A stretch of 64,000 nucleotides of DNA from assembly GCA_000621905.1 (NCBI GenBank), contig JHXB01000011.1, positions 1 to 64,000 on the forward strand, written 5' to 3'. Origin of the DNA: Lachnospiraceae bacterium NC2004 (GTDB lineage: Bacteria; Bacillota; Clostridia; Lachnospirales; Lachnospiraceae). This document shows, piece by piece, positions 1 through 64,000 of this stretch. The translations under genes and the position numbers were made by a program. The number at the start of each line of letters is the position of its first letter. Position 1 is the first letter of the stretch. Below the pieces are notes generated by a model. That model was not told the DNA's origin. It ran no database searches and saw nothing but the letters and a program-made list of their open reading frames with translations.

Positions 1-133
1 GTTCAAAGGAGATTTTCTTTGTACGAGTGAAGCTGGAATTTGGCGATACAATTAATTCGTCTCGATAATCAAGAAGTGAATTGATTGTAAATAACAGAGT
101 TTTTTTGATGTAATTAGCAGTATGTTTTTTCAT
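1..133 (-). CDS. Transposase N-terminus, partial (probably IS4-type)
   Basis: An open frame starts at an ATG at 133 behind a GGAGGTG ribosome binding site (141-147) and runs off the left edge of the window, giving 44 residues. The translation begins MKKHTANYIKKTLLFTINSL and ends with an SSFTRTKKISFE-like stretch. The Phe-Thr-Arg-x-(K/R)-(K/L) sequence followed by Ser-Phe recalls the N-terminal region of IS4-like DDE transposases of clostridia, where a basic segment precedes the DNA-binding part. The catalytic domain lies outside the window, so intactness cannot be judged. Family assignment is from memory of the N-terminal pattern only. Confidence 0.5.
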   Translation of the reverse strand, partial: MKKHTANYIKKTLLFTINSLLDYRDELIVSPNSSFTRTKKISFE

Positions 134-212
134 AAAAAAGCACCTCCAAAATAGTCTATAATCAAGGGCTGTCGCGCATATTTGCAGCTATTTGTCAAGT
201 GTTTTTTTGAAA

Positions 213-244
213 AAAACAAAAAAACAGAGGATATTTCACCTCTG
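213..244 (-). terminator. Terminator after the 1432-residue protein gene
   Basis: Read on the minus strand, CAGAGG (239-244) pairs with CCTCTG (225-230) around an 8-nt loop and is followed by a T-rich run. It lies about 90 nt beyond the stop codon of the giant gene and would end its transcript before the transposase gene. Confidence 0.75.
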
Positions 245-293
245 AATAATATGTAATATTCTATTGTTTTTGGGCTGAAACCTTATCTAAATG

Positions 294-315
294 ACATTGG
301 GACTGTCCCCATTGT
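294..315. repeat. Imperfect inverted repeat with GGGAC/GTCCC core
   Basis: The arms ACATTGGGAC and GTCCCCATTGT face each other around a single T, with one unpaired C. It lies between the giant gene stop and its terminator. Palindromes of this GGGACxGTCCC kind occur at the ends of some mobile elements, so it may mark an element boundary. No partner copy was found in the window. Confidence 0.45.
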
Positions 316-333
316 AAACTTATGTTTTAATAA

Positions 334-3300
334 TCACTTCTTCATTCCCTTTTTCTTGGTGTTATCAGCTTCCTTTTTAGCACCGGCGACAGGTTCATCC
401 TTTTTGACGTTCTGCTCGGCCTCTTTCTCTGCATCAAGAGCATCCTTAACATATTTCGTGGCTCTCTTTTTAAGATTCTTGTAGCTGTTAAGCCTGTCCA
501 TGATAGATGCAACGTCCCTGGATTTATCAAATACATCCTTCTCAAGCCCCTTTTTGATATACTCTCTGGTTTTATCCAGCTCATCAGGATTGATAACCAT
601 ACTCATAAAATCAGGCTTGTCTTGATTATCCTTAGCAAGACTATATGCCAAAATATCGGCAACCGTGTCAATCATATGATTTCTGAAGGACATGTAGTCG
701 GCTCGTTTTTTAGCAGATGCGCTATCAGTCTTTATATATAACTCACCAAGGTCATAACGTAATGGAGAATCCTCACTTGAGATAGATGACTTAACATCAG
801 CCATTCTCTGCTCTTCACTGTTCCATATCTTCTTCCATTTCTCAAGCTTATCAAGAGCTACATTCCATATATCTCTGGCATGCTTAGGGTCATTCTTAAC
901 AAGTTTCTTATATACATTGTTGGTCTGTTCAAGGTACTTGAATCTGGAATCATCTTCGTTACGAAGCGACTTTTTCCATTCCGAAATCGCAGTCTTCGGA
1001 TTCTTTTTTACCATATTGGCGAATATATCATTCTCCGCAAGAGACTTCACTTCATCGTCAAATGTATCTTTAAAATCTTTTGATGTTATCAAATCCTCCA
1101 AAAAGCTAATCTCATATGTTCCTGCACCGGTCTCTGCCCGTCTAATCTTATTAAGATATTTACTCTTAATAAACTTCCTTGCAACAGTATACGGATTGGT
1201 TTCAAGCAGGCTATCCATGATATCCACAAAGGACTCTTCCTTGGTTTTGGAAGATGCAACCTCCATAAGTTGCCTTCTTAAGAAATCCTTCTCTTTAGAA
1301 TTAACATAAATAGGTGTCTTCTCTGCATAACCTCCATCCTTTAAATCATTATTACTTATGTTCACCTTTCTTGTAATGGCTTTTTTCTTAAGGTCGCTCC
1401 ACTTTTCTTTAAGCTTGTTAGAACCGGTAGTGTTCTTAAGATTTTTGTTACTCCTGATACCTACCCCGTAAGATAAATCCTTTAAGGTTTCAATTCTGTA
1501 GCCGAGTTCTTCCGTCAGGTCCTTAGAAACACGAATCCTCTCCTTGCCATTCTCTCTATAACCGCTGACTAACCAGCCTAATCCCGTATCATGCGCCTTA
1601 TAATACTGATTAGCGGCAGTTCTAAGTTCCTTAAGAGCTGTCTCTAATTCCTCATATGAAAGATTATAGTCTCTAAAGTTATTGTTATCAAAATCAGTTG
1701 CTCTGATACATTTATTCAAAGCGGCTGTCATCTTCTTATAGGTATCTGAACCACTCTTAGCAGCATTTCTAGCATCCGCAGCGGCAAAATTGGCATCTTG
1801 ATTGTCCTGAGTGGCTGTAAGTCTATTCTTAAGGCCTTTAAGATAATCATTTAAGTCATTGATACCCTTATAGAATGATATCTCGTTATCAATCGTTCTT
1901 ACACTCTTAGAAATCTTATAAGGAGCTATCGCTTCTAATTCGTTCTTCTCATTGATGATATATGTATCTACTGTGATATCGGACTTACCCCTAAACATCT
2001 CATCAACAACTCTTGCCTTTAACAAAAAGCTTTTATCTGCTTCAGGATAATCCTTGTATTCCGCTCCCCATAATTCATCAGGAGTCTTACCATTGATCTT
2101 GATAAGTTCAAGCGGATCTTTGATTCCAATTAAATCGTATATTTTGCCTGCATTATCACCATTGTAGAAATTATAAAAGGCATCATTTACCAGTTTCACG
2201 AACTTCCTGGTCTCATCATCATACTCCATCGCCTTATGTAATGAATCAGAATCGTTGGAATTGCCCATAATCTTGGCGTATCCGGATTCTGCAACATATG
2301 CCTCCGCACCCGAGCCAAATGTGTTAACTTTATCTGCTAAGCTTTCTGCAAATGATACAATTCCGGCCTCTGAATTAAACTCCAGTCTTGCCTCCTCTAC
2401 AGCTGATTTATATCTTTTGGCAAAATCCTTCTCAAAATCCTTACTCTTGCCGGTTAAGTAGTCTAAGGCTCCTTCAGTAGCCGGATTGGCTGATAAAATA
2501 GCAAGAACCGTGGTCTCATAAAGTCCCAATACCCCTACACTCTTCTCTATCTCGCTAATCGTCTTACCTCTTATAACATCCGATGTAACAAGACCCATAT
2601 GCGCTCTTGACTGGGCATATATTCCATAATATTTATTCCTTGATTTAGGAGCAGCTTTTATCTCATGACTAAGTCCCTGCGGTGCGTAAGAATTAAGAAA
2701 CTCATATCCGAATCCGTTAAGAGCATAAAAAGGTGACATAATCTCCTCTTGAGTCTTGCCGTCAAAGAACTTAGATGCAGTATCAAATCCCGCACGTTTA
2801 ACCATAAGCTCATATTCCTGAGTAATATTAATCATATTAGTGCTTAATTCAATATACTCCGGAATATGTTCATACATAACATCAGCGTCACCAAAATTTA
2901 TGTCATGGAAACGATAAGATTTAAACTTCTCTGCGGCATTTTTGAACATATCAACCAATGTCTTAACGGAAGCGTTCCGCTTCTCGCCTTCAGGTACAAC
3001 AAGTGAGTTGTCCTTTATGAACTTATTAAAGTCGTTAAGCATTTCATCGAATTCAGGCTGTCCGACTCTAAGCTTAGTGGCTTCATCATAGCTAAGACCC
3101 TTGACTCCCATAAGATACGCCAAGAACACTCCGGCATTTCTGTTATCAGCCGTAGCAGTGAAACCAATCGCTTTTAAATCGTCCGTATTGGTGTGTTCTG
3201 ATATGTATGCAAAGCGTCCGATTAATTCTTCGCCTGCTTTACCTACGTGAAGAAGCTTCTTTATACGGGCAGCCCTTGACTTGTTCATACCATTAGGAGA

Positions 3301-4632
3301 GCCCGGATAATCATAAAGCTTCTCTACATCATTAATAGCCTCCAATTCCGAAGAAAGCGCCATATCAGTATACTTTCCTAATTCAGCTTCCAACGATATC
3401 ATCTTTTCACCGTAAGAAGAAGGATTGGCCTCTATATATTGATTATACTTATCAACATACGGCTTTATATCCCTTAAAAGCTTAATCCTGTCATCTTCTG
3501 ATTCTACCTTGCCCTCAAGAATATTGTCGATAGCTTCTAAGATACTGTCTTTATTCCTGACAAAATATTCATCAGACTTATTCTTGGCAATCATGATAAC
3601 AGTGTTTTTAGCACCTTTAAGTTCCTTAAGCATATTAAGCTCGCTGACAGTCCATCCGCTGTTTAAAAATGCAATCTCTTCGTTAATAATATCGCCGTAC
3701 AGTACCGTATATCTGCTTCCACCGGCTCCAAAAACCCAGCCGTTATCGTAATCTTTGTATTTCCTGTTCCCGGTACCTACTACTTCATCCTGAGTTTTGT
3801 CTGACAGCTTATTGTTAATCTTAGTCTGACTAAGAAGATGGTTGACGTACGCTTCCTTATATTCCTTCTCATGCTTCTCGTTGTTTATGCCACTCTCAAC
3901 AATATCATTATGCGGGATAACATTGTTGATAAAAAAATCCTGCTCGGCAAGCATCATATCAATCTGAGGAAAATTCCCGCTTAGTGCCTCGTATTTATCA
4001 AAATCATATACATACCCGTCAGTCTTACCATCCACAAACTCAGCGGTCGGAAGGTGGACCACGCCTGAATGTAAAGTATTGTAATTAGGATATTGATAGA
4101 CAAGGTCAAGAAAATCCGGTCTCTTCATAAGCTCAAAATGCCTTACAACATACTTGCAAAGCTTGTATCTGTAGCTGTTATTATCAAGCTTTGACATCTG
4201 TTTCTCTATGGCAGATAATGCCCTGTCAAGATAATTCTCTAATGTCGCATTCTTTTCCGGTTTGAGCAATTCTTCATATGTAGCCTTAAATCCGGTCTGC
4301 TTCTTCCCCTGACGTGACGCCTTCTTCTGAAAATCATCAACAAGGACATAAGACTCCATCATAAGCGAATCAAATTCCTCATATTCCTCAAGCTCGCTCT
4401 TTTCTTCCTCGGTGAGCTTAGTCTTATCGGCTTGCTTTTTCGCATCAAGTTTCGTTACATCAAATAAAACATCCTTTAAAAGCGTCATCGGAGAACTGAC
4501 ATCACTGGATATTCGCGCTGCACCATATATACTGTCACCGGCTTTACCGGGAACCATTACATCATTTAATATCTCTTCACTCACCTTAAATACTTCGCCC
4601 TGAATCTCATTAATGTTCTCTGCTTCTTTCAT
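334..4632 (-). CDS. Giant uncharacterised cytosolic protein (1432 aa)
   Basis: I do not recognise a named family. The protein has no signal peptide and no membrane segment. It reads as largely alpha-helical and rich in Lys, Asp, Glu and Asn, with a short basic and acidic tail ending KKGMKK. The middle (about residues 630-1000) has many aromatic/Gly turns, and around residue 1020-1080 a Leu-rich helix leads into Tyr-Tyr-Lys-Ala-His and GLGWLVSGY. That stretch resembles other very large lachnospiral hypothetical proteins. The ATG at 4632 has a strong AGGAGG site 8 nt upstream. It stands alone between its own extended -10 promoter and terminator, next to a transposase, which suggests accessory DNA. 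Codon use looks like the neighbours. Function is unknown; a structural or effector role would be guesswork. Confidence 0.85.
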   Translation of the reverse strand: MKEAENINEIQGEVFKVSEEILNDVMVPGKAGDSIYGAARISSDVSSPMTLLKDVLFDVTKLDAKKQADKTKLTEEEKSELEEYEEFDSLMMESYVLVDDFQKKASRQGKKQTGFKATYEELLKPEKNATLENYLDRALSAIEKQMSKLDNNSYRYKLCKYVVRHFELMKRPDFLDLVYQYPNYNTLHSGVVHLPTAEFVDGKTDGYVYDFDKYEALSGNFPQIDMMLAEQDFFINNVIPHNDIVESGINNEKHEKEYKEAYVNHLLSQTKINNKLSDKTQDEVVGTGNRKYKDYDNGWVFGAGGSRYTVLYGDIINEEIAFLNSGWTVSELNMLKELKGAKNTVIMIAKNKSDEYFVRNKDSILEAIDNILEGKVESEDDRIKLLRDIKPYVDKYNQYIEANPSSYGEKMISLEAELGKYTDMALSSELEAINDVEKLYDYPGSPNGMNKSRAARIKKLLHVGKAGEELIGRFAYISEHTNTDDLKAIGFTATADNRNAGVFLAYLMGVKGLSYDEATKLRVGQPEFDEMLNDFNKFIKDNSLVVPEGEKRNASVKTLVDMFKNAAEKFKSYRFHDINFGDADVMYEHIPEYIELSTNMINITQEYELMVKRAGFDTASKFFDGKTQEEIMSPFYALNGFGYEFLNSYAPQGLSHEIKAAPKSRNKYYGIYAQSRAHMGLVTSDVIRGKTISEIEKSVGVLGLYETTVLAILSANPATEGALDYLTGKSKDFEKDFAKRYKSAVEEARLEFNSEAGIVSFAESLADKVNTFGSGAEAYVAESGYAKIMGNSNDSDSLHKAMEYDDETRKFVKLVNDAFYNFYNGDNAGKIYDLIGIKDPLELIKINGKTPDELWGAEYKDYPEADKSFLLKARVVDEMFRGKSDITVDTYIINEKNELEAIAPYKISKSVRTIDNEISFYKGINDLNDYLKGLKNRLTATQDNQDANFAAADARNAAKSGSDTYKKMTAALNKCIRATDFDNNNFRDYNLSYEELETALKELRTAANQYYKAHDTGLGWLVSGYRENGKERIRVSKDLTEELGYRIETLKDLSYGVGIRSNKNLKNTTGSNKLKEKWSDLKKKAITRKVNISNNDLKDGGYAEKTPIYVNSKEKDFLRRQLMEVASSKTKEESFVDIMDSLLETNPYTVARKFIKSKYLNKIRRAETGAGTYEISFLEDLITSKDFKDTFDDEVKSLAENDIFANMVKKNPKTAISEWKKSLRNEDDSRFKYLEQTNNVYKKLVKNDPKHARDIWNVALDKLEKWKKIWNSEEQRMADVKSSISSEDSPLRYDLGELYIKTDSASAKKRADYMSFRNHMIDTVADILAYSLAKDNQDKPDFMSMVINPDELDKTREYIKKGLEKDVFDKSRDVASIMDRLNSYKNLKKRATKYVKDALDAEKEAEQNVKKDEPVAGAKKEADNTKKKGMKK

Positions 4633-4689
4633 AACTAACTCCTCCTAATCCTGTCAATCTGACAGAAAGTACATAATCTCCTGTAGTTA

Positions 4690-4698
4690 AGTATAACA
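4690..4698 (-). promoter_or_regulatory. Extended -10 promoter of the giant gene
   Basis: On the minus strand TGT-TATACT forms an extended -10 element about 60 nt before the ATG. No good -35 is seen at the usual distance. A small CTGTC/GACAG hairpin lies in the leader between it and the AGGAGG site. Confidence 0.5.
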
Positions 4699-4733
4699 TA
4701 AAAAATGCAACAAAACCGCAACAAACAAAAAAA

Positions 4734-4753
4734 GAGCGCAAAAAATCACGCTC
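4734..4753 (-). terminator. Terminator after surE
   Basis: On the minus strand GAGCG (4749-4753) pairs with CGCTC (4734-4738) around a 10-nt T-rich loop and is followed by seven T. It closes the rnz-to-surE operon. Confidence 0.75.
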
Positions 4754-4759
4754 CGATTG

Positions 4760-5476
4760 CTAAGAAATATTGGTTGCTATACCGATAGACACATAATTAT
4801 CGAGAATCGCCCTAAGATCGGTGCCTTCGCTTGCTTCATAATTCCTGGCACCATTAACCATGTAAGAAATCCTACCGTCAGGATTCATAGTCTCAGTGTA
4901 TGTGTCTTTGTAGAATTCATCAACAGACACTTCCCTATCTCTTAATATCCCCTTGCATTCGCTTAACGGACACTCCGGGAAATTGACATTCCAAATCTGA
5001 TTAACCCCTAAAGGCTTGTCGATAAGCTCAGCCATAATCTCACCAAGGTATCTGTCAGTCACTTCGTGAATATCAGATGCTCCTTCAGAAAATGCTATCG
5101 AGTGAATCTTCTGAAACGCTGCCTCAAATGCTCCTCCCGCTGTTGCAGAATACTGAAGGTCTGAAGCCATATTGTAACCATAATTAATCCCCGAAAATAC
5201 ATAATCCGGCTTATTAGGTACAATATTGAGAACACCTATCCTTACACAATCCGCAGGAAACCCTGTACACTTAAATGCATGAACACCCTCAACCGGAAAA
5301 TCAACCTCCCACGCATCAAAGCTATGCCTTAATATAACGCTGTGTGAAGCTCCGCTCCTCTCGGTATCAGGCGCAACTACCCATACCTCACCGAATTCCT
5401 TAGCAGCTTCAGCAAGTCTGATTATTCCGTTCGAATTAATACCATCATCATTGGTGATAAGTATCTTCTTAGCCAT
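4760..5476 (-). CDS. surE: 5'/3'-nucleotidase SurE
   Basis: SurE removes phosphate from nucleoside 5'- and 3'-monophosphates using a divalent metal. The 238-residue length is normal for the family. The N-terminal ITNDDGINSNGI carries the paired metal-binding aspartates, SGASHSV (about residue 42) supplies the conserved serine, and GINYGYNM (about residue 95) the asparagine ligand. It is the last gene of the rnz-tsaD-ispD-surE operon, 10 nt after ispD, and is followed by a clear terminator. The ATG has a GGGGGT-type binding site upstream. Confidence 0.95.
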   Translation of the reverse strand: MAKKILITNDDGINSNGIIRLAEAAKEFGEVWVVAPDTERSGASHSVILRHSFDAWEVDFPVEGVHAFKCTGFPADCVRIGVLNIVPNKPDYVFSGINYGYNMASDLQYSATAGGAFEAAFQKIHSIAFSEGASDIHEVTDRYLGEIMAELIDKPLGVNQIWNVNFPECPLSECKGILRDREVSVDEFYKDTYTETMNPDGRISYMVNGARNYEASEGTDLRAILDNYVSIGIATNIS

Positions 5477-5486
5477 AACTACCCCC

Positions 5487-6164
5487 TTAACTTAATAACT
5501 CTGTAATTCTTGATACATCCTCAGGTGTTGTAACTTTTATGTTATCGTAATCCCCTTCAACTACCTTAACCTTCAGTTTCCCATACTTCTCCATAACCAT
5601 GGAATCGTCTGTTATACTTGTATCATTTGACAAATGCATCTTGTCATACGCGCTTCGTATCGCATTGTACCTAAATCCTTGCGGAGTCTGAACCTGATAC
5701 AAAGTAGACCTAAGTGGTGTGTCACACACAACACCGTCTATCACGACCTTGATTGTATCCTTGACAGGCACTGCAGGGATTGCCGCTCCACTCCTGCCCG
5801 CCTCTTCAATAACAGAAGATATAACTTCTAATGATATGTTAGCTCTTGCAGAATCGTGTATAAGAACTATGTCATCATCTCTTCCGTTAACAGCTGATAA
5901 TCCATTATACACCGAATCATATCTCTCGTTACCGCCTACTATTACATCCTTAACCTTAGTAAAATGATACTTGTTCACTATATCCTTACACAGAGATACA
6001 TTATCCTCGTTGGTAACAATAACTATCTCATCTGCTTTAGATTTCTGAAATGTCTCTAAAGCATAGCTTATAAGTGGCTTGTTATTAATCATCATAAACT
6101 GCTTAGGCTTATCAAGCTTCATACGCTTTCCGCTGCCCGCTGCAAGTAATATAACACTAATCAT
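5487..6164 (-). CDS. ispD: 2-C-methyl-D-erythritol 4-phosphate cytidylyltransferase
   Basis: IspD transfers CMP from CTP to methylerythritol 4-phosphate, the third step of the non-mevalonate isoprenoid pathway. The 225-residue protein opens with the nucleotide-binding loop LLAAGSGKRM followed by the conserved KPKQF. VLIHDSAR near residue 102 and the C-terminal VTTPEDV are also typical. The start lies 2 nt after the tsaD stop, so translation is probably coupled. No other pathway gene is in the window. A TarI-like cytidylyltransferase is the main alternative, but no teichoic acid genes are nearby. Confidence 0.92.
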   Translation of the reverse strand: MISVILLAAGSGKRMKLDKPKQFMMINNKPLISYALETFQKSKADEIVIVTNEDNVSLCKDIVNKYHFTKVKDVIVGGNERYDSVYNGLSAVNGRDDDIVLIHDSARANISLEVISSVIEEAGRSGAAIPAVPVKDTIKVVIDGVVCDTPLRSTLYQVQTPQGFRYNAIRSAYDKMHLSNDTSITDDSMVMEKYGKLKVKVVEGDYDNIKVTTPEDVSRITELLS

Positions 6165-6166
6165 AA

Positions 6167-7186
6167 TTATTCTCCAAGTTTAAGGTTGGCTACGGCATTC
6201 AAATCAAGTCCATGCCTTACACCATTCATATACTCGTAGTATCCGGCAACTGCAATCATTACACCATTGTCTGTACAATAAACAGGAGAAGGGTAATAAA
6301 ACTCTAAACCTTCTCTCTCACACGCTTCCTTCATGCCGGCTCTCAATGCGGAATTGGCCGCAACACCGCCACCAATTGTGACAACAGGGATATCATAATC
6401 CTTAGCAGCCCTTACAGTATGATCAACCAAAACATCAACTACACTCGCCTGAAATGACGCTGCAACATCTGCCTGATTGACAGTCTCGCCTTTCATTTCA
6501 CATTTGTTGAGGTAATTCAAAACTGCTGACTTAAGACCGCTGAAACTAAAATCATATACTGAATTCTCCACCTTAGCTCTTGGAAATGCTATTGCTTCCG
6601 GATTGCCTTCCTTAGAGAGTGCATCAACCTTAGGGCCTCCGGGATATCCTAGTCCTATAGCTCTTGCAACTTTGTCAAATGCCTCTCCTGCGGCGTCATC
6701 TAAAGTACGTCCTATAACTTCGTACTTACCATAGTCTCTTACAATTACAAGATGTGAATGTCCACCTGATGCAACCATAGATATGAAAGGTGGTTCAAGC
6801 TCCTTATGTTCAATATACACTGCATTGATATGTCCTTCGATATGGTGAACACCGACGAGCGGAATATTCTTAGCGTAACATATAGCCTTAGCCTCCGATA
6901 CACCCACTAGCAACGCTCCTACGAGCCCTGGACCGTATGTCACAGCTATAGCATCAAGGTCATCGAGTGTAACATCTGCTTGCTTTAACGCTTCTTTGAT
7001 AACTATATTAATCTTCTCTGTATGCTTTCTTGAGGCTATCTCAGGCACCACACCGCCGTAGAGGGTGTGAATGTCTATCTGTGAGTCGATAACATTTGAC
7101 AAAACTTCCCTGCCGTTCTTGACAACAGAAGCTGCCGTCTCATCACACGATGTCTCAATTCCAAGTATCAATATATCCTTAGACAT
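6167..7186 (-). CDS. tsaD: tRNA t6A37 threonylcarbamoyltransferase TsaD
   Basis: TsaD transfers threonylcarbamoyl from TC-AMP to A37 of ANN-decoding tRNAs, working with TsaB and TsaE. The 339-residue protein begins [14 protein letters not shown], typical of the ASKHA fold. The metal site is seen as GVHHIEGH (about residues 115-122) and the C-terminal [15 protein letters not shown] is also conserved. Its partners tsaE and tsaB lie 5 kb away in the next operon (12449-11318), so the pathway is split over two transcripts here. The AGGAG site is 8 nt before the ATG. Confidence 0.97.
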
Positions 7187-7197
7187 ATTATAATCTC

Positions 7198-7818
7198 CTA
7201 ATCCTTCTTCTTGGTAGTTGACGAATTGCTTAGATCACTCTCTTTGGAGTTATCTCTCTGCCATCCTAATATCTTAAAATGACCATCTTTATCCTTGACA
7301 AGTACATACAGATATATCTGCTTGTATGTTGTTTTATCGTCGAGAATAGTGTATGTAGCGTAGAGATTGGCCACATCCTCGCCGTCAACCTCGCTGTATG
7401 TAGTCTGGCTCTCTTCATCTATCTCATAGTTGGTAATCTTGTACTTCTTGCCATCGTGGGAATCAAGCTCCGCAAGAATAGAGCTAATCTGCTCTTCCTT
7501 CGTATTGCCCTGATTGTTCAACAATCTGTCGTCATATAAAAGCCTCATCTGATCAACCATCTTGGAAAGCTTATCATCAGAAAGTTCGGATGCATATATC
7601 TGCTGGAGCATCCTGACATGAAGCTTCACCACATCCCTAGGTTTCTTAGGATAGTTGCCCTCTATATCTTCTAAGATCAATCTGTCTGCTTCAGATACTT
7701 TGGTATTCTGAAGTTCAACGGCTTTTCTGTTGGAAACATATGCGTAGTAGCCTAATACAAGTACAACCATAATAACAACTGTAACCGTTGTTCTTATAAC
7801 ACCTTTATTAGCTCCCAT
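7198..7818 (-). CDS. Single-pass membrane protein of unknown function
   Basis: The 206-residue product has a short basic N-terminus, one transmembrane helix (about residues 9-27, [17 protein letters not shown]) and a soluble domain predicted outside the membrane. The tail is rich in Ser, Thr and Lys. The soluble part alternates helices (residues 40-110) with a beta-rich region (125-190) containing Tyr-Ile-Leu-type strands. Its conserved place between rnz and tsaD suggests a stable housekeeping role in this lineage, but I know no function. It starts 9 nt after rnz. Confidence 0.85.
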
Positions 7819-7827
7819 AATATCACC

Positions 7828-8736
7828 TTATCCTTCAAAATTAAGTTCTACACTCTTGCCGTCCTCACCTAATACTGTGTTAGGAAATATACTCTTAGCA
7901 ACCTTTATATACTGCTTAGGATGAACCAGAGACGGACTGTAATGCGTAAGCCACATCTCCTTAACGTCAGCCTCTTTAGCTAAAGTTGCCGCCTCCGAAA
8001 ATGTCATATGCTTGTGATCCTTGGCCTTAGGCAGCTCCTCATCATCCCCGTACATACCTTCACATATGAATAAATCCGAGTTCTTCGCGTGTGTCGCGAT
8101 AACAGGAACAGGTCTCGTGTCAGTACAATAAGTTAATTTAAGTCCTTTTCTGTCAGGGCCAAGCACCATATCCGGTGTATATGTGATTCCCTCTTCTGTA
8201 ACTGTCTCACCTTTCTGCAAGCGATTCCAGCATTTAAGAGGAATTCCCTTCTCTTTGGCTCTCTCAGCATCAAACTTACCCGCTCTCTTAAGGCTGATAC
8301 TATAACCATAACAGGTAACGTTGTGTTTCACCCTAAAAGCTTCAATATCCAATCCTAAATATGAAAATGCTTGCTCGCCACCTTCTATCTCTACAAAATT
8401 GATATCAAATGGCAGATCAGGCGCCACAACTCTAAGCGAGTTAACAACCTTCTTAAGTCCTTTTGGTCCTATCATTGTCAAAGGCTCAGTCCTGTCTGCA
8501 TTACCCATTGTAAGCAAAAGTCCCGGTAGCCCGCTTATGTGATCACCATGAAAATGTGTTATTAAGATGACATCAATCGGCTTAAAACTCCAGCCCTTTT
8601 CTCTAATTGCAATCTGAGTTCCCTCGCCGCAATCAATCAAGACCGTGCTACCGTTGTATCTGACCATAAGTGATGTAAGCCACCTATAAGGAAGCGGCAT
8701 CATACCACCTGAGCCCAACAAACATACATCTAACAT
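7828..8736 (-). CDS. rnz: Ribonuclease Z (tRNA 3' endonuclease)
   Basis: RNase Z removes 3' trailers from tRNA precursors. The metallo-beta-lactamase signature HFHGDH appears near residue 62, with the further ligands in KDHKHMTF and LTHYSP. The length of 302 residues is normal. The open frame extends 18 codons further up, but that part overlaps the transketolase terminator. The ATG at 8736 follows GAATGAGG and begins MLDVCLLGSGG, as in other family members, so it is chosen here. It heads an operon with tsaD, ispD and surE. The tRNA-Leu in this window lacks an encoded CCA, the substrate type this enzyme cuts. Confidence 0.95.
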   Translation of the reverse strand: MLDVCLLGSGGMMPLPYRWLTSLMVRYNGSTVLIDCGEGTQIAIREKGWSFKPIDVILITHFHGDHISGLPGLLLTMGNADRTEPLTMIGPKGLKKVVNSLRVVAPDLPFDINFVEIEGGEQAFSYLGLDIEAFRVKHNVTCYGYSISLKRAGKFDAERAKEKGIPLKCWNRLQKGETVTEEGITYTPDMVLGPDRKGLKLTYCTDTRPVPVIATHAKNSDLFICEGMYGDDEELPKAKDHKHMTFSEAATLAKEADVKEMWLTHYSPSLVHPKQYIKVAKSIFPNTVLGEDGKSVELNFEG

Positions 8737-8752
8737 AAAAACCTCATTCTTT

Positions 8753-8788
8753 AAAAGGCTTCGGAAAAAGCATATTCTTTCCGAAGCC
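8753..8788 (-). terminator. Terminator after tkt
   Basis: An 11-bp perfect stem, GGCTTCGGAAA (8757-8767) with TTTCCGAAGCC (8778-8788), starts 7 nt after the tkt stop and is followed by TTTT on the minus strand. It separates tkt from rnz. Confidence 0.9.
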
Positions 8789-8795
8789 ATATTAA

Positions 8796-10778
8796 TTACA
8801 AACCTTTAAATGCGTTAACTACATTGTCAACGGTAAATCCGAACTTCTCGAACAAGAGATTACCCGGTGCAGAAGCTCCAAATCCGGTCATCGCTACTGT
8901 CGTACCATCTAAGCCGACGTACTTATACCAAACATCAGCATTGGCCGCCTCAATTGCAACTCTCTTTCTGACAGTCTTAGGAAGCACGCTCTCCTTGTAA
9001 TCGTCATCCTGCATGTCAAACAACTCAAATGATGGCATGCTGACAACATTAACTTTGATACCATCTGCTGCGAGCTTCTTAGCTGCGTCAATTGCAAGAG
9101 ACACCTCTGAACCTGAAGCCATCAATATTCCATCAGGAGTACCTTCTCCTGCTTTATAAACCACGTATCCACCCTTAAGAGCATCCTTAGAACTACCCTC
9201 AAGCTGTGGAAGATTCTGTCTTGATAACACAAGAGCTGTAGGAGTGCTCTTAGAAGATAATGCCTGATACCAACCATAAGCAGTCTCTGTTGCGTCTGCA
9301 GGTCTGAAAGTAACAAAGTTAGGCATTGTTCTAAACATAGCAAGCTGCTCTATAGGCTCATGTGTAGGACCATCCTCACCTACTCCGATACTGTCGTGTG
9401 TAAGCACATATATTGCAGGTATCTTCATAAGCGCTGAAAGTCTTGCCATAGGCTTAAGGTAATCACTGAAAACGAAGAATGTTGAAACATAACTTCTAAG
9501 TCCGCCATGAAGCAACAAACCATTGCCGATAGCCGCCATCGCGAGCTCTCTTACACCAAAGTGGAAGTTTCTTCCCGAATAATCTTCCTTCGAGAAATCT
9601 CCCGCGTCATTCATATATGTCTTGGTAGAAGGTGCAAGATCCGCCGAACCTCCGACCAAATTAGGAATAATATCTTTTAACTTGTTGATACATACTCCGG
9701 AAAGATTTCTTGTAGCCTGTGGTTTATCTTCATAGCTGAAGAAATCTTCGTTGTTAAGAATAGCATCATAATCAATATCATTAATATACTTCTCAAAAAG
9801 CTCTGCCTTATTCTTATGAGCTGACTTATATGCAGCAAATGTATCATTCCACTGCTGTTCCTTCTTAGCTCCCTCTTCCGCTACAGCCTTGTAGTTGTCA
9901 TACACTTCTTCAGGAACTGTAAATGCATCATAATTCCAGCCTAAATTGTCCTTAAGAGCTTTTAAATTGTCCTCACCCAAAGGCTCACCATGAGCTGATG
10001 CCTTACCTTCCTTCGCAGGACAGCCCGCACCAATCTTGGTATTAATCTTGATAAATGAAGGACGAGTCTTGTCAGCCTTAGCTTCCTCGATAGCCTTACC
10101 GATTGCCTCGGTATCGTTGCCATCCTCAACCTCTAAAATCTGGAATCCAAACGCCTCAAATCTCTCTAAAACATTCTCTCTGAAAGCAATATCAGTACCG
10201 CCCTCTATGGAAATGTTATTAGAGTCATATAAAACTATAAACTTAGAAAGTCCCCATGTACCTGCCAAAGAACCCGCCTCGTATGAAGTACCTTCCATCA
10301 TACAACCGTCTCCGGCTAAAACATAAGTATAATGGTCAACTATATCATAACCGTCTTCGTTAAATTTAGCAGCCAAATGTGCCTCTGCAGCAGCCATACC
10401 AACCGCTGTTGCAAAACCTGCACCAAGAGGACCTGTTGTGGTCTCAACACCAACAGTATGTCCGTACTCAGGATGACCCGGAGTAAGCGAATCCATCTGT
10501 CTGAAATTCTTAATATCTTCAATAGACAAGTCACCGTATCCAAACAAATGAAGGAGTGAATACAGTAACATTGAACCATGACCTGCAGACAATACAAATC
10601 TATCTCTGTTAAACCAGTTAGGGTTCTTAGGATTATGATTCATATGATGAGCCATAAGCTCGTAAGCCATAGGAGCAGCTCCTAAAGGCAATCCAGGATG
10701 GCCTGACTTGGCTTTCTCTATAGCTTCTGCAGATAATACTCTTATCGCGTTAACAGACTTGATATCAATCTCTTTCAT
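8796..10778 (-). CDS. tkt: Transketolase
   Basis: Transketolase moves two-carbon ketol units between sugar phosphates in the non-oxidative pentose phosphate pathway, using thiamine diphosphate. The 660-residue chain has the expected order: an N-terminal diphosphate domain with SGHPGLPLGAAP and the GDGCMMEGTSYE...NN cofactor motif (about residues 155-190), a central Pyr domain with FGVRELAM carrying the catalytic Glu (about residue 405), then the C-terminal domain. It is full length, not the split form found in some clostridia. It has its own promoter region with a dyad and its own terminator, so it is monocistronic. Confidence 0.97.
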   Translation of the reverse strand: MKEIDIKSVNAIRVLSAEAIEKAKSGHPGLPLGAAPMAYELMAHHMNHNPKNPNWFNRDRFVLSAGHGSMLLYSLLHLFGYGDLSIEDIKNFRQMDSLTPGHPEYGHTVGVETTTGPLGAGFATAVGMAAAEAHLAAKFNEDGYDIVDHYTYVLAGDGCMMEGTSYEAGSLAGTWGLSKFIVLYDSNNISIEGGTDIAFRENVLERFEAFGFQILEVEDGNDTEAIGKAIEEAKADKTRPSFIKINTKIGAGCPAKEGKASAHGEPLGEDNLKALKDNLGWNYDAFTVPEEVYDNYKAVAEEGAKKEQQWNDTFAAYKSAHKNKAELFEKYINDIDYDAILNNEDFFSYEDKPQATRNLSGVCINKLKDIIPNLVGGSADLAPSTKTYMNDAGDFSKEDYSGRNFHFGVRELAMAAIGNGLLLHGGLRSYVSTFFVFSDYLKPMARLSALMKIPAIYVLTHDSIGVGEDGPTHEPIEQLAMFRTMPNFVTFRPADATETAYGWYQALSSKSTPTALVLSRQNLPQLEGSSKDALKGGYVVYKAGEGTPDGILMASGSEVSLAIDAAKKLAADGIKVNVVSMPSFELFDMQDDDYKESVLPKTVRKRVAIEAANADVWYKYVGLDGTTVAMTGFGASAPGNLLFEKFGFTVDNVVNAFKGL

Positions 10779-10803
10779 GGTTTTGTCCTTTCAATTCTAC
10801 ATT

Positions 10804-10823
10804 AGTATAGCGTGATAAATCAC
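10804..10823 (-). promoter_or_regulatory. tkt promoter with GTGAT-AA-ATCAC dyad
   Basis: On the minus strand TATACT (10804-10809) is a good -10. Just upstream, inside the spacer, lies the dyad GTGAT-AA-ATCAC (10812-10823), placed where a repressor would block RNA polymerase. No convincing -35 is seen. The regulator is unknown. Confidence 0.5.
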
Positions 10824-10868
10824 ACTGACTTATAATAAATGATTTATAATAAAAATGCAACATCATAA

Positions 10869-11315
10869 TCAAAGTTCTTTAGACATAACTATACCATCTT
10901 CTATAGGATCAGTATAATAATTCTTTCTGACTCCGACATTAACAAACCCAAGCTTGTCATATAATCCTCTGGCAGCCGCGTTGCTCTCTCTTACTTCAAG
11001 CTTGATCGACTTAACACCGTTAGCTGTCTCAAGTGCAAAAAGCTTATCTAAAAGAGCCTCTGCAATATGATTGCGCCTGTATTCCTCAAGCACGGCAATC
11101 CTTGTAATATCCCCGTCATCTACATACTTCATAAAACCTACATACCCGACAACTTGTCCATCGCACTCTGCAATAAGATAATGGTTGTCCATGTATTTGA
11201 AGAAATCGTTGAAGTCGTCCTCACTCCAAGGATTAGTTATACATTTAGCATCTATATCCGCTATAGTTTTGACATCATCAGGAGTCAGCGGCCTTATAAT
11301 TGCAATCTTACCCAT
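10869..11315 (-). CDS. rimI: Ribosomal protein uS18 N-acetyltransferase RimI
   Basis: A 148-residue GNAT-fold acetyltransferase. Beta-strand motif GYVGFM is followed by the acetyl-CoA loop region ITRIAVLEEYRRNHIAEAL (about residues 72-90) and the conserved N-x-x-A-x-x-x-Y-x-x-x-G-F as SNAAARGLYDKLGF. RimI acetylates the N-terminus of S18, and its linkage to tsaB/tsaE is the standard bacterial arrangement. The start is 2 nt from the tsaB stop without a strong binding site of its own, which suggests translational coupling. Confidence 0.92.
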   Translation of the reverse strand: MGKIAIIRPLTPDDVKTIADIDAKCITNPWSEDDFNDFFKYMDNHYLIAECDGQVVGYVGFMKYVDDGDITRIAVLEEYRRNHIAEALLDKLFALETANGVKSIKLEVRESNAAARGLYDKLGFVNVGVRKNYYTDPIEDGIVMSKEL

Positions 11316-11317
11316 AA

Positions 11318-12022
11318 TTATTGATTAGCCAGCCTTTCTTTGCGTTCCCTCTCAGCTTGGGAAATCCTTATATATTCCGGTGCAAATGTATCAGCGTCAA
11401 CAAAGTCATCATCTATAAACTTCTCTTTCGCTCTGAGTGCTAACGCTGCAGCACTCTGATATGCGTTGTTAATCGGTGCGATTCTGTCGTTATCTCTGAT
11501 ATGCTCATCTAAGATGTTTCTGTATCTTACTATGCCATCACCTAGATATATAGCATTATCTTCATAGCTGTTAACCTTATCAATAAGCTCGGTTATACTC
11601 ATAGCGGTAGGTTCAAGAAGAACCTCTAACTTATCATTAACCCTATAAATACCTGTATAAACCTGGTCGCGCCTTGCATCCATAATAGGAACTACAATAC
11701 CGCTCTCTCCATAGTATCTGTATGCCAGTCCCTCTAAGGTTGATACGGCGATAAGCGGTTTAGAAGACGCCAGACATAGTCCCTTAGCAAGCGCAGCACC
11801 TATTCTCAATCCGGTAAATGAACCAGGTCCCGCTGCCACAGCTACAGCATCAACATCCTCAACCTTCTGTCCTACCATAGTCATCATATTCTCTACCATA
11901 GGCAACATAGTCTCTGAATGAGTCTTCTTAAATTGAATTGAATATAAACCTCTTATCTCCTCATCAACAAGCAAGGCACATGTTGCTACCTGACCTGAGG
12001 TGTCTATAGCGAGTATCGTCAT
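11318..12022 (-). CDS. tsaB: t6A biosynthesis protein TsaB
   Basis: TsaB is the non-catalytic ASKHA partner that dimerises with TsaD in the t6A complex. The 234-residue protein begins MTILAIDTSGQVATCALL and carries VAAGPGSFTGLRIG near residue 68, both typical. The ATG at 12022 lies 1 nt after the tsaE stop, and GGAGG inside the end of tsaE serves it. The open frame continues 12 codons upstream but lacks that site, so the shorter form is chosen. Confidence 0.95.
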   Translation of the reverse strand: MTILAIDTSGQVATCALLVDEEIRGLYSIQFKKTHSETMLPMVENMMTMVGQKVEDVDAVAVAAGPGSFTGLRIGAALAKGLCLASSKPLIAVSTLEGLAYRYYGESGIVVPIMDARRDQVYTGIYRVNDKLEVLLEPTAMSITELIDKVNSYEDNAIYLGDGIVRYRNILDEHIRDNDRIAPINNAYQSAAALALRAKEKFIDDDFVDADTFAPEYIRISQAERERKERLANQ

Positions 12023-12023
12023 A

Positions 12024-12449
12024 TTACGCCTCCGTAATCTCAATCTTTCTGTAATCAAAGCCTTTATCTAAATCTTTGACAATCTTAACATATATGGCAT
12101 CGTCAGGAATAATCTCCTCAATCCTGACAGGCCATTCTATAAGGCTTACTCCGTTACCATACACATAATCTTCGTACCCTATCTCATACATCTCATCAGG
12201 ATCTTCAATCCTGTATGTATCAAAATGATAAAGCGGAAGCCTTCCATCCTCATATACCTGAAGGACAGTAAATGTAGGACTGTTGACAGGTTCTTCTATC
12301 CCTAAACCCTTGGCAAAACCCTTGGTAAACACTGTCTTTCCAACACCTAAATCACCATCTAAACATATAACCTTGCCGGCTTCTATAGCTTCAGCCATCT
12401 TAAATCCTAAGTTAAATGTATCTTCAGATGAATAACTTTCATAAATCAT
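12024..12449 (-). CDS. tsaE: t6A biosynthesis ATPase TsaE
   Basis: TsaE is the ATPase that drives turnover of the TsaB-TsaD complex. The 141-residue protein has Walker A GDLGVGKT (about residues 33-40), the family motif YHFDTYRI (about 74-81) and the C-terminal IEWP. Length and motifs are normal. It sits between tex (9 nt upstream) and tsaB (1 nt downstream). Confidence 0.96.
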   Translation of the reverse strand: MIYESYSSEDTFNLGFKMAEAIEAGKVICLDGDLGVGKTVFTKGFAKGLGIEEPVNSPTFTVLQVYEDGRLPLYHFDTYRIEDPDEMYEIGYEDYVYGNGVSLIEWPVRIEEIIPDDAIYVKIVKDLDKGFDYRKIEITEA

Positions 12450-12458
12450 AAATAACTC

Positions 12459-14600
12459 CTAAAGAATCATAGTAAGTGAGATTCTCTTCTTCTTGATATC
12501 TACAGAGAGAACCTTAACCTCAACTACATCTCCCACACTCACAACCTCCAAAGGATGCTTAACATACTTCTTGTTGGTAAGCTGTGAAATGTGAACGAGC
12601 CCGTCCTGGTGAACTCCGATATCGACAAACGCACCAAAATCGATAACATTTCTTACCGTACCCTTAAGAATCTCGCCCTCTCTTAAATCTTCCATTGTAA
12701 GAACATCAGTCCTTAAGATTGGCTTAGGCATGTCTGATCTTGGATCCCTTCCAGGCTTCTCAAGCTCGCTAATGATATCAGTAAGGGTGTGAACACCAAC
12801 CTCAAGCTCTGTTGCAAGTTTCTTAGTGTCCTTAAATCTCTTCTTAAGATCCTTAACACCGCCTGAAATCTCTGATTTATCAATTCCTGCAACCTCTAAA
12901 AGCTTATCGGCAACATTATATGACTCAGGATGCACACTTGTATTATCGAGAGGATTGTCACCACCGGCAATACGCATAAATCCTGCACACTGTTCAAATG
13001 CTTTAGGTCCAAGCTTAGGAACCTTGCTAAGTTGCTTTCGATTGGTGAACTTACCATTCTCCTCGCGGTAAGTAACTATATTCTTGGCTATAGTCTTGTT
13101 GATTCCTGAAACTCTCTCTAAAAGAGGCGCAGACGCAGTATTAAGATCTACTCCTACCTGGTTAACGCAGTCCTCTACCACACCATCTAACGCAGTTGAG
13201 AGATGCTTCTGATTCATATCATGCTGATACTGACCTACTCCGATAGCCTTAGGATCAATCTTAACAAGCTCCGCTAAAGGATCCTGTAATCTTCTTGCGA
13301 TTGACGCTGCGCTTCTCTGTCCTACATCAAACTCAGGGAACTCTTCGGTAGCAAGCTTACTTGCCGAATATACTGAAGCGCCGGCTTCATTTACAATTAT
13401 GTACTGTAATGGCTTATCCATCTCAGAGATGAAATCGACAATAACCTGCTCAGACTCTCTTGACGCAGTACCGTTACCGACAGATATGAGTGAAATGCCA
13501 TACTTGTCTACCAAGCTCTTAAGAGTCTTCTTAGCTTCCTTAACTTTATTCTGTGGAGCAGTAGGATAAATTACAACTGTGTCTAATACTTTACCTGTCT
13601 CATCAACAACAGCAAGCTTACAACCTGTTCTAAATGCAGGGTCCCAGCCTAATACAACCTTACCTGCAATCGGCGGCTGCATAAGTAACTGTCTTAAATT
13701 CTTCATAAATACTGTGATTGCCCCGTCTTCTGCAGTCTCAGTAAGCTCACTTCTAATCTCTCTCTCGATTGAAGGCGAGATTAATCTGTCGTAAGAATCC
13801 TCTAATGCAAGATCGATATATGAATCTGTGTTAGGATTCTCTTTCTTCTTAACATGATTCATAAGATATCTTACCGCCTTGTCCTTAGGTGGCTCAATCT
13901 TAACTGTAAGGAACTTCTCTTTCTCACCACGATTAATAGCAAGAATCTGATATCCTGACAATTTATCAAGAGTTGAAGTAAAATCATAATAATTCTCATA
14001 TACTGATTCTGCTTCCTCATCCTTAGCTTTAGAGATAAGAATACCTTCTCTAAATGTAAGTTTACGGATATAAGTACGATAATTGGCATCATCAGAAACA
14101 GCCTCTGCAATAATATCCATAGCGCCGTTAAGAGCTTCTTCTTCGTTAGCTACTTCCTTCTCTTCTGAGATATAAGCCTTAGCTGCCTCTTTAGCATCTA
14201 CATCAAGCTTCTGCTTCATTATGTCAAGAGCTAAAGGCTCTAATCCCTTCTCCTTCGCAATCATTGCTCTCGTTCTTCTCTTAGGCTTATACGGCCTATA
14301 TAAGTCCTCTACCTCTACCAAAGTAGTAGCTTCCTCAATCTTCTTCAGAAGCTCCGGAGTCATCTTCTCCTGCTCTGTTATGCTATCGATAACAGCAGAC
14401 TTTCTCTCCTCTAAATTACGCAAATAGGTTAGACGCTCATCTAAGTTTCTGAGCTGCTCATCGTTAAGATTGTCTGTAACATCCTTACGATATCTCGCTA
14501 TGAAAGGGATTGTATTGCCCTCGTCAATAAGCTTAACCGCAGCCTCAACCTGATTAGGTCTAACCTTAAGTTCTTCTGATATAATCTTTATAATATCCAT
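12459..14600 (-). CDS. tex: Tex-family RNA-binding transcription accessory protein
   Basis: Tex proteins bind nucleic acid and associate with transcription. Here 713 residues carry the standard order: helical N-terminal Tex domain (1-200), YqgF-like RNase H-fold core (about 315-440, with VVLGWDPAFRTGCKLAVVD), helix-hairpin-helix region (about 480-560) and a C-terminal S1 domain (about 640-713, with GTVRNVIDFGAFVDIG). It is the longest gene in the secreted protein-comEB-tex-tsaE-tsaB-rimI operon. Start and length match the family. Confidence 0.95.
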   Translation of the reverse strand: MDIIKIISEELKVRPNQVEAAVKLIDEGNTIPFIARYRKDVTDNLNDEQLRNLDERLTYLRNLEERKSAVIDSITEQEKMTPELLKKIEEATTLVEVEDLYRPYKPKRRTRAMIAKEKGLEPLALDIMKQKLDVDAKEAAKAYISEEKEVANEEEALNGAMDIIAEAVSDDANYRTYIRKLTFREGILISKAKDEEAESVYENYYDFTSTLDKLSGYQILAINRGEKEKFLTVKIEPPKDKAVRYLMNHVKKKENPNTDSYIDLALEDSYDRLISPSIEREIRSELTETAEDGAITVFMKNLRQLLMQPPIAGKVVLGWDPAFRTGCKLAVVDETGKVLDTVVIYPTAPQNKVKEAKKTLKSLVDKYGISLISVGNGTASRESEQVIVDFISEMDKPLQYIIVNEAGASVYSASKLATEEFPEFDVGQRSAASIARRLQDPLAELVKIDPKAIGVGQYQHDMNQKHLSTALDGVVEDCVNQVGVDLNTASAPLLERVSGINKTIAKNIVTYREENGKFTNRKQLSKVPKLGPKAFEQCAGFMRIAGGDNPLDNTSVHPESYNVADKLLEVAGIDKSEISGGVKDLKKRFKDTKKLATELEVGVHTLTDIISELEKPGRDPRSDMPKPILRTDVLTMEDLREGEILKGTVRNVIDFGAFVDIGVHQDGLVHISQLTNKKYVKHPLEVVSVGDVVEVKVLSVDIKKKRISLTMIL

Positions 14601-14621
14601 CTCGCTAATAATCTCCGTATC

Positions 14622-15101
14622 TTATAAATCTATAATTAATTCCTGCCCCTTAGGCTCGAATCTTCTAACATTAACTCCCGCCATATCAAGCATCTTCTTA
14701 GACGCTATCGTAGCAGGGCTGTCAGCATACTTGTCACTGACATAAACAACTTCCTTAATGCCCTTCTGAATGATTGCCTTAGCACATTCATTACAAGGAA
14801 ATAGAGTAACATAAAGTGTAGCTCCGTCTAATGAAGGCCCATTGTAATTAAGTATTGCATTTAACTCTGCATGGCAGACAAATGCATACTTGGTATCAAG
14901 AAACTCACCCTCTCTATCCCAAGGCATCTCATCATCATTACATCCGGTAGGCATGCCGTTATATCCAACCGAAAGAATCTTGTTGTTCTTGTCAACTATA
15001 CATGCTCCAACCTGAGTGTTGTTGTCCTTGCTTCTCTCGGCAGATAACAAGGCAATACCCATAAAATATTGGTCCCATGTTATATAATCTTCTCTCTTCA
15101 T
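14622..15101 (-). CDS. comEB: dCMP deaminase (ComEB-type)
   Basis: A 159-residue zinc-dependent deaminase that makes dUMP from dCMP for thymidylate synthesis. The active site is plain: CHAELNAI (His and the proton-shuttling Glu, about residues 76-83) and FPCNECAK (about 105-112) supply the zinc ligands. GYNGMPTGCND is the substrate-binding loop of the dCMP deaminase branch. The name ComEB is by homology; no competence genes are near. The AGGAGAG site lies 5 nt before the ATG. Confidence 0.92.
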   Translation of the reverse strand: MKREDYITWDQYFMGIALLSAERSKDNNTQVGACIVDKNNKILSVGYNGMPTGCNDDEMPWDREGEFLDTKYAFVCHAELNAILNYNGPSLDGATLYVTLFPCNECAKAIIQKGIKEVVYVSDKYADSPATIASKKMLDMAGVNVRRFEPKGQELIIDL

Positions 15102-15110
15102 ACGCTCTCC

Positions 15111-16337
15111 TTAACTAACCTTAATCTTGAGCTTATAGTAACCATTGGAGGTCTTGGTATCCTTGGCAATTCTAAGGTAATATTTGCCCTTAGGAAGCTT
15201 GGACATCTTCTTGGTATGAACTCTCCAAGTCTTACTCTTGTTGATACCTTTAAGCGTTACCTCGTTGTACTTACCTCCGACATTGGCACTGGTAATGGTT
15301 CCTCTTAAAAGTCCGGAACCGCACGACCCTGAGAGGGTAAGCTTAACTGTCGACTTCTTGCTGAGAGTAAAGTAATAATAATCATATGTAGTAGTCTTCA
15401 TAGGATAGTCCATATACGACTTATACCATGTATTATGTTTAAGCTTTCTTCTGCTCTTCTTCTTGCCGGCCTGAAGCTTCCAGGCAGTCTGAGCCATATT
15501 AAGAGAGTATACTCTTGAAGCATCTGCAGAAACTCTCAGATAATATGTACCCTTGTCTATAGCATACTTCTGCAGCGTCGCCATAGCCTTAGGGCTCTCT
15601 CCTATGTACTCATCGGTAGTCATCTCATTAAAATTGGAATCAACCAGACACATATCTATATACTGATTGTCTGTTGTACTTGTCTTAGAAACCTCGATAC
15701 CATTAACATAGAATGTCGGTTCAACTGTAACATATCCATTGACGAGCATGTTAATCTGATAATAAGTCGGCTCTAAATTCCTGTTGGTGTAGGAAAGAAC
15801 CGTTGAACCTTCCTCTAAAACTCTGTTGGCTGAATCCATCTGACACATACTAAGCTGGTACTCCTTACCATACTCACCCAGGAACCTGAGATAATATATT
15901 CCGCTGGCCGGTATGCTAACTTCAGCATCAACTCTATAAGAACCACTCTCAGTCATAACCGATGAATTGTTAAGAACAACAGTTGCCATGTGAGCCTCCG
16001 CCGAGCATGCCGCATTGGAATAAACCTGCATAACTCCGGTTCCCTGATTCTTACCTATTATTGTAAGTTTAAGTAATCCTTTGTTTAAGGAGATATCTCT
16101 TACCGAATCCGTACCATCACTCTCGATAATGTAAGTGTTGTACTTATAGAACTCTGTCGTATAGTCACTGCTCTCAGTACCCATCAGATATACACCCAAA
16201 GGACCGGTGTAGTCCTGCTTGGCTCCGTTATCCCATAGATAATATGTATTGGCACTCGCAACAGTTATATTAGAAAATGATAAATTAATACCAAATAGAA
16301 TAATCAAACCCAGTATGACAATCTTTAAAGATCTCAT
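15111..16337 (-). CDS. Secreted protein with C-terminal pre-peptidase-like beta domain
   Basis: The product (about 408 residues) has a signal peptide with a hydrophobic core ILGLIILFGINLSFS and probable cleavage after ASA near residue 29. The rest is beta-rich, with repeated YYLRI/YYLRV strands. These include KGTYYLRVSADASRVYSL and, at the C-terminus (about 310-408), a jelly-roll-like unit ending KGKYYLRIAK...YYKLKIKVS, resembling the PPC domain of secreted proteases. No catalytic motif is seen, so an adhesin or wall-associated role is possible. The ATG at 16337 is preceded directly by an in-frame GTG; the ATG is preferred. It heads the comEB-tex-tsaEB-rimI operon, an odd partner for housekeeping genes. 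Confidence 0.8.
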   Translation of the reverse strand: MRSLKIVILGLIILFGINLSFSNITVASANTYYLWDNGAKQDYTGPLGVYLMGTESSDYTTEFYKYNTYIIESDGTDSVRDISLNKGLLKLTIIGKNQGTGVMQVYSNAACSAEAHMATVVLNNSSVMTESGSYRVDAEVSIPASGIYYLRFLGEYGKEYQLSMCQMDSANRVLEEGSTVLSYTNRNLEPTYYQINMLVNGYVTVEPTFYVNGIEVSKTSTTDNQYIDMCLVDSNFNEMTTDEYIGESPKAMATLQKYAIDKGTYYLRVSADASRVYSLNMAQTAWKLQAGKKKSRRKLKHNTWYKSYMDYPMKTTTYDYYYFTLSKKSTVKLTLSGSCGSGLLRGTITSANVGGKYNEVTLKGINKSKTWRVHTKKMSKLPKGKYYLRIAKDTKTSNGYYKLKIKVS

Positions 16338-16422
16338 CACACCACAACCTTTCAGTAATATATATAATTATTCTACCACAAACCCTCTAAAAATTACACT
16401 AAAGATTGTGTGAGATAAAAAA

Positions 16423-16440
16423 GGCGGCAAAAGCGCCGCC
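16423..16440 (-). terminator. Terminator after lysC
   Basis: GGCGGC (16423-16428) pairs with GCCGCC (16435-16440) around a 6-nt loop; on the minus strand a run of six T follows. It separates lysC from the secreted-protein operon. Confidence 0.9.
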
Positions 16441-16448
16441 CGTAATAA

Positions 16449-17654
16449 TTATATATCACCTAATGAAAATGCTTCATGTACAGCGTTCATAGCTGCCTTG
16501 GTGTACTTCTTGTCGATAAGAACAGTTACTCTGATCTCAGATGTTGAAATCATGCGGATGTTGATACCCTCATCATAAAGTGCCTCAAACATCTTAGCTG
16601 CAACACCTGCATTAGACTGCATTCCAGCACCTACGATAGAAACCTTAGCAACCTCTTTCTCAGCATTAAGGCTCTCATACTCCTTAAAGTGTCTCTCGAT
16701 AATCTCAATTGCCTCATCAGCACTTTCAACATTAGTTGTAAATGAAATATCTTTAGTCTTATCTCTTCCTACTGACTGAAGAATCATATCTACATTTATA
16801 TTGTGGTTAGCAAGATGGTTGAACAAACGGAAAGCCACACCAGGCTCATCCTTAAGTCCAATAAGTGCAATTCTTGCTACATCCTCATCAGCGGCAACAC
16901 CGCTTACTAACATCTTCTCCATCTTAACTTCCTCCTTAACAACGGTTCCTTCTTCGTTATTCAAGCTGCTACGAACTACCAGCTGTACTCCATATTTCTT
17001 AGCCATCTCAACCGAACGGTTATGTAACACACCTGCTCCAAGTGTTGCAAGTTCAAGCATCTCATCATAAGTGATAGCCTTAAGCTTGGTTGCATTCTCA
17101 ACCTTTCTAGGATCGGCTGTATAAACTCCATCAACGTCAGTGTAAATCTCACAAGCATCAGCGTGAAGTGCTGCAGCAAGTGCAACTGCTGTTGTATCTG
17201 AACCACCACGACCTAAAGTTGTGTAATTGTCATACTTATCAATACCCTGGAATCCGGTAACGACTACAATCTTCTTCTGCTCAAGTTCGTTCTTGATACG
17301 CTCGCTGTCAATTCTCTTAAGTCTTGCATTACCATAAGTTGACGTAGTATGCATCTGCACCTGAAATGCATTAAGTGATACAGAAGGTACACCCAAAGTG
17401 TTAAGTGCCATACACATCAACGCAACTGATGTCTGTTCACCGGTAGTGAACAACATATCCATCTCACGTTTCGGTGGGTTAGGATTAATCTCCTTAGCCT
17501 GCTCAATCAAAACGTCTGTCATCTTACCCATAGCAGATAAAACAACTACTACATCATTACCCTTCTTATACTCCTCAACCAAACGATTCGCAACATTAAA
17601 GATGCGTTCCTTGTCGCCGACAGATGTGCCGCCGAACTTCTTAACGATTAACAT
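16449..17654 (-). CDS. lysC: Aspartate kinase
   Basis: Aspartokinase phosphorylates aspartate, the first step to lysine, threonine and methionine. The 401-residue protein starts MLIVKKFGGTSV (the Lys-Phe-Gly-Gly signature) and has FTTGEQTSVAL, GRGGSDTTAVALAAAL and the C-terminal tandem ACT domains (about 265-401) that bind allosteric effectors. The ACT sequence VGAGMQSNAGVAAKMF is of the feedback-controlled type. It has its own strong promoter just after hom, with no lysine riboswitch in the roughly 40-nt leader, so control is probably at the protein level or by another factor. Confidence 0.96.
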   Translation of the reverse strand: MLIVKKFGGTSVGDKERIFNVANRLVEEYKKGNDVVVVLSAMGKMTDVLIEQAKEINPNPPKREMDMLFTTGEQTSVALMCMALNTLGVPSVSLNAFQVQMHTTSTYGNARLKRIDSERIKNELEQKKIVVVTGFQGIDKYDNYTTLGRGGSDTTAVALAAALHADACEIYTDVDGVYTADPRKVENATKLKAITYDEMLELATLGAGVLHNRSVEMAKKYGVQLVVRSSLNNEEGTVVKEEVKMEKMLVSGVAADEDVARIALIGLKDEPGVAFRLFNHLANHNINVDMILQSVGRDKTKDISFTTNVESADEAIEIIERHFKEYESLNAEKEVAKVSIVGAGMQSNAGVAAKMFEALYDEGINIRMISTSEIRVTVLIDKKYTKAAMNAVHEAFSLGDI

Positions 17655-17692
17655 AGTCTCCTCCTATCAATATATCAAATATCACCCTAACT

Positions 17693-17720
17693 ATTGTATC
17701 GAGTTTTATTCATTTGTCAA
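17693..17720 (-). promoter_or_regulatory. lysC promoter
   Basis: On the minus strand TTGACA (17715-17720), a 16-nt spacer and TACAAT (17693-17698) form a near-consensus sigma-A promoter placed right after the hom stop codon. Confidence 0.85.
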
Positions 17721-17727
17721 CAAAAAA

Positions 17728-18930
17728 TTACAATTCTGTTTTAACTATATTTATTACGTCAAATGAAGCAGTCTTGCTCTTTAACTCAGAACCTGTAATC
17801 TCACCTGTTAAGAAGGCTGTCTCACCATCTACAACGCTGTCAATGAGCTTAACGCCGGCAAATGCAGATTTAACAGCATCTTTAACATCGCCCTTAACTC
17901 TCACGAAATAACTTGATGCCATGGTATCAACATCTGCAAGATTAAGCTTAGTCTCATCCCATGTGTAGCCTAAATTACTGTTAAGGTTTCTGGCCTCATC
18001 TATAATGTCAGATACTACAGCACTTGCGGTTGCATCCTTACCGGCACCCTGACCGTAGAACATTGCATCTCCAAGCATATTGCCCTTAACAAATATTGCG
18101 TTAAATACATCAGAAACGCCTGCCAAAGGATGCTCTTTGTTAAACATTACAGGAGAAACATATGTGTAAATCTTATCTCCTTCTTTATGTGTAGCACCGA
18201 TAAGTTTGATAACTCCGCCGAGCATTGCTGCATAATCCATATCGGTCTTGGTAATCTTGGTTATACCTTCTGTATTAATATCATTGTAATCAACAAAACT
18301 TCCTGTAGCTAAAGATGTAAGAATTGCAATCTTTCTACATGCATCATATCCTTCTACATCAGCAGTAGGATCTGCCTCTGCATATCCCTTGGCTTGAGCA
18401 TCCTTTAAGACAACATCGTAATCTGCTCCCTCATCTGCCATCTTGGTAAGCATGTAGTTAGTTGTACCATTTAAGATACCCTTGATGTCTGTAATCTCTT
18501 CCGCAGTAAGTGATGTATGGAGTGGTCTGATAATAGGTATTCCGCCTCCGACACTTGCCTCAAACAGGAAGTTAATGTTCTTATCCTTAGCAATCTTAAG
18601 AAGTTCAGAACCCTTGTCAGCAACAAGTGCCTTGTTGGATGTACACACATGCTTGCCCTTTAAAAGCGCTTGTTTAACAAATGTATACGCAGGCTCAACG
18701 CCACCCATTACTTCCACAACAATCTTGATTTCATCGTCATCTAATATATCATCATAGTTGTGTGTAATTTTAGACTGGATAGGGTCTCCTTCAAAATCTC
18801 TTAAATCAAGAACCCTGCTAACCTCAATCGAGTCACCGACTCTCTTAGCAATCAATTCCTTGTTGGTCTCTAATACATGTACAACTCCTGAACCTACTGT
18901 TCCGTAACCAAGTACCGCAATCTTAATCAT
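17728..18930 (-). CDS. hom: Homoserine dehydrogenase
   Basis: Reduces aspartate semialdehyde to homoserine with NAD(P)H. The Rossmann loop VLGYGTVGSGVV is at the N-terminus, and NGTTNYMLTKM plus GYAEADPTADVEGYDA (about residues 185-210) form the catalytic region. At 400 residues it is shorter than the classical 430-residue form. After about residue 335 a short SYFVRVKG...FLTGEITG segment looks like a reduced ACT-type regulatory domain. It follows cheW by 12 nt and precedes lysC, so the two pathway genes are adjacent although lysC has its own promoter. Confidence 0.94.
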   Translation of the reverse strand: MIKIAVLGYGTVGSGVVHVLETNKELIAKRVGDSIEVSRVLDLRDFEGDPIQSKITHNYDDILDDDEIKIVVEVMGGVEPAYTFVKQALLKGKHVCTSNKALVADKGSELLKIAKDKNINFLFEASVGGGIPIIRPLHTSLTAEEITDIKGILNGTTNYMLTKMADEGADYDVVLKDAQAKGYAEADPTADVEGYDACRKIAILTSLATGSFVDYNDINTEGITKITKTDMDYAAMLGGVIKLIGATHKEGDKIYTYVSPVMFNKEHPLAGVSDVFNAIFVKGNMLGDAMFYGQGAGKDATASAVVSDIIDEARNLNSNLGYTWDETKLNLADVDTMASSYFVRVKGDVKDAVKSAFAGVKLIDSVVDGETAFLTGEITGSELKSKTASFDVINIVKTEL

Positions 18931-18942
18931 AATAGCCTCCTA

Positions 18943-19422
18943 CTACTCTTCATCATCGCCTTTACCTTTAGTAAGCATTTCAAGCATAGCTTTACGCTCA
19001 CTCTCCGGAATAAGGCTGTCTATGTCAATCAGAAGCATAATCTTCTTCTCAACCTCAATAACTCTTCCGACAAAGCCGGTCGCTTCCTGCTGCATAATCT
19101 TAGGTCTGTCAGCCTGATGGCTCTCGGTTACATTTACAATTCCATCTACCGAGTCAACCAAAACTGCAACCGGAAGTTCAGGGAGATTAACAATAATCAA
19201 CCTGGTATCGTCATCAATCGGTTTATTAACCAATGAAAACTTCCTGCTTATAGAATATACCGGAATCATCTCTCCTCTGATGTTGACAGCACCCTCAATA
19301 TAATCCGGAGCACCTAACACCGATGATATTCCTTCGCATTTCTCTATTGCTCTTACATGCAAAATATCAATACCATACTTCTGATTATTAAGTCCAAATT
19401 TAATCAATGTAATCTGAGCCAT
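18943..19422 (-). CDS. cheW: CheW-domain protein
   Basis: A 159-residue single-domain CheW-like protein. ILHVRAIEK, the central VNIRGEMIPVYSI (about residues 47-59) and IVNLPELPVAVLVDSVDGIV (about 83-102) are the typical beta-barrel segments, followed by FVGRVIEVEKKIMLLIDID. In chemotaxis CheW couples receptors to CheA, but no other chemotaxis gene is in the window and this copy lies between prfB and hom. A solitary CheW/CheV-like scaffold role is possible. The AGGAGG site is clear. Confidence 0.9.
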   Translation of the reverse strand: MAQITLIKFGLNNQKYGIDILHVRAIEKCEGISSVLGAPDYIEGAVNIRGEMIPVYSISRKFSLVNKPIDDDTRLIIVNLPELPVAVLVDSVDGIVNVTESHQADRPKIMQQEATGFVGRVIEVEKKIMLLIDIDSLIPESERKAMLEMLTKGKGDDEE

Positions 19423-19437
19423 ACTTAACCTCCTTTA

Positions 19438-20569
19438 CTACTCTTCTCCTCTGTCCTTCTTACCACTTATACTCATCATCTTAAGATAAGCGTTAATGAA
19501 TCTATCGATGTCACCATCCATAACAGCATTAACATTAGATGTCTCCTCCTCGGTTCTGACATCCTTAACCATACTATACGGATGCATAACATAGTTTCTA
19601 ATCTGACTTCCAAAGCCATTTTCCTTGACATCACCACGGATGTCCGAAGTCTTGTCAGCATTTTCCTGCTGCTTCATCATAAGAAGCTTAGCCTTGAGCA
19701 TCTGCATAGCCTTGTCTCTATTCTGGAACTGTGATCTCTCATTCTGACACTGAACAACAATTCCGGTTGGCTGATGTACAATACGCACCGCTGAAGAAGT
19801 CTTGTTAATATGCTGACCACCTGCTCCTGAAGAACGATAGTAATCAATCCTAAGATCATCCTCTGAGATATCGATATCGATATCCTCCTCAATGTCAGGC
19901 ATTACATCGCACGCAGAAAATGAAGTCTGCCTCTTGCCGTTGGCATTAAATGGAGATATACGAACAAGCCTGTGAACTCCATGTTCTGACCTTAGGTATC
20001 CAAATGCATTCTCGCCCCTAATCTCCATAGTTATAGAACGATAACCTGCATCATCACCATCCTCAAAATCAAGAACCTCGGTAGCAAAACCTCGCTTCTC
20101 AGCCCATCGGCTATACATTCTAAACAACATACTAGTCCAGTCACAAGCCTCTGTACCACCGGCACCTGCATGAAGCGATAATATCGCATCATTCTTGTCA
20201 TACTCTCCGGTAAGAAGAGTGCTGATACGCATATTATCAAACTTAGTGATAAAGTCATCCATCTCAGTCTTAATCTCTTCAAGAAGTGTCTCATCATTCT
20301 CTTCGGCAGCCATCTCAATCAAGGTCATAATATCATCGTATTGCTGCTCTAAAGACTCGTAACTCTCTATCTCGCCTTTAAGTGCAGACACTCTCTTCAT
20401 AACCTCGCTCGACTTGTCAGGATCGTCCCAGAACCCCGGAACTTCCATACTGTGCTCTAGATCCTCTAACTTAAATCTCTTCTGATCTAAGTCAAAGTGA
20501 ATCCCTTACTTCCATCAATGGTTCCTTATATCCGTTCATATCAAGTCTAAACTGATCTAATTCTACCAT
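19438..20569 (-). CDS. prfB: Peptide chain release factor 2 (programmed +1 frameshift)
   Basis: RF2 reads UAA and UGA stop codons. The gene starts at the ATG at 20569 (GGTG/AGAGG upstream). Codon 25 (CTT, 20495-20497) is followed by an in-frame TGA (20492-20494) and then C, the standard CTT-TGA-C slip site. Skipping one T continues the frame through position 19438, giving 376 residues. An AAGGGA Shine-Dalgarno-like stretch (20502-20507) lies a few nt upstream of the slip codon. The product has the RF2 anticodon-like tripeptide SPF (in VRISPFNANG) and the catalytic GAGGQHINK. Low RF2 lets ribosomes pause at the TGA and shift, so the protein sets its own level. Confidence 0.96.
20491..20507 (-). 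promoter_or_regulatory. prfB recoding site
   Basis: The element comprises the internal AAGGGA (20502-20507), TCA, then CTT-TGA-C (20491-20497). It is the known autoregulatory +1 frameshift signal of RF2 genes. Confidence 0.95.
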
Positions 20570-20630
20570 CGTTAATCACCTCTATTCATATAATAAATAA
20601 TATAATAACATCATCCAAACTGCGATATAA

Positions 20631-23207
20631 CTATCTTCCGCAGCACATCTTGTATTTCTTACCTGAACCGCAAGGACATGGGTCATTACGTCCTATCTTG
20701 GCTTCTTTACGCTTAACAGGCTCCTTCATAGCTGACGCATCCTTGTTGGTTCCTGTTACCTTAGCAACCTCTTCACGCTCAACCTTCTCTTCAATACGAA
20801 CATTAAGAATTGCAGTTGCTGTATCATGACGAATCGCATCTGTCATAGCGTTAAACATGTCATAACCTGTAAACTTGTATTCAACAACAGGATCTCTCTG
20901 ACCATATGACTGAAGACCGATACCTTGTCTTAACTGATCCATATCGTCGATATGATCCATCCATTTTCTGTCGATCGTTCTCAAAAGGAATACACGTTCA
21001 ACCTCACGCATACGGTTCTCACCGTTCTCGTCCTCTCCAACCTGCTCCTCTTTAGACTCATAAATAGCCATAGCCTCATCAAAGAGTCTGTCTTTAAACT
21101 TCTGCTTATCGTTGTCAATAATCTCCTCATCGGTAAGCTCGATAGTACCCAAAGGAAGATCATGGAAGAGCTGATTAAGCTCTGTGAGATCCCATTCTGA
21201 AGCAGGAGCATCATCATTGATTGCCATATCGACATACTCATCGATAGTATCTTTAATCATCTTGACGATAACATCTCTCATGCTCTCTCCGTCAAGAACC
21301 TTTCTACGCTCTTTGTAGATAATCTCACGTTGCTCGTTGTTAACCTGATCGAAATCAAGCAAGTTACGACGAATACCGTAGTTGTTGTTCTCTATACGTT
21401 TCTGAGCCTTCTCGATCATGTTGGACATTGACTTATACTGAATCTCTTCACCCTTAGGGATATTCATTGCCTCAACAATTCCAAGAACTCTCTCTGAACC
21501 AAAAAGTCTCATAAGATCATCTTCAAGACTAAGGTAGAACTTAGACTCACCCGGATCACCCTGACGTCCGGCACGACCTCTTAACTGGTTATCGATACGT
21601 CTGGCTTCATGACGCTCGGTACCGATAATCTTAAGGCCACCAATCTCCTTAACTCCTTCTGCAAGCTTGATATCAGTACCACGACCTGCCATGTTGGTTG
21701 CGATGGTAACTGCTCCTAACTGACCTGCATCTGCGATAATCTCTGCCTCAAGTTCATGGAACTTAGCATTTAAGACTTTATGTTTAACTCCTCGCTTATT
21801 GAGAAGCTGCGAAAGCTCCTCAGAAGCCTCGATAGAGATAGTACCAACAAGTACAGGCTGTTTCTTCTTATGTGACTCAACAATCTCTTCTACAACAGCG
21901 TCGAGTTTCTCAGCCTTAGACATAAATACACTGTCAGGATGATCGATACGAGCAACAGGAAGGTTAGTAGGAATAGTTACAACGTCCATACCGTAGATAT
22001 CCCTAAACTCTTTCTCCTCTGTAAGCGCAGTACCTGTCATACCGGCCTTCTTCTGATACTTGTTAAAGAAGTTCTGGAAGGTAATAGTAGCAAGAGTCTT
22101 GCTCTCACGCTTAACCTTAACATGCTCTTTAGCCTCAATAGCCTGATGAAGTCCATCCGAAAAACGACGTCCCGGCATAATACGACCGGTAAACTCGTCT
22201 ACAATAAGCACCTCATCATCTTTAACTACATAATCTCTGTCTCTTAACATCAAAGCATGCGCTCTTAATGCTAATATAACATTGTGATACATCTCTGCAT
22301 TTTCAGGGTCTGTAAGATTATCAATCTTAAGGAACTTCTCTGCCTTCTCAACACCCTGTGCGGTAAGGATAATATTCTTGTCTTTCTCGTTAACAAGGTA
22401 ATCTCCATCCTCGTCAACATACTCGCCCATGATAGCCTGCATCTTGGTAATCTCACCATCACCCTCACCACGCTTCATGGTAGTTGCAAGGTAATCACAC
22501 ATCTTATAAAGATCTGTAGACTTACCGCTCTGTCCGGAAATGATAAGAGGTGTTCTAGCCTCATCGATAAGCACGGAATCGACCTCATCGACGATAGCGT
22601 AATTAAGCTCTCTCTGAACAAGTCTCTCCTTATAGATAACCATGTTGTCACGAAGATAGTCAAAACCTAATTCGTTATTGGTAGCATAAGTAATATCGCT
22701 GTTATATGCCTCTCTTCTCTCATCAGGAGTCGAATCGTTAAGAATAACTCCGACAGTCAAACCTAAAAATCTATGAATAGCACCCATCCACTCAGCATCA
22801 CGCTTAGCAAGGTAATCATTGACGGTAACGATATGTACACCATGTCCCTCTAACGCATTGAGATATGCAGGAAGGGTTGATACTAAGGTCTTACCTTCAC
22901 CGGTCTTCATCTCGGCAATACGGCCCTGATGAAGAATAATACCACCTATAACCTGTACTCTGTAATGCTTCATGCCAAGCACTCTGCTTGCAGCCTCTCT
23001 GACAGTTGCATAAGCCTCAACCAATATATCATCTAAATCTTCACCGTCTGCCAATCTCTCTTTAAATTCAGCGGTCTTACCCTTAAGCTCATCATCACTT
23101 AAAGCAGCCATCTCCTCATCAAGATCCATTACGGCATCAACCAAATGACTGATTCTCTTAATCTCTTTCTCACTCTGGTTGCCCAAAAGCTTCTCTAAAA
23201 AACCCAT
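20631..23207 (-). CDS. secA: Preprotein translocase ATPase SecA
   Basis: SecA pushes unfolded preproteins through SecYEG (secY is at 45393-46706). The 858-residue chain has Walker A MKTGEGKT (about residue 104), the DEAD-like [14 protein letters not shown], motif [10 protein letters not shown] (about 555) and the zinc-binding tail [13 protein letters not shown] at the C-terminus. The ATG at 23207 (AAGGAGTG upstream, MGFLEKLLG) is chosen over an in-frame start 16 codons further up that lies in the leader. A promoter is seen at 23290-23318. Confidence 0.97.
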
Positions 23208-23289
23208 AAAGTCACTCCTTAATATATGATGCAGTGCAAATACTTTAGTCTGCACCTAATAATAGCATTTTATAAAACAATCAAAACCC

Positions 23290-23318
23290 ATTGTACCAAC
23301 ATTTGCATTATTTTTCAA
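23290..23318 (-). promoter_or_regulatory. secA promoter
   Basis: On the minus strand TTGAAA (23313-23318), a 17-nt spacer and TACAAT (23290-23295) preceded by TGG (extended -10). The leader to the ATG is about 80 nt and contains a short GTGCA/TGCAC hairpin. Confidence 0.75.
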
Positions 23319-23384
23319 CAATAAGACTTACTAAATATTGACAAAATTCGTTCCTTTTTAGGTCATTTTAACAACAAAAAAAAC

Positions 23385-23406
23385 GGAGCGACTAAACAGT
23401 CGCTCC
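23385..23406 (-). terminator. Terminator after hpf
   Basis: GGAGCGAC (23385-23392) pairs perfectly with GTCGCTCC (23399-23406). On the minus strand the hairpin is followed by eight T. Confidence 0.92.
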
Positions 23407-23434
23407 AAGAAAGGTGTGATTTAATATGATAATA

Positions 23435-23962
23435 TTAGAACTCAGGCTCGATAAGACCGTAAGCTCCATCTTTACGCTTATATACAACATTGACTTCGTC
23501 TGTATCCGAATTCCTGAACACGAAGAATGTATGACCTAAAAGTTCCATCTGTACGCAAGCTTCTTCAGGATCCATAGGCTTAACAGCGAATCTCTTGCTT
23601 CTGATGATTCTGATCTCCTCATCATCAAGATCCTCGTCCTCAAGGTACTCTGCCTTGAAGTACTCTGAACTCTGCTTCTTCTCAGCAAGCTTGGTCTTAT
23701 ATCTCTTAAGCTGTCTGTCGATAATATCTACCACAAGGTCGATTGACACATACATGTCAGCGCTCTCCTGCTCAGCCCTGATTATATTGCCCTTCATAGG
23801 GATTGTTACCTCGATAATCTGGCGTTCTTTCTCAACATTAAATGTAACATGTACCTCCGTCTCTGGTGTGAAATACTTCTCAAGGCGTCCGATCTTGTCA
23901 TAAACGGCATTCTCTAAGCCTTCAGTAACATCGATGTTCTTACCACTGATAATGTAACGCAT
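23435..23962 (-). CDS. hpf: Long-form ribosome hibernation promoting factor
   Basis: Long HPF binds the 30S decoding region and dimerises ribosomes into 100S particles under stress. The 175 residues divide into an N-terminal S30AE domain (1-100, MRYIISGKNIDVTEGL) and a C-terminal dimerisation domain (about 118-175, with MDPEEACVQMELLGHTFFVF). The ATG at 23962 is preferred over a TTG three codons upstream because AGGAG is 9 nt from it and the protein then starts like its relatives. It is a single-gene unit with its own terminator. Confidence 0.95.
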   Translation of the reverse strand: MRYIISGKNIDVTEGLENAVYDKIGRLEKYFTPETEVHVTFNVEKERQIIEVTIPMKGNIIRAEQESADMYVSIDLVVDIIDRQLKRYKTKLAEKKQSSEYFKAEYLEDEDLDDEEIRIIRSKRFAVKPMDPEEACVQMELLGHTFFVFRNSDTDEVNVVYKRKDGAYGLIEPEF

Positions 23963-24091
23963 AATGTCCAACTCCTTTTACTAGTTATTATGCTAATGAA
24001 GAAGATAGATAAAAATACCACATAATCTAGTTCGTCATCAACATAGTAACAGTATATCACAAATTATACATTTTTAAAAGCAAAAAAAGAA

Positions 24092-24121
24092 AAAAAGCCC
24101 GATTGCGTAAGCAATCGGACT
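24092..24121 (-). terminator. Terminator after the NlpC/P60 gene
   Basis: CCGATTGC (24099-24106) pairs with GCAATCGG (24111-24118) over a 4-nt loop; on the minus strand it is followed by GGGCTTTTTT. Strong. Confidence 0.92.
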
Positions 24122-24138
24122 TGATAGTTTCATATTGA

Positions 24139-25443
24139 TTAAACGATACGTCTAGCCTTGCAAGGAGTACGATAATTCCATACGCTGTACTTGATACCGT
24201 CCTTAGCGTTACTAGCATGTACTACAGTACCATTACCGATGTACATAGCTACGTGACCAATTCCACCACCATTGTTGTAGAATAAGAGATCACCAGGCTT
24301 TAAACTGTTAAGGCTTACATTAACTGCCTTACCGCAGTTAGACTGAGCTGCTGCAGTACGAGCAATGCTGTATCCGAAGTGTGCATATACTGACATTGTA
24401 AATCCTGAACAGTCAGTACCATGTGTAAGGCTTGTACCACCATATACATATGGATTACCAACGAACTTACAAGCATAGTTAGCAATCTCCTGACCCTTGC
24501 TTGAATAACCGCCATTGTCAGATGAGCTTGAGCTTGAAACTGAAGCATTATTGCTGAATGTGGTTCCGGTTGAGCTTGAGTTAGATGACTTATTAACGAC
24601 TTTCTTCTTGGTAGGCTTGATATTGCTTATGCTCTGTGAAGTAGTCTGCTTAATAGTCTGTGTAACTGTCTGAGTAACTGTTGTTGTCTGAATCTGTGTA
24701 TCATCAACAGGAGCTGTATCTGCGCCCTCTGCTGCAGCCTCTGCTTCGATTAAAGCATTAGCTTCCTGAATATCAGCGATCTCTTTCATAGTAAGAGCTT
24801 CACCATATTCAACATTGATATCTACATAATCCTTAGATACATAACCCTTAAGGTCACCGTCGATATCAATCTTAACCCAATCGCCACACTCCTTGGTGAC
24901 ACCATACTCGCCACCGATAGGAATCTGAGTAACGATATCTGACTCTGTTGACTTCTTCTTACGTACATTAAGTGTAGTAGTATTAACGGTAACTGTCTTA
25001 GCGCAAATCTTATCAGCAAACGCTCTTGCCTCATCACCGAATAATAAGAAATCGTTTCTTACCCATCCTTTAGCGTGACCTGACTTAATCTTAGACCATT
25101 TCTTGCCCTTCTTAATGAGCTTACCTGTATCTCCACGATACATCTGGCCTACAACCTCTGCCTTCTTACTGTTAGATTTACGAATATTAACTGAATTCTC
25201 AACGTTAGCAGCAACGAACTTAGCATTCTTCTTAGATACCTTCTTAGCATCTGAAGATGTAGCTGTTACCTGTACCGGTGTCTCATCTACAAACGAATCT
25301 GCGTAGTCATTAAGTGATAAAGTTACACCAGCAACTGCTGTTGTCTCATAAGCGTTCTCTGCATGTACTGAAACGGCCCCGCCACCTATCAATAATGTAC
25401 CAACAAGTGCACATGTTGCAAATTTCGCTGTTCTACGTAACAT
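24139..25443 (-). CDS. Secreted SH3b-NlpC/P60 cell-wall hydrolase
   Basis: A 434-residue exported peptidoglycan hydrolase. It has a signal peptide (cleavage after VHA near residue 28), two bacterial SH3-like wall-binding repeats (about 75-135 and 150-210, each with an NIRK or NVRK start), then a Thr/Ser/Gln-rich linker (about 240-320). The C-terminal NlpC/P60 domain (about 320-434) has the catalytic Cys345 in TDCSGF and His397 in GIGHVAMY, with the third residue near His409. Such enzymes cut the D-Glu-diamino acid bond in the peptide stem. A strong promoter drives it alone. Confidence 0.93.
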   Translation of the reverse strand: MLRRTAKFATCALVGTLLIGGGAVSVHAENAYETTAVAGVTLSLNDYADSFVDETPVQVTATSSDAKKVSKKNAKFVAANVENSVNIRKSNSKKAEVVGQMYRGDTGKLIKKGKKWSKIKSGHAKGWVRNDFLLFGDEARAFADKICAKTVTVNTTTLNVRKKKSTESDIVTQIPIGGEYGVTKECGDWVKIDIDGDLKGYVSKDYVDINVEYGEALTMKEIADIQEANALIEAEAAAEGADTAPVDDTQIQTTTVTQTVTQTIKQTTSQSISNIKPTKKKVVNKSSNSSSTGTTFSNNASVSSSSSSDNGGYSSKGQEIANYACKFVGNPYVYGGTSLTHGTDCSGFTMSVYAHFGYSIARTAAAQSNCGKAVNVSLNSLKPGDLLFYNNGGGIGHVAMYIGNGTVVHASNAKDGIKYSVWNYRTPCKARRIV

Positions 25444-25520
25444 AAAAATTAACCTCCTAATTTGTTAAAAGCTTGTTAAGTTACAAACACTATAATCTTA
25501 GTTTTAAATTTGCTAAAAGC

Positions 25521-25549
25521 ATTATAACAAAGCCCTCAACAAAAGTCAA
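25521..25549 (-). promoter_or_regulatory. Promoter of the NlpC/P60 gene
   Basis: On the minus strand TTGACT (25544-25549), a 17-nt spacer and TATAAT (25521-25526). The leader contains repeated TTGTTAA-like words (around 25457-25476 and 25552-25560), which could be regulator sites. Confidence 0.85.
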
Positions 25550-25596
25550 CAATTTGTTAACAACTTTGTAACAATTCTGAAAACCCTTGATTTTAC

Positions 25597-25664
25597 TTGA
25601 CTTTTCAGCATTTTCCTGTTATTATTTAATTACATAAGATTGTATTTATTTTAGTACAATCTTA
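25597..25664 (+). promoter_or_regulatory. Promoter and 5' hairpin of the YjfB-like gene
   Basis: TTGACT (25597-25602), 17 nt, TATTAT (25620-25625). Transcription would start just before a perfect 9-bp hairpin, AAGATTGTA (25636-25644) with TACAATCTT (25655-25663). It has no U-tract, so it is more likely a stabilising 5' end than a terminator. Confidence 0.65.
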
Positions 25665-25693
25665 AAATAACCAGTCAGAAAGGGTGGTTTCAG

Positions 25694-25888
25694 ATGGATA
25701 TTACATCAATTCCGGATATTCCGGCACTCTCAACCGCCATATCATCAGCCCAGGTGTCTGAAGCATTCAGCACCGAGATGCTTGCTAAACAGATAAGCAT
25801 GGTCGATGAGAACATGGCTGCACTCACCAAGATGATGGAGTTATCAGTTAACCCGTCAGTAGGTGGTAATTTTGACATGTCTGTCTAG
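25694..25888 (+). CDS. YjfB-like putative motility protein
   Basis: A 64-residue protein starting MDITSIPDIPALSTAISSAQ and ending with a MMELSVNPSVGGNFD-type segment. The pattern of an N-terminal helical stretch followed by M-(M/L)-E-x-S-V-N-P-x-x-G-G-N is that of the YjfB family, small proteins regulated with motility genes in Bacillus. No flagellar gene is nearby and the promoter is of the ordinary sigma-A type. A GGGTGG binding site precedes the ATG. The exact role is unknown. Confidence 0.75.
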   Translation: MDITSIPDIPALSTAISSAQVSEAFSTEMLAKQISMVDENMAALTKMMELSVNPSVGGNFDMSV

Positions 25889-25915
25889 ACTGCTCGTTTA
25901 GACAGACTTTATTTA
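25879..25915 (+). terminator. Terminator after the YjfB-like gene
   Basis: GTCTGTCTAGAC (25879-25890) pairs with GTTTAGACAGAC (25896-25907), one wobble, followed by TTTATTT. The stem overlaps the end of the coding frame. It has no T-tract on the opposite strand. Confidence 0.8.
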
Positions 25916-26367
25916 TGTTTAAAGAGCCCTCCTATCAGAAGCATTACCGCTCCTATCATTATAAGGAAGTCCGAAATATTAAATACTATCTTCTTAATCT
26001 TACCAATCGGGAACTTCGGAAAGCTTATATAATCGGTAACCTGTCCTTTAGCAATCCTCTCATACGAATTGTTAAGTGCACCTGCTGCGGCAATCGTAAT
26101 TCCAATCTTATCTATTATTGTACCCTTCTTAATAATATCAGGTATAAGCGCAATCACCATCAGCACTGCCGCAACCGTTACAGCATTTAACGCTTTCTTC
26201 TTATTACCTAAGAATCCCATAGCCGCTCCCTTATTATATAGAAGATTAAATCTAACATTACCGTTTAAAGCTTCGATATCATTGTCGTCCTCAAGGGTAT
26301 TATTGGCCCATCTCTTAATCACCAGATCCATAATAAACAGTAGGACAATCCCAACAATAATTAACAT
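25909..26367 (-). CDS. Divergent signal peptidase II-like protein
   Basis: A 152-residue membrane protein with about four transmembrane helices (1-17, 65-80, 85-100, 128-148). YNKGAAMGFL matches the LspA N-x-G-A-x-F motif. VTDYISF and FNISDF keep the two catalytic aspartates of lipoprotein signal peptidase. The usual GNLIDR is replaced by NNSYERI, and the protein lacks the typical Gly-Asn pair. It may be an active but diverged paralogue or a specialised peptidase. It is transcribed divergently from degV. Confidence 0.75.
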   Translation of the reverse strand: MLIIVGIVLLFIMDLVIKRWANNTLEDDNDIEALNGNVRFNLLYNKGAAMGFLGNKKKALNAVTVAAVLMVIALIPDIIKKGTIIDKIGITIAAAGALNNSYERIAKGQVTDYISFPKFPIGKIKKIVFNISDFLIMIGAVMLLIGGLFKHK

Positions 26368-26404
26368 ATAACCATCTCCTTAACGCCTAACATTATCTAT
26401 ATAA

Positions 26405-26433
26405 AGTATACTATAAGAAAATGTTAAAAACAA
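26405..26433 (-). promoter_or_regulatory. Promoter of the LspA-like gene
   Basis: On the minus strand TTGTTT (26428-26433), a 17-nt spacer, TATACT (26405-26410). It stands back to back with the degV promoter. Confidence 0.65.
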
Positions 26434-26444
26434 TCCAATCTTAC

Positions 26445-26473
26445 TTGATACGCCTATTACATTGTGATATACT
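26445..26473 (+). promoter_or_regulatory. Promoter of the DegV-family gene
   Basis: TTGATA (26445-26450), a 17-nt spacer, TATACT (26468-26473). The leader is about 75 nt. Confidence 0.8.
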
Positions 26474-26555
26474 TGATATGGTTTTAAAAACCACGTGACA
26501 GATAATCATTTTCTATGTCACTTCGATTTATTTCATTTCAAAAGAGGTTTTTAAT

Positions 26556-27437
26556 ATGGAATATCATATTTGTAGCGATGGCGCATGTGACTTACTTAAA
26601 GAATATACCGAACCAAACAACGTGCATATCGTTCCTTTTTATGTATCATTTGACGGAGACAACTATGTCAAAGAAGGTGTTGGAATCGATCACGACGAGT
26701 TCTACAGACGCATGGCTGAGAACCACGAAGTTCCTAAGAGCTCTCTTCCTTCTACAATCGACTATGTCGAGGCTTTCATTCCTTTTGTTGAGAAGGGAGA
26801 CGCTATCATTTGCATGACTATTACCGAGAAATTCAGCGGGTCGTATAACTCTGCGTGTTTAGCCAGGGAGCAGGTATTAGAGGATTATCCGGATGCCAAG
26901 ATAAGTATCATTGACTCTACGCTTAACACAATGTCACAGGCTTTGCTTGTGTATACCGCGGTCGAGCTTAAGAACAAGGGCATCGGTTACGAAGAATGTG
27001 TATCAATGTTAGAGGACGTTAAGTCTACCGGCAAGATATTCTTTACTGTAGGTTCTTTAGAGTATCTGATTAAGAACGGAAGAATAGGTAAGCTTGCAAC
27101 GGTTGCTGGAGATAAGCTCGGTATTCAGCCAATCATCATAATGCAGGATGGAGATATAAGCTTCGGCGGAGCGTCAAGAAGCAGAAAGAAAGCCAAAACT
27201 ATGGTTATCAATCAGCTTAACAAGTTCTTTACGAAGAACAACATCGACCCTAAGGATTACTTATTCCTGGTAGGAACAGGATTCCAGCTTGAAGAGGCAG
27301 AGCTTTGGGAGAAGGATATCGAGGAAGCACTTTCTATAAAAGTTAGGCATATTCCTTCAAGAATCGGAACGACTATAGGATGCCATACCGGCCCATATCC
27401 TTTAGGATGCGCTATTCTTAAGAACATAATAGACTAA
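26556..27437 (+). CDS. DegV-family fatty-acid-binding protein
   Basis: DegV proteins bind a fatty acid between two domains and, as FakB, present it to the kinase FakA. The 293-residue chain begins with EYHICSDGACDL (the S/C-D-G-A-C-D pattern) and has MTITEKFSGSYNSACLA (about residues 88-104), SIIDSTLNTMSQALLV and the C-terminal IGTTIGCHTGPYPLG. These are the expected ligand-contact regions. No fakA is in the window. AGAGG lies 8 nt before the ATG; it is a single-gene unit with a terminator. Confidence 0.92.
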   Translation: MEYHICSDGACDLLKEYTEPNNVHIVPFYVSFDGDNYVKEGVGIDHDEFYRRMAENHEVPKSSLPSTIDYVEAFIPFVEKGDAIICMTITEKFSGSYNSACLAREQVLEDYPDAKISIIDSTLNTMSQALLVYTAVELKNKGIGYEECVSMLEDVKSTGKIFFTVGSLEYLIKNGRIGKLATVAGDKLGIQPIIIMQDGDISFGGASRSRKKAKTMVINQLNKFFTKNNIDPKDYLFLVGTGFQLEEAELWEKDIEEALSIKVRHIPSRIGTTIGCHTGPYPLGCAILKNIID

Positions 27438-27440
27438 TAA

Positions 27441-27466
27441 AAGGACGGCTTATAGCCGTCCTAATT
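27441..27466. terminator. Bidirectional terminator after degV
   Basis: GGACGGC (27443-27449) pairs with GCCGTCC (27455-27461). T-rich sequence follows on the plus strand and TTTTATTAG on the minus, so it can serve both convergent genes. Confidence 0.8.
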
Positions 27467-27810
27467 TAATCTTCAAATATAGTTGCGCATAAGTACTTAG
27501 CTCTAGTCTTAAGCTCAGGACACGCATTAAAGTTAGTGCCTACTATAAGCTGAACCTCTTCGCCCTTAGGCGCTGACTTATGAGTCTTGCTGTAATCGTC
27601 AGACCCGATTGTAATACCTGCAATATATGTATCACAAAGCTTCTTGGCATCGGGATCTAAAATTGCAACCTGCTGACCTTGCACAATCTCTTGCTTTAAC
27701 GTCCCCATCATAAACAGAAATACCTGCTTAGATGAGTGTGGCATCTCGCAGAAACCATCTATCGACATAATCTTTTCAAGATGTGTTTTAACATTTCCTT
27801 CAAAATCCAT
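27466..27810 (-). CDS. Small cytosolic protein of unknown function
   Basis: A 114-residue product beginning MDFEGNVKTHLEKIMSIDGF. It has a helical N-terminal half and a mixed C-terminal half with LKTRAKYLCATIFED at the end. I do not recognise it. The open frame extends 44 codons upstream through the preceding lipoprotein gene in another frame. The ATG at 27810 follows AGAGGATT at good spacing and begins 4 nt after the lipoprotein stop, so it is the probable start. It is cotranscribed with the lipoprotein. Confidence 0.75.
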   Translation of the reverse strand: MDFEGNVKTHLEKIMSIDGFCEMPHSSKQVFLFMMGTLKQEIVQGQQVAILDPDAKKLCDTYIAGITIGSDDYSKTHKSAPKGEEVQLIVGTNFNACPELKTRAKYLCATIFED

Positions 27811-27814
27811 ATGA

Positions 27815-28219
27815 TTAATCCTCTTTAAAATATTCGGCATAGTAAGAAAGGTCAAGGTTAACCTCACCCTCAGGTACCCAATAATAATTATTGTAAATGA
27901 TTCCGCCGTCGGATGTGATCTTAATATTCTTGCTCTTCTCACCCTTTATGGTGTAACTTTGGATTCTGTACTCGTAGTCCTTGGAGTTAGATGCCGCCTT
28001 CTTGTCCCTCTCCCATGTAATCTCGGCAACAGGCTGTATAACTTCCTTGGCCTCACTCTCATTGATGAATTCTCTGATATCCTGATCACCAGCCGTATAT
28101 AGTCTGACTTCCGTGTCTTCTTCAAAGTCAAATGTAGTCTCTTTAGAAGTACATCCGACATTCAATATACATATAACAAATGCTGTCAAAAACAACAAAC
28201 ACTTATATCTTGCTTTCAA
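27815..28219 (-). CDS. Putative lipoprotein
   Basis: The product (about 134 residues from a TTG start at 28219) begins with a basic N-terminus and the hydrophobic stretch CLLFLTAFVICILNVGC. The LNVGC lipobox puts the lipid-modified Cys at about residue 23. The mature part is acidic and beta-rich (NIKITSDGGIIYNN) with no recognised domain. GGGAGGG is 7 nt before the TTG; an earlier in-frame TTG overlaps that site and is less likely. Confidence 0.75.
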   Translation of the reverse strand: MKARYKCLLFLTAFVICILNVGCTSKETTFDFEEDTEVRLYTAGDQDIREFINESEAKEVIQPVAEITWERDKKAASNSKDYEYRIQSYTIKGEKSKNIKITSDGGIIYNNYYWVPEGEVNLDLSYYAEYFKED

Positions 28220-28292
28220 GATAAACCCTCCCAATCAATTAATAATGTATTAATATTACCACAAATTAATAATTACCGCCACAAAATAATTC

Positions 28293-28321
28293 TTGATTTA
28301 ATCATTTACTTGCATTATCAT
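28293..28321 (+). promoter_or_regulatory. Promoter of the serine acetyltransferase gene
   Basis: TTGATT (28293-28298), a 17-nt spacer, TATCAT (28316-28321). The leader is short (about 30 nt), leaving no room for a T-box. Confidence 0.6.
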
Positions 28322-28356
28322 AAACTATATTGTTTTAAAGGTTAGGAGTGACAGTT

Positions 28357-29280
28357 GTGAACGATGAATTTAAACGCAAGCTTCCGGGGTTGGTCAACAC
28401 AATAACAGGCAACTACAAGGAATCGGAATTCTTTTTTGTAAAAGAAGACACACCTTTCCCGGACAGAGAAAAGATTATAGAGATTATAAGAGATATCAGA
28501 AGGCTTATATTCCCGGGATATTTTGGAAATGAGCACCAGAACATCTACGATCCGTCGTATTTTGTGGGACATATGCTTATCCATATCGAAGATGAGTTAT
28601 ACAAGCAGATTCTTGCAGCGCTCGCATATTCCAACAACGGTGAATTAAGCAAGACAGAGGTCAAATCAAAAGCACAGGAATCTACAGTAAGGTTTATGGA
28701 ACAATTACCTGACATTCAACAGATTCTTATAAGTGACGTACAGGCAGCCTACGATGGCGACCCTGCCGCCAACAATAAGGAAGAGATTATATTCTCTTAT
28801 CCGGGTATGCTTGCTATATTCGTATACAGAATCGCTCATGTGCTTTACGAACTCAAGGTTCCTTACATTCCACGAATCATGACAGAGTACGCACATTCAA
28901 GAAGCGGAATAGATATCAACGCCGGTGCTAAGATAGGCAACAACTTCTTCATGGATCATGGAACAGGTATCGTTATAGGTGAGACAACCGAGATTGGTAA
29001 CAATGTTAAGATATATCAGGGTGTTACTTTAGGTGCTCTCTCGACAAGGCAGGGTCACTTGCTGAACGGAGTTAAACGACATCCTACCATTGAAGATGAT
29101 GTTACCATTTACTCTAATGCGTCAATATTAGGCGGTAACACGGTAATAGGCAAGGGTGCAATAATCGGTGGTAGTGCATTTGTCATCTCTTCAGTTCCGG
29201 CTATGACCAAAGTTAATGTAGTTAATCCTGCTCTTTCATATCAGGGACCTGAGATGGGTGTTAATGATTGGGTAATATAA
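28357..29280 (+). CDS. Serine O-acetyltransferase (EpsC type)
   Basis: Transfers acetyl from acetyl-CoA to serine for cysteine synthesis. The 307-residue protein has a long helical N-terminal part (1-185) and a left-handed beta-helix of hexapeptide repeats (about 188-290) starting HSRSGIDINAGAKIG. The active-site histidines are in FMDHGTGIV and AHSRSG. The long form with an extended N-terminus is the EpsC subgroup. The start is taken as the second GTG (28357) because TAGGAG is 8 nt upstream; the first GTG at 28348 overlaps that site. No cysK is adjacent. Confidence 0.92.
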   Translation: MNDEFKRKLPGLVNTITGNYKESEFFFVKEDTPFPDREKIIEIIRDIRRLIFPGYFGNEHQNIYDPSYFVGHMLIHIEDELYKQILAALAYSNNGELSKTEVKSKAQESTVRFMEQLPDIQQILISDVQAAYDGDPAANNKEEIIFSYPGMLAIFVYRIAHVLYELKVPYIPRIMTEYAHSRSGIDINAGAKIGNNFFMDHGTGIVIGETTEIGNNVKIYQGVTLGALSTRQGHLLNGVKRHPTIEDDVTIYSNASILGGNTVIGKGAIIGGSAFVISSVPAMTKVNVVNPALSYQGPEMGVNDWVI

Positions 29281-29295
29281 AATACTAATAAAAAT

Positions 29296-29328
29296 GAAGG
29301 TGACTAATAATAGCCACCTTCGTTTTTT
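29296..29328. terminator. Terminator between epsC-like and RDD genes
   Basis: GAAGGTG (29296-29302) pairs with CACCTTC (29315-29321) with an inner CT/AG pair, followed by GTTTTTT on the plus strand. The minus side (ATTTTTATTAG) could also act for the RDD gene. Confidence 0.88.
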
Positions 29329-30034
29329 ATTCTTCAATATCCTGGTCATTAGATGAAACATCTTCAGATACATCTTTAGGTCTTGTTGTCTCATTCTCAG
29401 AGATAACAGGAACCTGATTACTAGGCATCGTGGTCGAACCTTGCGGAAGTGTGCTTCCATTAAAGTATGGCTGAGCCTGATTATAACCTTGATTCATCTG
29501 CTGTGCAGCCATCATTTGCTTCCTTAATCGTCTCTCTTCTTCTTCCTTAGCCTTAAGCTCGTTAAAGCGCTTATACGCACCTTCCTCGTGAACGTAGATA
29601 ACTCTCGTATCAGCTATGCGATCGTGGAATGATCTCTTCTGCTCATCAGGAATAATCATGAGATAACCGATAAATACTATTAACGCTGACAAGTACTTGC
29701 CAAATATCTCACGAACCACAACCTCTGACAGCTTAAGATCTCTCTCTTCAATACTCACAACCTTAATCCTAAGAAGCATCTTACCGATTGTTGCACCACA
29801 GTAATATGTCATAAGAATGAAATAAAGTGATGTAAGTATAAATGCTATAACATCATAAAATGTGTAATTAAAGAACACATCTCTTACAAAGAATCCATTC
29901 GGATTACTAAAAGATTGTATAATTGCAGGAATCTTAAATCCAAACAACAATATGCCAACGATGAACATATCAGTTATATATGCGAAGAAACGTACTAAAA
30001 ATCCTGCAAATGGTTTCTCGATTTTATTTTGCAT
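29327..30034 (-). CDS. RDD-family membrane protein
   Basis: A 235-residue protein with three transmembrane helices (about 17-35, 60-80, 100-128). The family pattern is seen in GFLVRFFAYITDMF (Arg...Asp) and TIGKMLLRIKVVSIE. The C-terminal 90 residues are a charged helix (NELKAKEEEERRLRKQMM) and then a Gln/Asn/Pro-rich tail, probably cytoplasmic. Its function is uncertain; some RDD proteins are ion antiporters. It overlaps the end of sppA by 11 nt and so belongs to the GntR-ABC-sppA operon. Confidence 0.88.
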   Translation of the reverse strand: MQNKIEKPFAGFLVRFFAYITDMFIVGILLFGFKIPAIIQSFSNPNGFFVRDVFFNYTFYDVIAFILTSLYFILMTYYCGATIGKMLLRIKVVSIEERDLKLSEVVVREIFGKYLSALIVFIGYLMIIPDEQKRSFHDRIADTRVIYVHEEGAYKRFNELKAKEEEERRLRKQMMAAQQMNQGYNQAQPYFNGSTLPQGSTTMPSNQVPVISENETTRPKDVSEDVSSNDQDIEE

Positions 30035-31061
30035 AGTACATCAACTCCCCGTTCTTACTGTCATTCATCATCTCCTCTAACATCTCAAGCTCACTCTTCT
30101 CTTTCATGCTTGATACCTTACCAAAAAGCGAACTAAACATATCCGAAATCGAATCGCCACCAGGTACGAAGTATTCAGCATCTTCATCCAATCCGAAATC
30201 TTTGTTCAGACTTGCCAAAGCATCTTCCTCGCCCATAATATCGTCGATAAGCTTGCTATCAAGAGCCTGCTGAGCTGAGTATATACGTCCGTCAGCAAGC
30301 TTCTTAACTGTATCAATCGGAAGATTTCTTCCCTCAGAAACTATACCGGTAAACTGATCATACGCTTCATCAACAAGACTCTGTAAGATCTTCTCTTGCT
30401 CATCTGTAAGATCTGCTGCAGCGGAACCCATAGCCTTATTGCGTCCTGAAGTTATATCAATCTCTTTAACGCCAAGCTTATCCATAAGTTCCTTATAGTT
30501 GGTCAACGATACGATAACACCAATAGAACCTGTCCAGCAGTTTCTGTTAGCGTAGATCTTATCGGCTGCCATTGAAATGTAGTAACCACCTGAACATGCC
30601 TCTGAAGCAAAATATGCATAAACAGGACGTTTGGTCTTCTCTTTGTACTCCATAAGCTTCTCATAAAGCTCATCACTCTCGTAAACTGTTCCACCAGGAC
30701 TGTTAACATAAAGAAGAATACCTGTATTGTTCTCATTGTCAATGAGATCGTTGATAGTCTTCATATAGAGATCATGATTGTACTGACCTCCTGTTGCCTG
30801 TGAAAAGTAACTTGTTCCCGAATCAGATGGCATTATAGTTCCGACGATGTCGAGTCTTGCCACAAACTTCTCGGTTGGATACGACGCCTTGTCCTTGGCT
30901 TTGGTAACACTTCCAAACATGCCGGAAAATGCATCCTGGAGCTCTTTAGCCTGCTCCTTGGCTAACTTGTTATTGTAGTGAGCAGAAATAACTCCTCCTA
31001 CCCCTGTTACAAGAAACAGAACAACTACAATTATAACAACTACTGTCTGTTTTGTTTTCAT
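30024..31061 (-). CDS. sppA: Signal peptide peptidase SppA
   Basis: SppA cleaves leftover signal peptides in the membrane. This 345-residue short (Gram-positive) form has an N-terminal membrane anchor (about 6-28). LLYVNSPGGTVYESDELYE is the oxyanion region, the serine nucleophile is in EACSGGYYISMAADKI (about residue 158) and the catalytic lysine in SGRNKAMG (about 208). It lies 15 nt after the ABC permease and before the RDD gene, so a role in membrane protein quality control alongside the transporter is plausible but inferred. Confidence 0.95.
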   Translation of the reverse strand: MKTKQTVVVIIVVVLFLVTGVGGVISAHYNNKLAKEQAKELQDAFSGMFGSVTKAKDKASYPTEKFVARLDIVGTIMPSDSGTSYFSQATGGQYNHDLYMKTINDLIDNENNTGILLYVNSPGGTVYESDELYEKLMEYKEKTKRPVYAYFASEACSGGYYISMAADKIYANRNCWTGSIGVIVSLTNYKELMDKLGVKEIDITSGRNKAMGSAAADLTDEQEKILQSLVDEAYDQFTGIVSEGRNLPIDTVKKLADGRIYSAQQALDSKLIDDIMGEEDALASLNKDFGLDEDAEYFVPGGDSISDMFSSLFGKVSSMKEKSELEMLEEMMNDSKNGELMYYAK

Positions 31062-31076
31062 GATGCTTCCTCTCCT

Positions 31077-31928
31077 TTATTCAAGATTGAGCTTACGCTC
31101 ATATATGTATTTAGTAATAAAAAATGCTCCTAAACCAAAACCTATCATCACAACAAGAGTAACAAGCATAATGGTCTGCATTCCGGCCATAATTCTCTCA
31201 GGTGTCATAGCCTCACTATTGGTCGATGCAATCGTTGACATAAATCCCTCAACCATAGAAAAAATCATAGTTCCAATCTGAGTAATAATACCTATCACTG
31301 ATGTTATGATTGTGTAGAACACTATTGACATAATGAGTTTATGACTGTTAACCAACTGTCCAAGCGCTACACTTAAATACATTACAAGTATTGAGAACAC
31401 CATACTAAATATACCCATTATTATAAACTCTATAATATATAATGCAATAGGAATATTAATATACTTTCTGATTTCATCAACAAATACGCCTAAGTCTCTT
31501 AAAAAATCGGTTAACTCTTGAATACCACCGGTCAATCCCATAAGTATTAAAGCTGTCACCGCTATAAAAATCGCAAGATATATAATACCTATCAATACAT
31601 AGATACTTGCTGAAAAAAGTTTTGACAATATATGCTGCGAAGTGGTTACAGGAAGTGTATGCGTCAGATATCCTTCATCACTTGACATTGTTCGATAGAA
31701 TCTAAACGCTACACCAAATTGTATTCCATACGAAAGCACAGCTACTATTGCAAATCCTAAAAATATCAGTGAAGGAATCATAATAATATTAAGCACATCA
31801 TTGTTTGCAACTACAGTTCCTACCACACCAAGTTCAAATACTACGCTGGCAATCAACACGCAGATTATAACCACTCCGCAGTAATGCCATAATGATTTCA
31901 TTTCATGTTTCATAAGCTTTAGTAACAT
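31077..31928 (-). CDS. ABC-2 type transporter permease
   Basis: A 283-residue integral membrane protein with six predicted helices (about 17-38, 48-70, 100-130, 160-185, 200-225, 245-270) and a basic C-terminal end. It is encoded directly next to an ATP-binding subunit and a YtrA-type GntR repressor gene. This layout matches the ytr/BceAB-like stress transporters that respond to cell-envelope agents, but the substrate is unknown. It overlaps the preceding ATPase gene by 10 nt. Confidence 0.88.
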   Translation of the reverse strand: MLLKLMKHEMKSLWHYCGVVIICVLIASVVFELGVVGTVVANNDVLNIIMIPSLIFLGFAIVAVLSYGIQFGVAFRFYRTMSSDEGYLTHTLPVTTSQHILSKLFSASIYVLIGIIYLAIFIAVTALILMGLTGGIQELTDFLRDLGVFVDEIRKYINIPIALYIIEFIIMGIFSMVFSILVMYLSVALGQLVNSHKLIMSIVFYTIITSVIGIITQIGTMIFSMVEGFMSTIASTNSEAMTPERIMAGMQTIMLVTLVVMIGFGLGAFFITKYIYERKLNLE

Positions 31929-32620
31929 CTGAACACCTCCCTAAAGAGCTCGTCTACCGACTTGCCTTCATTTGCTCTAATATCGTCAACCGCTGCCGAA
32001 AGCACTGTTCTTCCGTTCTGCAGGAAGATTACTTCATCGAGTATTCTTTCAATGTCTGTAATCAAATGCGTTGAGATAAGAATAGATGCATTTTCATCGT
32101 AATTGCCGAGTATCGTATCAAGGATGTAATCCCTCGATGCAGGATCAACTCCTCCGATTGGCTCATCAAGCACATACAATCTGGCACGCCTACTCATAAC
32201 CAGTATAAGCTGTACCTTCTCTTTGGTTCCCTTAGATAGAACCTTAAGCTTCTCATCAGGATTGATATTGAGATTCATAAGCATGTTGTATGCTCTCTCT
32301 TTATCAAAATCCTCATAAAAATCACTGTAGTAATCGATGAGGTTGTTAGTCGTCATCCACTCTGCGAAATATAACTTATCCGGCAGATAGGAAATAAGCG
32401 ACTTGCTTCTCGGGCCGACTGCACCTCCATCAACAAATATCTCACCGGTTGTCGGAGTAAGAAGTCCGTTGATCAACTTGATAAGTGTTGTCTTGCCACT
32501 TCCGTTAGGACCTAACAGCCCATATATCCTTCCCGGTTCTAGGTGTAAATGAATATTCTCAAGAACCACTTTGCGTCCAAATGCTTTAGTAACAGCATTG
32601 ACTGTAAGTAACTCACTCAT
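31919..32620 (-). CDS. ABC transporter ATP-binding protein
   Basis: The 233-residue ATPase has Walker A GLLGPNGSGKTT (about residue 38), signature LSKGTKEKV (about 130), Walker B LYVLDEPIGGVDP and the switch ISTHLI. LSKGT replaces the common LSGGQ, as in many YtrB-like ATPases. The ATG at 32620 follows GGAGGATGATGAT. The frame extends 12 codons upstream into gntR, but that part lacks a binding site. It overlaps the gntR stop by a few nt. Confidence 0.93.
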   Translation of the reverse strand: MSELLTVNAVTKAFGRKVVLENIHLHLEPGRIYGLLGPNGSGKTTLIKLINGLLTPTTGEIFVDGGAVGPRSKSLISYLPDKLYFAEWMTTNNLIDYYSDFYEDFDKERAYNMLMNLNINPDEKLKVLSKGTKEKVQLILVMSRRARLYVLDEPIGGVDPASRDYILDTILGNYDENASILISTHLITDIERILDEVIFLQNGRTVLSAAVDDIRANEGKSVDELFREVFRCY

Positions 32621-32624
32621 ATCA

Positions 32625-32993
32625 TCATCCTCCTGATTCTTCAATATAATCTTCAAGTGTTTTAACTATCTCTTTGTTATTAAGGCCTAAGCCTTTCATG
32701 TTGCCGTAATAATCTACTGTAAGCTCTCTCGCATATGAGGAAGAAACCTGAGTTACATTGGTTTCTGCTGATATAAATCTTCCCTCGGTGCGGTTAGAAT
32801 ACATAAGTCCCTCTCGTTCTAACCCCTGCAAAGCCTTCTGCATAGTGTTAGGATTAACTCCTGCCTCCGCAGCCAAAACTCTCACAGGGGGTACCCTGTC
32901 TCCTGCGCTAAGTTCGCCGGTCGCTATCTTAATCTTGATATGCTCCATAAGCTGCAGATAAACAGGTCTGTCATTGTCTATCTTCCATGCCAT
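32625..32993 (-). CDS. GntR-family repressor, YtrA type
   Basis: A 122-residue regulator with an N-terminal winged helix (about 10-75; GDRVPPVRVLAAEAGVNPNTMQKALQ) and a short C-terminal dimerisation tail. This is the YtrA subgroup, which lacks a ligand-binding domain. These proteins usually repress their own ABC operon. Repeats overlapping its promoter (33025-33070) are good operator candidates. Confidence 0.92.
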   Translation of the reverse strand: MAWKIDNDRPVYLQLMEHIKIKIATGELSAGDRVPPVRVLAAEAGVNPNTMQKALQGLEREGLMYSNRTEGRFISAETNVTQVSSSYARELTVDYYGNMKGLGLNNKEIVKTLEDYIEESGG

Positions 32994-33024
32994 ATTGCTC
33001 CTCCTTTCGTATTCTGTATATAAA

Positions 33025-33090
33025 TTGTATTATTGTACTATTGTGTTGTTGTACTAGGGTCATAATACAATAACACATCAAAGAAGTCAA
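33025..33090 (-). promoter_or_regulatory. gntR-ABC operon promoter with operator repeats
   Basis: On the minus strand TTGACT (33085-33090), a 17-nt spacer and TATTAT (33062-33067). A 9-bp inverted repeat, TTGTATTAT (33025-33033) with ATAATACAA (33062-33070), overlaps the -10. TTGTACTA occurs twice between the arms (33033-33040 and 33049-33056). This is probably where the GntR protein binds. Confidence 0.75.
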
Positions 33091-33110
33091 GCATTTTTTA
33101 AAAGAAAATA

Positions 33111-33144
33111 AAAAAAGCTGCCAAACCCTTATGGTTAGCAGCTT
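33111..33144 (-). terminator. Terminator after the phosphoesterase gene
   Basis: On the minus strand AGCTGC-t-AACC pairs with GGTTT-G-GCAGCT (33116-33143), followed by a run of T (33111-33117). Confidence 0.8.
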
Positions 33145-33150
33145 TTACCC

Positions 33151-33855
33151 TTATGTTCTTATAGTAAGATCAATTCCATCCATGTATATGTCAGGCCTTA
33201 CTGTATTAGCAAACTCTTTATAGTCTTCTTCTTTAATCATGCTTCTTCGCACCGTATCTACCTTTATCCACTCATCGAGCGTAAGCGGAACATAGTCGGA
33301 ATACATACAAAAGCAGTTAATCATCTGACAAGGCGTATTGATAGTGTCCTTCTCCTTCTTAACCGGTCTTTTAAGAGACTTGGTCTCATTAATAAATTGA
33401 TTAATGAGATATTCGTCAAATGTATCATGTACATGCCCATATAACATATAAGTCTTAGGATTGCCATCCTTATCTTTGTGAAACTGGCCATCATAACACA
33501 TAATCGGATAATGGCTTAGTATAACCGAGCGCTTATTGTCCTTCATTTTCTTATATGGTGTAATCCACATAAAATTACTCTTGTCAAACTTAGAATCGTC
33601 TAAGTACCTATGATCGTGGTTACCCTCAATCAAGCCAATCTTACCGTTAAGTCTGCATAAAATCTCAGCAGTCTCAGAAGGCTTTCCCATAGAGAAATCA
33701 CCAAGGACTATAACCTCATCGCGCTTATTAACTCTCTTATTCCATTGATTAATCATGTACTCATGCATCTTCTCAAGACTCTCAAAACCTCTGTGATCCA
33801 TATCATTCAACAGATTCTCATGATAAAAATGCAAGTCTGCAATATAAAATCTCAA
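33151..33855 (-). CDS. Metallophosphoesterase
   Basis: A 234-residue calcineurin-like phosphoesterase. The metal motifs are clear: IADLHFYHEN (D-x-H), VIVLGDFSM (GD), LIEGNHDH (GNHD), LSHYPIM and MLYGHVHD (GH-x-H). The start is taken as TTG 33855 because AGGAG is 7 nt upstream and the protein then opens at the first beta strand (LRFYIADLHF). The frame continues upstream into the neighbouring gene without a binding site. Substrate unknown; it follows the leucine-rich-repeat gene by 14 nt. Confidence 0.9.
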   Translation of the reverse strand: MRFYIADLHFYHENLLNDMDHRGFESLEKMHEYMINQWNKRVNKRDEVIVLGDFSMGKPSETAEILCRLNGKIGLIEGNHDHRYLDDSKFDKSNFMWITPYKKMKDNKRSVILSHYPIMCYDGQFHKDKDGNPKTYMLYGHVHDTFDEYLINQFINETKSLKRPVKKEKDTINTPCQMINCFCMYSDYVPLTLDEWIKVDTVRRSMIKEEDYKEFANTVRPDIYMDGIDLTIRT

Positions 33856-33869
33856 TCGTTCTCTCCTAA

Positions 33870-35993
33870 CTAGTCTACATATATCCTCTGTGTTTTCCAT
33901 TTGCCGTATGTTGTGGTACCACCACTAACCTTATAAGGTCTTACTCTGATATATATATCGCCGCTAAACGGCTTGTCAATCTTAAATGCGGCTGATGTAC
34001 TCTTAATCTTCTTAGAATATATGTTATTCTTATACTTGTTATCGGTAAATGCTTTAACCTGATATCCTGTGGCTTCGTTAACGGAAGCAATGTATATGGT
34101 ACGTTTGGTACTCTGATTCATTTGCATCAAATCAGTTGGACCGTCTTTATCCCAGAGTTCAAAAAATGATATTCTGTTCTTAAACTCACCTGTATAAACC
34201 ATTGTAAGATTTCTGACTGAGTCAAATGCATAAGTATCAAGGCTGGCTTCAGGATTAAGTACATTCACTCGCTTGCTACATGTACTGTAATTAAGCTTGG
34301 CCATGTCTTTATTATCAAGCCACGATGTATACTTGCCATCCGCTTTAAAACAATATGCGCCGACCTTCTTGACACTTGAAGGCAATGTAATATTGGTATA
34401 CGGCACCATATAAAAGGCTCTTACACCAAGAGTTGTAATACCGCCCTGATTAAGTATACTGTTGATGTCAATATTGTAACAATTCTCAAACGCACTGTTG
34501 CCGATAGTCTTTATCGTGTCCGGAAGCTTCACTTCCTTTAACCTGTTGCAATACTCAAAGCACTCTTCTGGCAACTTGGTGAACTCACCGTTAAACACTA
34601 CCTTCTCGAGTTTATTGGCACCACTGAACGCGCTTCTAAATGCCGTAGCATTTTTAGGAACAAACACTTCCTTAACCTTAGTGAATTCAATAAATGAATT
34701 ATCAAGAACTTTGATTGATTCCGGAAGTGTTAAAGACTTTAAAGAGGTTCCTGAAAAAGCTTGAATTCCTATCTCTTCTAAACCATCATTTAGAACAATC
34801 TCCTCTAGAGTGCTAAGATCTCTAAATCCTTGATTCTCTATCCTCTTAACATTCGGTCCAAGAATAACTTTCTTAGTTGTTACGTTAAACCCTTCTGTTT
34901 CGTTGTTAAATGAGACTATTAACTCCACTGAATCAGGTACAGTAACCACCTCTTCATCGCCAAAATAGTGATATGCAATCTTACCGTCAGAGGATATAAC
35001 ATACTTACTATTGTCTCCGTCTCCCGACACCTCGTCATACAGGAGAAAACCGTTAACCAACTCGATATATCCTGCATTTGCCAAAGCAGTTATAACCGGC
35101 TTAAAATTGTCCGTAACCGCAACTAGCTTATCTATATCTTCTTTAGGGAGCTTGCTTGTCTTTATCTCAAAATTCTTGAGTGACATAAGCGGCCACATAT
35201 ACTCTTCATCATCAAATTCTATATGAGAAACACTCTCAGGTATGGTCAGCGACTTTAGGGTATTAACAGAGTAATCATCATCTTCTCCCGCAAAATACGT
35301 ATATGTAAGTGCGCTTGATTTAATCGTTTCACATGTATCACTCACCTTTAGCGTTTCCACACCACCAAGAACTCTTAACAAAGTCTTACCGCTCTTGTTG
35401 TAGATTGCGCCTCCGACAGTAATGTATTTAGGATCATCCTCAAGAAGCGTTATATTCTCGGCTCTTACATACTTTAAGGTATCCAGTTTAAAATTAGTTG
35501 TGAAATTAATGGTCTTGATATTATCAGAACCTGTTATTATACCCGTGCCTTCATCACCTGTACTTTCCCATGAAATCTTCATGCTTCCGGGCATTTTGAC
35601 AGTTGTCTTAACCGATGTTCCGGCTAACGCTGCGCATCCCATCGTCTTAACAGACTTAGGAATGGTGATATTCCTATACGCACCGCCATAAAATGCATAT
35701 GGCCCGATATCCTTAACAGTACTTGACAGCTTGACTTCTTTAAGCTTCTTGCATTCGTAGAATGCGTAAGGAGGAATTGATGTAACCCCCTTCTTGATAA
35801 CTACCTTCTTGATTGATTTCTTCTGTGCAGCCGTCGGAGCATTGGATGCTTTCATCTTGCCCTTACCCGATACAGTATAAGTTCCGTCAACAAGACTTGT
35901 CTTAACCGCTGCCGACGCGCTAACATATGAAAAACAAAATGTAATAGATATTATAAATATGAATATCGTGATGATCTTTTTAAAGTTACTCAT
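33870..35993 (-). CDS. Secreted BspA-type leucine-rich-repeat protein
   Basis: A 707-residue exported protein. It has a signal peptide with core IITIFIFIISITFCFSYVSA and cleavage near ASA at about 27. Many 20-24-residue BspA repeats follow (about 75-560), recognisable by units such as LKEVKLSSTVKDIGPYAFYG, IPKSVKTMGCAALAG and LPDTIKTIGNSAFENCYN. A C-terminal fibronectin-III-like unit (about 615-707) ends in QRIYVD. Such proteins are commonly surface adhesins of gut and rumen bacteria. No LPXTG or SLH anchor is seen, so it is probably released or held by another factor. Confidence 0.92.
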   Translation of the reverse strand: MSNFKKIITIFIFIISITFCFSYVSASAAVKTSLVDGTYTVSGKGKMKASNAPTAAQKKSIKKVVIKKGVTSIPPYAFYECKKLKEVKLSSTVKDIGPYAFYGGAYRNITIPKSVKTMGCAALAGTSVKTTVKMPGSMKISWESTGDEGTGIITGSDNIKTINFTTNFKLDTLKYVRAENITLLEDDPKYITVGGAIYNKSGKTLLRVLGGVETLKVSDTCETIKSSALTYTYFAGEDDDYSVNTLKSLTIPESVSHIEFDDEEYMWPLMSLKNFEIKTSKLPKEDIDKLVAVTDNFKPVITALANAGYIELVNGFLLYDEVSGDGDNSKYVISSDGKIAYHYFGDEEVVTVPDSVELIVSFNNETEGFNVTTKKVILGPNVKRIENQGFRDLSTLEEIVLNDGLEEIGIQAFSGTSLKSLTLPESIKVLDNSFIEFTKVKEVFVPKNATAFRSAFSGANKLEKVVFNGEFTKLPEECFEYCNRLKEVKLPDTIKTIGNSAFENCYNIDINSILNQGGITTLGVRAFYMVPYTNITLPSSVKKVGAYCFKADGKYTSWLDNKDMAKLNYSTCSKRVNVLNPEASLDTYAFDSVRNLTMVYTGEFKNRISFFELWDKDGPTDLMQMNQSTKRTIYIASVNEATGYQVKAFTDNKYKNNIYSKKIKSTSAAFKIDKPFSGDIYIRVRPYKVSGGTTTYGKWKTQRIYVD

Positions 35994-36029
35994 TAGCCCG
36001 CTCCTCCCAAATATCTCATTTTACTGTAT

Positions 36030-36058
36030 ATTATCCCCCAACACATTATGGTTGTCAA
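36030..36058 (-). promoter_or_regulatory. Promoter of the 707-aa LRR gene
   Basis: On the minus strand TTGACA (36053-36058), a 17-nt spacer, GATAAT (36030-36035), about 40 nt before the ATG. Confidence 0.75.
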
Positions 36059-36082
36059 TTAAGAAAAAAGTGATGCATATTA

Positions 36083-36147
36083 TAATACAAAAAAGAGCCC
36101 CAAAGGGACTCTTTTTATTACCAAGTAATTATCTCTTAGAGAACTGT
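36083..36147 (-). repeat. Distal copy of 65-bp direct repeat (rpsI 3' end plus terminator)
   Basis: Identical over 65 bp to 36244-36308. It holds the last five rpsI codons, the stop and the terminator, but has no gene attached. The copies are 161 bp apart. It looks like the outer att site of an integrated element or a partial tandem duplication. Confidence 0.9.
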
Positions 36148-36243
36148 CGTAGCGTTAAGCAAACGTGCCTGTGACACGTTTGTAGCGGAGAAATGCGAAG
36201 CTATGCTGAGCATTCCGCTCGTTAGAGCGGGATGATTACTTGG
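36148..36243. other. 96-bp structured insert between the rpsI-end repeats
   Basis: This segment is not related to rpsI. It contains the arms AAACGTG/CACGTTT (36160-36178) and CCGCTC/GAGCGG around GTTA (near 36215-36230), plus an outer AGCGGA...CCGCT pairing. It ends with GATGATTACTTGGTAAT, the near reverse complement of the ATTACCAAGTAAT of the distal copy. No frame of useful length is present. It could be a small palindromic repeat or what is left of a larger element. Confidence 0.7.
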
Positions 36244-36308
36244 TAATACAAAAAAGAGCCCCAAAGGGACTCTTTTTATTACCAAGTAATTATCTCTTAG
36301 AGAACTGT
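36244..36308 (-). repeat. Proximal copy of 65-bp direct repeat, containing the true rpsI end
   Basis: Includes the rpsI 3' end with its stop (36290-36292) and the terminator GAGTCCC-ttt-GGGGCTC (36256-36272) followed by six T on the minus strand. This copy is joined to the intact rpsI gene. Confidence 0.9.
36250..36277 (-). terminator. rpsI terminator (first of two identical)
   Basis: GAGCCCC (36256-36262) and GGGACTC (36266-36272) form a 7-bp stem with a 3-nt loop and a T6 tail on the minus strand. The second copy is at 36089-36116. Confidence 0.88.
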
Positions 36309-36685
36309 GGTGCTCTACGAGCTTTCTTAAGACCGTATTTCTTACGCTCCTTCATACGAGGATCACGAGTTAAGTAACCAGCCTTCTTAAGTACAGGACG
36401 ATAATCCTGATCAGCCTCAGTTAAAGCTCTAGCGATACCATGACGAATAGCACCGGCCTGACCTGTGAATCCGCCACCCTTAACGGTAACGACGATATCG
36501 TACTTGCCGTTAGTCTTAGTAAGCTCTAATGGCTGACGAACGATAATCTTTAAGGTCTCAAGTCCAAGATACTCATCAATATCTCTCTTGTTAATTGTAA
36601 TCTTACCACTGCCACCCGGGATTAAGTAAACACGAGCGACGCTATTCTTTCTTCTACCTGTTCCGTAGTACTTCTCACTTGCCAC
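36290..36685 (-). CDS. rpsI: 30S ribosomal protein uS9
   Basis: uS9 sits in the 30S head, and its C-terminal tail reaches the P-site tRNA. The 131-residue protein has [12 protein letters not shown] at the start, the central [19 protein letters not shown] and the [10 protein letters not shown] tail with the terminal Lys-Arg that contacts tRNA. It starts at GTG (36685) with AGGAGGAAG upstream. It is the second gene after rplM. Its 3' end is duplicated downstream (see 36083-36147), yet the reading frame is intact. Confidence 0.98.
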
Positions 36686-36702
36686 GATAACTTCCTCCTT
36701 TA

Positions 36703-37137
36703 TTAATACTTAATCTCAAGCTCTTTAGGCTGCTGTGCCTGCTGCTTATGCTCAGGTCCAGCGTACACATGAAGCTTCTTAATCATCTGACGACCAAGAG
36801 GTCCTTTAGGAAGCATACCCTTGATTGCAAGATATAAAACATCCTCAGGCTTCTTAGCAAGCTTCTCTTTTAATGTCTGCTCCTTCATGCCTCCAACATA
36901 ACCTGAATAATGACGATAAATCTTCTGATCCATCTTCTTACCGGTTACCTTAATCTGGTCAGCATTAACGATTACTACGTAATCACCTGTATCAATATGT
37001 GGGGTAAATGTTGGCTTGTTCTTACCTCTAAGAATAGAAGCAACCTCAGATGCCAAACGTCCCAATGTATGTCCTGTAGCATCAACTACATACCACTGTC
37101 TCTCAACTGTTGATGGACTAGCCATATAACTCTTCAT
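36703..37137 (-). CDS. rplM: 50S ribosomal protein uL13
   Basis: uL13 is an early assembly protein of the 50S subunit. The 144-residue protein has [19 protein letters not shown], the [10 protein letters not shown] segment and [12 protein letters not shown], all typical. The ATG at 37137 has AAGGAGG 8 nt upstream; the in-frame extension upstream (10 codons) includes that site and is not coding. It has a strong promoter with a leader of about 130 nt, likely regulatory. Confidence 0.98.
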
Positions 37138-37268
37138 GAGTCGTTCCTCCTTAAAAAATCTTATCAAATGATATCAACCTCAAATGTCCGAAAAAGGCTA
37201 ATACCTGTAAATGCAAGCATAATCGTACTTAACGGGGCTATGTTATGCACAAATACGCACTGTCACAG
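37138..37268 (-). promoter_or_regulatory. Leader of rplM-rpsI mRNA, candidate L13-type leader
   Basis: Between the predicted start of transcription and the ribosome binding site is a leader of about 130 nt. On the minus strand GCATAA and TTATGC (around 37215-37242) can pair around a purine-rich loop. Firmicutes rplM operons are known to have a leader bound by L13; whether this one matches that consensus was not computed. Confidence 0.5.
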
Positions 37269-37274
37269 TTAGAT

Positions 37275-37303
37275 ATTATATTACAATGCTCACTCTATGT
37301 CAA
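37275..37303 (-). promoter_or_regulatory. rplM-rpsI promoter, perfect consensus
   Basis: On the minus strand TTGACA (37298-37303), exactly 17 nt, TATAAT (37275-37280). It lies just after the truA stop, making rplM-rpsI independent of truA. Confidence 0.92.
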
Positions 37304-37320
37304 CAAGAAATTCAATGAAT

Positions 37321-38076
37321 TCAAGCATTTTCTTTATCAGCCGGGTACTCTATACCTATCAATGTCAATCCGCACGCAGGTGCCTTAGGTCCTGCAATCT
37401 GCCTGTCAGTCGCCTCAAGGATAGTCTTCACTCTGTCGGGCTCATAAAGTCCTGTTCCAACTCTCCCCAAAGTTCCGGCTATTATTCTAACCATATTGTA
37501 AAGGAAGCCGTTACCGGTAACTCTAAAGATTACCTCATCACCTTCCCTGTGGACCTTAAGATCGTATATCTCTCTTACCGTTGTGAGCTGCTGACCTTTA
37601 GTTGAACAAAAGCTTTTAAAGTCATGCTCTCCTATCAGATAATTGGCAGCCTCCTGCATTCGTTCAACATCCATCGGATAATACACAAAATAAGTATAAA
37701 GTCTTCTAGTCGGGTCAGGAAACTTCCTATTAAGATATCTGTATTCGTAAGTCTTAATCGTATCCTGATACCTTGGATGCCAATCATCAGGTACCGAATC
37801 AGATTTCTGGATTCTTATATCGTCAGGCAAACGCTGATTTAATGCGTAGCTGAACTTCTCCGCCGGAATCCTGCTATTTGTATCGAACACGGCAACATTT
37901 CCTAAAGCGTGCACGCCCGAATCAGTACGGCTCGCTCCTATAACTGCAATCTCTTCGTTGCAAAGCTTCGTTAAAGCCTGGTTTATAACCTCTTCTATCG
38001 TTATTCCATTGTCCTGAATCTGCCACCCACAGTAATTGGTACCGTCGTAGGCAATAATCAAACGTACTCTTTGCAT
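37321..38076 (-). CDS. truA: tRNA pseudouridine(38-40) synthase TruA
   Basis: TruA makes pseudouridine at positions 38-40 in the anticodon stem of tRNAs. The 251-residue protein shows IAYDGTNYCGWQIQ at the N-terminus and the catalytic aspartate in GASRTDSGVHALGNVAVF (about residue 53). FRVTGNGFLYNMVRIIAGTL in the C-terminal domain is also typical. It begins 1 nt after ecfT and is the last gene before rplM, the usual Firmicutes order. Confidence 0.96.
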   Translation of the reverse strand: MQRVRLIIAYDGTNYCGWQIQDNGITIEEVINQALTKLCNEEIAVIGASRTDSGVHALGNVAVFDTNSRIPAEKFSYALNQRLPDDIRIQKSDSVPDDWHPRYQDTIKTYEYRYLNRKFPDPTRRLYTYFVYYPMDVERMQEAANYLIGEHDFKSFCSTKGQQLTTVREIYDLKVHREGDEVIFRVTGNGFLYNMVRIIAGTLGRVGTGLYEPDRVKTILEATDRQIAGPKAPACGLTLIGIEYPADKENA

Positions 38077-38077
38077 T

Positions 38078-38902
38078 TTAAATACCTATCTTTAATTTAC
38101 CTATAACTATCCTAAGCCCTATCATTCCAGCAAAATATATTAACAATACCATATAACCTACTACATCTCTTCCGGCGTATTTAAGCGGATAAAGCTTAGT
38201 CCTTCCTTCCCCGCCGCGATAACATCTCGCCTCCATGGCAAGTGCCAAATCGTTGGCTCTCTTGATTGCCGCAACTAGAAGTGGAATAAGGATTGGCGCC
38301 ATAGCCTTGGCTCTCTTTATAACATTTCCCTCGTTAAAAGTGGCACATCTTGCTTCCTGCGCCTTCATAATCCTGTCAAGCTCCTCAGTGAGAATGGGAA
38401 TAAACCTTAAGGCAATGGACATCATCATCGCAAATTCATGTACCGGCACCTTAAAAGCGTTAAGGAATTTAAAACCTCTCTCGATTCCGTCAGTAAGTTC
38501 TGCCGGCTTAGTCGTATAGGTCAGTATCGACGAGCCAATTACGAGTTCAGCAAGTCTTATACCCAAAAACAGCGCATTCTTTATACCCTCTGTAGTTATT
38601 ATAAGCGGCTTCTTGTCAATTAGAACGGTTCCAGTTCTCGTAAACAAAAGACTCATAACACAAGTAAATAAAAGAAGCAAAAGCACAGGCTTTAGGCCCT
38701 TAAATATGTATCTTATAGGTACTTTAGACAGTATTATCACTATCACAAGAAACAGCGTTGCTCCTGAATATGTTATAATACTTCGTTTTATAAAAAGACT
38801 TATTATAAAGACAAATGTAGCCAGTAGCTTAACCCTCGGGTCAAGCTTATGAATCACCGAATCCGTACCGTAATACTGTCCTATTGTTATATCTCTTATC
38901 AT
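38078..38902 (-). CDS. ecfT: ECF transporter transmembrane protein EcfT
   Basis: EcfT is the scaffold that couples the ATPases to substrate-binding S proteins of vitamin and metal importers. The 274-residue protein has about five transmembrane helices, and the two coupling motifs are visible: KAQEARCATF (about 184-193) and AMEARCYRGG (about 221-230), both of the A-R-x type. No S component gene is near, as expected for a shared (group II) module. It lies 19 nt after ecfA and overlaps the truA start region. Confidence 0.94.
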   Translation of the reverse strand: MIRDITIGQYYGTDSVIHKLDPRVKLLATFVFIISLFIKRSIITYSGATLFLVIVIILSKVPIRYIFKGLKPVLLLLLFTCVMSLLFTRTGTVLIDKKPLIITTEGIKNALFLGIRLAELVIGSSILTYTTKPAELTDGIERGFKFLNAFKVPVHEFAMMMSIALRFIPILTEELDRIMKAQEARCATFNEGNVIKRAKAMAPILIPLLVAAIKRANDLALAMEARCYRGGEGRTKLYPLKYAGRDVVGYMVLLIYFAGMIGLRIVIGKLKIGI

Positions 38903-38921
38903 AAATAATCACTCTAATCTA

Positions 38922-40712
38922 TTATGCAAACCATCCCTTGATCTGCTCTACAGTTTCATTGGCGTCTATAATATATGGATTAATCTTGTAGCCCAACTTA
39001 GCTAATCGACTCATAAAATCGCTTACATTAGGAACATCTAATCCCATGCGCTTCAAATCATCGACATTTTGAAATACTCGCCTAGGCACATCGTCATACT
39101 CGATTATTCCGTCATTTACCACGATTAGCCTGTCTGCATATCTTGCAACATCATCCATACTGTGTGAAACCATAATTACAGTAATCCCTCTCTCTTTATG
39201 GATGCTGTCAATAAGCTCTAATATATCATCGCGCCCCTTAGGATCAAGCCCTGCCGTCGGCTCATCAAGAATAATATAATCAGGCTCCATGGCAAGAACC
39301 CCGGCTAGACACACTCTTCTTTTTTGACCACCTGACATCTCCAAAGGCGACATATCATAGCACTCATCAGAAAGACCTACAGCCTTAATTGCTTTAAATG
39401 TATTACTGTCAACTTTTAGGTTATCCCACCCTAAGTTCTTTGGACCAAATGCAACATCTTCAACAACTGTATTTGCAAACAACTGATGCTCAGGGTACTG
39501 AAACGACATTCCTACCTTACTTCTAAGAAACTTTAACGAGTAGCCTTCCTCGGAAATATCCTGACCGTTAAAATATATAACACCAGATGTTGGCTTTAAC
39601 AATCCGTTAAGCATCTGGATAAGCGTCGACTTACCTGAACCGGTATGTCCGACTACACCGATAAATTCTCCCTTGATTATAGTAAGATTAGCGTCAATAA
39701 CTGCATTTTTCTCATAAACGGTTCCCTCGCCATATGTATATCCTACATGATCAAGTATAATAGACGATTTACCGTTAATCTCATCTAAAGTGGGACTGAC
39801 ATAAGGCTTAACTTCATCAGGCGCCTTGAAGCGAGAGTTAATCGCGTCTTTTGATATTCCCATCGATACTATAAGCTTGTCGAGATTATCTACAAGCTCA
39901 GCGTTATCAAGAACCGTTCGCTCAACAGGTAACCCCGCATTTGCCAATTCATTGGCCATACTCGTTGCAAACGGAACATCCAATCCAATACTCTTAAGCT
40001 TATCTACATTAGAATAAACATCCCTAGGAGTACCGCTTAAAACAACCTTACCTTTATCCATAACTATGATTCTGTCAGCGCTAACAGTCTCTTCCATATT
40101 GTGAGTTATAAGAAGAATGGTAATGCCTTTATTCTCATTAAGCCACTTAATCGTCTTAACAACGTCTTCCCTGCCCTTAGGATCGAGCATCGCAGTAGGC
40201 TCATCAAGAACTATGCACTTAGGCTCCATCGCAAGTACACCTGCAATAGCTACTCTTTGCTTCTGACCGCCTGAAAGTCTGCTCGGGTTATCTAGCCTTC
40301 TATGCTCCATTTTAACATACTCTAGAGCACCATCCACCCTACTTCTAATCTCTTCTGTAGGCACACCAAGATTCTCGGGTCCAAATGCGACATCCTCTTC
40401 AACAACAGACGAAATAATCTGATTATCCGGATTTTGAAAAACCATCCCCGCTCTCTGTCTTATCTCAAAAAGCCTATCCAAATCATGAGTATTGATGTCA
40501 TCTACATACATCTCTCCCTCACCAGGTGAGAATATTGCATTGACATGTTTGGCAAATGTGGACTTCCCGGAACCATTGTGCCCCAATATCGCCACAAACT
40601 CACCCTTCTTAATGGTAACATTTACCTTATCAAGAGCAGTCTCAATCTCTGAAACATTGCCGTTTTCATCTCTTCTTATATATTCAAATGTTATGTTCTT
40701 GGCTTTAATCAT
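38922..40712 (-). CDS. Fused ECF transporter ATPase (EcfA1-EcfA2)
   Basis: A single 596-residue chain with two complete ABC ATPase domains; Firmicutes normally encode EcfA1 and EcfA2 as two genes here. Domain one has Walker A GHNGSGKST (about 44-52), signature LSGGQKQR (146-153) and Walker B IVLDEP (167-172). Domain two has GHTGSGKST (355-363), MSGGQKRR (459-466) and IILDEP (480-485). Each half ends with the RMGLDVP or SIGLDVP-type C-terminal motif, so both C-terminal dimerisation domains are kept and joined by a roughly 60-residue linker (about 250-315). The ATG at 40712 follows GGAG; an upstream in-frame ATG lies in the rplQ terminator and is rejected. Confidence 0.93.
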   Translation of the reverse strand: MIKAKNITFEYIRRDENGNVSEIETALDKVNVTIKKGEFVAILGHNGSGKSTFAKHVNAIFSPGEGEMYVDDINTHDLDRLFEIRQRAGMVFQNPDNQIISSVVEEDVAFGPENLGVPTEEIRSRVDGALEYVKMEHRRLDNPSRLSGGQKQRVAIAGVLAMEPKCIVLDEPTAMLDPKGREDVVKTIKWLNENKGITILLITHNMEETVSADRIIVMDKGKVVLSGTPRDVYSNVDKLKSIGLDVPFATSMANELANAGLPVERTVLDNAELVDNLDKLIVSMGISKDAINSRFKAPDEVKPYVSPTLDEINGKSSIILDHVGYTYGEGTVYEKNAVIDANLTIIKGEFIGVVGHTGSGKSTLIQMLNGLLKPTSGVIYFNGQDISEEGYSLKFLRSKVGMSFQYPEHQLFANTVVEDVAFGPKNLGWDNLKVDSNTFKAIKAVGLSDECYDMSPLEMSGGQKRRVCLAGVLAMEPDYIILDEPTAGLDPKGRDDILELIDSIHKERGITVIMVSHSMDDVARYADRLIVVNDGIIEYDDVPRRVFQNVDDLKRMGLDVPNVSDFMSRLAKLGYKINPYIIDANETVEQIKGWFA

Positions 40713-40726
40713 AGCATGTTCTCCAA

Positions 40727-40753
40727 AAAAAGCGCCACACATAAGTGCGGCGC
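40727..40753 (-). terminator. Terminator after rplQ (end of alpha operon)
   Basis: On the minus strand GCGCCGCAC pairs with GTGTGGCGC (40732-40740 and 40745-40753, one wobble) around TTAT and is followed by seven T. The ecfA binding site begins right after the T run, so ecfA may depend on readthrough. Confidence 0.88.
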
Positions 40754-40765
40754 CCTAAATCTTAA

Positions 40766-41302
40766 TTAAATGAACTCAATGATGACTTCCATTGCAGCAT
40801 CACCCTTACGCTGACCTACCTTAACGATACGAGTGTATCCACCCTTACGATCTGCGTACTTAACTGCATACTCATCAAAAAGCTTCTGAGTCAAGTCAAC
40901 CTTCTTAGTAGCTGCCTTACGACCCTGTGCCTCCTCAGGTACTTCAGTTACAGGATAAAGAACCTTAAGCATCTGACGTCTAGCATGAAGTCTTGAAGGC
41001 TGATCCTTCTTGATTTCCTTAGAAACTGTTGTGTACTCAGTTACCATCTTGCCTTCAACTTCCTTCTTAACGCGCTTACCGTCTTTGTCCTTTACAGGAA
41101 CCTTAGCATCAACGGTTACTGTATCGAAGTTGTCCTTCTCCTTGATAGCTAATGTTACAAGTCCTTCAGCAATCTTTCTGATCTCCTTAGCCTTAGCCTC
41201 GGTTGTCTTAATCTTGCCGTTGTAAATCAACTGTGTTACCTGATTTCTTAAAAGCGCCTTTCTCTGTGACGCTGTTCTGCTAAGCTTTCTATATTTAGCC
41301 AT
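40766..41302 (-). CDS. rplQ: 50S ribosomal protein bL17 with insertion
   Basis: bL17 lies near the exit tunnel on the 50S surface. The usual length is 113-130 residues; this one has 178. The conserved start YRKLSRTASQRKALLRN and the C-terminal GGYTRIVKVGQRKGDAAM are normal. The extra part lies mostly between about residues 57 and 101 and is a Lys/Asp/Glu-rich stretch (KVPVKDKDGKRVKKE and onwards). The insertion keeps the frame and is probably a lineage feature of lachnospires. It is last in the alpha operon after rpoA. Confidence 0.96.
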   Translation of the reverse strand: MAKYRKLSRTASQRKALLRNQVTQLIYNGKIKTTEAKAKEIRKIAEGLVTLAIKEKDNFDTVTVDAKVPVKDKDGKRVKKEVEGKMVTEYTTVSKEIKKDQPSRLHARRQMLKVLYPVTEVPEEAQGRKAATKKVDLTQKLFDEYAVKYADRKGGYTRIVKVGQRKGDAAMEVIIEFI

Positions 41303-41382
41303 AGAAATGTCCTCCTATCTATATACACTTACATGTGTATCTTCACTATGCTTACTATTATTCGGCTTTAGTGGAATAATTA

Positions 41383-42372
41383 TTAAATATCTGTACGGAA
41401 GGATAATCCTAACTCTTTTAACTTCTCGATAACCTCTTCAAGAGACTTGCGACCGAGATTACGAACCTTCATCATCTCGTCTGAAGTCTTGTTGGTCAGT
41501 TCCTCAACCGTATTAATACCTGCTCTCTTAAGACAGTTATATGAACGTACAGAGAGTTCCAAATCATCAATGCTTAACTGAAGATTCTTCTCAACTCCAT
41601 CCTCTTCCTGCTCTGCCATAATCTCTGCCTGCTTAGCATTCTCTGACAAATCAATGAACAGATTCAAATGCTCAGACATAACCTTAGCTGCTAAACTAAC
41701 AGCCTCATCTGGAGCTAAAGTACCATTAGTAAATACATCAAGTGTAAGCTTGTCATAATCTGTAACCTGTCCTACACGAGTGTTCTCAACCTTAAGGTTA
41801 ACTCTCTCAACAGGTGTATAGATAGAATCAACTGCGATAGCATCTACAGATAACTCACCAAGCTTATTCTTGTCTGCTCCGACATATCCTCTACCCTTAG
41901 TTATGGTAAGTTCCATGTCTAATTTAGCATCAGCTCCGCTTAGATTAGCAATAACAAGATCTGGATTCAAAATCTCGATCTCACTGTCTACGCTAATATC
42001 ACCAGCAGTGACAACACCCTCGCCTTCCATCTCGATATACGCGATCTTAGGCTCATATGAAGCACTGTTATTCTTGATCTCAAGCGACTTGATATTCATA
42101 ATGATCTCAGTAACATCTTCCTTAACACCCGGAATTGATGAGAATTCATGGAGAACTCCCTTAATTCTTACTGAGCTCACTGCCGATCCCGGAAGTGAGG
42201 AAAGCATAATTCTTCTAAGAGAATTACCAAGTGTGGTACCAAAACCTCTCTCTAAAGGCTCAACTACGAAACGACCGAATCTCTCATCGTCAGAAATCTC
42301 AGCTACCTTAATCTGTGGAGAGCGGAATTCAAATCTCTCTTTCTTGCTTACTACTTCTTCATTACTACTCAT
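41383..42372 (-). CDS. rpoA: RNA polymerase alpha subunit
   Basis: Alpha nucleates polymerase assembly (N-terminal domain) and contacts UP elements and activators (C-terminal domain). The 329-residue protein has [21 protein letters not shown] (about 40-60), [12 protein letters not shown], and the C-terminal helix-hairpin-helix unit from about 262 on ([33 protein letters not shown]). It is slightly longer than the 314-residue Bacillus form. It lies 46 nt after rpsD and 80 nt before rplQ. Confidence 0.98.
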
Positions 42373-42418
42373 GTAAAACCTCCTTTAGTGTGGTTACCAT
42401 GATACATCAAGTCACGGA

Positions 42419-43012
42419 TTATTTAGAATACAACTCGACGATCAATGTCTCGTTAACAGGTACATCGATCTGATCACGCTGTGGAAGCTCTTTAACAGTA
42501 CCCTTAAGGTTCTCTGTATCAGCCTCTAACCAATCAGGAACGATACGTCTGCTTGTTGACTCTAAAATATCCTTATATCTCTGAGAGCCCTTCTTGGTCT
42601 CTCTGATTTCGATAACATCGCCAGCCTTAACAAGGTATGAAGGGATGTTAACTAACTTACCATTAACTGTAAGCTGCTTATGATCAACAATCTGACGAGC
42701 CTCTCTACGAGTACGAGCAAAACCTAAACGGAATACTACGTTATCTAAACGAGACTCTAACATAATCATAAGGTTAGGACCTGTAAGTCCTCTCTGACGC
42801 TCAGCCTTAGCATAGTAGTTACGGAAAGGCTTCTCTAAAACACCGTAGATGAATTTAGCCTTCTGCTTCTCTCTAAGCTGAAGTCCGTACTCACTAACCT
42901 TACGGTTGCTACGGGTTAACTTTCTTCTTGATTTTTTATTAATTCCTAAATATACCGGGTCCATCTGTAAGGATCTGCATCTCTTAAGGACCGGAGTTCT
43001 ATCTACTGCCAT
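42419..43012 (-). CDS. rpsD: 30S ribosomal protein uS4
   Basis: uS4 starts 30S assembly at the five-way junction of 16S rRNA and controls fidelity. The 197-residue protein has the S4 RNA-binding domain (about residues 88-150, [21 protein letters not shown]) and the expected C-terminus ELYSK. Unlike in Bacillus, rpsD is inside the alpha operon here. The N-terminal part has no Cys4 zinc motif, so it is the zinc-free form. Confidence 0.98.
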
Positions 43013-43031
43013 TGATCTCTTACCTCCTTAA

Positions 43032-43427
43032 TTAGACTCTTCTACGCTTTGGTGGACGGCATCCGTTATGTGGAACAGGAGTTACGTCCTGAATAGAAAG
43101 AACATTGATACCGCATGCTGAAAGAGCACGGATAGCTGCCTCTCTACCTGAACCAGGTCCCTTAACGAATACATCTACCTCTGACAAACCGTGAATAGTA
43201 GCTGCCTTAGCTGCAGTCTCTGCTGCCATCTGAGCAGCATAAGGGGTTGATTTCTTAGATCCCTTGAAACCAAGACCACCGGCACTTGCCCATGAAAGAG
43301 CGTTGCCTTCTGCATCTGTTAATGTAACAATTGTATTATTGAAAGATGACTGAATGTGTGCCTGTCCTTTAGTGACATTCTTCTTAACACGCTTCTTACT
43401 CGTCTTTCTATCAACTTTCTTAGCCAT
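43032..43427 (-). CDS. rpsK: 30S ribosomal protein uS11
   Basis: uS11 forms the platform of the 30S subunit near the mRNA exit. The 131-residue protein has [18 protein letters not shown], the glycine-rich [13 protein letters not shown] and the C-terminal [18 protein letters not shown]. It lies 19 nt before rpsD and 31 nt after rpsM. All diagnostic segments and the length are normal. Confidence 0.98.
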
Positions 43428-43458
43428 TAAATGAAACCTCCTAAGTTATCTTGTATGA

Positions 43459-43827
43459 TTACTTCTTCTTATTAGCTACGGTTCTCTTAGGACCCTTACG
43501 AGTTCTAGCGTTGGTCTTAGTCTTCTGACCACGTACCGGCAATCCCTTTCTATGACGGATTCCACGGTAACAACCGATCTCCTGAAGACGCTTAATGTTT
43601 AAAGCAACTTCACGACGTAAGTCACCCTCAACAACCTGTGTCTCGCCGATAACCTCAGCAAGTCTCTTAACCTCATCATCAGTAAGGTCACGAACACGAG
43701 TGTCCGGGTTAACATTAGCATCTTTTAAAATTCTGATAGCGCTGGTTCTACCAATACCGTAGATATAGGTAAGGCCGATCTCAACGCGCTTCTCTCTAGG
43801 TAAATCTACACCTGCAATACGTGCCAT
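43459..43827 (-). CDS. rpsM: 30S ribosomal protein uS13
   Basis: uS13 in the 30S head touches P-site tRNA and the B1 bridges. The 122-residue protein opens [20 protein letters not shown] and ends in the basic [19 protein letters not shown] tail. The ATG at 43827 is used; GGAGGTG lies 9-11 nt upstream. Upstream in-frame codons (six) include that site and are not coding. It follows a 247-nt gap with hairpins. Confidence 0.97.
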
Positions 43828-44055
43828 GTGCCTTCGCACCTCCAAATTCTAAAAAATAATTCGTTAAGCAATCAATCCAGCGTATCCGCAGTACGGTGAA
43901 ATGACATACGTGTCTCTCATGCTTATAAGTTCAATAATTATATAGTGATTAATGGTGATTCACATCTAGTAGTGATAATGTGACCACCCAGCCGCTTATC
44001 ATAATGATAAATTAGTACATACCTATTCGGTAATTCAGTATATACTTAAAACGCA
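43828..44055 (-). promoter_or_regulatory. Structured leader between rpmJ and rpsM
   Basis: About 230 nt without a reading frame, where these genes are normally about 15 nt apart. It can form GGTGATTCACAT/ATGTGACCACC (43954-43988, one bulge), the perfect TTATCAT-a-ATGATAA (43996-44010) and small GACA/TGTC and CGTA/TACG hairpins nearer the gene. In Proteobacteria a leader at this spot is bound by S4, which is encoded downstream here too. A promoter was not clearly seen. Confidence 0.45.
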
Positions 44056-44083
44056 CAAAAAACCAAGGCTTATATTAACCTTG
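44056..44083 (-). terminator. Possible weak terminator at the rpmJ stop
   Basis: On the minus strand CAAGG (44078-44082) and CCTTG (44063-44067) can pair over a loop that includes the stop codon, followed by GTTTTTT. A five-bp stem makes it weak, but it would split infA-rpmJ from the rpsM group. Confidence 0.4.
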
Positions 44084-44188
44084 TCTCTGTTTGTGCTTAG
44101 GGTTTTCGCAGATTATGCGAATCTTGCCTTTTCTTTTGATGACTTTGCATTTTTCGCAAATAGGCTTAACTGATGCTCTAACCTTCAC
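44075..44188 (-). CDS. rpmJ: 50S ribosomal protein bL36
   Basis: The 37-residue protein begins at GTG (44188) with GGAGAG upstream and reads [20 protein letters not shown] in its first 20 positions. The zinc pattern C-x2-C-x12-C-x4-H is complete, so this is the zinc-binding form. It lies 86 nt after infA, as usual, but is followed by a long gap instead of the close rpsM. Confidence 0.97.
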
Positions 44189-44274
44189 CGCAATCTCTCC
44201 TTTCAAAAACATTCGGAAAATATTATATCATTCCTTATTATAAAATACAAGCATTTTTTGCTTGATATTTACAA

Positions 44275-44493
44275 TTATTTAGCTCTCCAAACAATACGTC
44301 CCTTAGAAAGGTCATATGGAGACATCTCTAACGTCACTGTATCTCCCGGTAATATCTTAATATAATTCATACGAAGCTTGCCACTTATGTGACCTAAGAC
44401 AATGTGTCCATTCTCAAGTTCAACCTTGAACATTGCATTAGGAAGCTTCTCTAAAACTGTACCTTCTACTTCTATAACGTCTGCCTTTGACAT
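44275..44493 (-). CDS. infA: Translation initiation factor IF-1
   Basis: IF-1 occupies the ribosomal A site during initiation. The 72-residue OB-fold protein has the normal sequence pattern: [38 protein letters not shown] and the C-terminal LSKGRIVWR. The gene normally upstream, map, is missing here. It is separated from adk by a terminator and 162 nt, so it must have its own promoter, not identified. Confidence 0.98.
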
Positions 44494-44601
44494 GTTATTA
44501 CCTCCATATATTATTATGGTTATATTACTTACCTTAAGTTTCTAAATGGTTAAACCTTCAACATTAGGCTGTGCTTAAAGGAAGGAATAAAACCACAATA
44601 T

Positions 44602-44632
44602 AAAAAGCCCCCTGTCTTAAAAGGCAGGGAGC
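44602..44632 (-). terminator. Terminator after adk
   Basis: On the minus strand GCTCCCTGCC pairs with GACAGGGGGC (44607-44616 and 44623-44632, one mismatch and a wobble), followed by TTTTTA. It ends the S10-spc transcript after adk. Confidence 0.85.
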
Positions 44633-44655
44633 AATTCATCATATAATCTGAATCG

Positions 44656-45300
44656 TTATGCCTCTAAAAGCTTAACAATATTATCAAATACCTCGTTCAT
44701 ATCAACTGTACCATCAACCTCAGCGATAACGCCCTGCTTGGTATAGTAGTCGATAAGAGGCTGTGTCTGCTCATGATAAACGTCAAGACGCTTCTGAACA
44801 GTCTCAGGCTTGTCATCATCACGAAGGATGAGCTTCTCGCCACATTTGTCACATACATCCTCAACCTTAGGTGGGTTGTACTTAACATGATATGTTGCAC
44901 CACAACCAACACATGCGCGTCTTCCGCCCATACGGTTAACGATGTTCTCGTCTGGAACTTCAACATTGATTGCATACTCTACTTTATCGGAAATCTTAGA
45001 AAGAGCGTCAGTCAATGCTTCAGCCTGAGGGATAGTTCTTGGGAATCCATCAAGAATGTATCCGTTCTTACAGTCGTCCTGCTGAATTCTGTCAACAACT
45101 AAATCACACACAAGCTCATCAGGAACTAAAAGTCCCTTGTCCATATATTCCTTAGCCTTGGCACCAAGAGGAGTCCCCTCCTTGATATTGGCACGGAAAA
45201 TATCTCCGGTTGAGATGTGTGGGATAGAATACTTATCTGCGATCATCTTAGCCTGAGTACCCTTGCCGGCACCAGGAGCACCTAACATAACTATCTTCAT
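44656..45300 (-). CDS. adk: Adenylate kinase
   Basis: Interconverts ATP + AMP and two ADP. The 214-residue protein has the P-loop GAPGAGKGT, the AMP-binding GFPRT and a full-length LID domain with four cysteines (C-x2-C-x16-C-x2-C, about residues 129-153) that bind zinc, the Gram-positive type. It follows secY in the spc operon. A hairpin of about 11 bp (45340-45366) lies between secY and adk without a T run. Confidence 0.97.
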
Positions 45301-45339
45301 AATGTTACCTCCTCAATAAATGTCTATATGTAACAACAG

Positions 45340-45366
45340 TAAGCTGTAGCATAATACTACAGCTCA
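45340..45366 (-). other. Hairpin in the secY-adk spacer
   Basis: AGCTGTAG (45342-45349) and CTACAGCT (45357-45364) form a perfect 8-bp stem, extendable to 11, with a 7-nt loop. No T-tract follows on the minus strand, so it may be a processing or stability element instead of a terminator. Confidence 0.55.
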
Positions 45367-45392
45367 CTGATTATGTCAACACAAAAATGTAA

Positions 45393-46706
45393 TTAGTCAT
45401 TTAAGAATCCCTTATAATGACGTACTAACATGCGTGACTCAATCTGCTTGATGGTCTCTAATATAACACCGACAACGATGATGATTGATGTTCCACCAAA
45501 TGATACATTTGCTTTGAATACTCCTGAGAAGAAGATTGGAATAATTGCAACTATACACAAACCAATAGCTCCTATGAAGATTACATAGTTAAGAATTGTA
45601 TTCATGTACTCTGCAGTTGGCTTACCAGGACGAATACCCGGTACAAATCCACCAGACTTCTTCATATTGTTAGCAACCTCGATTGGGTTGAACATAATTG
45701 AAGTATAGAAAAATGCAAATAATACGATAAGAACTAAATAAACAATCAAACCGATTGAACGAACAGGATGGTTAGGATCACACCAGTTAGACTGGCTCAA
45801 TACTCTAAGCACCTTGCCCCATGTGCCTGAATCATCTGCGCTGAAGAAGTTAGATAAGATTGAAGGAAACTCCATCAATGAAGCAGCAAAAATGATAGGA
45901 ATAACGTTAGCTGTACTTACTTTAATAGGAATGTAAGTAGACTGACCACCAATCATCTTACGACCTGCCATCTTCTTAGCATACTGAACAGGAATACGAC
46001 GCTCTGCCTGATTGAACAAACAAACAAGCACTACAGTAACTACTACTACTGCAACGATTACAACTGCTGCAATAACAGCGCCACCGATTGATTTGCCCTG
46101 AACAAACTTCTGGTATAAACCGTAGAAATCACCAGGCATTCTTGAAACAATGTTGATCAAAAGGATAATAGAAATACCATTACCGATACCCTTCTCTGTG
46201 ATACACTCTCCAAGCCACATTACGAATACGCCACCACAAGTTAAAATCATAACCATCAAAGCTACGTTAAATGCGTTGTACTCGTACATATAACCGCCAC
46301 GACCGAATCCGATAGAGGTACCAAGACCTTCTAAAATACCAAGAGCAACCGTAATGTAACGGGTGATGGTATTCATCTTCTTACGTCCCTCTTCACCGTC
46401 TCTGTGCATCTCCTCTAAAGCAGGAATTGCGATAGTTAAGAGCTGCATGATGATGGATGCGGTAATGTATGGGGTTACGTTAAGTGCAAGGATAGACATG
46501 TTCTCAAATGATCCACCTGTGAATGAATTCATTAAGCTGAACGAATCTCCGAGCGAATTCTTAAAATAATCAGAGATGGCTACATGATCAAGTCCCGGAA
46601 CAGGGAGCTGACATCCTACTAAAACAACAAGTAGGACGCCAATTGTATATGCCATACGATTTCTTAAGTCTTTAACCTTCCAAATGTTACGAAGTGTTTC
46701 TAACAT
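45393..46706 (-). CDS. secY: Preprotein translocase subunit SecY
   Basis: SecY is the protein-conducting channel of the membrane, driven by SecA (20631-23207). The 437-residue protein has ten transmembrane helices and conserved segments such as ALNVTPYITASIIMQLL (helix 2b), GIGNGISIILLINI (helix 4) and GFVPGIRPGKPT (cytosolic loop C5). It shares one nucleotide with the rplO stop (TAATG), typical coupling in the spc operon. Confidence 0.97.
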   Translation of the reverse strand: MLETLRNIWKVKDLRNRMAYTIGVLLVVLVGCQLPVPGLDHVAISDYFKNSLGDSFSLMNSFTGGSFENMSILALNVTPYITASIIMQLLTIAIPALEEMHRDGEEGRKKMNTITRYITVALGILEGLGTSIGFGRGGYMYEYNAFNVALMVMILTCGGVFVMWLGECITEKGIGNGISIILLINIVSRMPGDFYGLYQKFVQGKSIGGAVIAAVVIVAVVVVTVVLVCLFNQAERRIPVQYAKKMAGRKMIGGQSTYIPIKVSTANVIPIIFAASLMEFPSILSNFFSADDSGTWGKVLRVLSQSNWCDPNHPVRSIGLIVYLVLIVLFAFFYTSIMFNPIEVANNMKKSGGFVPGIRPGKPTAEYMNTILNYVIFIGAIGLCIVAIIPIFFSGVFKANVSFGGTSIIIVVGVILETIKQIESRMLVRHYKGFLND

Positions 46707-47143
46707 TAGATCACCTCTGCTTTTCCACCAAGAGCCTCAATCTTCTCCTTAGCTGATGCAGAAAATGCATTAGCCTTAACATTAAGTTTCTTAGTTAATA
46801 CTCCATTCCCAAGAATTTTGATTCCGTCTTTCTCATTCTTAACGATTCCTGCTTCCTTGAGAGCCTCAATAGTAACGTCAGCACCATTATCGAATACTTC
46901 TAACTTAGAAATATTGATAGGGATAATCTCTTTAGTGTTAGGGTTCTTAAAACCTCTCTTAGGAATACGTCTGTATAATGGCATCTGACCACCCTCGAAG
47001 CCAGGTCTTGTATGTCCTGAACGAGCAATCTGACCTTTATGACCTTTACCTGCAGTCTTGCCATTGCCTGAACCATGACCACGACCACGTCTGAAATCGC
47101 TCTGAGTCGCGCCCTCGGCTGGCTTTAAATTAGATAAATCCAT
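46706..47143 (-). CDS. rplO: 50S ribosomal protein uL15
   Basis: The 145-residue protein has the loop-rich N-terminus [20 protein letters not shown], the [18 protein letters not shown] segment and a compact C-terminal domain, all as in relatives. uL15 is a late assembly protein of the 50S central protuberance region. It lies 16 nt after rpmD and overlaps secY by one base. Confidence 0.98.
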
Positions 47144-47159
47144 GACTTTTAACCTCCTG

Positions 47160-47342
47160 TTAGATTTCTTCGACCTTAACTAAGTGACGAACCTGCTGAA
47201 TCATTCCCTTAACAGCATCGTTATTAGGCATTTCAACAGTCTTATGCATCTTTCTAAGGCCCAATGCTTCAATCGTCTTTCTCTGCTTTGGAACTGCACC
47301 GATTGGAGACTTTACTAATGTGATTTTTAACTTATCTGCCAT
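47160..47342 (-). CDS. rpmD: 50S ribosomal protein uL30
   Basis: The 60-residue protein ([20 protein letters not shown] followed by [11 protein letters not shown]) is of normal bacterial length. uL30 binds helices of 23S rRNA near the factor site. It lies 13 nt after rpsE and before rplO. Confidence 0.97.
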
Positions 47343-47355
47343 TTATAGTTACCTC

Positions 47356-47865
47356 CTAACCGATAATCTCGCTAACAGACTTGCCACGAAGCTTAGCGAT
47401 CTGCTCTGGAGTCTTTAAGTTAGTCAAGCCGTTGATAGTTGCAAGAACTACGTTCTGCTTGTTGTTTGATCCTAAAGACTTAGTACGAATATTCTTGTAT
47501 CCTGCAAGCTCTAAGACAGCACGAGCAGGACCACCAGCGATGATACCGGTACCCTCTGGAGAAGCCTTAAGAAGAACTCTAGCACTTCCGAACTCACCGA
47601 TAAAATCATGTGGAATACTGTTATTATCATTAATAGGAACCTCTACTAACTTCTTAGTAGCATCCTCTTTACCCTTACGGATAGCTTCAGGAACCTCAGC
47701 AGCTTTGCCAAGTCCAACACCTACATGGCCATTCTTGTCGCCAACAACAACCAATGCAGCAAATCTCATGTTACGACCACCCTTAACAACCTTGGTTACA
47801 CGCTTGATCGTTACTACATTATCTTCCAATTCTAACTGAGTTGGATCAATCATTGTACTCTTCAT
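47356..47865 (-). CDS. rpsE: 30S ribosomal protein uS5
   Basis: uS5 acts in decoding accuracy and, with S4, helps unwind mRNA at the entry channel. The 169-residue protein carries the spectinomycin-site loop [15 protein letters not shown] (about residues 26-40), [13 protein letters not shown] and the C-terminal lobe with [18 protein letters not shown]. No insertion or loss is visible. It follows rplR by 19 nt. Confidence 0.98.
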
Positions 47866-47884
47866 ATTATATATGTCCTCCTTA

Positions 47885-48253
47885 TTAGAATTCTAAGCCT
47901 GCTTCACGAGCTGCGTCTGCGAGTGCCTTAACTTTACCCTGGTAAATGAAACCACCACGGTCAAATACTACTGTCTTAATACCCTTCTCTAATGCACGCT
48001 CTGCAACAACCTTACCTACGTAAGCAGCTGCATCGACATCATTGGTCTTCTCGAGTTCAGCCTTGATATCCTTCTGTAAGGTAGAAGCTGATACTAAAGT
48101 GTTACCAACTGTGTCGTCGATAATCTGAGCATACATATGATTATTACTTCTATATACGGCTAAACGTGGTCTCTCTGCAGTGCCACTAAAGCGATTGCGA
48201 ACACGCATATGCTTCTTAACACGTACTTCTTTTCTTGATTTCTTGTTAATCAT
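47885..48253 (-). CDS. rplR: 50S ribosomal protein uL18
   Basis: uL18 binds 5S rRNA together with uL5. The 122-residue protein begins with the basic [20 protein letters not shown] segment and has [17 protein letters not shown], followed by the typical [20 protein letters not shown]. Length and order are normal. Confidence 0.98.
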
Positions 48254-48274
48254 ATCAATTCACTCCTTTACTTA

Positions 48275-48817
48275 TTATTTTTTACCAGTCTTACCAACCT
48301 TACGACGGATAACCTCATCCTGATACTTGATACCCTTACCTTTATATGGCTCAGGTCCTCTCTTAGCACGAATCTCAGCTGCGTACTGTCCAACTTTCTC
48401 TTTGTCAATACCGCTTACAATGATAAGGTTCTGACCTTCCATTGTTACTTCGATTCCTTCAGGATCCTCCATCTCAACCGGATGTGAATAACCAAGTGAA
48501 AGAGTGAGCTTCTTGCCTTGCTTAGCTCCACGATAACCAACACCGTTGATCTCTAAAACTTTCTTATATCCTTCAGTTACACCAATAACCATATTGTTAA
48601 GAAGAGATCTTGTAAGACCATGAAGAGCCTTCATCTTCTTAAGATCGTTAGGTCTCTCAACAATAAGCTGATTATTTTCATTTTTGATTGTCATCTCAAC
48701 TGGGAGCTCCTTAACGAGCTGTCCCTTAGGACCTTTAACAGTCACTTTATTGTTCTCCTCAATCTTAATCTCAACACCTGCTGGGACGTCAATTGGAAGT
48801 CTTCCGATACGTGACAT
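48275..48817 (-). CDS. rplF: 50S ribosomal protein uL6
   Basis: uL6 lies beside the sarcin-ricin loop near the factor-binding site. The 180-residue protein has two similar domains and the C-terminal signature [14 protein letters not shown]. The start [16 protein letters not shown] is typical. It is followed by rplR 21 nt on and preceded by an 81-nt gap after rpsH with a small GGGTT/AACCC hairpin. Confidence 0.98.
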
Positions 48818-48898
48818 AATATACCTCCTTAAATTGTCAGGGTTTAACCCCGTTTTCTGGATTATTATAAATTACAAATGTATATTTTATCTGAAGTA

Positions 48899-49300
48899 TT
48901 ACCAAACATATGCTAAAACTTCTCCACCAACATTAAGGTTTCTTGCTTCCTTATCGGTAACAACACCCTTGTTAGTAGAAACGATAGCGATTCCTAAACC
49001 GCCAAGAACTTTTGGCATATCCTCAGCATTTGCATATACTCTAAGACCTGGCTTAGAAATACGCTTAATACCATTGATAATCTTCTCATTCTTGTTAGCA
49101 CCGTACTTCAATGTAATATGGATATTCTTGAAATTGCCGTCTTCAACAAGCTCATAAGACTTGATATATCCCTCGTTAACAAGGATCTCAGCAATAGAAA
49201 CCTTCATTTTTGAAGCAGGTACATCTACTGTATCATGTTTTGCAGTATTAGCGTTACGAATTCTTGTAAGCATATCTGCAATTGGATCACTCATTGTCAT
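48899..49300 (-). CDS. rpsH: 30S ribosomal protein uS8
   Basis: The 133-residue protein has [13 protein letters not shown] and the C-terminal [10 protein letters not shown]...[19 protein letters not shown] signature. uS8 binds helix 21 of 16S rRNA and in Enterobacteria also represses the spc operon. Its first ATG (49300) is followed by a second two codons on; AGGAGGACAT suits either. Confidence 0.97.
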
Positions 49301-49324
49301 TTGCTATGTCCTCCTTACTTTATA

Positions 49325-49510
49325 TTACCAACTTGCCTTTTTAACACCAGGAATCTCGCCTTTGTAAGCTAACTCGCGGAAACAAATTCTGCAGATTCCA
49401 TACTTTCTCAAGTAAGCATGTGGACGACCACAAATTCTGCAACGTGTGTACTCTCTTGTAGAATACTTCTGCTTACGTTGCTGCTTAACCTTCATAGATG
49501 TCTTAGCCAT
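49325..49510 (-). CDS. rpsZ: 30S ribosomal protein uS14, zinc form
   Basis: The 61-residue type Z uS14 has the zinc motif C-x2-C-x12-C-x2-C (about residues 24-43) and ends in [16 protein letters not shown]. The short zinc form is the primary one in Firmicutes. It lies between rplE and rpsH as expected. No zinc-free paralogue is in the window. Confidence 0.97.
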
Positions 49511-49524
49511 GAAAACCCTCCTAA

Positions 49525-50067
49525 CTATTTGCTAAACGGCATGCCGAATAATCTCAACAATTCACGTGCTTCTTCATCGGTCTCAGCGGTGGTTACGAAA
49601 ATGATATCCATACCTCTCACCTTATCAACCTTATCGTACTCGATCTCAGGGAAGATAAGCTGCTCCTTGATACCAAGTGCGTAGTTACCTCTTCCGTCAA
49701 ATGAGTTAGGGTTAACACCTCTAAAGTCACGTACACGAGGTAATGCTAAGTTAACTAAACGATCTGTGAACTCGTACATCTTGTCACCACGAAGAGTAAC
49801 TTTAGCTCCGATTGCCTGACCTTCACGAAGTTTGAAATTAGCGACAGACTTCTTAGCCTTAGTTGTAACTGGCTTCTGACCTGCGATAGTCTCAAGATCA
49901 CTAAGTGCAGCATCTAAAACCTTAGCATTCTCCTTAGCCTCACCAACACCCATGTTGATTACAACCTTCTCAAGTCTAGGGATCTGCATAACGTTCTTAT
50001 AGCCAAATTTCTTGGTCATTGCATCTTTGATTTCTGAATTATATGTCTCTTTTAATCTACTACTCAA
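49525..50067 (-). CDS. rplE: 50S ribosomal protein uL5
   Basis: uL5 links 5S rRNA to the central protuberance and touches P-site tRNA. The 180-residue protein has the conserved [37 protein letters not shown], and the C-terminal [20 protein letters not shown]. Start, spacing (21 nt after rplX) and length are normal. Confidence 0.98.
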
Positions 50068-50088
50068 TGTCGTATCCTCCTCTCTTTA

Positions 50089-50400
50089 TTACTCAATTGA
50101 CTCGCCAGTTGCTTTAGCATAACGAACTTTCTGCTCGCCATCCTTCTTAAAGCCGATACGTGTAGGCTCGCCATTATGGAGGTACATTACGTTAGAAATA
50201 TCAATCCATGCTTCCTGATCGATAATTCCACCCTGCTGATTGGATGCGCTTGGTTTAGCATGCTTCTTAACCATATTGATCCCTTCAACAAGTACCTTAT
50301 GATTCTTAATATCCACATCAAGGACTTTGCCGGAACGACCTTTATCCTTGCCTGTGATAACCTGAACCTGGTCATCTTTCTTAATCTTGCTACTTGCCAT
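50089..50400 (-). CDS. rplX: 50S ribosomal protein uL24
   Basis: uL24 starts 50S assembly at the 5' end of 23S rRNA. The 103-residue protein has a KOW motif near the N-terminus ([20 protein letters not shown]) and [13 protein letters not shown], then the DVSNVM-like ISNVMYL segment. It is in the normal position between rplN and rplE. Confidence 0.98.
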
Positions 50401-50414
50401 TAGTCGCTTCCTCC

Positions 50415-50783
50415 TTACAAAACTTCCGGAGCGAGTGAGATAATCTTCATGAACTTCTTATCTCTAAGCTCTCTAGCTACCGGTCCAAATATACGGGTTC
50501 CTCTTGGATTAAGATCATCCTTGATAATAACTGCTGCATTCTCATCGAACTTGATATAAGAACCGTCCTTACGACGAGCGCCCTTCTTAGTACGAACAAC
50601 AACAGCCTTAACAACGTCACCCTTTTTAACAACACCTCCGGGCGTTGCATCTTTGACCGAAGCAACAATAGTGTCACCAATATTAGCATATCTTCTGGTT
50701 GAACCTCCAACTACGCGGATGCAAAGTAACTCTTTAGCACCGGTGTTGTCAGCCACTTTCAATCTAGTTTCCTGTTGAACCAT
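50415..50783 (-). CDS. rplN: 50S ribosomal protein uL14
   Basis: The 122-residue protein forms bridges to the 30S subunit. It has the signature start [20 protein letters not shown], then [20 protein letters not shown] and the C-terminal [17 protein letters not shown]. It lies between rpsQ and rplX. Nothing unusual is seen. Confidence 0.98.
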
Positions 50784-50812
50784 GGTGTTTCTCCTTCCTT
50801 CAAAAAGCTAAA

Positions 50813-51073
50813 TTACTTAGCTCTCTCGATAACGTCAACCAATCTCCATCTCTTATCCTTAGACAAAGGTCTGGTCTCCATAACCTTAACACGGTCACCA
50901 ATCTTACATGTATTCTCCTCGTCATGAGCCTTAAGCTTGTAAGTTCTCTTAACGATTTTACCGTATAAAGGATGCTTTACGTTATCCTCGATTGCTACAA
51001 CGATGGTCTTATCCATCTTGTCACTTACAACTCTACCTACACGAGTCTTTCTAAGATTTCTCTCTTCTGCCAT
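50813..51073 (-). CDS. rpsQ: 30S ribosomal protein uS17
   Basis: uS17 is an early-binding protein of the 30S body. The 86-residue OB-fold protein has [20 protein letters not shown] and the C-terminal [20 protein letters not shown]. It lies 20 nt after rpmC and 29 nt before rplN. Confidence 0.98.
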
Positions 51074-51093
51074 TAGAATTCCTCCTTCCTAAA

Positions 51094-51300
51094 CTACTGA
51101 GCCGCATTCTTCTCAGTGATAACGGTCTGAATTCTGGCAATGTTTCTACGAACTTCCTTAATTCTGCTCGTGTTATCTAACTGATTAGTTGCATTCTGGA
51201 ATCTCAAGTTAAAAAGTTCTTTCTTAGCAGCTTCTAAGTCGAGTACCAACTCATCAGTGCTCTTTGTCTGTAATTCATCTGTATATATCTTACTTTTCAC
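51094..51300 (-). CDS. rpmC: 50S ribosomal protein uL29
   Basis: uL29 is a two-helix protein at the polypeptide exit site. It is 68 residues long if started at the GTG at 51300, which has AAGGCGG 8 nt upstream. An earlier GTG (51309) is less well placed. [20 protein letters not shown] is the core signature. Its start overlaps the rplP end by 11 nt. Confidence 0.95.
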
Positions 51301-51727
51301 TGCTATCACCGCCTTCTAAATCTGCCTTAGAAACGATCTTACACTTGACAGGAAGCTTATGCATTGCCAAGCGAAGCGCCTCTCTAGCTGTATCCTCAGG
51401 TACTCCGGCAATCTCAAACATTACACGACCTGGTTTAACTACTGCTACCCAAAACTCAACAGCACCTTTACCTTTACCCATACGAGTTCCTAAAGGTCTG
51501 TGTGTAACAGGCTTGTCAGGGAAAATCTTAATCCAAATCTTACCACCACGCTTAACGTAACGAGTCATAGCGACACGGGCTGCCTCGATCTGGTTAGACT
51601 TGATCCAACAAGGCTCTGTAGCTACGATACCAAACTCACCATGAGAAATAGTATTGCCACGCATTGCCTTACCCTTCATAGATCCACGCATCTGCTTACG
51701 ATGCTTTGTTCTCTTTGGCATTAACAT
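51290..51727 (-). CDS. rplP: 50S ribosomal protein uL16
   Basis: uL16 shapes the A and P sites for tRNA binding. The 145-residue protein starts [15 protein letters not shown] and has [20 protein letters not shown], the [20 protein letters not shown] loop and the C-terminal LPVKCKIV segment. It shares TAATG with the rpsC stop. The sequence is normal throughout. Confidence 0.98.
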
Positions 51728-52386
51728 TACTTATCTCTCCCTTCCTTCTTGTTACTCTTGGTAGGAAGTACTTCTCCTAAATAAATCCAAGTCTTAACGC
51801 CTACTTTACCATATGTGGTATCAGCCTCTGCGAAGCCATAGTCGATATTAGCACGAAGAGTCTGAAGAGGAATTGTTCCCTCGCTATAGAACTCTGTACG
51901 AGCCATATCAGCTCCACCAAGACGACCTGAAGCACAAGTCTTGATACCAAGAGCGCCTTCCTTCATAGTATTACGCATAGCGCCCTTCATAGCACGTCTG
52001 AAACCTACACGGTTCTCTAACTGCTGTGCAATATTCTCTGCAACAAGCTGAGCGTCAAGATCAGGCTTCTTAATCTCCTTAACCTCGATGTTAAGCTTCT
52101 TGCCAGTCATCTTCTGAACATTATCTCTAGTCTTATTGATAGACTCACCGTTCTTACCGATAACAGCACCTGGCTTAGCGGTATAAACGATAACTTTAAC
52201 TCGGTTAGATGCACGCTCGATCTCTACCTTAGAAACACCAGCCTCTTTAAGCTCTTTCAAAAGGTACTTTCTGATCTTGTTATCTTCTACAAGATTATCA
52301 GCGAAATCCTTATCAGCGTACCATCTGGAATCCCAGTCTTTAATAACTCCGACTCTTAAGCCGTGAGGATTAACTTTCTGTCCCAT
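51727..52386 (-). CDS. rpsC: 30S ribosomal protein uS3
   Basis: uS3 lines the mRNA entry and contributes helicase activity. The 219-residue protein has the KH type-2 domain (about residues 38-106) with VIGKNGESI as its G-x-x-G loop, and the C-terminal domain with [20 protein letters not shown]. It begins 12 nt after rplV. Confidence 0.98.
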
Positions 52387-52398
52387 GATTACCTCCTA

Positions 52399-52785
52399 TT
52401 ATCTCTCATCAAGAACAATCGTGATATGGCTTGTGCGCTTCTCGATACGATAAGCTCTACCCTGTGCACGAGGTCTGATTCTCTTCATTGTAGGTCCTTT
52501 ATTCGCATAGCATTCTGCAATATACAAATCGTCTACATTAAGTCCTTTGTACTCAGCATTTGCAATTGCTGACTTAAGCAATTTCTCTATAACGCTTGAT
52601 GCATATCTTGGATTGTAAGCTAAGATAGCAAGCGCTGTCTGAACATCCTTACCTCTAATGGCATCCAATACGAAGCAAGCTTTCTGAACAGAAACGCGAG
52701 CATAAGATAACTTAGCGCTAGGTCTTGTCTCTCTGTTCTCTTCATTTCTTGTCTTCTTTATCTGGGATCTATGTCCTTTAGCCAT
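52399..52785 (-). CDS. rplV: 50S ribosomal protein uL22
   Basis: The 128-residue protein has a long beta-hairpin (about residues 95-115, RIRPRAQGRAYRIEKRTSHI) that reaches into the exit tunnel by the macrolide site. KACFVLDAIRGKDVQTALAI is the N-terminal signature. No change is seen at the tip positions known for macrolide resistance, as far as can be read by eye. Confidence 0.98.
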   Translation of the reverse strand: MAKGHRSQIKKTRNEENRETRPSAKLSYARVSVQKACFVLDAIRGKDVQTALAILAYNPRYASSVIEKLLKSAIANAEYKGLNVDDLYIAECYANKGPTMKRIRPRAQGRAYRIEKRTSHITIVLDER

Positions 52786-52805
52786 GGATGAACCCTCCTT
52801 TCAAA

Positions 52806-53087
52806 TTAACGTACCTTACTCTTTTTATCATCTTTGCCGTGTCCACGGAAGGTTCTGGTCTGAACGAACTCACCGAGCTTATGTCCAACCATATCCTCTG
52901 TTACATAGACAGGCACATGTCTTCTTCCATCATGAACCGCAAATGTTAAACCTACGAAAGAAGGGAAGATTGTAGAACGACGTGACCAAGTCTTGATTAC
53001 ATCTTTGCTACCACCGCTAACTGCAGCGTCAACCTTCTTAAGCAAGCTCTTATCTGCATAAGGTCCTTTCTTTAATGAACGAGCCAT
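52806..53087 (-). CDS. rpsS: 30S ribosomal protein uS19
   Basis: uS19 in the 30S head pairs with uS13 at the A-site finger bridge. The 93-residue protein starts [15 protein letters not shown], has [19 protein letters not shown], and the signature [16 protein letters not shown] near the C-terminus. It follows rplB by 15 nt. Confidence 0.98.
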
Positions 53088-53102
53088 ATTCGTACCTCCT
53101 TA

Positions 53103-53945
53103 TTACTTGAAGTTCTTACCGTCACGACGGCGAACGATCATCTTGTTGGAATGCTTATTCTTCTTTCTGGTCTTAAGTCCAAGTGCTGGCTTACCCCAAG
53201 GAGTGCAAGGACCTGAACGTCCGATAGGTGCACGTCCCTCACCACCACCGTGTGGATGGTCATTAGGGTTCATAACCGAACCACGAACTGTTGGGCGGAT
53301 ACCCATATGACGTTTACGTCCGGCTTTACCAATCTTAACAAGACCGTGCTCAACATTACCAACGGTACCAATAGTTGCTCTACATTTGATAGGAACCATG
53401 CGCATCTCACCTGATGGAAGACGAAGGGTTGCATACTTGCCTTCCTTAGCCATCAACTGTGCTGCGTTACCTGCTGCACGAACCATCTGTCCGCCCTTAC
53501 CAGGAACCATCTCGATGTTGTGTACCTCAGTACCAACTGGGATGTTCTCCAATGGAAGGCAGTTACCGATACGAATCTCAGCCTCAGGTCCATTCATCAA
53601 TGTTGCACCAACCTCAAGCTTGTTAGGAGCGATGATGTAGCTCTTCTCTCCATCAGCATAAGTGATAAGTGCGATATTAGCTGTACGGTTTGGATCGTAC
53701 TCAATAGCTGTAACAGTTGCTGGAATACCATCCTTGTTACGCTTAAAATCTACCAATCTATACTTTCTTCTTGAACCACCACCGTGGTGTCTAACAGTTA
53801 TCTTACCCTGGTTGTTACGACCAGCGTTCTTCTTCAAAGAAACGGTGAGTGACTTCTCAGGAGTTGCCTTAGTGATCTCTGCGAAGTCAAGACCTGTCAT
53901 GTTTCTTCTCGAAGGTGTGTATGGGCCATATTTCTTAATTCCCAT
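53103..53945 (-). CDS. rplB: 50S ribosomal protein uL2
   Basis: uL2 is required for subunit joining and peptidyl transfer. The 280-residue protein (ATG at 53945, AAGGAG 8 nt upstream) has [39 protein letters not shown], and the signature [20 protein letters not shown] with the functionally important His. An in-frame start six codons upstream overlaps the binding site and is rejected. Confidence 0.98.
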
Positions 53946-54013
53946 GATGTACACTCCTTTCATTCATTCCTATTTATTATCACGCTTAAATGCGTATAGT
54001 CTGCAATTCTATA

Positions 54014-54313
54014 TTACAGTCCCTCGAAGATCTCGATATCCTTGCTCTCCTCAGTAAGCTGTACAATTGCCTTCTTGGTCTTAGCAGTCTTGCCGTAAAC
54101 CATTCCACGTCTTCTGGTCTTACCTGATTGATTCATGGTGTTAACCTTTGAAACCTTAACGCCGTCGAACATCTTCTCAACAGCTTCCTTAATCTGAGAC
54201 TTGTTAGCTTCTGGGTGAACTAAGAATGTGTATTTCTTCTCGCCCATAGCATTCATAGACTTCTCAGTAATAACAGGCTTTAAAATTACGTCATAATACT
54301 TAATCGCTGCCAT
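54014..54313 (-). CDS. rplW: 50S ribosomal protein uL23
   Basis: uL23 sits at the tunnel exit and is the docking site for trigger factor and SRP. The 99-residue protein has [20 protein letters not shown] and [20 protein letters not shown], then [19 protein letters not shown], all normal. It shares one base with the rplD stop (TAATG). Confidence 0.98.
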
Positions 54314-54960
54314 TATGCGTACACCTCCTCAATCTTAGCTACCGCATCCTTAGTAGCGATAACGGTATCATATTTCAAGATGTCATAAACATTAATATTG
54401 CTGCTGACACCACTCTCATCAGATGAGATAAATGCAGTCTTAACGCCTGCGATGTTACGAGCTGAAAGAACGAGGTTCTTGTCATCATTACTAGCTGTGA
54501 TGATTAAAGCCTTTGATGTGTCAAGGTTGTCAAGAATGTTCTGAACGTTCTTGGTCTTGATCTCATCAAGCTTAAGCTCGTCAAGTACTTTGAACTTATC
54601 TTCCTGAACTCTTGAAGTAAATGCAGACTTTAATGCAGCCTGTCTCTCCTTCTTATTGAGCTTGAAAGAATAATCTCTTGGTTTTGGTGCAAATACAACA
54701 CCACCGCCAGTCCACTGTGGACTACGTGTAGAACCCTGTCTTGCGTGACCGGTTCCTTTCTGTCTCCAAGGCTTTCTACCGCCACCACGTACTTCTGAAC
54801 GTGTCTTAGCGCTCTGTGTGCCCTGTCTCTTGTTAGCAAGCTGACTTACAACAGCCATATGTACAAGGTGCTCATTAATCTCAACACCGAATACAGCGTC
54901 GTTAAGCTCGATATTGCCAACTTCTTTACCTTCTATATTGTATACAGATACAGATGCCAT
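54313..54960 (-). CDS. rplD: 50S ribosomal protein uL4
   Basis: The 215-residue protein has the long tunnel loop (about residues 42-100) with [20 protein letters not shown] and [13 protein letters not shown], and a globular C-terminal domain. In Enterobacteria uL4 also binds the leader of its own operon to repress it, which makes the structured rpsJ leader here relevant. It lies 25 nt after rplC. Confidence 0.98.
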
Positions 54961-54985
54961 CTCAAAAGTTCCTCCTTCCTTAGTC

Positions 54986-55621
54986 TTACTTACCAGACTT
55001 TACAGTCTCTTTTAACATTACTAAGGACTTCTTTGGTCCCGGTACAGAACCCTTAACCAAAATAATGTTTTTCTCTGCGTCTACTCTAACAACTTCGAGA
55101 TTCTGGATAGTGGTACGCTTGCAACCGTAATGTCCGGCCATCTTCTTACCTTTGAATACCTTACCAGGATCTGTTGCACATCCGGAAGAACCGGTATGTC
55201 TGTGATGCTTAGAACCGTGAGTAACAGGACCTCTTGCAAAACCATGACGCTTGATTGCGCCTGCATAACCATGTCCCTTAGAGGTTGCTGTAGCATCAAC
55301 CTTGTCTCCTTCAGCGAATATGTCAGCCTTAATCTCCTGACCTAACTCATATTCCTCTGAATTCTCAAAACGAAACTCGCGAACATATCTCTTAGTAGAT
55401 ACGCCAGCCTTATCGAAGTGTCCCTTCTGTGGCTTGTTCACAAGATTCTCGCGCTTCTCTGCGAAGCCAACCTGAATTGCACTGTAGCCGTCATTCTCAA
55501 CTGTCTTGACCTGAGTTACCGCACAAGGACCAGCCTGTAATACTGTTACAGCTGTCAAAACTCCGTCCTCGTCAAAAACCTGAGTCATGCCGACCTTAGT
55601 TGCTAAAATCGCTTTCTTCAT
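54986..55621 (-). CDS. rplC: 50S ribosomal protein uL3
   Basis: uL3 reaches from the surface to the peptidyl transferase centre and is a primary assembly protein. The 211-residue protein has [20 protein letters not shown] at the N-terminus, [25 protein letters not shown] and [21 protein letters not shown] 158-nt spacer with hairpins separates it from rpsJ, longer than usual. Confidence 0.98.
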
Positions 55622-55779
55622 GTTTAATTCCTCCTATGTAATCTACAGCGGATTGCTAAATTGCAATCATCCTAGATGTTAAAATACGGAATACTTGGTC
55701 TCTTATCTATATAAGAAAGCTTGGACCCTATATCTTAACCCTTAAGGATATTTTGTAAAATGAAAATGTTAGTGATGAA
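55622..55779 (-). promoter_or_regulatory. Structured rpsJ-rplC spacer
   Basis: The 158-nt spacer can fold GATTGC/GCAATC (55651-55656, 55663-55668) near the rplC start. A longer stem with GGTC-TCTTAT (55697-55706) pairs with ATAAGA (55711-55716) and GACC (55724-55727), with a bulge. No T-run follows, so it is more likely a leader or processing element than a terminator. Confidence 0.5.
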
Positions 55780-56094
55780 TTACTTCATCTTGATACTGAT
55801 GTCTACACCGGCTGGTAAATCCATACCCTGTAAAACATCGGCAGTCTTCTTGCTTGGGTTGATTACATCAATAAGTCTCTTATGAGTCCTCTGCTCGAAC
55901 TGCTCGCGTGAATCTTTGTACTTATGTACAGCACGAAGGATAGTAACTACCTCCTTCTTAGTAGGCATTGGTACTGGACCACTTACCTTAGATCCGGCCT
56001 TAGTAACGGCCTCCACGATGTTCTTGGCAGCAGCATCAATGATCTTGTGATCATATGCCTTTAATGTAATTCTCATTACGTTCTGACTTGCCAT
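55780..56094 (-). CDS. rpsJ: 30S ribosomal protein uS10 (NusE)
   Basis: uS10 is a 30S head protein and, as NusE, a partner of NusB and NusG in transcription. The 104-residue protein starts [20 protein letters not shown] and has [18 protein letters not shown] and [16 protein letters not shown]. The ATG at 56094 follows GGAGG by 10 nt. The frame stays open for 62 more codons upstream, but that part forms the structured leader and does not look like protein. It heads the S10-spc operon. Confidence 0.97.
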
Positions 56095-56328
56095 AAAAAA
56101 AGTCGCCTCCTTTTCGTACTTTGCGGTACGACAAGCGGTGACTGTACACTTACCCGGGCGTTTCATAAAATGCAACGAAATGAAAACGCACGTCATATCT
56201 GCCCTTACGCAGATTGTTAACTTTGTACAGTGACTTGTCGCCAGTTTAAAACTTGACTCGCTCCACGGAAAACCTGCCATTTGGCAGCAACCTCACGCTT
56301 CATCGCTATCAAGGTCACAACATTTGGT
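56095..56328 (-). promoter_or_regulatory. Long structured leader upstream of rpsJ
   Basis: About 230 nt between the promoter and the rpsJ binding site. The key pairing is long-range: CGACAAG (56129-56135) with CTTGTCG (56234-56240), and ACTGTACA (56141-56148) with TGTACAGT (56224-56231). This closes a junction that encloses an ATCTGC/GCAGAT hairpin and a GCGTTT/AAACGC-type hairpin. A CTGCCA-TT-TGGCAG hairpin lies upstream (56274-56287) and CGTAC/GTACG just before the binding site. The shape resembles a ribosomal-protein autoregulatory leader; the ligand is unknown (uL4 by analogy). Confidence 0.65.
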
Positions 56329-56357
56329 AGTATATAACAATAATCAAGAAAATGCAA
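56329..56357 (-). promoter_or_regulatory. S10 operon promoter
   Basis: On the minus strand TTGCAT (56352-56357), 17 nt, TATACT (56329-56334). The -35 lies in the downstream arm of the preceding terminator hairpin. Confidence 0.65.
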
Positions 56358-56385
56358 GAGAAAATTTAAAAAAAATTCTCTTGCA
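56349..56385 (-). terminator. Terminator after the RlmI-like gene
   Basis: TGCAAGAGAA (56353-56362) pairs with TTCTCTTGCA (56376-56385), a perfect 10-bp stem, followed by TTTTCTTG on the minus strand. Confidence 0.75.
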
Positions 56386-56430
56386 CTATATGTTGTTATA
56401 AAATTTACAAAAGCTTACTATATAGATAGG

Positions 56431-57300
56431 TTACTTCGTCCACCTTCCGCTACAACCACAAGGCAAAACAAGGTTACTGTCTTTAATAGGAAGTCCAATC
56501 TCCTCTGATGTAACATTTCCTCCGAAACGAGAAACTATCTCGGTGTTAATCATGTAGCTTAAGACACCGGGCTGGAGCCCTGTCGTGTAGGAATTGACGA
56601 GGAAGAAAAGTGGATCCTTCTTAAGAATCTTGGTAGTAAGCTTAATGAATGGGTAGATACTGTCTTCTATCTTCCAAATCTCGCCCTTTGGTCCTCTTCC
56701 GTATGACGGAGGATCCATAATTATCGCATCATATGTATTCCCTCTTCTAATCTCGCGCTCAACGAACTTGACGCAATCATCGACAAGCCATCTGACAGGC
56801 GCATCTACAAGTCCAGAAAGTGCAGCATTTTCTTTAGCCCAGTTAACCATACCTTTAGAGGCATCAACATGCGTAACCTTGGCGCCCGCATTTAACGCAG
56901 CTATCGTTGCACCACCTGTGTAAGCAAAAAGGTTTAACACCTTGACCTCTCGTCCTTCAGACACAGCCTTCTTTATTATAGAAGAAAACCAATCCCAATT
57001 AACAGCCTGCTCAGGGAAAAGTCCTGTATGTTTAAAGCTGAATGGTTGCAATCTAAACTTGAGTTCCTTGTATTCAATCTCCCAAGTCTTAGGCAAATCA
57101 AAGAACTCCCATTCTCCGCCGCCTTTCTTGCTTCTATGATAATGCGCATTCTTCTGTTTCCACATTGGATGTTTATGAGGTGTATCCCAAATAACCTGTG
57201 GATCAGGTCTCACAAGGATATAATCGCCCCACCTCTCAAGCTTCTCGCCATTAGATGTATCCAAAACCTCATAATCACGCCATTGATCAGCAATCCACAT
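56431..57300 (-). CDS. SAM-dependent rRNA methyltransferase, RlmI-like
   Basis: A 289-residue class I methyltransferase of the family that includes RlmI/YccW (m5C in 23S rRNA). It lacks the N-terminal PUA domain of RlmI. The SAM loop is LNLFAYTGGATIAALNAGAK (about residues 126-145) followed by the HVDAS acidic position, and the catalytic segment is IIMDPPSYGRG (about 198-208). RNA substrate inferred, not shown. It follows the membrane protein gene by 8 nt. Confidence 0.85.
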   Translation of the reverse strand: MWIADQWRDYEVLDTSNGEKLERWGDYILVRPDPQVIWDTPHKHPMWKQKNAHYHRSKKGGGEWEFFDLPKTWEIEYKELKFRLQPFSFKHTGLFPEQAVNWDWFSSIIKKAVSEGREVKVLNLFAYTGGATIAALNAGAKVTHVDASKGMVNWAKENAALSGLVDAPVRWLVDDCVKFVEREIRRGNTYDAIIMDPPSYGRGPKGEIWKIEDSIYPFIKLTTKILKKDPLFFLVNSYTTGLQPGVLSYMINTEIVSRFGGNVTSEEIGLPIKDSNLVLPCGCSGRWTK

Positions 57301-57308
57301 AATATCAC

Positions 57309-57917
57309 CTAACCTATCTTACTCTTCATTTTCATTGTAACCTTATAGAGCATGAAAATGAAAACAACAACAGCTATATTCTTAACTCCATTGAGTCCCT
57401 GGAACAATATAAACGGTGGCAACACATTTTTGGTAACCTGCTCTGCGTTTGAAAGGTCTGCTGCCCCACCATACATCAAAACGGTCATATATCCGACATA
57501 GTATAAAATGAAGCCGATTCCAAGCACCTTCCATATAGTCTTCATTTTCTCAGCTCCGACATCAATCCTTAGCCTATGCTCATAGTGAACAATTCCAAAT
57601 ATAACAAAATATATTACAAGCATTGTACCGATAGTCTCTAGCAATTGAATGAAATATAAGAGATACGGCGCGTGACTCTCCAAGTAAAAACTGGCACCGA
57701 AAGACTTAGCAGCATAAAACGCAAGAGAATAAACTATCATTATATAAGAAGGAAGCATCACTCGTTCAAAAGTATCATCCTTCTTCTCAAGCTCATTTAT
57801 GGCAAGAACAATCAGAAGAAATCCCAGAAAATGAGGAAACACTCCCATCACATGCCCAGACACACTAACATCATAATTTAAAATTGTAAGCGCAATTCCA
57901 ATAAAAAGCTTAATCAT
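57309..57917 (-). CDS. Integral membrane protein of unknown function
   Basis: About 202 residues with six or so hydrophobic segments (about 2-20, 22-38, 53-72, 85-110, 130-150, 175-195). IGIALTILNYDVSVSGHVMG at the start and the short IDVGAEKMK loop are the clearest features. No family is recognised. The ATG at 57917 follows GGAGGGCAAT; a TTG at 57929 four codons upstream is inside that site. It is cotranscribed with the methyltransferase gene downstream. Confidence 0.75.
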   Translation of the reverse strand: MIKLFIGIALTILNYDVSVSGHVMGVFPHFLGFLLIVLAINELEKKDDTFERVMLPSYIMIVYSLAFYAAKSFGASFYLESHAPYLLYFIQLLETIGTMLVIYFVIFGIVHYEHRLRIDVGAEKMKTIWKVLGIGFILYYVGYMTVLMYGGAADLSNAEQVTKNVLPPFILFQGLNGVKNIAVVVFIFMLYKVTMKMKSKIG

Positions 57918-57937
57918 ATTGCCCTCCAAAATTCAAA

Positions 57938-57955
57938 CGGGGCTAAAAAGCCCCG
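57938..57955 (-). terminator. Terminator after putP
   Basis: CGGGGCT (57938-57944) pairs with AGCCCCG (57949-57955) around AAAA; TTTGAATTTT follows on the minus strand, a weaker tail. Confidence 0.75.
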
Positions 57956-57961
57956 AAATAT

Positions 57962-59497
57962 CTACTCAATAGAAGAAATGTTAGCCATCTCATCAAAGCC
58001 CTCTACTATCTCATCATCAGGCTTTGCGGTTATAAGGCTCACAACAACATTGACAACCAAAGCAATAATAAATGCAGGAAGAAGCTCATATATATCCCAT
58101 GCTCCGCCAAGTGGGCGAATAGCAAACTTCCATACAAATATCATAACAGCACCACTTAGCATACCACATAACGCGCCCCACTTATTGCTTCTCTTCCAAT
58201 ATAAAGCAAGAAGCATAGCAGGTCCGAATGCAGCACCAAATCCTGCCCATGCAAATGATACAATCTTAAATACTGAGCTGTCAGGATCTTTTGCTAAGAA
58301 CACAGCAATCACACTAAGTACAAGCACTGTACCTCTTGCAATAAGTACCGCCTGCTTATCACTGATCTTAACCTTAAAGAAATCTACCATTATATTCTGT
58401 GAAACTGCTGAGGATGCAGCAAGAAGCTGACTGTCCGCAGTTGACATTGTTGCAGCAAGTATTCCCGATAAAATGATTCCTGCTATTATTGTAGGAAGCA
58501 CTCCATGAGAAGATAAAAGATCAGATATCTTAATAAGAATAGTCTCACTATTGTTACCTGTTAATACCTCAAGCTTACCATCAGCGCTCATCGCACGTCC
58601 TGCAATACCTATCAAAACAGCAACTCCCATAGAAATCACAACCCATACTGTAGCGATTCTTCTTGAGACTGTAAGTTTCTGCTCTTCTTTGGTAGCCATA
58701 AATCTAAGAAGAATATGTGGCATACCAAAATAACCAAGTCCCCAAGCAAGCGTTGACACAATGGTAAGCGCACCGTATGGAAGACTCTGATTAGCTTCAG
58801 GATCATGAGTATGTGTAAATTCAAAATAACCTGCGAGACCCTTAGCATTTGCAATAACATCACCGATTCCGCCAGCCTGTACACAAGCGTAAGCTATAAC
58901 AATAAACAAGGCAATAGTCATAACAATACTCTGAATAAGGTCTGTTGTAGATGCAGCCAAGAATCCACCCAGAGTTGTGTATATAACAATAATAATTGCG
59001 CAGATAATCATTGCTTTAAGATAATCAACGCCGAACAAGCTGTTAAACAGCTTACCACAAGCAGCAAATCCACTCGCTGTATATGGAACAAAGAATACAA
59101 ATATTACGATAGCCGCAAGTAATGTAAGAAGATTCTTGTCATCCTTATATCTCTTAGCAAAGAAATCAGGGATTGTAATAGCATCAAGCTGATGGCTGTA
59201 TCTTCTAACCCTTCTTGAAACTATAAGCCAGTTAACATAAGTACCGGCAGCCAAACCAATAGCAGTCCAACCCACATCAGCTAAACCTGTAAGATAAGCA
59301 AGTCCCGGAAGTCCCATCAAAAGATAAGAACTCATGTCGCTCGCCTCAGCGCTCATCGCAGTAACTAACGGACCTAACTTTCTTCCGCCTAAGTAAAAGT
59401 CATCAGCAGAATTGTTGGTTTTGGTAAAATGTGCTCCTATAGCTATCATCATTCCAAGATAGAGTATGATAACTATCATAATAATTGCAGTCGTCAT
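57962..59497 (-). CDS. putP: Sodium/proline symporter PutP
   Basis: A 511-residue sodium:solute symporter (SSS family) with about 13 transmembrane helices. The sodium and substrate motifs of PutP are seen: GPLVTAMSAEASDMSSYLLMG is too long to be chance, and AEASDMS (about residues 49-55) holds the Asp of the sodium site. GFAACGKLF, ILAATMSTADSQLL and SFAWAGFGAAFGP are also typical. It imports proline with sodium. The ATG has AGGAGG upstream. It has no nearby proline catabolism gene. Confidence 0.92.
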   Translation of the reverse strand: MTTAIIMIVIILYLGMMIAIGAHFTKTNNSADDFYLGGRKLGPLVTAMSAEASDMSSYLLMGLPGLAYLTGLADVGWTAIGLAAGTYVNWLIVSRRVRRYSHQLDAITIPDFFAKRYKDDKNLLTLLAAIVIFVFFVPYTASGFAACGKLFNSLFGVDYLKAMIICAIIIVIYTTLGGFLAASTTDLIQSIVMTIALFIVIAYACVQAGGIGDVIANAKGLAGYFEFTHTHDPEANQSLPYGALTIVSTLAWGLGYFGMPHILLRFMATKEEQKLTVSRRIATVWVVISMGVAVLIGIAGRAMSADGKLEVLTGNNSETILIKISDLLSSHGVLPTIIAGIILSGILAATMSTADSQLLAASSAVSQNIMVDFFKVKISDKQAVLIARGTVLVLSVIAVFLAKDPDSSVFKIVSFAWAGFGAAFGPAMLLALYWKRSNKWGALCGMLSGAVMIFVWKFAIRPLGGAWDIYELLPAFIIALVVNVVVSLITAKPDDEIVEGFDEMANISSIE

Positions 59498-59540
59498 AGT
59501 ATCCTCCTATTTATAACTTTAAACAGTCTTATCATAATTA

Positions 59541-59565
59541 AAGACTTCCATATAAGGAAGCCTTT
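59541..59565 (-). terminator. Terminator after tRNA-Leu
   Basis: On the minus strand GGCTTCC (59556-59562) pairs with GGAAGTC (59543-59549, one wobble) and TTTAATT follows. It lies between the tRNA and putP. Confidence 0.7.
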
Positions 59566-59585
59566 AGTAAGACCATTAACTTAAA

Positions 59586-59669
59586 TGCGGATAACAAGAC
59601 TTGAACTTGCACGGTATTGCTACCACCAGCACCTGAAGCTGGCGCGTCTGCCGATTCCGCCATATCCGC
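59586..59669 (-). tRNA. tRNA-Leu (anticodon CAG)
   Basis: An 84-nt class II tRNA. The acceptor arms are GCGGATA (59663-59669) and TATCCGC (59587-59593). The anticodon stem CCAGC/GCTGG holds the loop TTCAGGT with CAG, and the long variable arm uses GGTA...TACC. The T arm has GTTCAAGTC. CCA is not encoded, so the tail must be added. It has its own promoter and terminator. Confidence 0.93.
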
Positions 59670-59696
59670 AAATGTTGCCAAATCACAACAAGTGAA

Positions 59697-59726
59697 ATTA
59701 TAGCATTTTCACAAGTTAAAAGTCAA
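59697..59726 (-). promoter_or_regulatory. tRNA-Leu promoter
   Basis: On the minus strand TTGACT (59721-59726), 18 nt, TATAAT (59697-59702). The start of transcription would be about 25 nt before the tRNA. Confidence 0.8.
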
Positions 59727-59730
59727 TAGC

Positions 59731-59758
59731 AAAAGAAGAGCACAATCAAGTGCTCTTC
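59731..59758 (-). terminator. Terminator after the 348-aa LRR gene
   Basis: GAAGAGCAC (59735-59743) pairs with GTGCTCTTC (59750-59758), a perfect 9-bp stem, followed by TTTTGCT on the minus strand. Confidence 0.85.
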
Positions 59759-59772
59759 AATAAATAACATTA

Positions 59773-60819
59773 TTAATATGTAACTACTTTTACATCGTAG
59801 CCGTCGTAGAATTCCGTATACTTCTTCTTCTCTGCCGCAGGAACCTTAATCGTTACAAGGTCATCCATTCCATCAAGGCCCATGAATTGACTGTCGTCAG
59901 CAGGAAGGATACCTAGAGGCACCTTAAGTTCTGTGATACATGTACCGTAGAACGCATTGTCTCCAACCTCTTTAATTGACGCCGGAATCTCGTACGTGCC
60001 CGTCAAACCTTCGCATGACCAAAAGCACTCTTCAGGAATCTTCGTGATAGAAGAAGGAATTGTAATTGATTTAATCTCATAACAGTTGGTAAACATTCCA
60101 TCTCCAAGCACCGATATACCATCAGTCAACGTCACCTTAGATAACTTCTCGCAATCCATAAAGATTGTAGCGCCCAACGTAGTAATAGTTGAAGGAAGTG
60201 TAATCTCGGTAAGTAAAGGATCAGCACTGAATGCGTCGTCTCCTATATCCTCAAGTCCTTCGTTTAACTGAACACTTGTAAGCTCGTCACAAGCGCTGAA
60301 CGCATTGGCTCCGATAGACTTTAATGCAGCATTACATTTAACAGACTTAAGACTATAACACGAATAAAATGCATCATCTGCTACATTTTCAATGTTCTCA
60401 CCAAGCTCAACACTAAGTATCGTGTCAAAACCGTTAAACACGCTATCCGCTATAGAAGTAACAGGGTATTCCGTTCCGTCTAATTCAACAGTGTCCTTTA
60501 TAACAACATCTTTAGGATCAAAAAGCTCGCAGCTCTCAACGAAAGCTGTCTTAGTTCCTTTATCTACGCGATATATAATATCGTCATACATAACCTGATC
60601 TTCTTCGAGGTTACTCTCCTCTTCTTCCTCTTCATCGGTGTCGTCAGCATCATCCTCGTCATCTGTCACCTCTTCGGTAGTACTATCAGCAGGCTTAGTT
60701 GATTTATCCTTGTTGCCAAATATTATTACGCACGCAACAATAGCTGCAACCGCTAAAACAGCAACTACTATCGCGATAACCTTCGCATTGCTGCTCTTCT
60801 CATTGTTATTCTCTTCCAT
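59773..60819 (-). CDS. Membrane-anchored BspA-type leucine-rich-repeat protein
   Basis: A 348-residue protein with a short cytoplasmic N-terminus, one membrane helix (about 12-32, VIAIVVAVLAVAAIVACVII) and a very acidic linker (about 45-75; Asp, Glu and Thr). BspA-type repeats of about 22 residues follow to the end (about 105-345), for example LKSVKCNAALKSIGANAFSA and LSKVTLTDGISVLGDGMFTN. It probably sits on the outer face of the membrane. It is unrelated in anchor type to the 707-residue LRR protein. Confidence 0.9.
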   Translation of the reverse strand: MEENNNEKSSNAKVIAIVVAVLAVAAIVACVIIFGNKDKSTKPADSTTEEVTDDEDDADDTDEEEEEESNLEEDQVMYDDIIYRVDKGTKTAFVESCELFDPKDVVIKDTVELDGTEYPVTSIADSVFNGFDTILSVELGENIENVADDAFYSCYSLKSVKCNAALKSIGANAFSACDELTSVQLNEGLEDIGDDAFSADPLLTEITLPSTITTLGATIFMDCEKLSKVTLTDGISVLGDGMFTNCYEIKSITIPSSITKIPEECFWSCEGLTGTYEIPASIKEVGDNAFYGTCITELKVPLGILPADDSQFMGLDGMDDLVTIKVPAAEKKKYTEFYDGYDVKVVTY

Positions 60820-60864
60820 AAATAATACACCTCACTTATATAATATGTATACAAACCTAGAAAA

Positions 60865-60915
60865 ATAGTATCATACATCCATTCTTTTGTCAAAATCGGT
60901 ACACCGCCATATAAT
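60865..60915. promoter_or_regulatory. Divergent promoters with overlapping -35 elements
   Basis: Plus strand (trmO): TTGTCA (60887-60892), 17 nt, TATAAT (60910-60915). Minus strand (LRR gene): TTGACA (60888-60893), 17 nt, TACTAT (60865-60870). The two -35 boxes share five bases, so polymerase cannot bind both at once. Confidence 0.8.
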
Positions 60916-60948
60916 TATGTGCTATACTCGTATTATCGGAGGTTTACT

Positions 60949-61617
60949 ATGAAGCCAATAGCACATATACACACAGATTTTAACGAGAAATTCGGAATTC
61001 CAAGGCAGAGCGGACTTGTAAAAGAAGCGACAGGCATAATCAAATTCGAGCCTGAATACAGACTTCATGACGCTTTCAGGGGATTAGAAGACTTTAACTA
61101 CATTTGGATAATATGGGAATTCTCTAAAGCCAAGAGGGATACATTTTCAGCAACGGTAAAACCGCCGAGACTGGGCGGCAATACCAGGATGGGAGTATTT
61201 GCTACAAGATCACCTTTTAGGCCTAACAACTTAGGCCTATCCTCAGTCAAGTTAGACCGAATTGATTACGAGGCAAATGAAGGTCCGCTCCTATATGTAA
61301 GCGGAGTTGATATGCTCGATGGCACACCTATATATGACATAAAGCCATATATTCCTTACGCCGACTGTCATATGGATGCCAAAGAAGGATTTACAAGCGT
61401 TGAGAAGATGAAGCTAAAAGTAACATTTCCTGACGAACTCTTAAATCTGGTGTCTAAAGATAAGCAGGAAGCCTTGATTGGTGTCCTAAGCGAGGATCCT
61501 CGTCCAACATATCAAAACGACCGCACCCGAAGGTACGGCCTAAGTTTCGATAAATATGATGTAAGGTTCTATGTAGACGACGATACTCTCACCGTCGTTG
61601 AGGTAGTAGAATTATAA
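60949..61617 (+). CDS. trmO: tRNA methyltransferase TrmO (YaeB/TsaA family)
   Basis: TrmO N6-methylates t6A37 in threonine tRNAs with SAM, acting after the TsaB/D/E product made by genes elsewhere in this window. The 222-residue protein has the family pattern PIAHIHTDFNEKFGIPRQSG, FATRSPFRPNNLGLSSVKL (about 86-104) and DMLDGTPIYDIKPYIPYAD. The ATG at 60949 is chosen because GGAGG is 6 nt upstream; the frame extends 10 codons higher. Its 3' end overlaps the traX-like gene by 6 bp tail to tail. Confidence 0.94.
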   Translation: MKPIAHIHTDFNEKFGIPRQSGLVKEATGIIKFEPEYRLHDAFRGLEDFNYIWIIWEFSKAKRDTFSATVKPPRLGGNTRMGVFATRSPFRPNNLGLSSVKLDRIDYEANEGPLLYVSGVDMLDGTPIYDIKPYIPYADCHMDAKEGFTSVEKMKLKVTFPDELLNLVSKDKQEALIGVLSEDPRPTYQNDRTRRYGLSFDKYDVRFYVDDDTLTVVEVVEL

Positions 61618-62412
61618 TAAATACTTGAGCAACTCTCTGATTCCGACAAGAAGTGATAGGTGTACAGGGTAGAACAGATAGAAGAACCATTTGTTGAAGT
61701 TCCTACCCTTCTCACCTTTATAACCGGAAACTATAACCACATCAAAAATCGCTATAAACTCTACCGGATTAAACGCCCCCAGAACTATAACCGGCGCTAA
61801 TATCTCCGAATTGTAATTGCTCCTAAAAAGGTAGGCGGCTATGATCGCAAGCACCCCTGACATTCCATAATCACAATTAATAAAATCTGCTATAACAAGT
61901 GCAACCGCCGTAGTTCCCGCAACCCCTATCGCTCTCTTAACCGCATTGGCATTAAGCTTCTTCTCTCCTTCAATCTGAGGGTTAACTGTACATATCCTGT
62001 CTATCATAATAATTGCGCCAAGTCCAAGCGTTAATGTAAAGAACACATTCTGACCAAAGAACGTCTCAGGAAACCACCCCGTTATAAACTCAGGAAAGAA
62101 GCCGAGATCAAAAGGAATGTCTGATATAAATGAAAATATAAAAAGTCTTAAGAAATACTTGGGTCTGCTCCTGGTATACTTAAATCCCTCAATTATCATA
62201 AATATAAACAAAGGAAATGCAAGCCTTCCGACAGACCTTAAGACATCATCAACAATCTTTAAAACTTTAACTAAGTCATCACCGGCTCCAAACGCCAACG
62301 GATCATCAATAACTTTCTCAACAACGGCAGCTCCTATATGATCTATAAACATTGAAATGATCGCGATAATCTTTAGTTTAAATGACGTGGTACTCTTATT
62401 CGATTCCGACAT
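61612..62412 (-). CDS. TraX-family membrane protein
   Basis: A 266-residue protein with about seven transmembrane helices. The N-terminal LKIIAIISMFIDHIGA and the GRLAFPLFIFMIIEGF segment (about 57-72) are the TraX hallmarks. In plasmid F, TraX acetylates pilin; chromosomal members in Firmicutes have no settled role. It starts inside the end of the carboxypeptidase gene (17-nt overlap) and probably follows it in one mRNA. Confidence 0.88.
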   Translation of the reverse strand: MSESNKSTTSFKLKIIAIISMFIDHIGAAVVEKVIDDPLAFGAGDDLVKVLKIVDDVLRSVGRLAFPLFIFMIIEGFKYTRSRPKYFLRLFIFSFISDIPFDLGFFPEFITGWFPETFFGQNVFFTLTLGLGAIIMIDRICTVNPQIEGEKKLNANAVKRAIGVAGTTAVALVIADFINCDYGMSGVLAIIAAYLFRSNYNSEILAPVIVLGAFNPVEFIAIFDVVIVSGYKGEKGRNFNKWFFYLFYPVHLSLLVGIRELLKYLL

Positions 62413-63799
62413 CCTCTATCTCCTCATTATCGTCAAGTGCGTTGGCACTGACTATCTCTGTAATATACTCTCTGTCATCAAGCGAAGCCTTAGTTAGGGC
62501 ATTGGCGCTTGCATTTGCACTCGCATCACTTGATACTATAGGCGCCTCGTCTTCCACCTTCTTGAGGTTAGCAGCTATGTAAACCGCCTGTCCCTTGGTA
62601 ATATTAAGCTCATCATTAAGAACCATATCAGAAGGTAATATCTTGGCACTTAAAAGGTCCTCTAAAGTTCTCTTTGAGTTGTAGTGCTTGTTGTAAGCTT
62701 TTAAGAACTCACCAAGTTTAACATTAGTGTTAGAAAATGTAATAGCTGCGCCACTTATATCATTGAGATAAGAAGTAAATTGCGCCCCCGTCACATCCTC
62801 GTTAGGATAAAACCTGCCGCTTGAATTGCATTTTAATATACCTTTATCGGCGTACAACCTGATAGTCGCAGCACATGTTCCGTACCTCGAATCCCAGAAA
62901 TCCTTGTGAAGCGTTATCTTGCCCGCCTTATATCGCTTAAATGTATAATTCATAAGCTTCTTGATTCCAATATACCTGTTGTAGTTACTGTTAGCGCCAA
63001 AATACGCGCATATAACTTCATGGTTATCGTAATCTCTGCCCACTACAATCATAGTAAAGCCTGCAGCATTGGTAGAACCAGTCTTAAGCCCAATAACCTG
63101 GTAGTTATCCTTGTCATAGTTGTAGCTTGAATAAAACAGATTGGTATTAACAATATTAAGCGCCGGCTTCTTGTTACACTTAGGTACTTTATGAGTCTTG
63201 GTCTTTGCTATGGTCCTTATAGTCTGATAACTCATCGCTTTCCTTGCCATAATCGCGTAATCTCTCGCAGTCGTCTTAATCTTGTTATAACCATTGCCTT
63301 TGTCAAGACCGACCGGGTTATCAAAATAAGACGCAGTCATGCCAAGTTTCTTCGCCTTAGCATTCATTTTCTTAGAAAATGCTTCAAACGATCCGGATGT
63401 TCCAATAGCCAACGCCGATGCGGATGACGCGTCAGACACCATAAGCATCATATAAAGATACTCCCTGACGGTGTACTTACTTCCAACCGGTATGCTAAGC
63501 TTGGCGATATCAGGTGACGCAACAGCTTTGGCCATCTTGGTAGTGTAAGTAATCTTCTTGTCGAGATCTAACGAATCGATTGCGACCATAGCCGTCATAA
63601 TCTTGGCTGTAGACGCAGGGTATATCTTCTTGTTGGCATTCTTCTTATATAATATGTCTGCCGAGCCGGCATCCATAACAACATACGACTTGGCGTTAAC
63701 CGAAGGCTTAGCAGCGTGCGACGTTCTAAGACCGTTAACCGGCAGCATAAACGATATAATAATGACTAAATAAACCGCTAATAGTCGTTTAAACTTCAT
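62396..63799 (-). CDS. Secreted D-alanyl-D-alanine carboxypeptidase with altered SxN
   Basis: A 467-residue exported serine peptidase of the DacA family. The signal peptide has core LLAVYLVIIISFMLPV and cleavage after SHA (about 28). The catalytic S-x-x-K is STAK (about residue 63) and K-T-G is LKTGST (about 240). At the usual S-x-N position (about 122) the sequence is VSDASSASALA, so the Asn is missing. The C-terminal part (about 325-430) has two SLH-like units, GRFYPNEDVTGAQFTSYL and NDELNITKGQAVYIA. The ATG at 63799 has GGGAGGG close upstream; a TTG four codons earlier lies in that site. Confidence 0.87.
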   Translation of the reverse strand: MKFKRLLAVYLVIIISFMLPVNGLRTSHAAKPSVNAKSYVVMDAGSADILYKKNANKKIYPASTAKIMTAMVAIDSLDLDKKITYTTKMAKAVASPDIAKLSIPVGSKYTVREYLYMMLMVSDASSASALAIGTSGSFEAFSKKMNAKAKKLGMTASYFDNPVGLDKGNGYNKIKTTARDYAIMARKAMSYQTIRTIAKTKTHKVPKCNKKPALNIVNTNLFYSSYNYDKDNYQVIGLKTGSTNAAGFTMIVVGRDYDNHEVICAYFGANSNYNRYIGIKKLMNYTFKRYKAGKITLHKDFWDSRYGTCAATIRLYADKGILKCNSSGRFYPNEDVTGAQFTSYLNDISGAAITFSNTNVKLGEFLKAYNKHYNSKRTLEDLLSAKILPSDMVLNDELNITKGQAVYIAANLKKVEDEAPIVSSDASANASANALTKASLDDREYITEIVSANALDDNEEIEDVGIE

Positions 63800-63836
63800 A
63801 TGCCCTCCCAAAAATAAAATATAACGATTATTACTA

Positions 63837-63864
63837 TTGATTTTAAATTATTATATGATATACT
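63837..63864 (+). promoter_or_regulatory. Promoter of the gene at the right edge
   Basis: TTGATT (63837-63842), 16 nt, TATACT (63859-63864). A small CTGTC/GACAG hairpin follows in the leader (about 63872-63886). Confidence 0.7.
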
Positions 63865-63912
63865 GTTATAGCTGTCAAAGGGACAGTGAAAAAATATAGT
63901 AGAGGTGAACTA

Positions 63913-64000
63913 ATGGGTGGTCTATTTACCAAAGACAGAATATTAAGAATCTTGTCAACATTATTTCTTATCATTTGCGCGGTTATTGCACTTCAATTTA
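63913..64000 (+). CDS. N-terminus of a membrane-anchored protein, partial
   Basis: The ATG at 63913 has AGAGGTG 7 nt upstream. The visible 29 residues begin MGGLFTKDRILRILSTLFLI and continue into a hydrophobic segment (ICAVIALQF), a membrane anchor or signal sequence. The gene runs off the right edge. The opening is loosely like that of YbbR-domain proteins, but the evidence is too short to name it. Confidence 0.65.
   Translation, partial: MGGLFTKDRILRILSTLFLIICAVIALQF

What the first reader, a model, noticed from the sequence alone, without database searches (positions are those of the whole stretch)
36083..36308. 65-bp duplication of the rpsI 3' end flanking a 96-bp structured insert: possible att scar
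The last five rpsI codons, stop and terminator occur twice, identical over 65 bp and 161 bp apart (36083-36147, 36244-36308). The rpsI frame is intact at the inner copy. Integrative elements that recombine at the 3' end of conserved genes recreate the gene end and leave such direct repeats, and rpsI is a recalled site for streptococcal integrative elements. The 96 bp between has no reading frame and several hairpins, so this could be a deleted element, a tiny non-autonomous element, or a replication slip. A second arm (GATGATTACTTGGTAAT) is the near inverse of the repeat's ATTACCAAGTAAT.
Basis: partly seen in the sequence, partly recalled or inferred. Interest (0 to 1): 0.66.

Follow-up and report, generated by a model that had tools for sequence, protein, structure and literature searches.

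The report
Hairpin repeat copying the rpsI gene end
The doubled end of this ribosomal-protein gene is one case of a recurring, gene-less, hairpin-rich DNA unit that sits behind tRNA genes and a few protein genes in clostridial bacteria and carries a spare copy of the gene's last bases; it is built like a long-known repeat behind an E. coli tRNA gene, and probably moves or multiplies by recombination at gene ends.

Summary
In detail: a 65-bp exact direct repeat of the rpsI 3' end, 161 bp apart, around 96 bp of strongly folded DNA. The 'deleted island scar' reading is only partly right. rpsI is an attachment site here: a congener carries a 12.6-kb integrase island between two rpsI-end copies. 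But the insert is no one-off remnant. A unit of the same build (terminator, hairpins, copy of the gene end) follows rpsI in 10 of 397 family genomes, in two as tandem arrays. A covariance model made without the gene-end copy matches 71 of 336 genomes of the class; of 19 of those loci fetched, 13 have a copy of a tRNA, rpsI or lepA tail at the module. The repeat's left edge is fixed at CAGTT in 14 of 14 rpsI loci, and some tail copies differ only synonymously. Anatomy matches the E. coli tyrT 178-bp repeats, without shown sequence homology. I infer a gene-less integrative mini-element moved by site-specific recombination in trans; the recombinase is unknown, and a maintained RNA/terminator structure is the main rival.

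The parts
36290..36685 (-). rpsI (ribosomal protein S9) coding sequence, intact, ending in the inner tail copy
36244..36308 (-). inner 65-bp copy: ACAGTTCTCTAAGAGATAA (last five codons and stop; core 36290-36307) plus most of the terminator
36236..36289 (-).
36215..36230 (-). hairpin A, CCGCTC-TAAC-GAGCGG
36192..36214 (-). hairpin B with inner GC-ATA-GC (GC-GTA-GC in G101); stem covaries between genera
36160..36182 (-). hairpin C; stem covaries between genera; flanked by an imperfect outer stem (TCTCCGC / GCTACGA, 4 of 7 pairs here)
36147..36214 (-). conserved module matched by covariance model R1 (84.8 bits; this sequence is one of the six the model was built from)
36083..36147 (-). outer 65-bp copy: spare rpsI tail (core 36129-36146) and second terminator

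Best explanation
The feature is one unit of a recurring class of gene-less, hairpin-rich '3'-tail repeat units' (my name). A unit is: copy of a gene's 3' end, terminator hairpin (in many loci with an inverted stretch of the tail), further hairpins, then the next copy of the gene end. I infer that units insert at the 3' end of a tRNA gene, rpsI or lepA by site-specific recombination just inside the gene, bring their own tail and so restore the gene, and leave the old tail at the far side. Arrays then grow by repeated insertion or unequal recombination. Shown: recurrence, anatomy, covarying structure, fixed left edge, use of the same site by integrase islands, and purely synonymous differences between some tail copies. 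Inferred: mobility, a recombinase acting in trans (tyrosine type most likely), and folded DNA as the recognised form. In the window the 65-bp identity suggests a recent event or homogenisation between the copies.
For: Recurrence: 10 of 397 family genomes (reversed-pattern control 0 in all rows); 4 of 315 in the order, two of them (G471, G601) from another family; module in 18 of 397 and 71 of 336 genomes at E <= 0.01. Arrays of two (G267) and four (G206) rpsI units. Structure: 16 of 30 pairs change on both sides; 0 of 500 shuffles reach any of the five measures. Left edge of the repeat within 1 nt of CAGTT in 14 of 14 rpsI loci while the right edge varies from 6 to 64 nt. Synonymous-only differences in copies found without a coding pattern: G227 (6 of 18 bases, still QFSKR*), L038/G234 (2), G767/L202 (1), and lepA in G716/L196 (2). 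Same site used by integrase elements: G002 island; 14 of 25 viral-contig loci with the core hold an rpsI end, and 9 of these 14 have a tyrosine-recombinase-motif ORF starting 146-779 bp beyond it. G000 and G004 part right after CAGTTC. Congener G111 of array genome G410 has a single tail in the 3.4-kb locus. 13 of the 19 loci L196-L214 fetched have a direct copy of a gene tail at the module.
Against: No recombinase-motif ORF (regex, ORFs of 100 codons or more) in the 9.5-12 kb read around five rpsI arrays. A homologue (E <= 1e-15) of the rpsI-island integrase is absent from 11 of 13 rpsI-array genomes tested (present in G000, on another contig, and in G471). The short repeated motifs seen by eye beside the phage integrases are not seen in the units. 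One module serves cores with no shared sequence, which a single classical integrase does not explain. Module identity between hosts (63-81%, 21 pairs) is not consistently above rpsI identity (69-83%), so recent transfer is not shown. In G000, G101 and G267 the copies share 64, 58 (cut by the contig end) and 50 nt including terminator sequence, as local duplication would give. All five G067 copies are dispersed and have no direct repeat of 11 nt or more around them. 6 of 19 loci's fetched set have no direct copy of a gene tail beside an identified gene. No excision or circle was observed.
Confidence: 0.5

Rival explanations
1. A selected RNA or terminator structure. The unit is a locally duplicated, multi-hairpin 3' region (double or bidirectional terminator, 3'-end stabiliser, or small RNA like the one annotated at E. 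coli tyrT) kept by selection and homogenised by gene conversion.
For: Strong folding (DNA z from -8.4 to -10.8 for five units) and covariation; hairpin C has A-tract/T-tract flanks; the E. coli tyrT repeats, annotated rttR and tpr, share the anatomy; shared terminator sequence in both copies in G000, G101, G267.
Against: Does not explain the fixed left edge at a used attachment site, tails with different synonymous codons, the patchy distribution, or one module at rpsI, lepA and many tRNAs. Ordinary rpsI downstream regions also fold well (65 controls, mean z -4.0, five at -8.4 or lower, and three of 12 units at -3.9 to -5.5), so folding alone is weak.
Confidence: 0.25
2. CIME-like scar: a larger integrative element at rpsI lost everything but its ends, leaving attL, 96 bp and attR.
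For: An island does sit at rpsI in a congener, and CIMEs with retained att sites are described in PMC5704250 (passages read).
Against: Independent deletions would not leave the same kind of structured 130-170 bp in many genera, or tandem arrays of it. The larger tail-flanked inserts seen (G002, L030, L047) give no R1 match.
Confidence: 0.08
3. REP-like palindromic element that prefers gene 3' ends, moved by a single-strand transposase, with tail copies as by-products.
For: Five dispersed copies in G067, four of them inside a longer alignable non-coding repeat.
Against: At most other loci examined the module goes with copies of a specific gene end, often in arrays; a REP mechanism gives no gene-end copies. 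No search for a transposase partner was made.
Confidence: 0.1
4. Sacrificial attachment sites: spare gene ends kept because they draw incoming integrative elements away from the gene.
For: Copies reproduce the bases that lie at the junction of rpsI integrase elements.
Against: Such elements restore the gene anyway; I saw no island inside an array, though this was not searched for systematically.
Confidence: 0.05
5. Replication slip or assembly artefact.
For: Exact 65-bp repeat.
Against: Same unit in other assemblies, with covarying stems.
Confidence: 0.02

Closest known systems
E. coli tyrT/tyrV 178-bp repeats (Egan and Landy 1978: only the title seen, in the reference list of PMC8144298; rttR/tpr annotation in NC_000913)
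   Same: Copies of the last 19 bp of the tRNA gene at 159, 337 and 515 nt after tyrV, inverted tail stretches at 59, 237 and 415 nt, hairpin GTTGCCRCAGGCAAC, then the next tail.
   Different: tRNA-Tyr only; no match to model R1 at E <= 1, so sequence homology is not shown; no protein-gene case.
rpsI-targeting ICEs/IMEs and islands (Streptococcus: PMC4701971, PMC5704250; Macrococcus McRImecD: PMC13304753; passages read)
   Same: Same target, the 3' end of rpsI.
   Different: Those carry an integrase and further genes over kilobases; this unit has no genes and is built of hairpins.
Integron cassette arrays with attC hairpins (recalled)
   Same: Tandem small units, each with an imperfect hairpin next to the junction; structure more conserved than sequence.
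   Different: No cassette genes, no recombinase found near five arrays, attC box pattern not met, several unrelated cores.
REP/BIME palindromic repeats (recalled)
   Same: Short, non-coding, palindromic; the G067 copies are dispersed.
   Different: Elsewhere mostly tied to copies of a specific gene end, often in site-bound tandem arrays.

Membership tests
Integrative element / CIME scar at rpsI | Target is the 3' end of the gene and the gene is restored | tested here: met
   QFSKR* kept at the inner copy
Integrative element / CIME scar at rpsI | Direct repeats bounding the insert | tested here: met
   65 bp
Integrative element / CIME scar at rpsI | Integrase or recognisable remnant of a gene-bearing element inside | tested here: not met
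   96 bp, no ORF of its own
Integrative element / CIME scar at rpsI | Relatives with an intact element whose ends match the insert | tested here: not met
   No R1 match in the G002, L030 and L047 inserts; only these three were examined
E. coli tyrT-type tail repeats (by anatomy) | Unit of some 150-220 bp with a copy of the gene's last bases | tested here: met
   rpsI start-to-start spacing 150-189 in 14 loci; first tRNA tail copy mostly 141-205 nt downstream. Shorter cases exist: lepA 115 bp, G006 88 bp
E. coli tyrT-type tail repeats (by anatomy) | Inverted stretch of the tail between terminator and hairpins | tested here: inconclusive
   Present at many tRNA loci, mostly 39-63 nt on, and clear for rpsI in G206 and G325; in G000 it covers the end of the core and the bases after it; other rpsI units invert only sequence after the stop codon
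E. coli tyrT-type tail repeats (by descent) | Sequence homology to the tyrT repeat | tested here: not met
   R1 has no hit in L185 at E <= 1
Integron | attC boxes RYYYAAC/GTTRRRY (consensus recalled) | tested here: not met
   Read by eye on the units: GTTCTCT at rpsI, no GTT at the tRNA copy edges
Integron | Integron integrase in cis | tested here: inconclusive
   No Y-recombinase motif ORF in 9.5-12 kb around five arrays (regex); rest of those genomes not tested
Known RNA family | Match above an Rfam gathering score | tested here: not met
   Window 35900-36700: 15 matches, none at its gathering score; 12 loci: only a tRNA

The most novel reading that the evidence does not exclude
A class of gene-less mobile elements, some 90-220 bp long, that live singly or as tandem arrays at the 3' ends of tRNA, rpsI and lepA genes across the class Clostridia (with the E. 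coli tyrT repeat as the long-known enterobacterial counterpart) and are recognised by folded structure rather than core sequence: in effect an integron-like recombination system whose cassettes carry no genes.
Probability: 0.2. Interest if true: 0.87.

Novelty: new variant of a known kind. Interest (0 to 1): 0.72.

Why it matters
As far as I recall, the E. coli tyrT repeats have stood as an isolated oddity since 1978. Finding the same anatomy at rpsI, lepA and nine kinds of tRNA gene in clostridial genomes, with covarying hairpins, turns the oddity into a testable class: is it a minimal mobile element, a decoy attachment site, or an RNA device? It also warns that exact direct repeats at attachment sites need not mark deleted islands.

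Tried and rejected
Phage records: the unit region gave only matches that begin in rpsI (11 of 50,697 records); plasmids none. DNA search of 397 family genomes: 8 matched at E <= 0.001; G000, G101, G215 and G410 are units, G277 is a plain rpsI end, G136, G247 and G274 were not inspected. Rfam: nothing at a gathering score in the window stretch, only a tRNA in 12 loci. Hairpin-C pattern in 60 relatives: 9 matched with up to one mismatch, only G000 exactly; the two others I looked at (L105, L101) gave no tail repeat or unit by eye, the rest were not inspected. Transfer by comparing unit and rpsI identity: inconclusive. Folding as proof: weakened by controls. The window's own tRNA-Leu (59585-59670) has no tail repeats by eye. 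An empty site in G404, congener of G101, could not be read because that stretch is a run of N. The rpsI-island integrase as resident partner: not supported. Of the 18 genomes, seven are rpsI units, seven tRNA-tail loci (G006, G239, G293, G320, G321, G368, G395), G067 dispersed, G363 unclear, and G187 (L169) and G390 (L166) look like chance; R1's E-values are rough, so some of the 71 class genomes will be chance too, and only 19 loci besides the window's were fetched from that call. Selection caveat: the and 100 pattern itself demands QFSKR*, so only copies found without it (G227, G767 and lepA by model, L038 by nucleotide mismatch) count for the synonymous-change argument. Controls: 24 tRNAs, the 3 positives are the G293 locus again, so 0 of the other 21 (overlapping loci not removed). 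In one search the stretches of L120 and L113 were cut somewhat off the unit bounds. Literature: ten searches were answered, in open PubMed Central papers only; they do not show that the class is undescribed.

Full report
What is in the window. rpsI runs on the minus strand (36290-36685), behind rplM. After its stop codon come, in order: a terminator whose stem reaches the stop codon, hairpin A, hairpin B, hairpin C, the linker CTTAACGCTACGA, and then a second copy of the rpsI end with a second terminator. The two 65-bp copies are identical. The unit is found once in its genome at the thresholds used.

It is not unique to this genome. A DNA search of 397 family genomes matched 8 at E <= 0.001; in G101 and G215 the match spans part of the insert and the outer tail, in G410 a shorter piece. 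A pattern of two QFSKR*-coding tails 146-176 bp apart found 10 of 397 genomes, with no match of the reversed control pattern. Two named records carry it as well: L032, and L038, whose unit equals that of G234. G267 holds two units in tandem and G206 four, alternating two types. In the order 4 of 315 genomes matched, two of them (G471, G601) from another family.

The structure is conserved as structure. On six units, 16 of 30 base pairs changed on both sides and 89.7% of cells paired; no shuffle of 500 reached these values, and sliding the partners destroyed them. Five units fold at DNA z-scores of -8.4 to -10.8. A caution: 65 ordinary rpsI downstream regions average z = -4.0 and a few are as extreme, while three of 12 units score only -3.9 to -5.5, so the argument rests on covariation and recurrence.

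The repeat edges look like site-specific recombination. In 14 of 14 rpsI loci identity between first and last tail stops within one base left of CAGTT, while on the right it runs 6 to 64 nt. The congener G004 is 97% identical (897 of 922) through rplM and rpsI and departs right after CAGTTC, with a swapped serine codon. Another congener, G002, has a 12.6-kb island (phage-type integrase, HTH repressor, D5-type protein) between two rpsI-end copies that stay alike for at least 60 bp. Fourteen of 25 viral-contig loci fetched by the core hold an rpsI end; nine of these 14 have a tyrosine-recombinase-motif ORF starting 146-779 bp beyond it. Among 80 rpsI contigs, 22 end within 1 kb downstream of rpsI against 3 upstream (Fisher p = 4e-5), as expected at a variable or repeated site, though other causes of contig ends are not excluded.

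Tails travel. In G227, found by the model and not by a coding pattern, the two tails differ at six of 18 bases and both read QFSKR*; in L038/G234 (two bases), G767/L202 (one) and at lepA in G716/L196 (two) the differences are also synonymous. The simplest reading is that the far copy is the old gene end and the near copy came with the unit. G000, G101 and G267, whose copies share 50-64 nt, fit either a recent event or local duplication.

The class is wider than rpsI. Model R1, built from six rpsI units without the tail, matched 18 of 397 family genomes and 71 of 336 genomes of the class at E <= 0.01. Of the 19 loci fetched besides the window's own (L196-L214), 13 contain a tRNA gene, and 13 have a direct copy of a gene tail at the module: ten at tRNA genes (L197, L199, L203-L207, L209, L212, L214), two at rpsI (L198, L202) and one at lepA (L196). 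The other six show an inverted tail only (L208), rpsI-like tails without rpsI (L200), a repeat without an identified gene (L210, L213) or nothing found (L201, L211). Over all loci examined, tails of tRNA-Leu, Gly, Arg, Pro, Ser, Lys, Trp, Asp and Thr recur, mostly 141-205 nt after the tRNA, with inverted tail stretches mostly at 39-63 nt. In control loci 0 of 21 other tRNAs had such copies. G067 is an exception: five dispersed copies without flanking direct repeats.

Closest known thing. The E. coli K-12 tyrT/tyrV repeats show the same order and similar spacing: tail, inverted tail 59 nt on, hairpin GTTGCCRCAGGCAAC, next 19-bp tail at 159 nt, repeated every 178 bp. R1 does not match them. So the window's feature is built like the tyrT repeat; common descent is not shown. 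I saw the 1978 and 1991 papers on tyrT only as entries in the reference list of PMC8144298; PMC329039 was not held.

Mechanism. I favour a gene-less integrative mini-element moved in trans by a recombinase that cuts just inside the gene end. Against this: no recombinase was found beside five arrays, the integrase of the G002 island has no close homologue in 11 of 13 rpsI-array genomes, and one module serves unrelated cores. The last point fits recognition of the folded module better than a classical integrase, which is the novel case. The main rival is a maintained RNA or terminator structure.

Literature. rpsI is a documented target of streptococcal ICEs and IMEs (PMC4701971, PMC5704250: passages read) and of Macrococcus mecD islands (PMC13304753: passages read). 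The CIME concept is from PMC5704250 (passages read). No title or abstract start in the listings describes gene-less units at rpsI; this is not proof of absence.

Noticed in passing
L196 (G716), module at 1501-1568: Same module between two copies of the lepA 3' end (lepA by NCBIfam), start-to-start 115 bp, with two synonymous differences: a second protein-gene target.
   Followed up: partly
L033, L064, L074, L079, first ~150 bp after rpsI: A different strongly folded element with a long closing stem and a GATGACCG...GCGAAGCG-like arm (diverged in L079) right after the rpsI stop; no tail copy and no Rfam match at that spot.
   Followed up: partly
L030 (AP025573.1, Lachnospiraceae bacterium CE91-St61) about 10376-11205: Two rpsI-end copies about 0.8 kb apart around a DUF4160 and a DUF2442 gene (possible toxin-antitoxin pair, by recall): a gene-bearing insert at the same site.
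   Followed up: partly
L047 (Lachnoanaerobaculum sp. ICM7) 10376-13053: 2.66-kb spacing between two rpsI ends, with one long open frame and what looks by eye like an integrase remnant.
   Followed up: no
L009/L149 (G002 C55): 12.6-kb satellite-like island (integrase, HTH repressor, D5_N/DUF5906 protein) between rpsI-end copies.
   Followed up: partly
L171 (G006), - strand about 1838-1763: A tRNA-Arg-like stretch whose 5' acceptor strand does not match its 3' tail by eye, as if a unit had replaced the tail; not called by ARAGORN.
   Followed up: no
L187 (G404, congener of G101): A run of N lies exactly across the rpsI 3' end.
   Followed up: no
L091 (Oscillospiraceae MAG) 10361-10822: Exact second copy of the rpsI end 444 bp downstream across a GC-rich palindromic stretch.
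   Followed up: no
window 33870-35993 (-) and 33151-33900 (-): Next genes downstream of the unit: a 707-aa secreted-looking repeat protein and a metallophosphoesterase-like ORF (names by eye).
   Followed up: no
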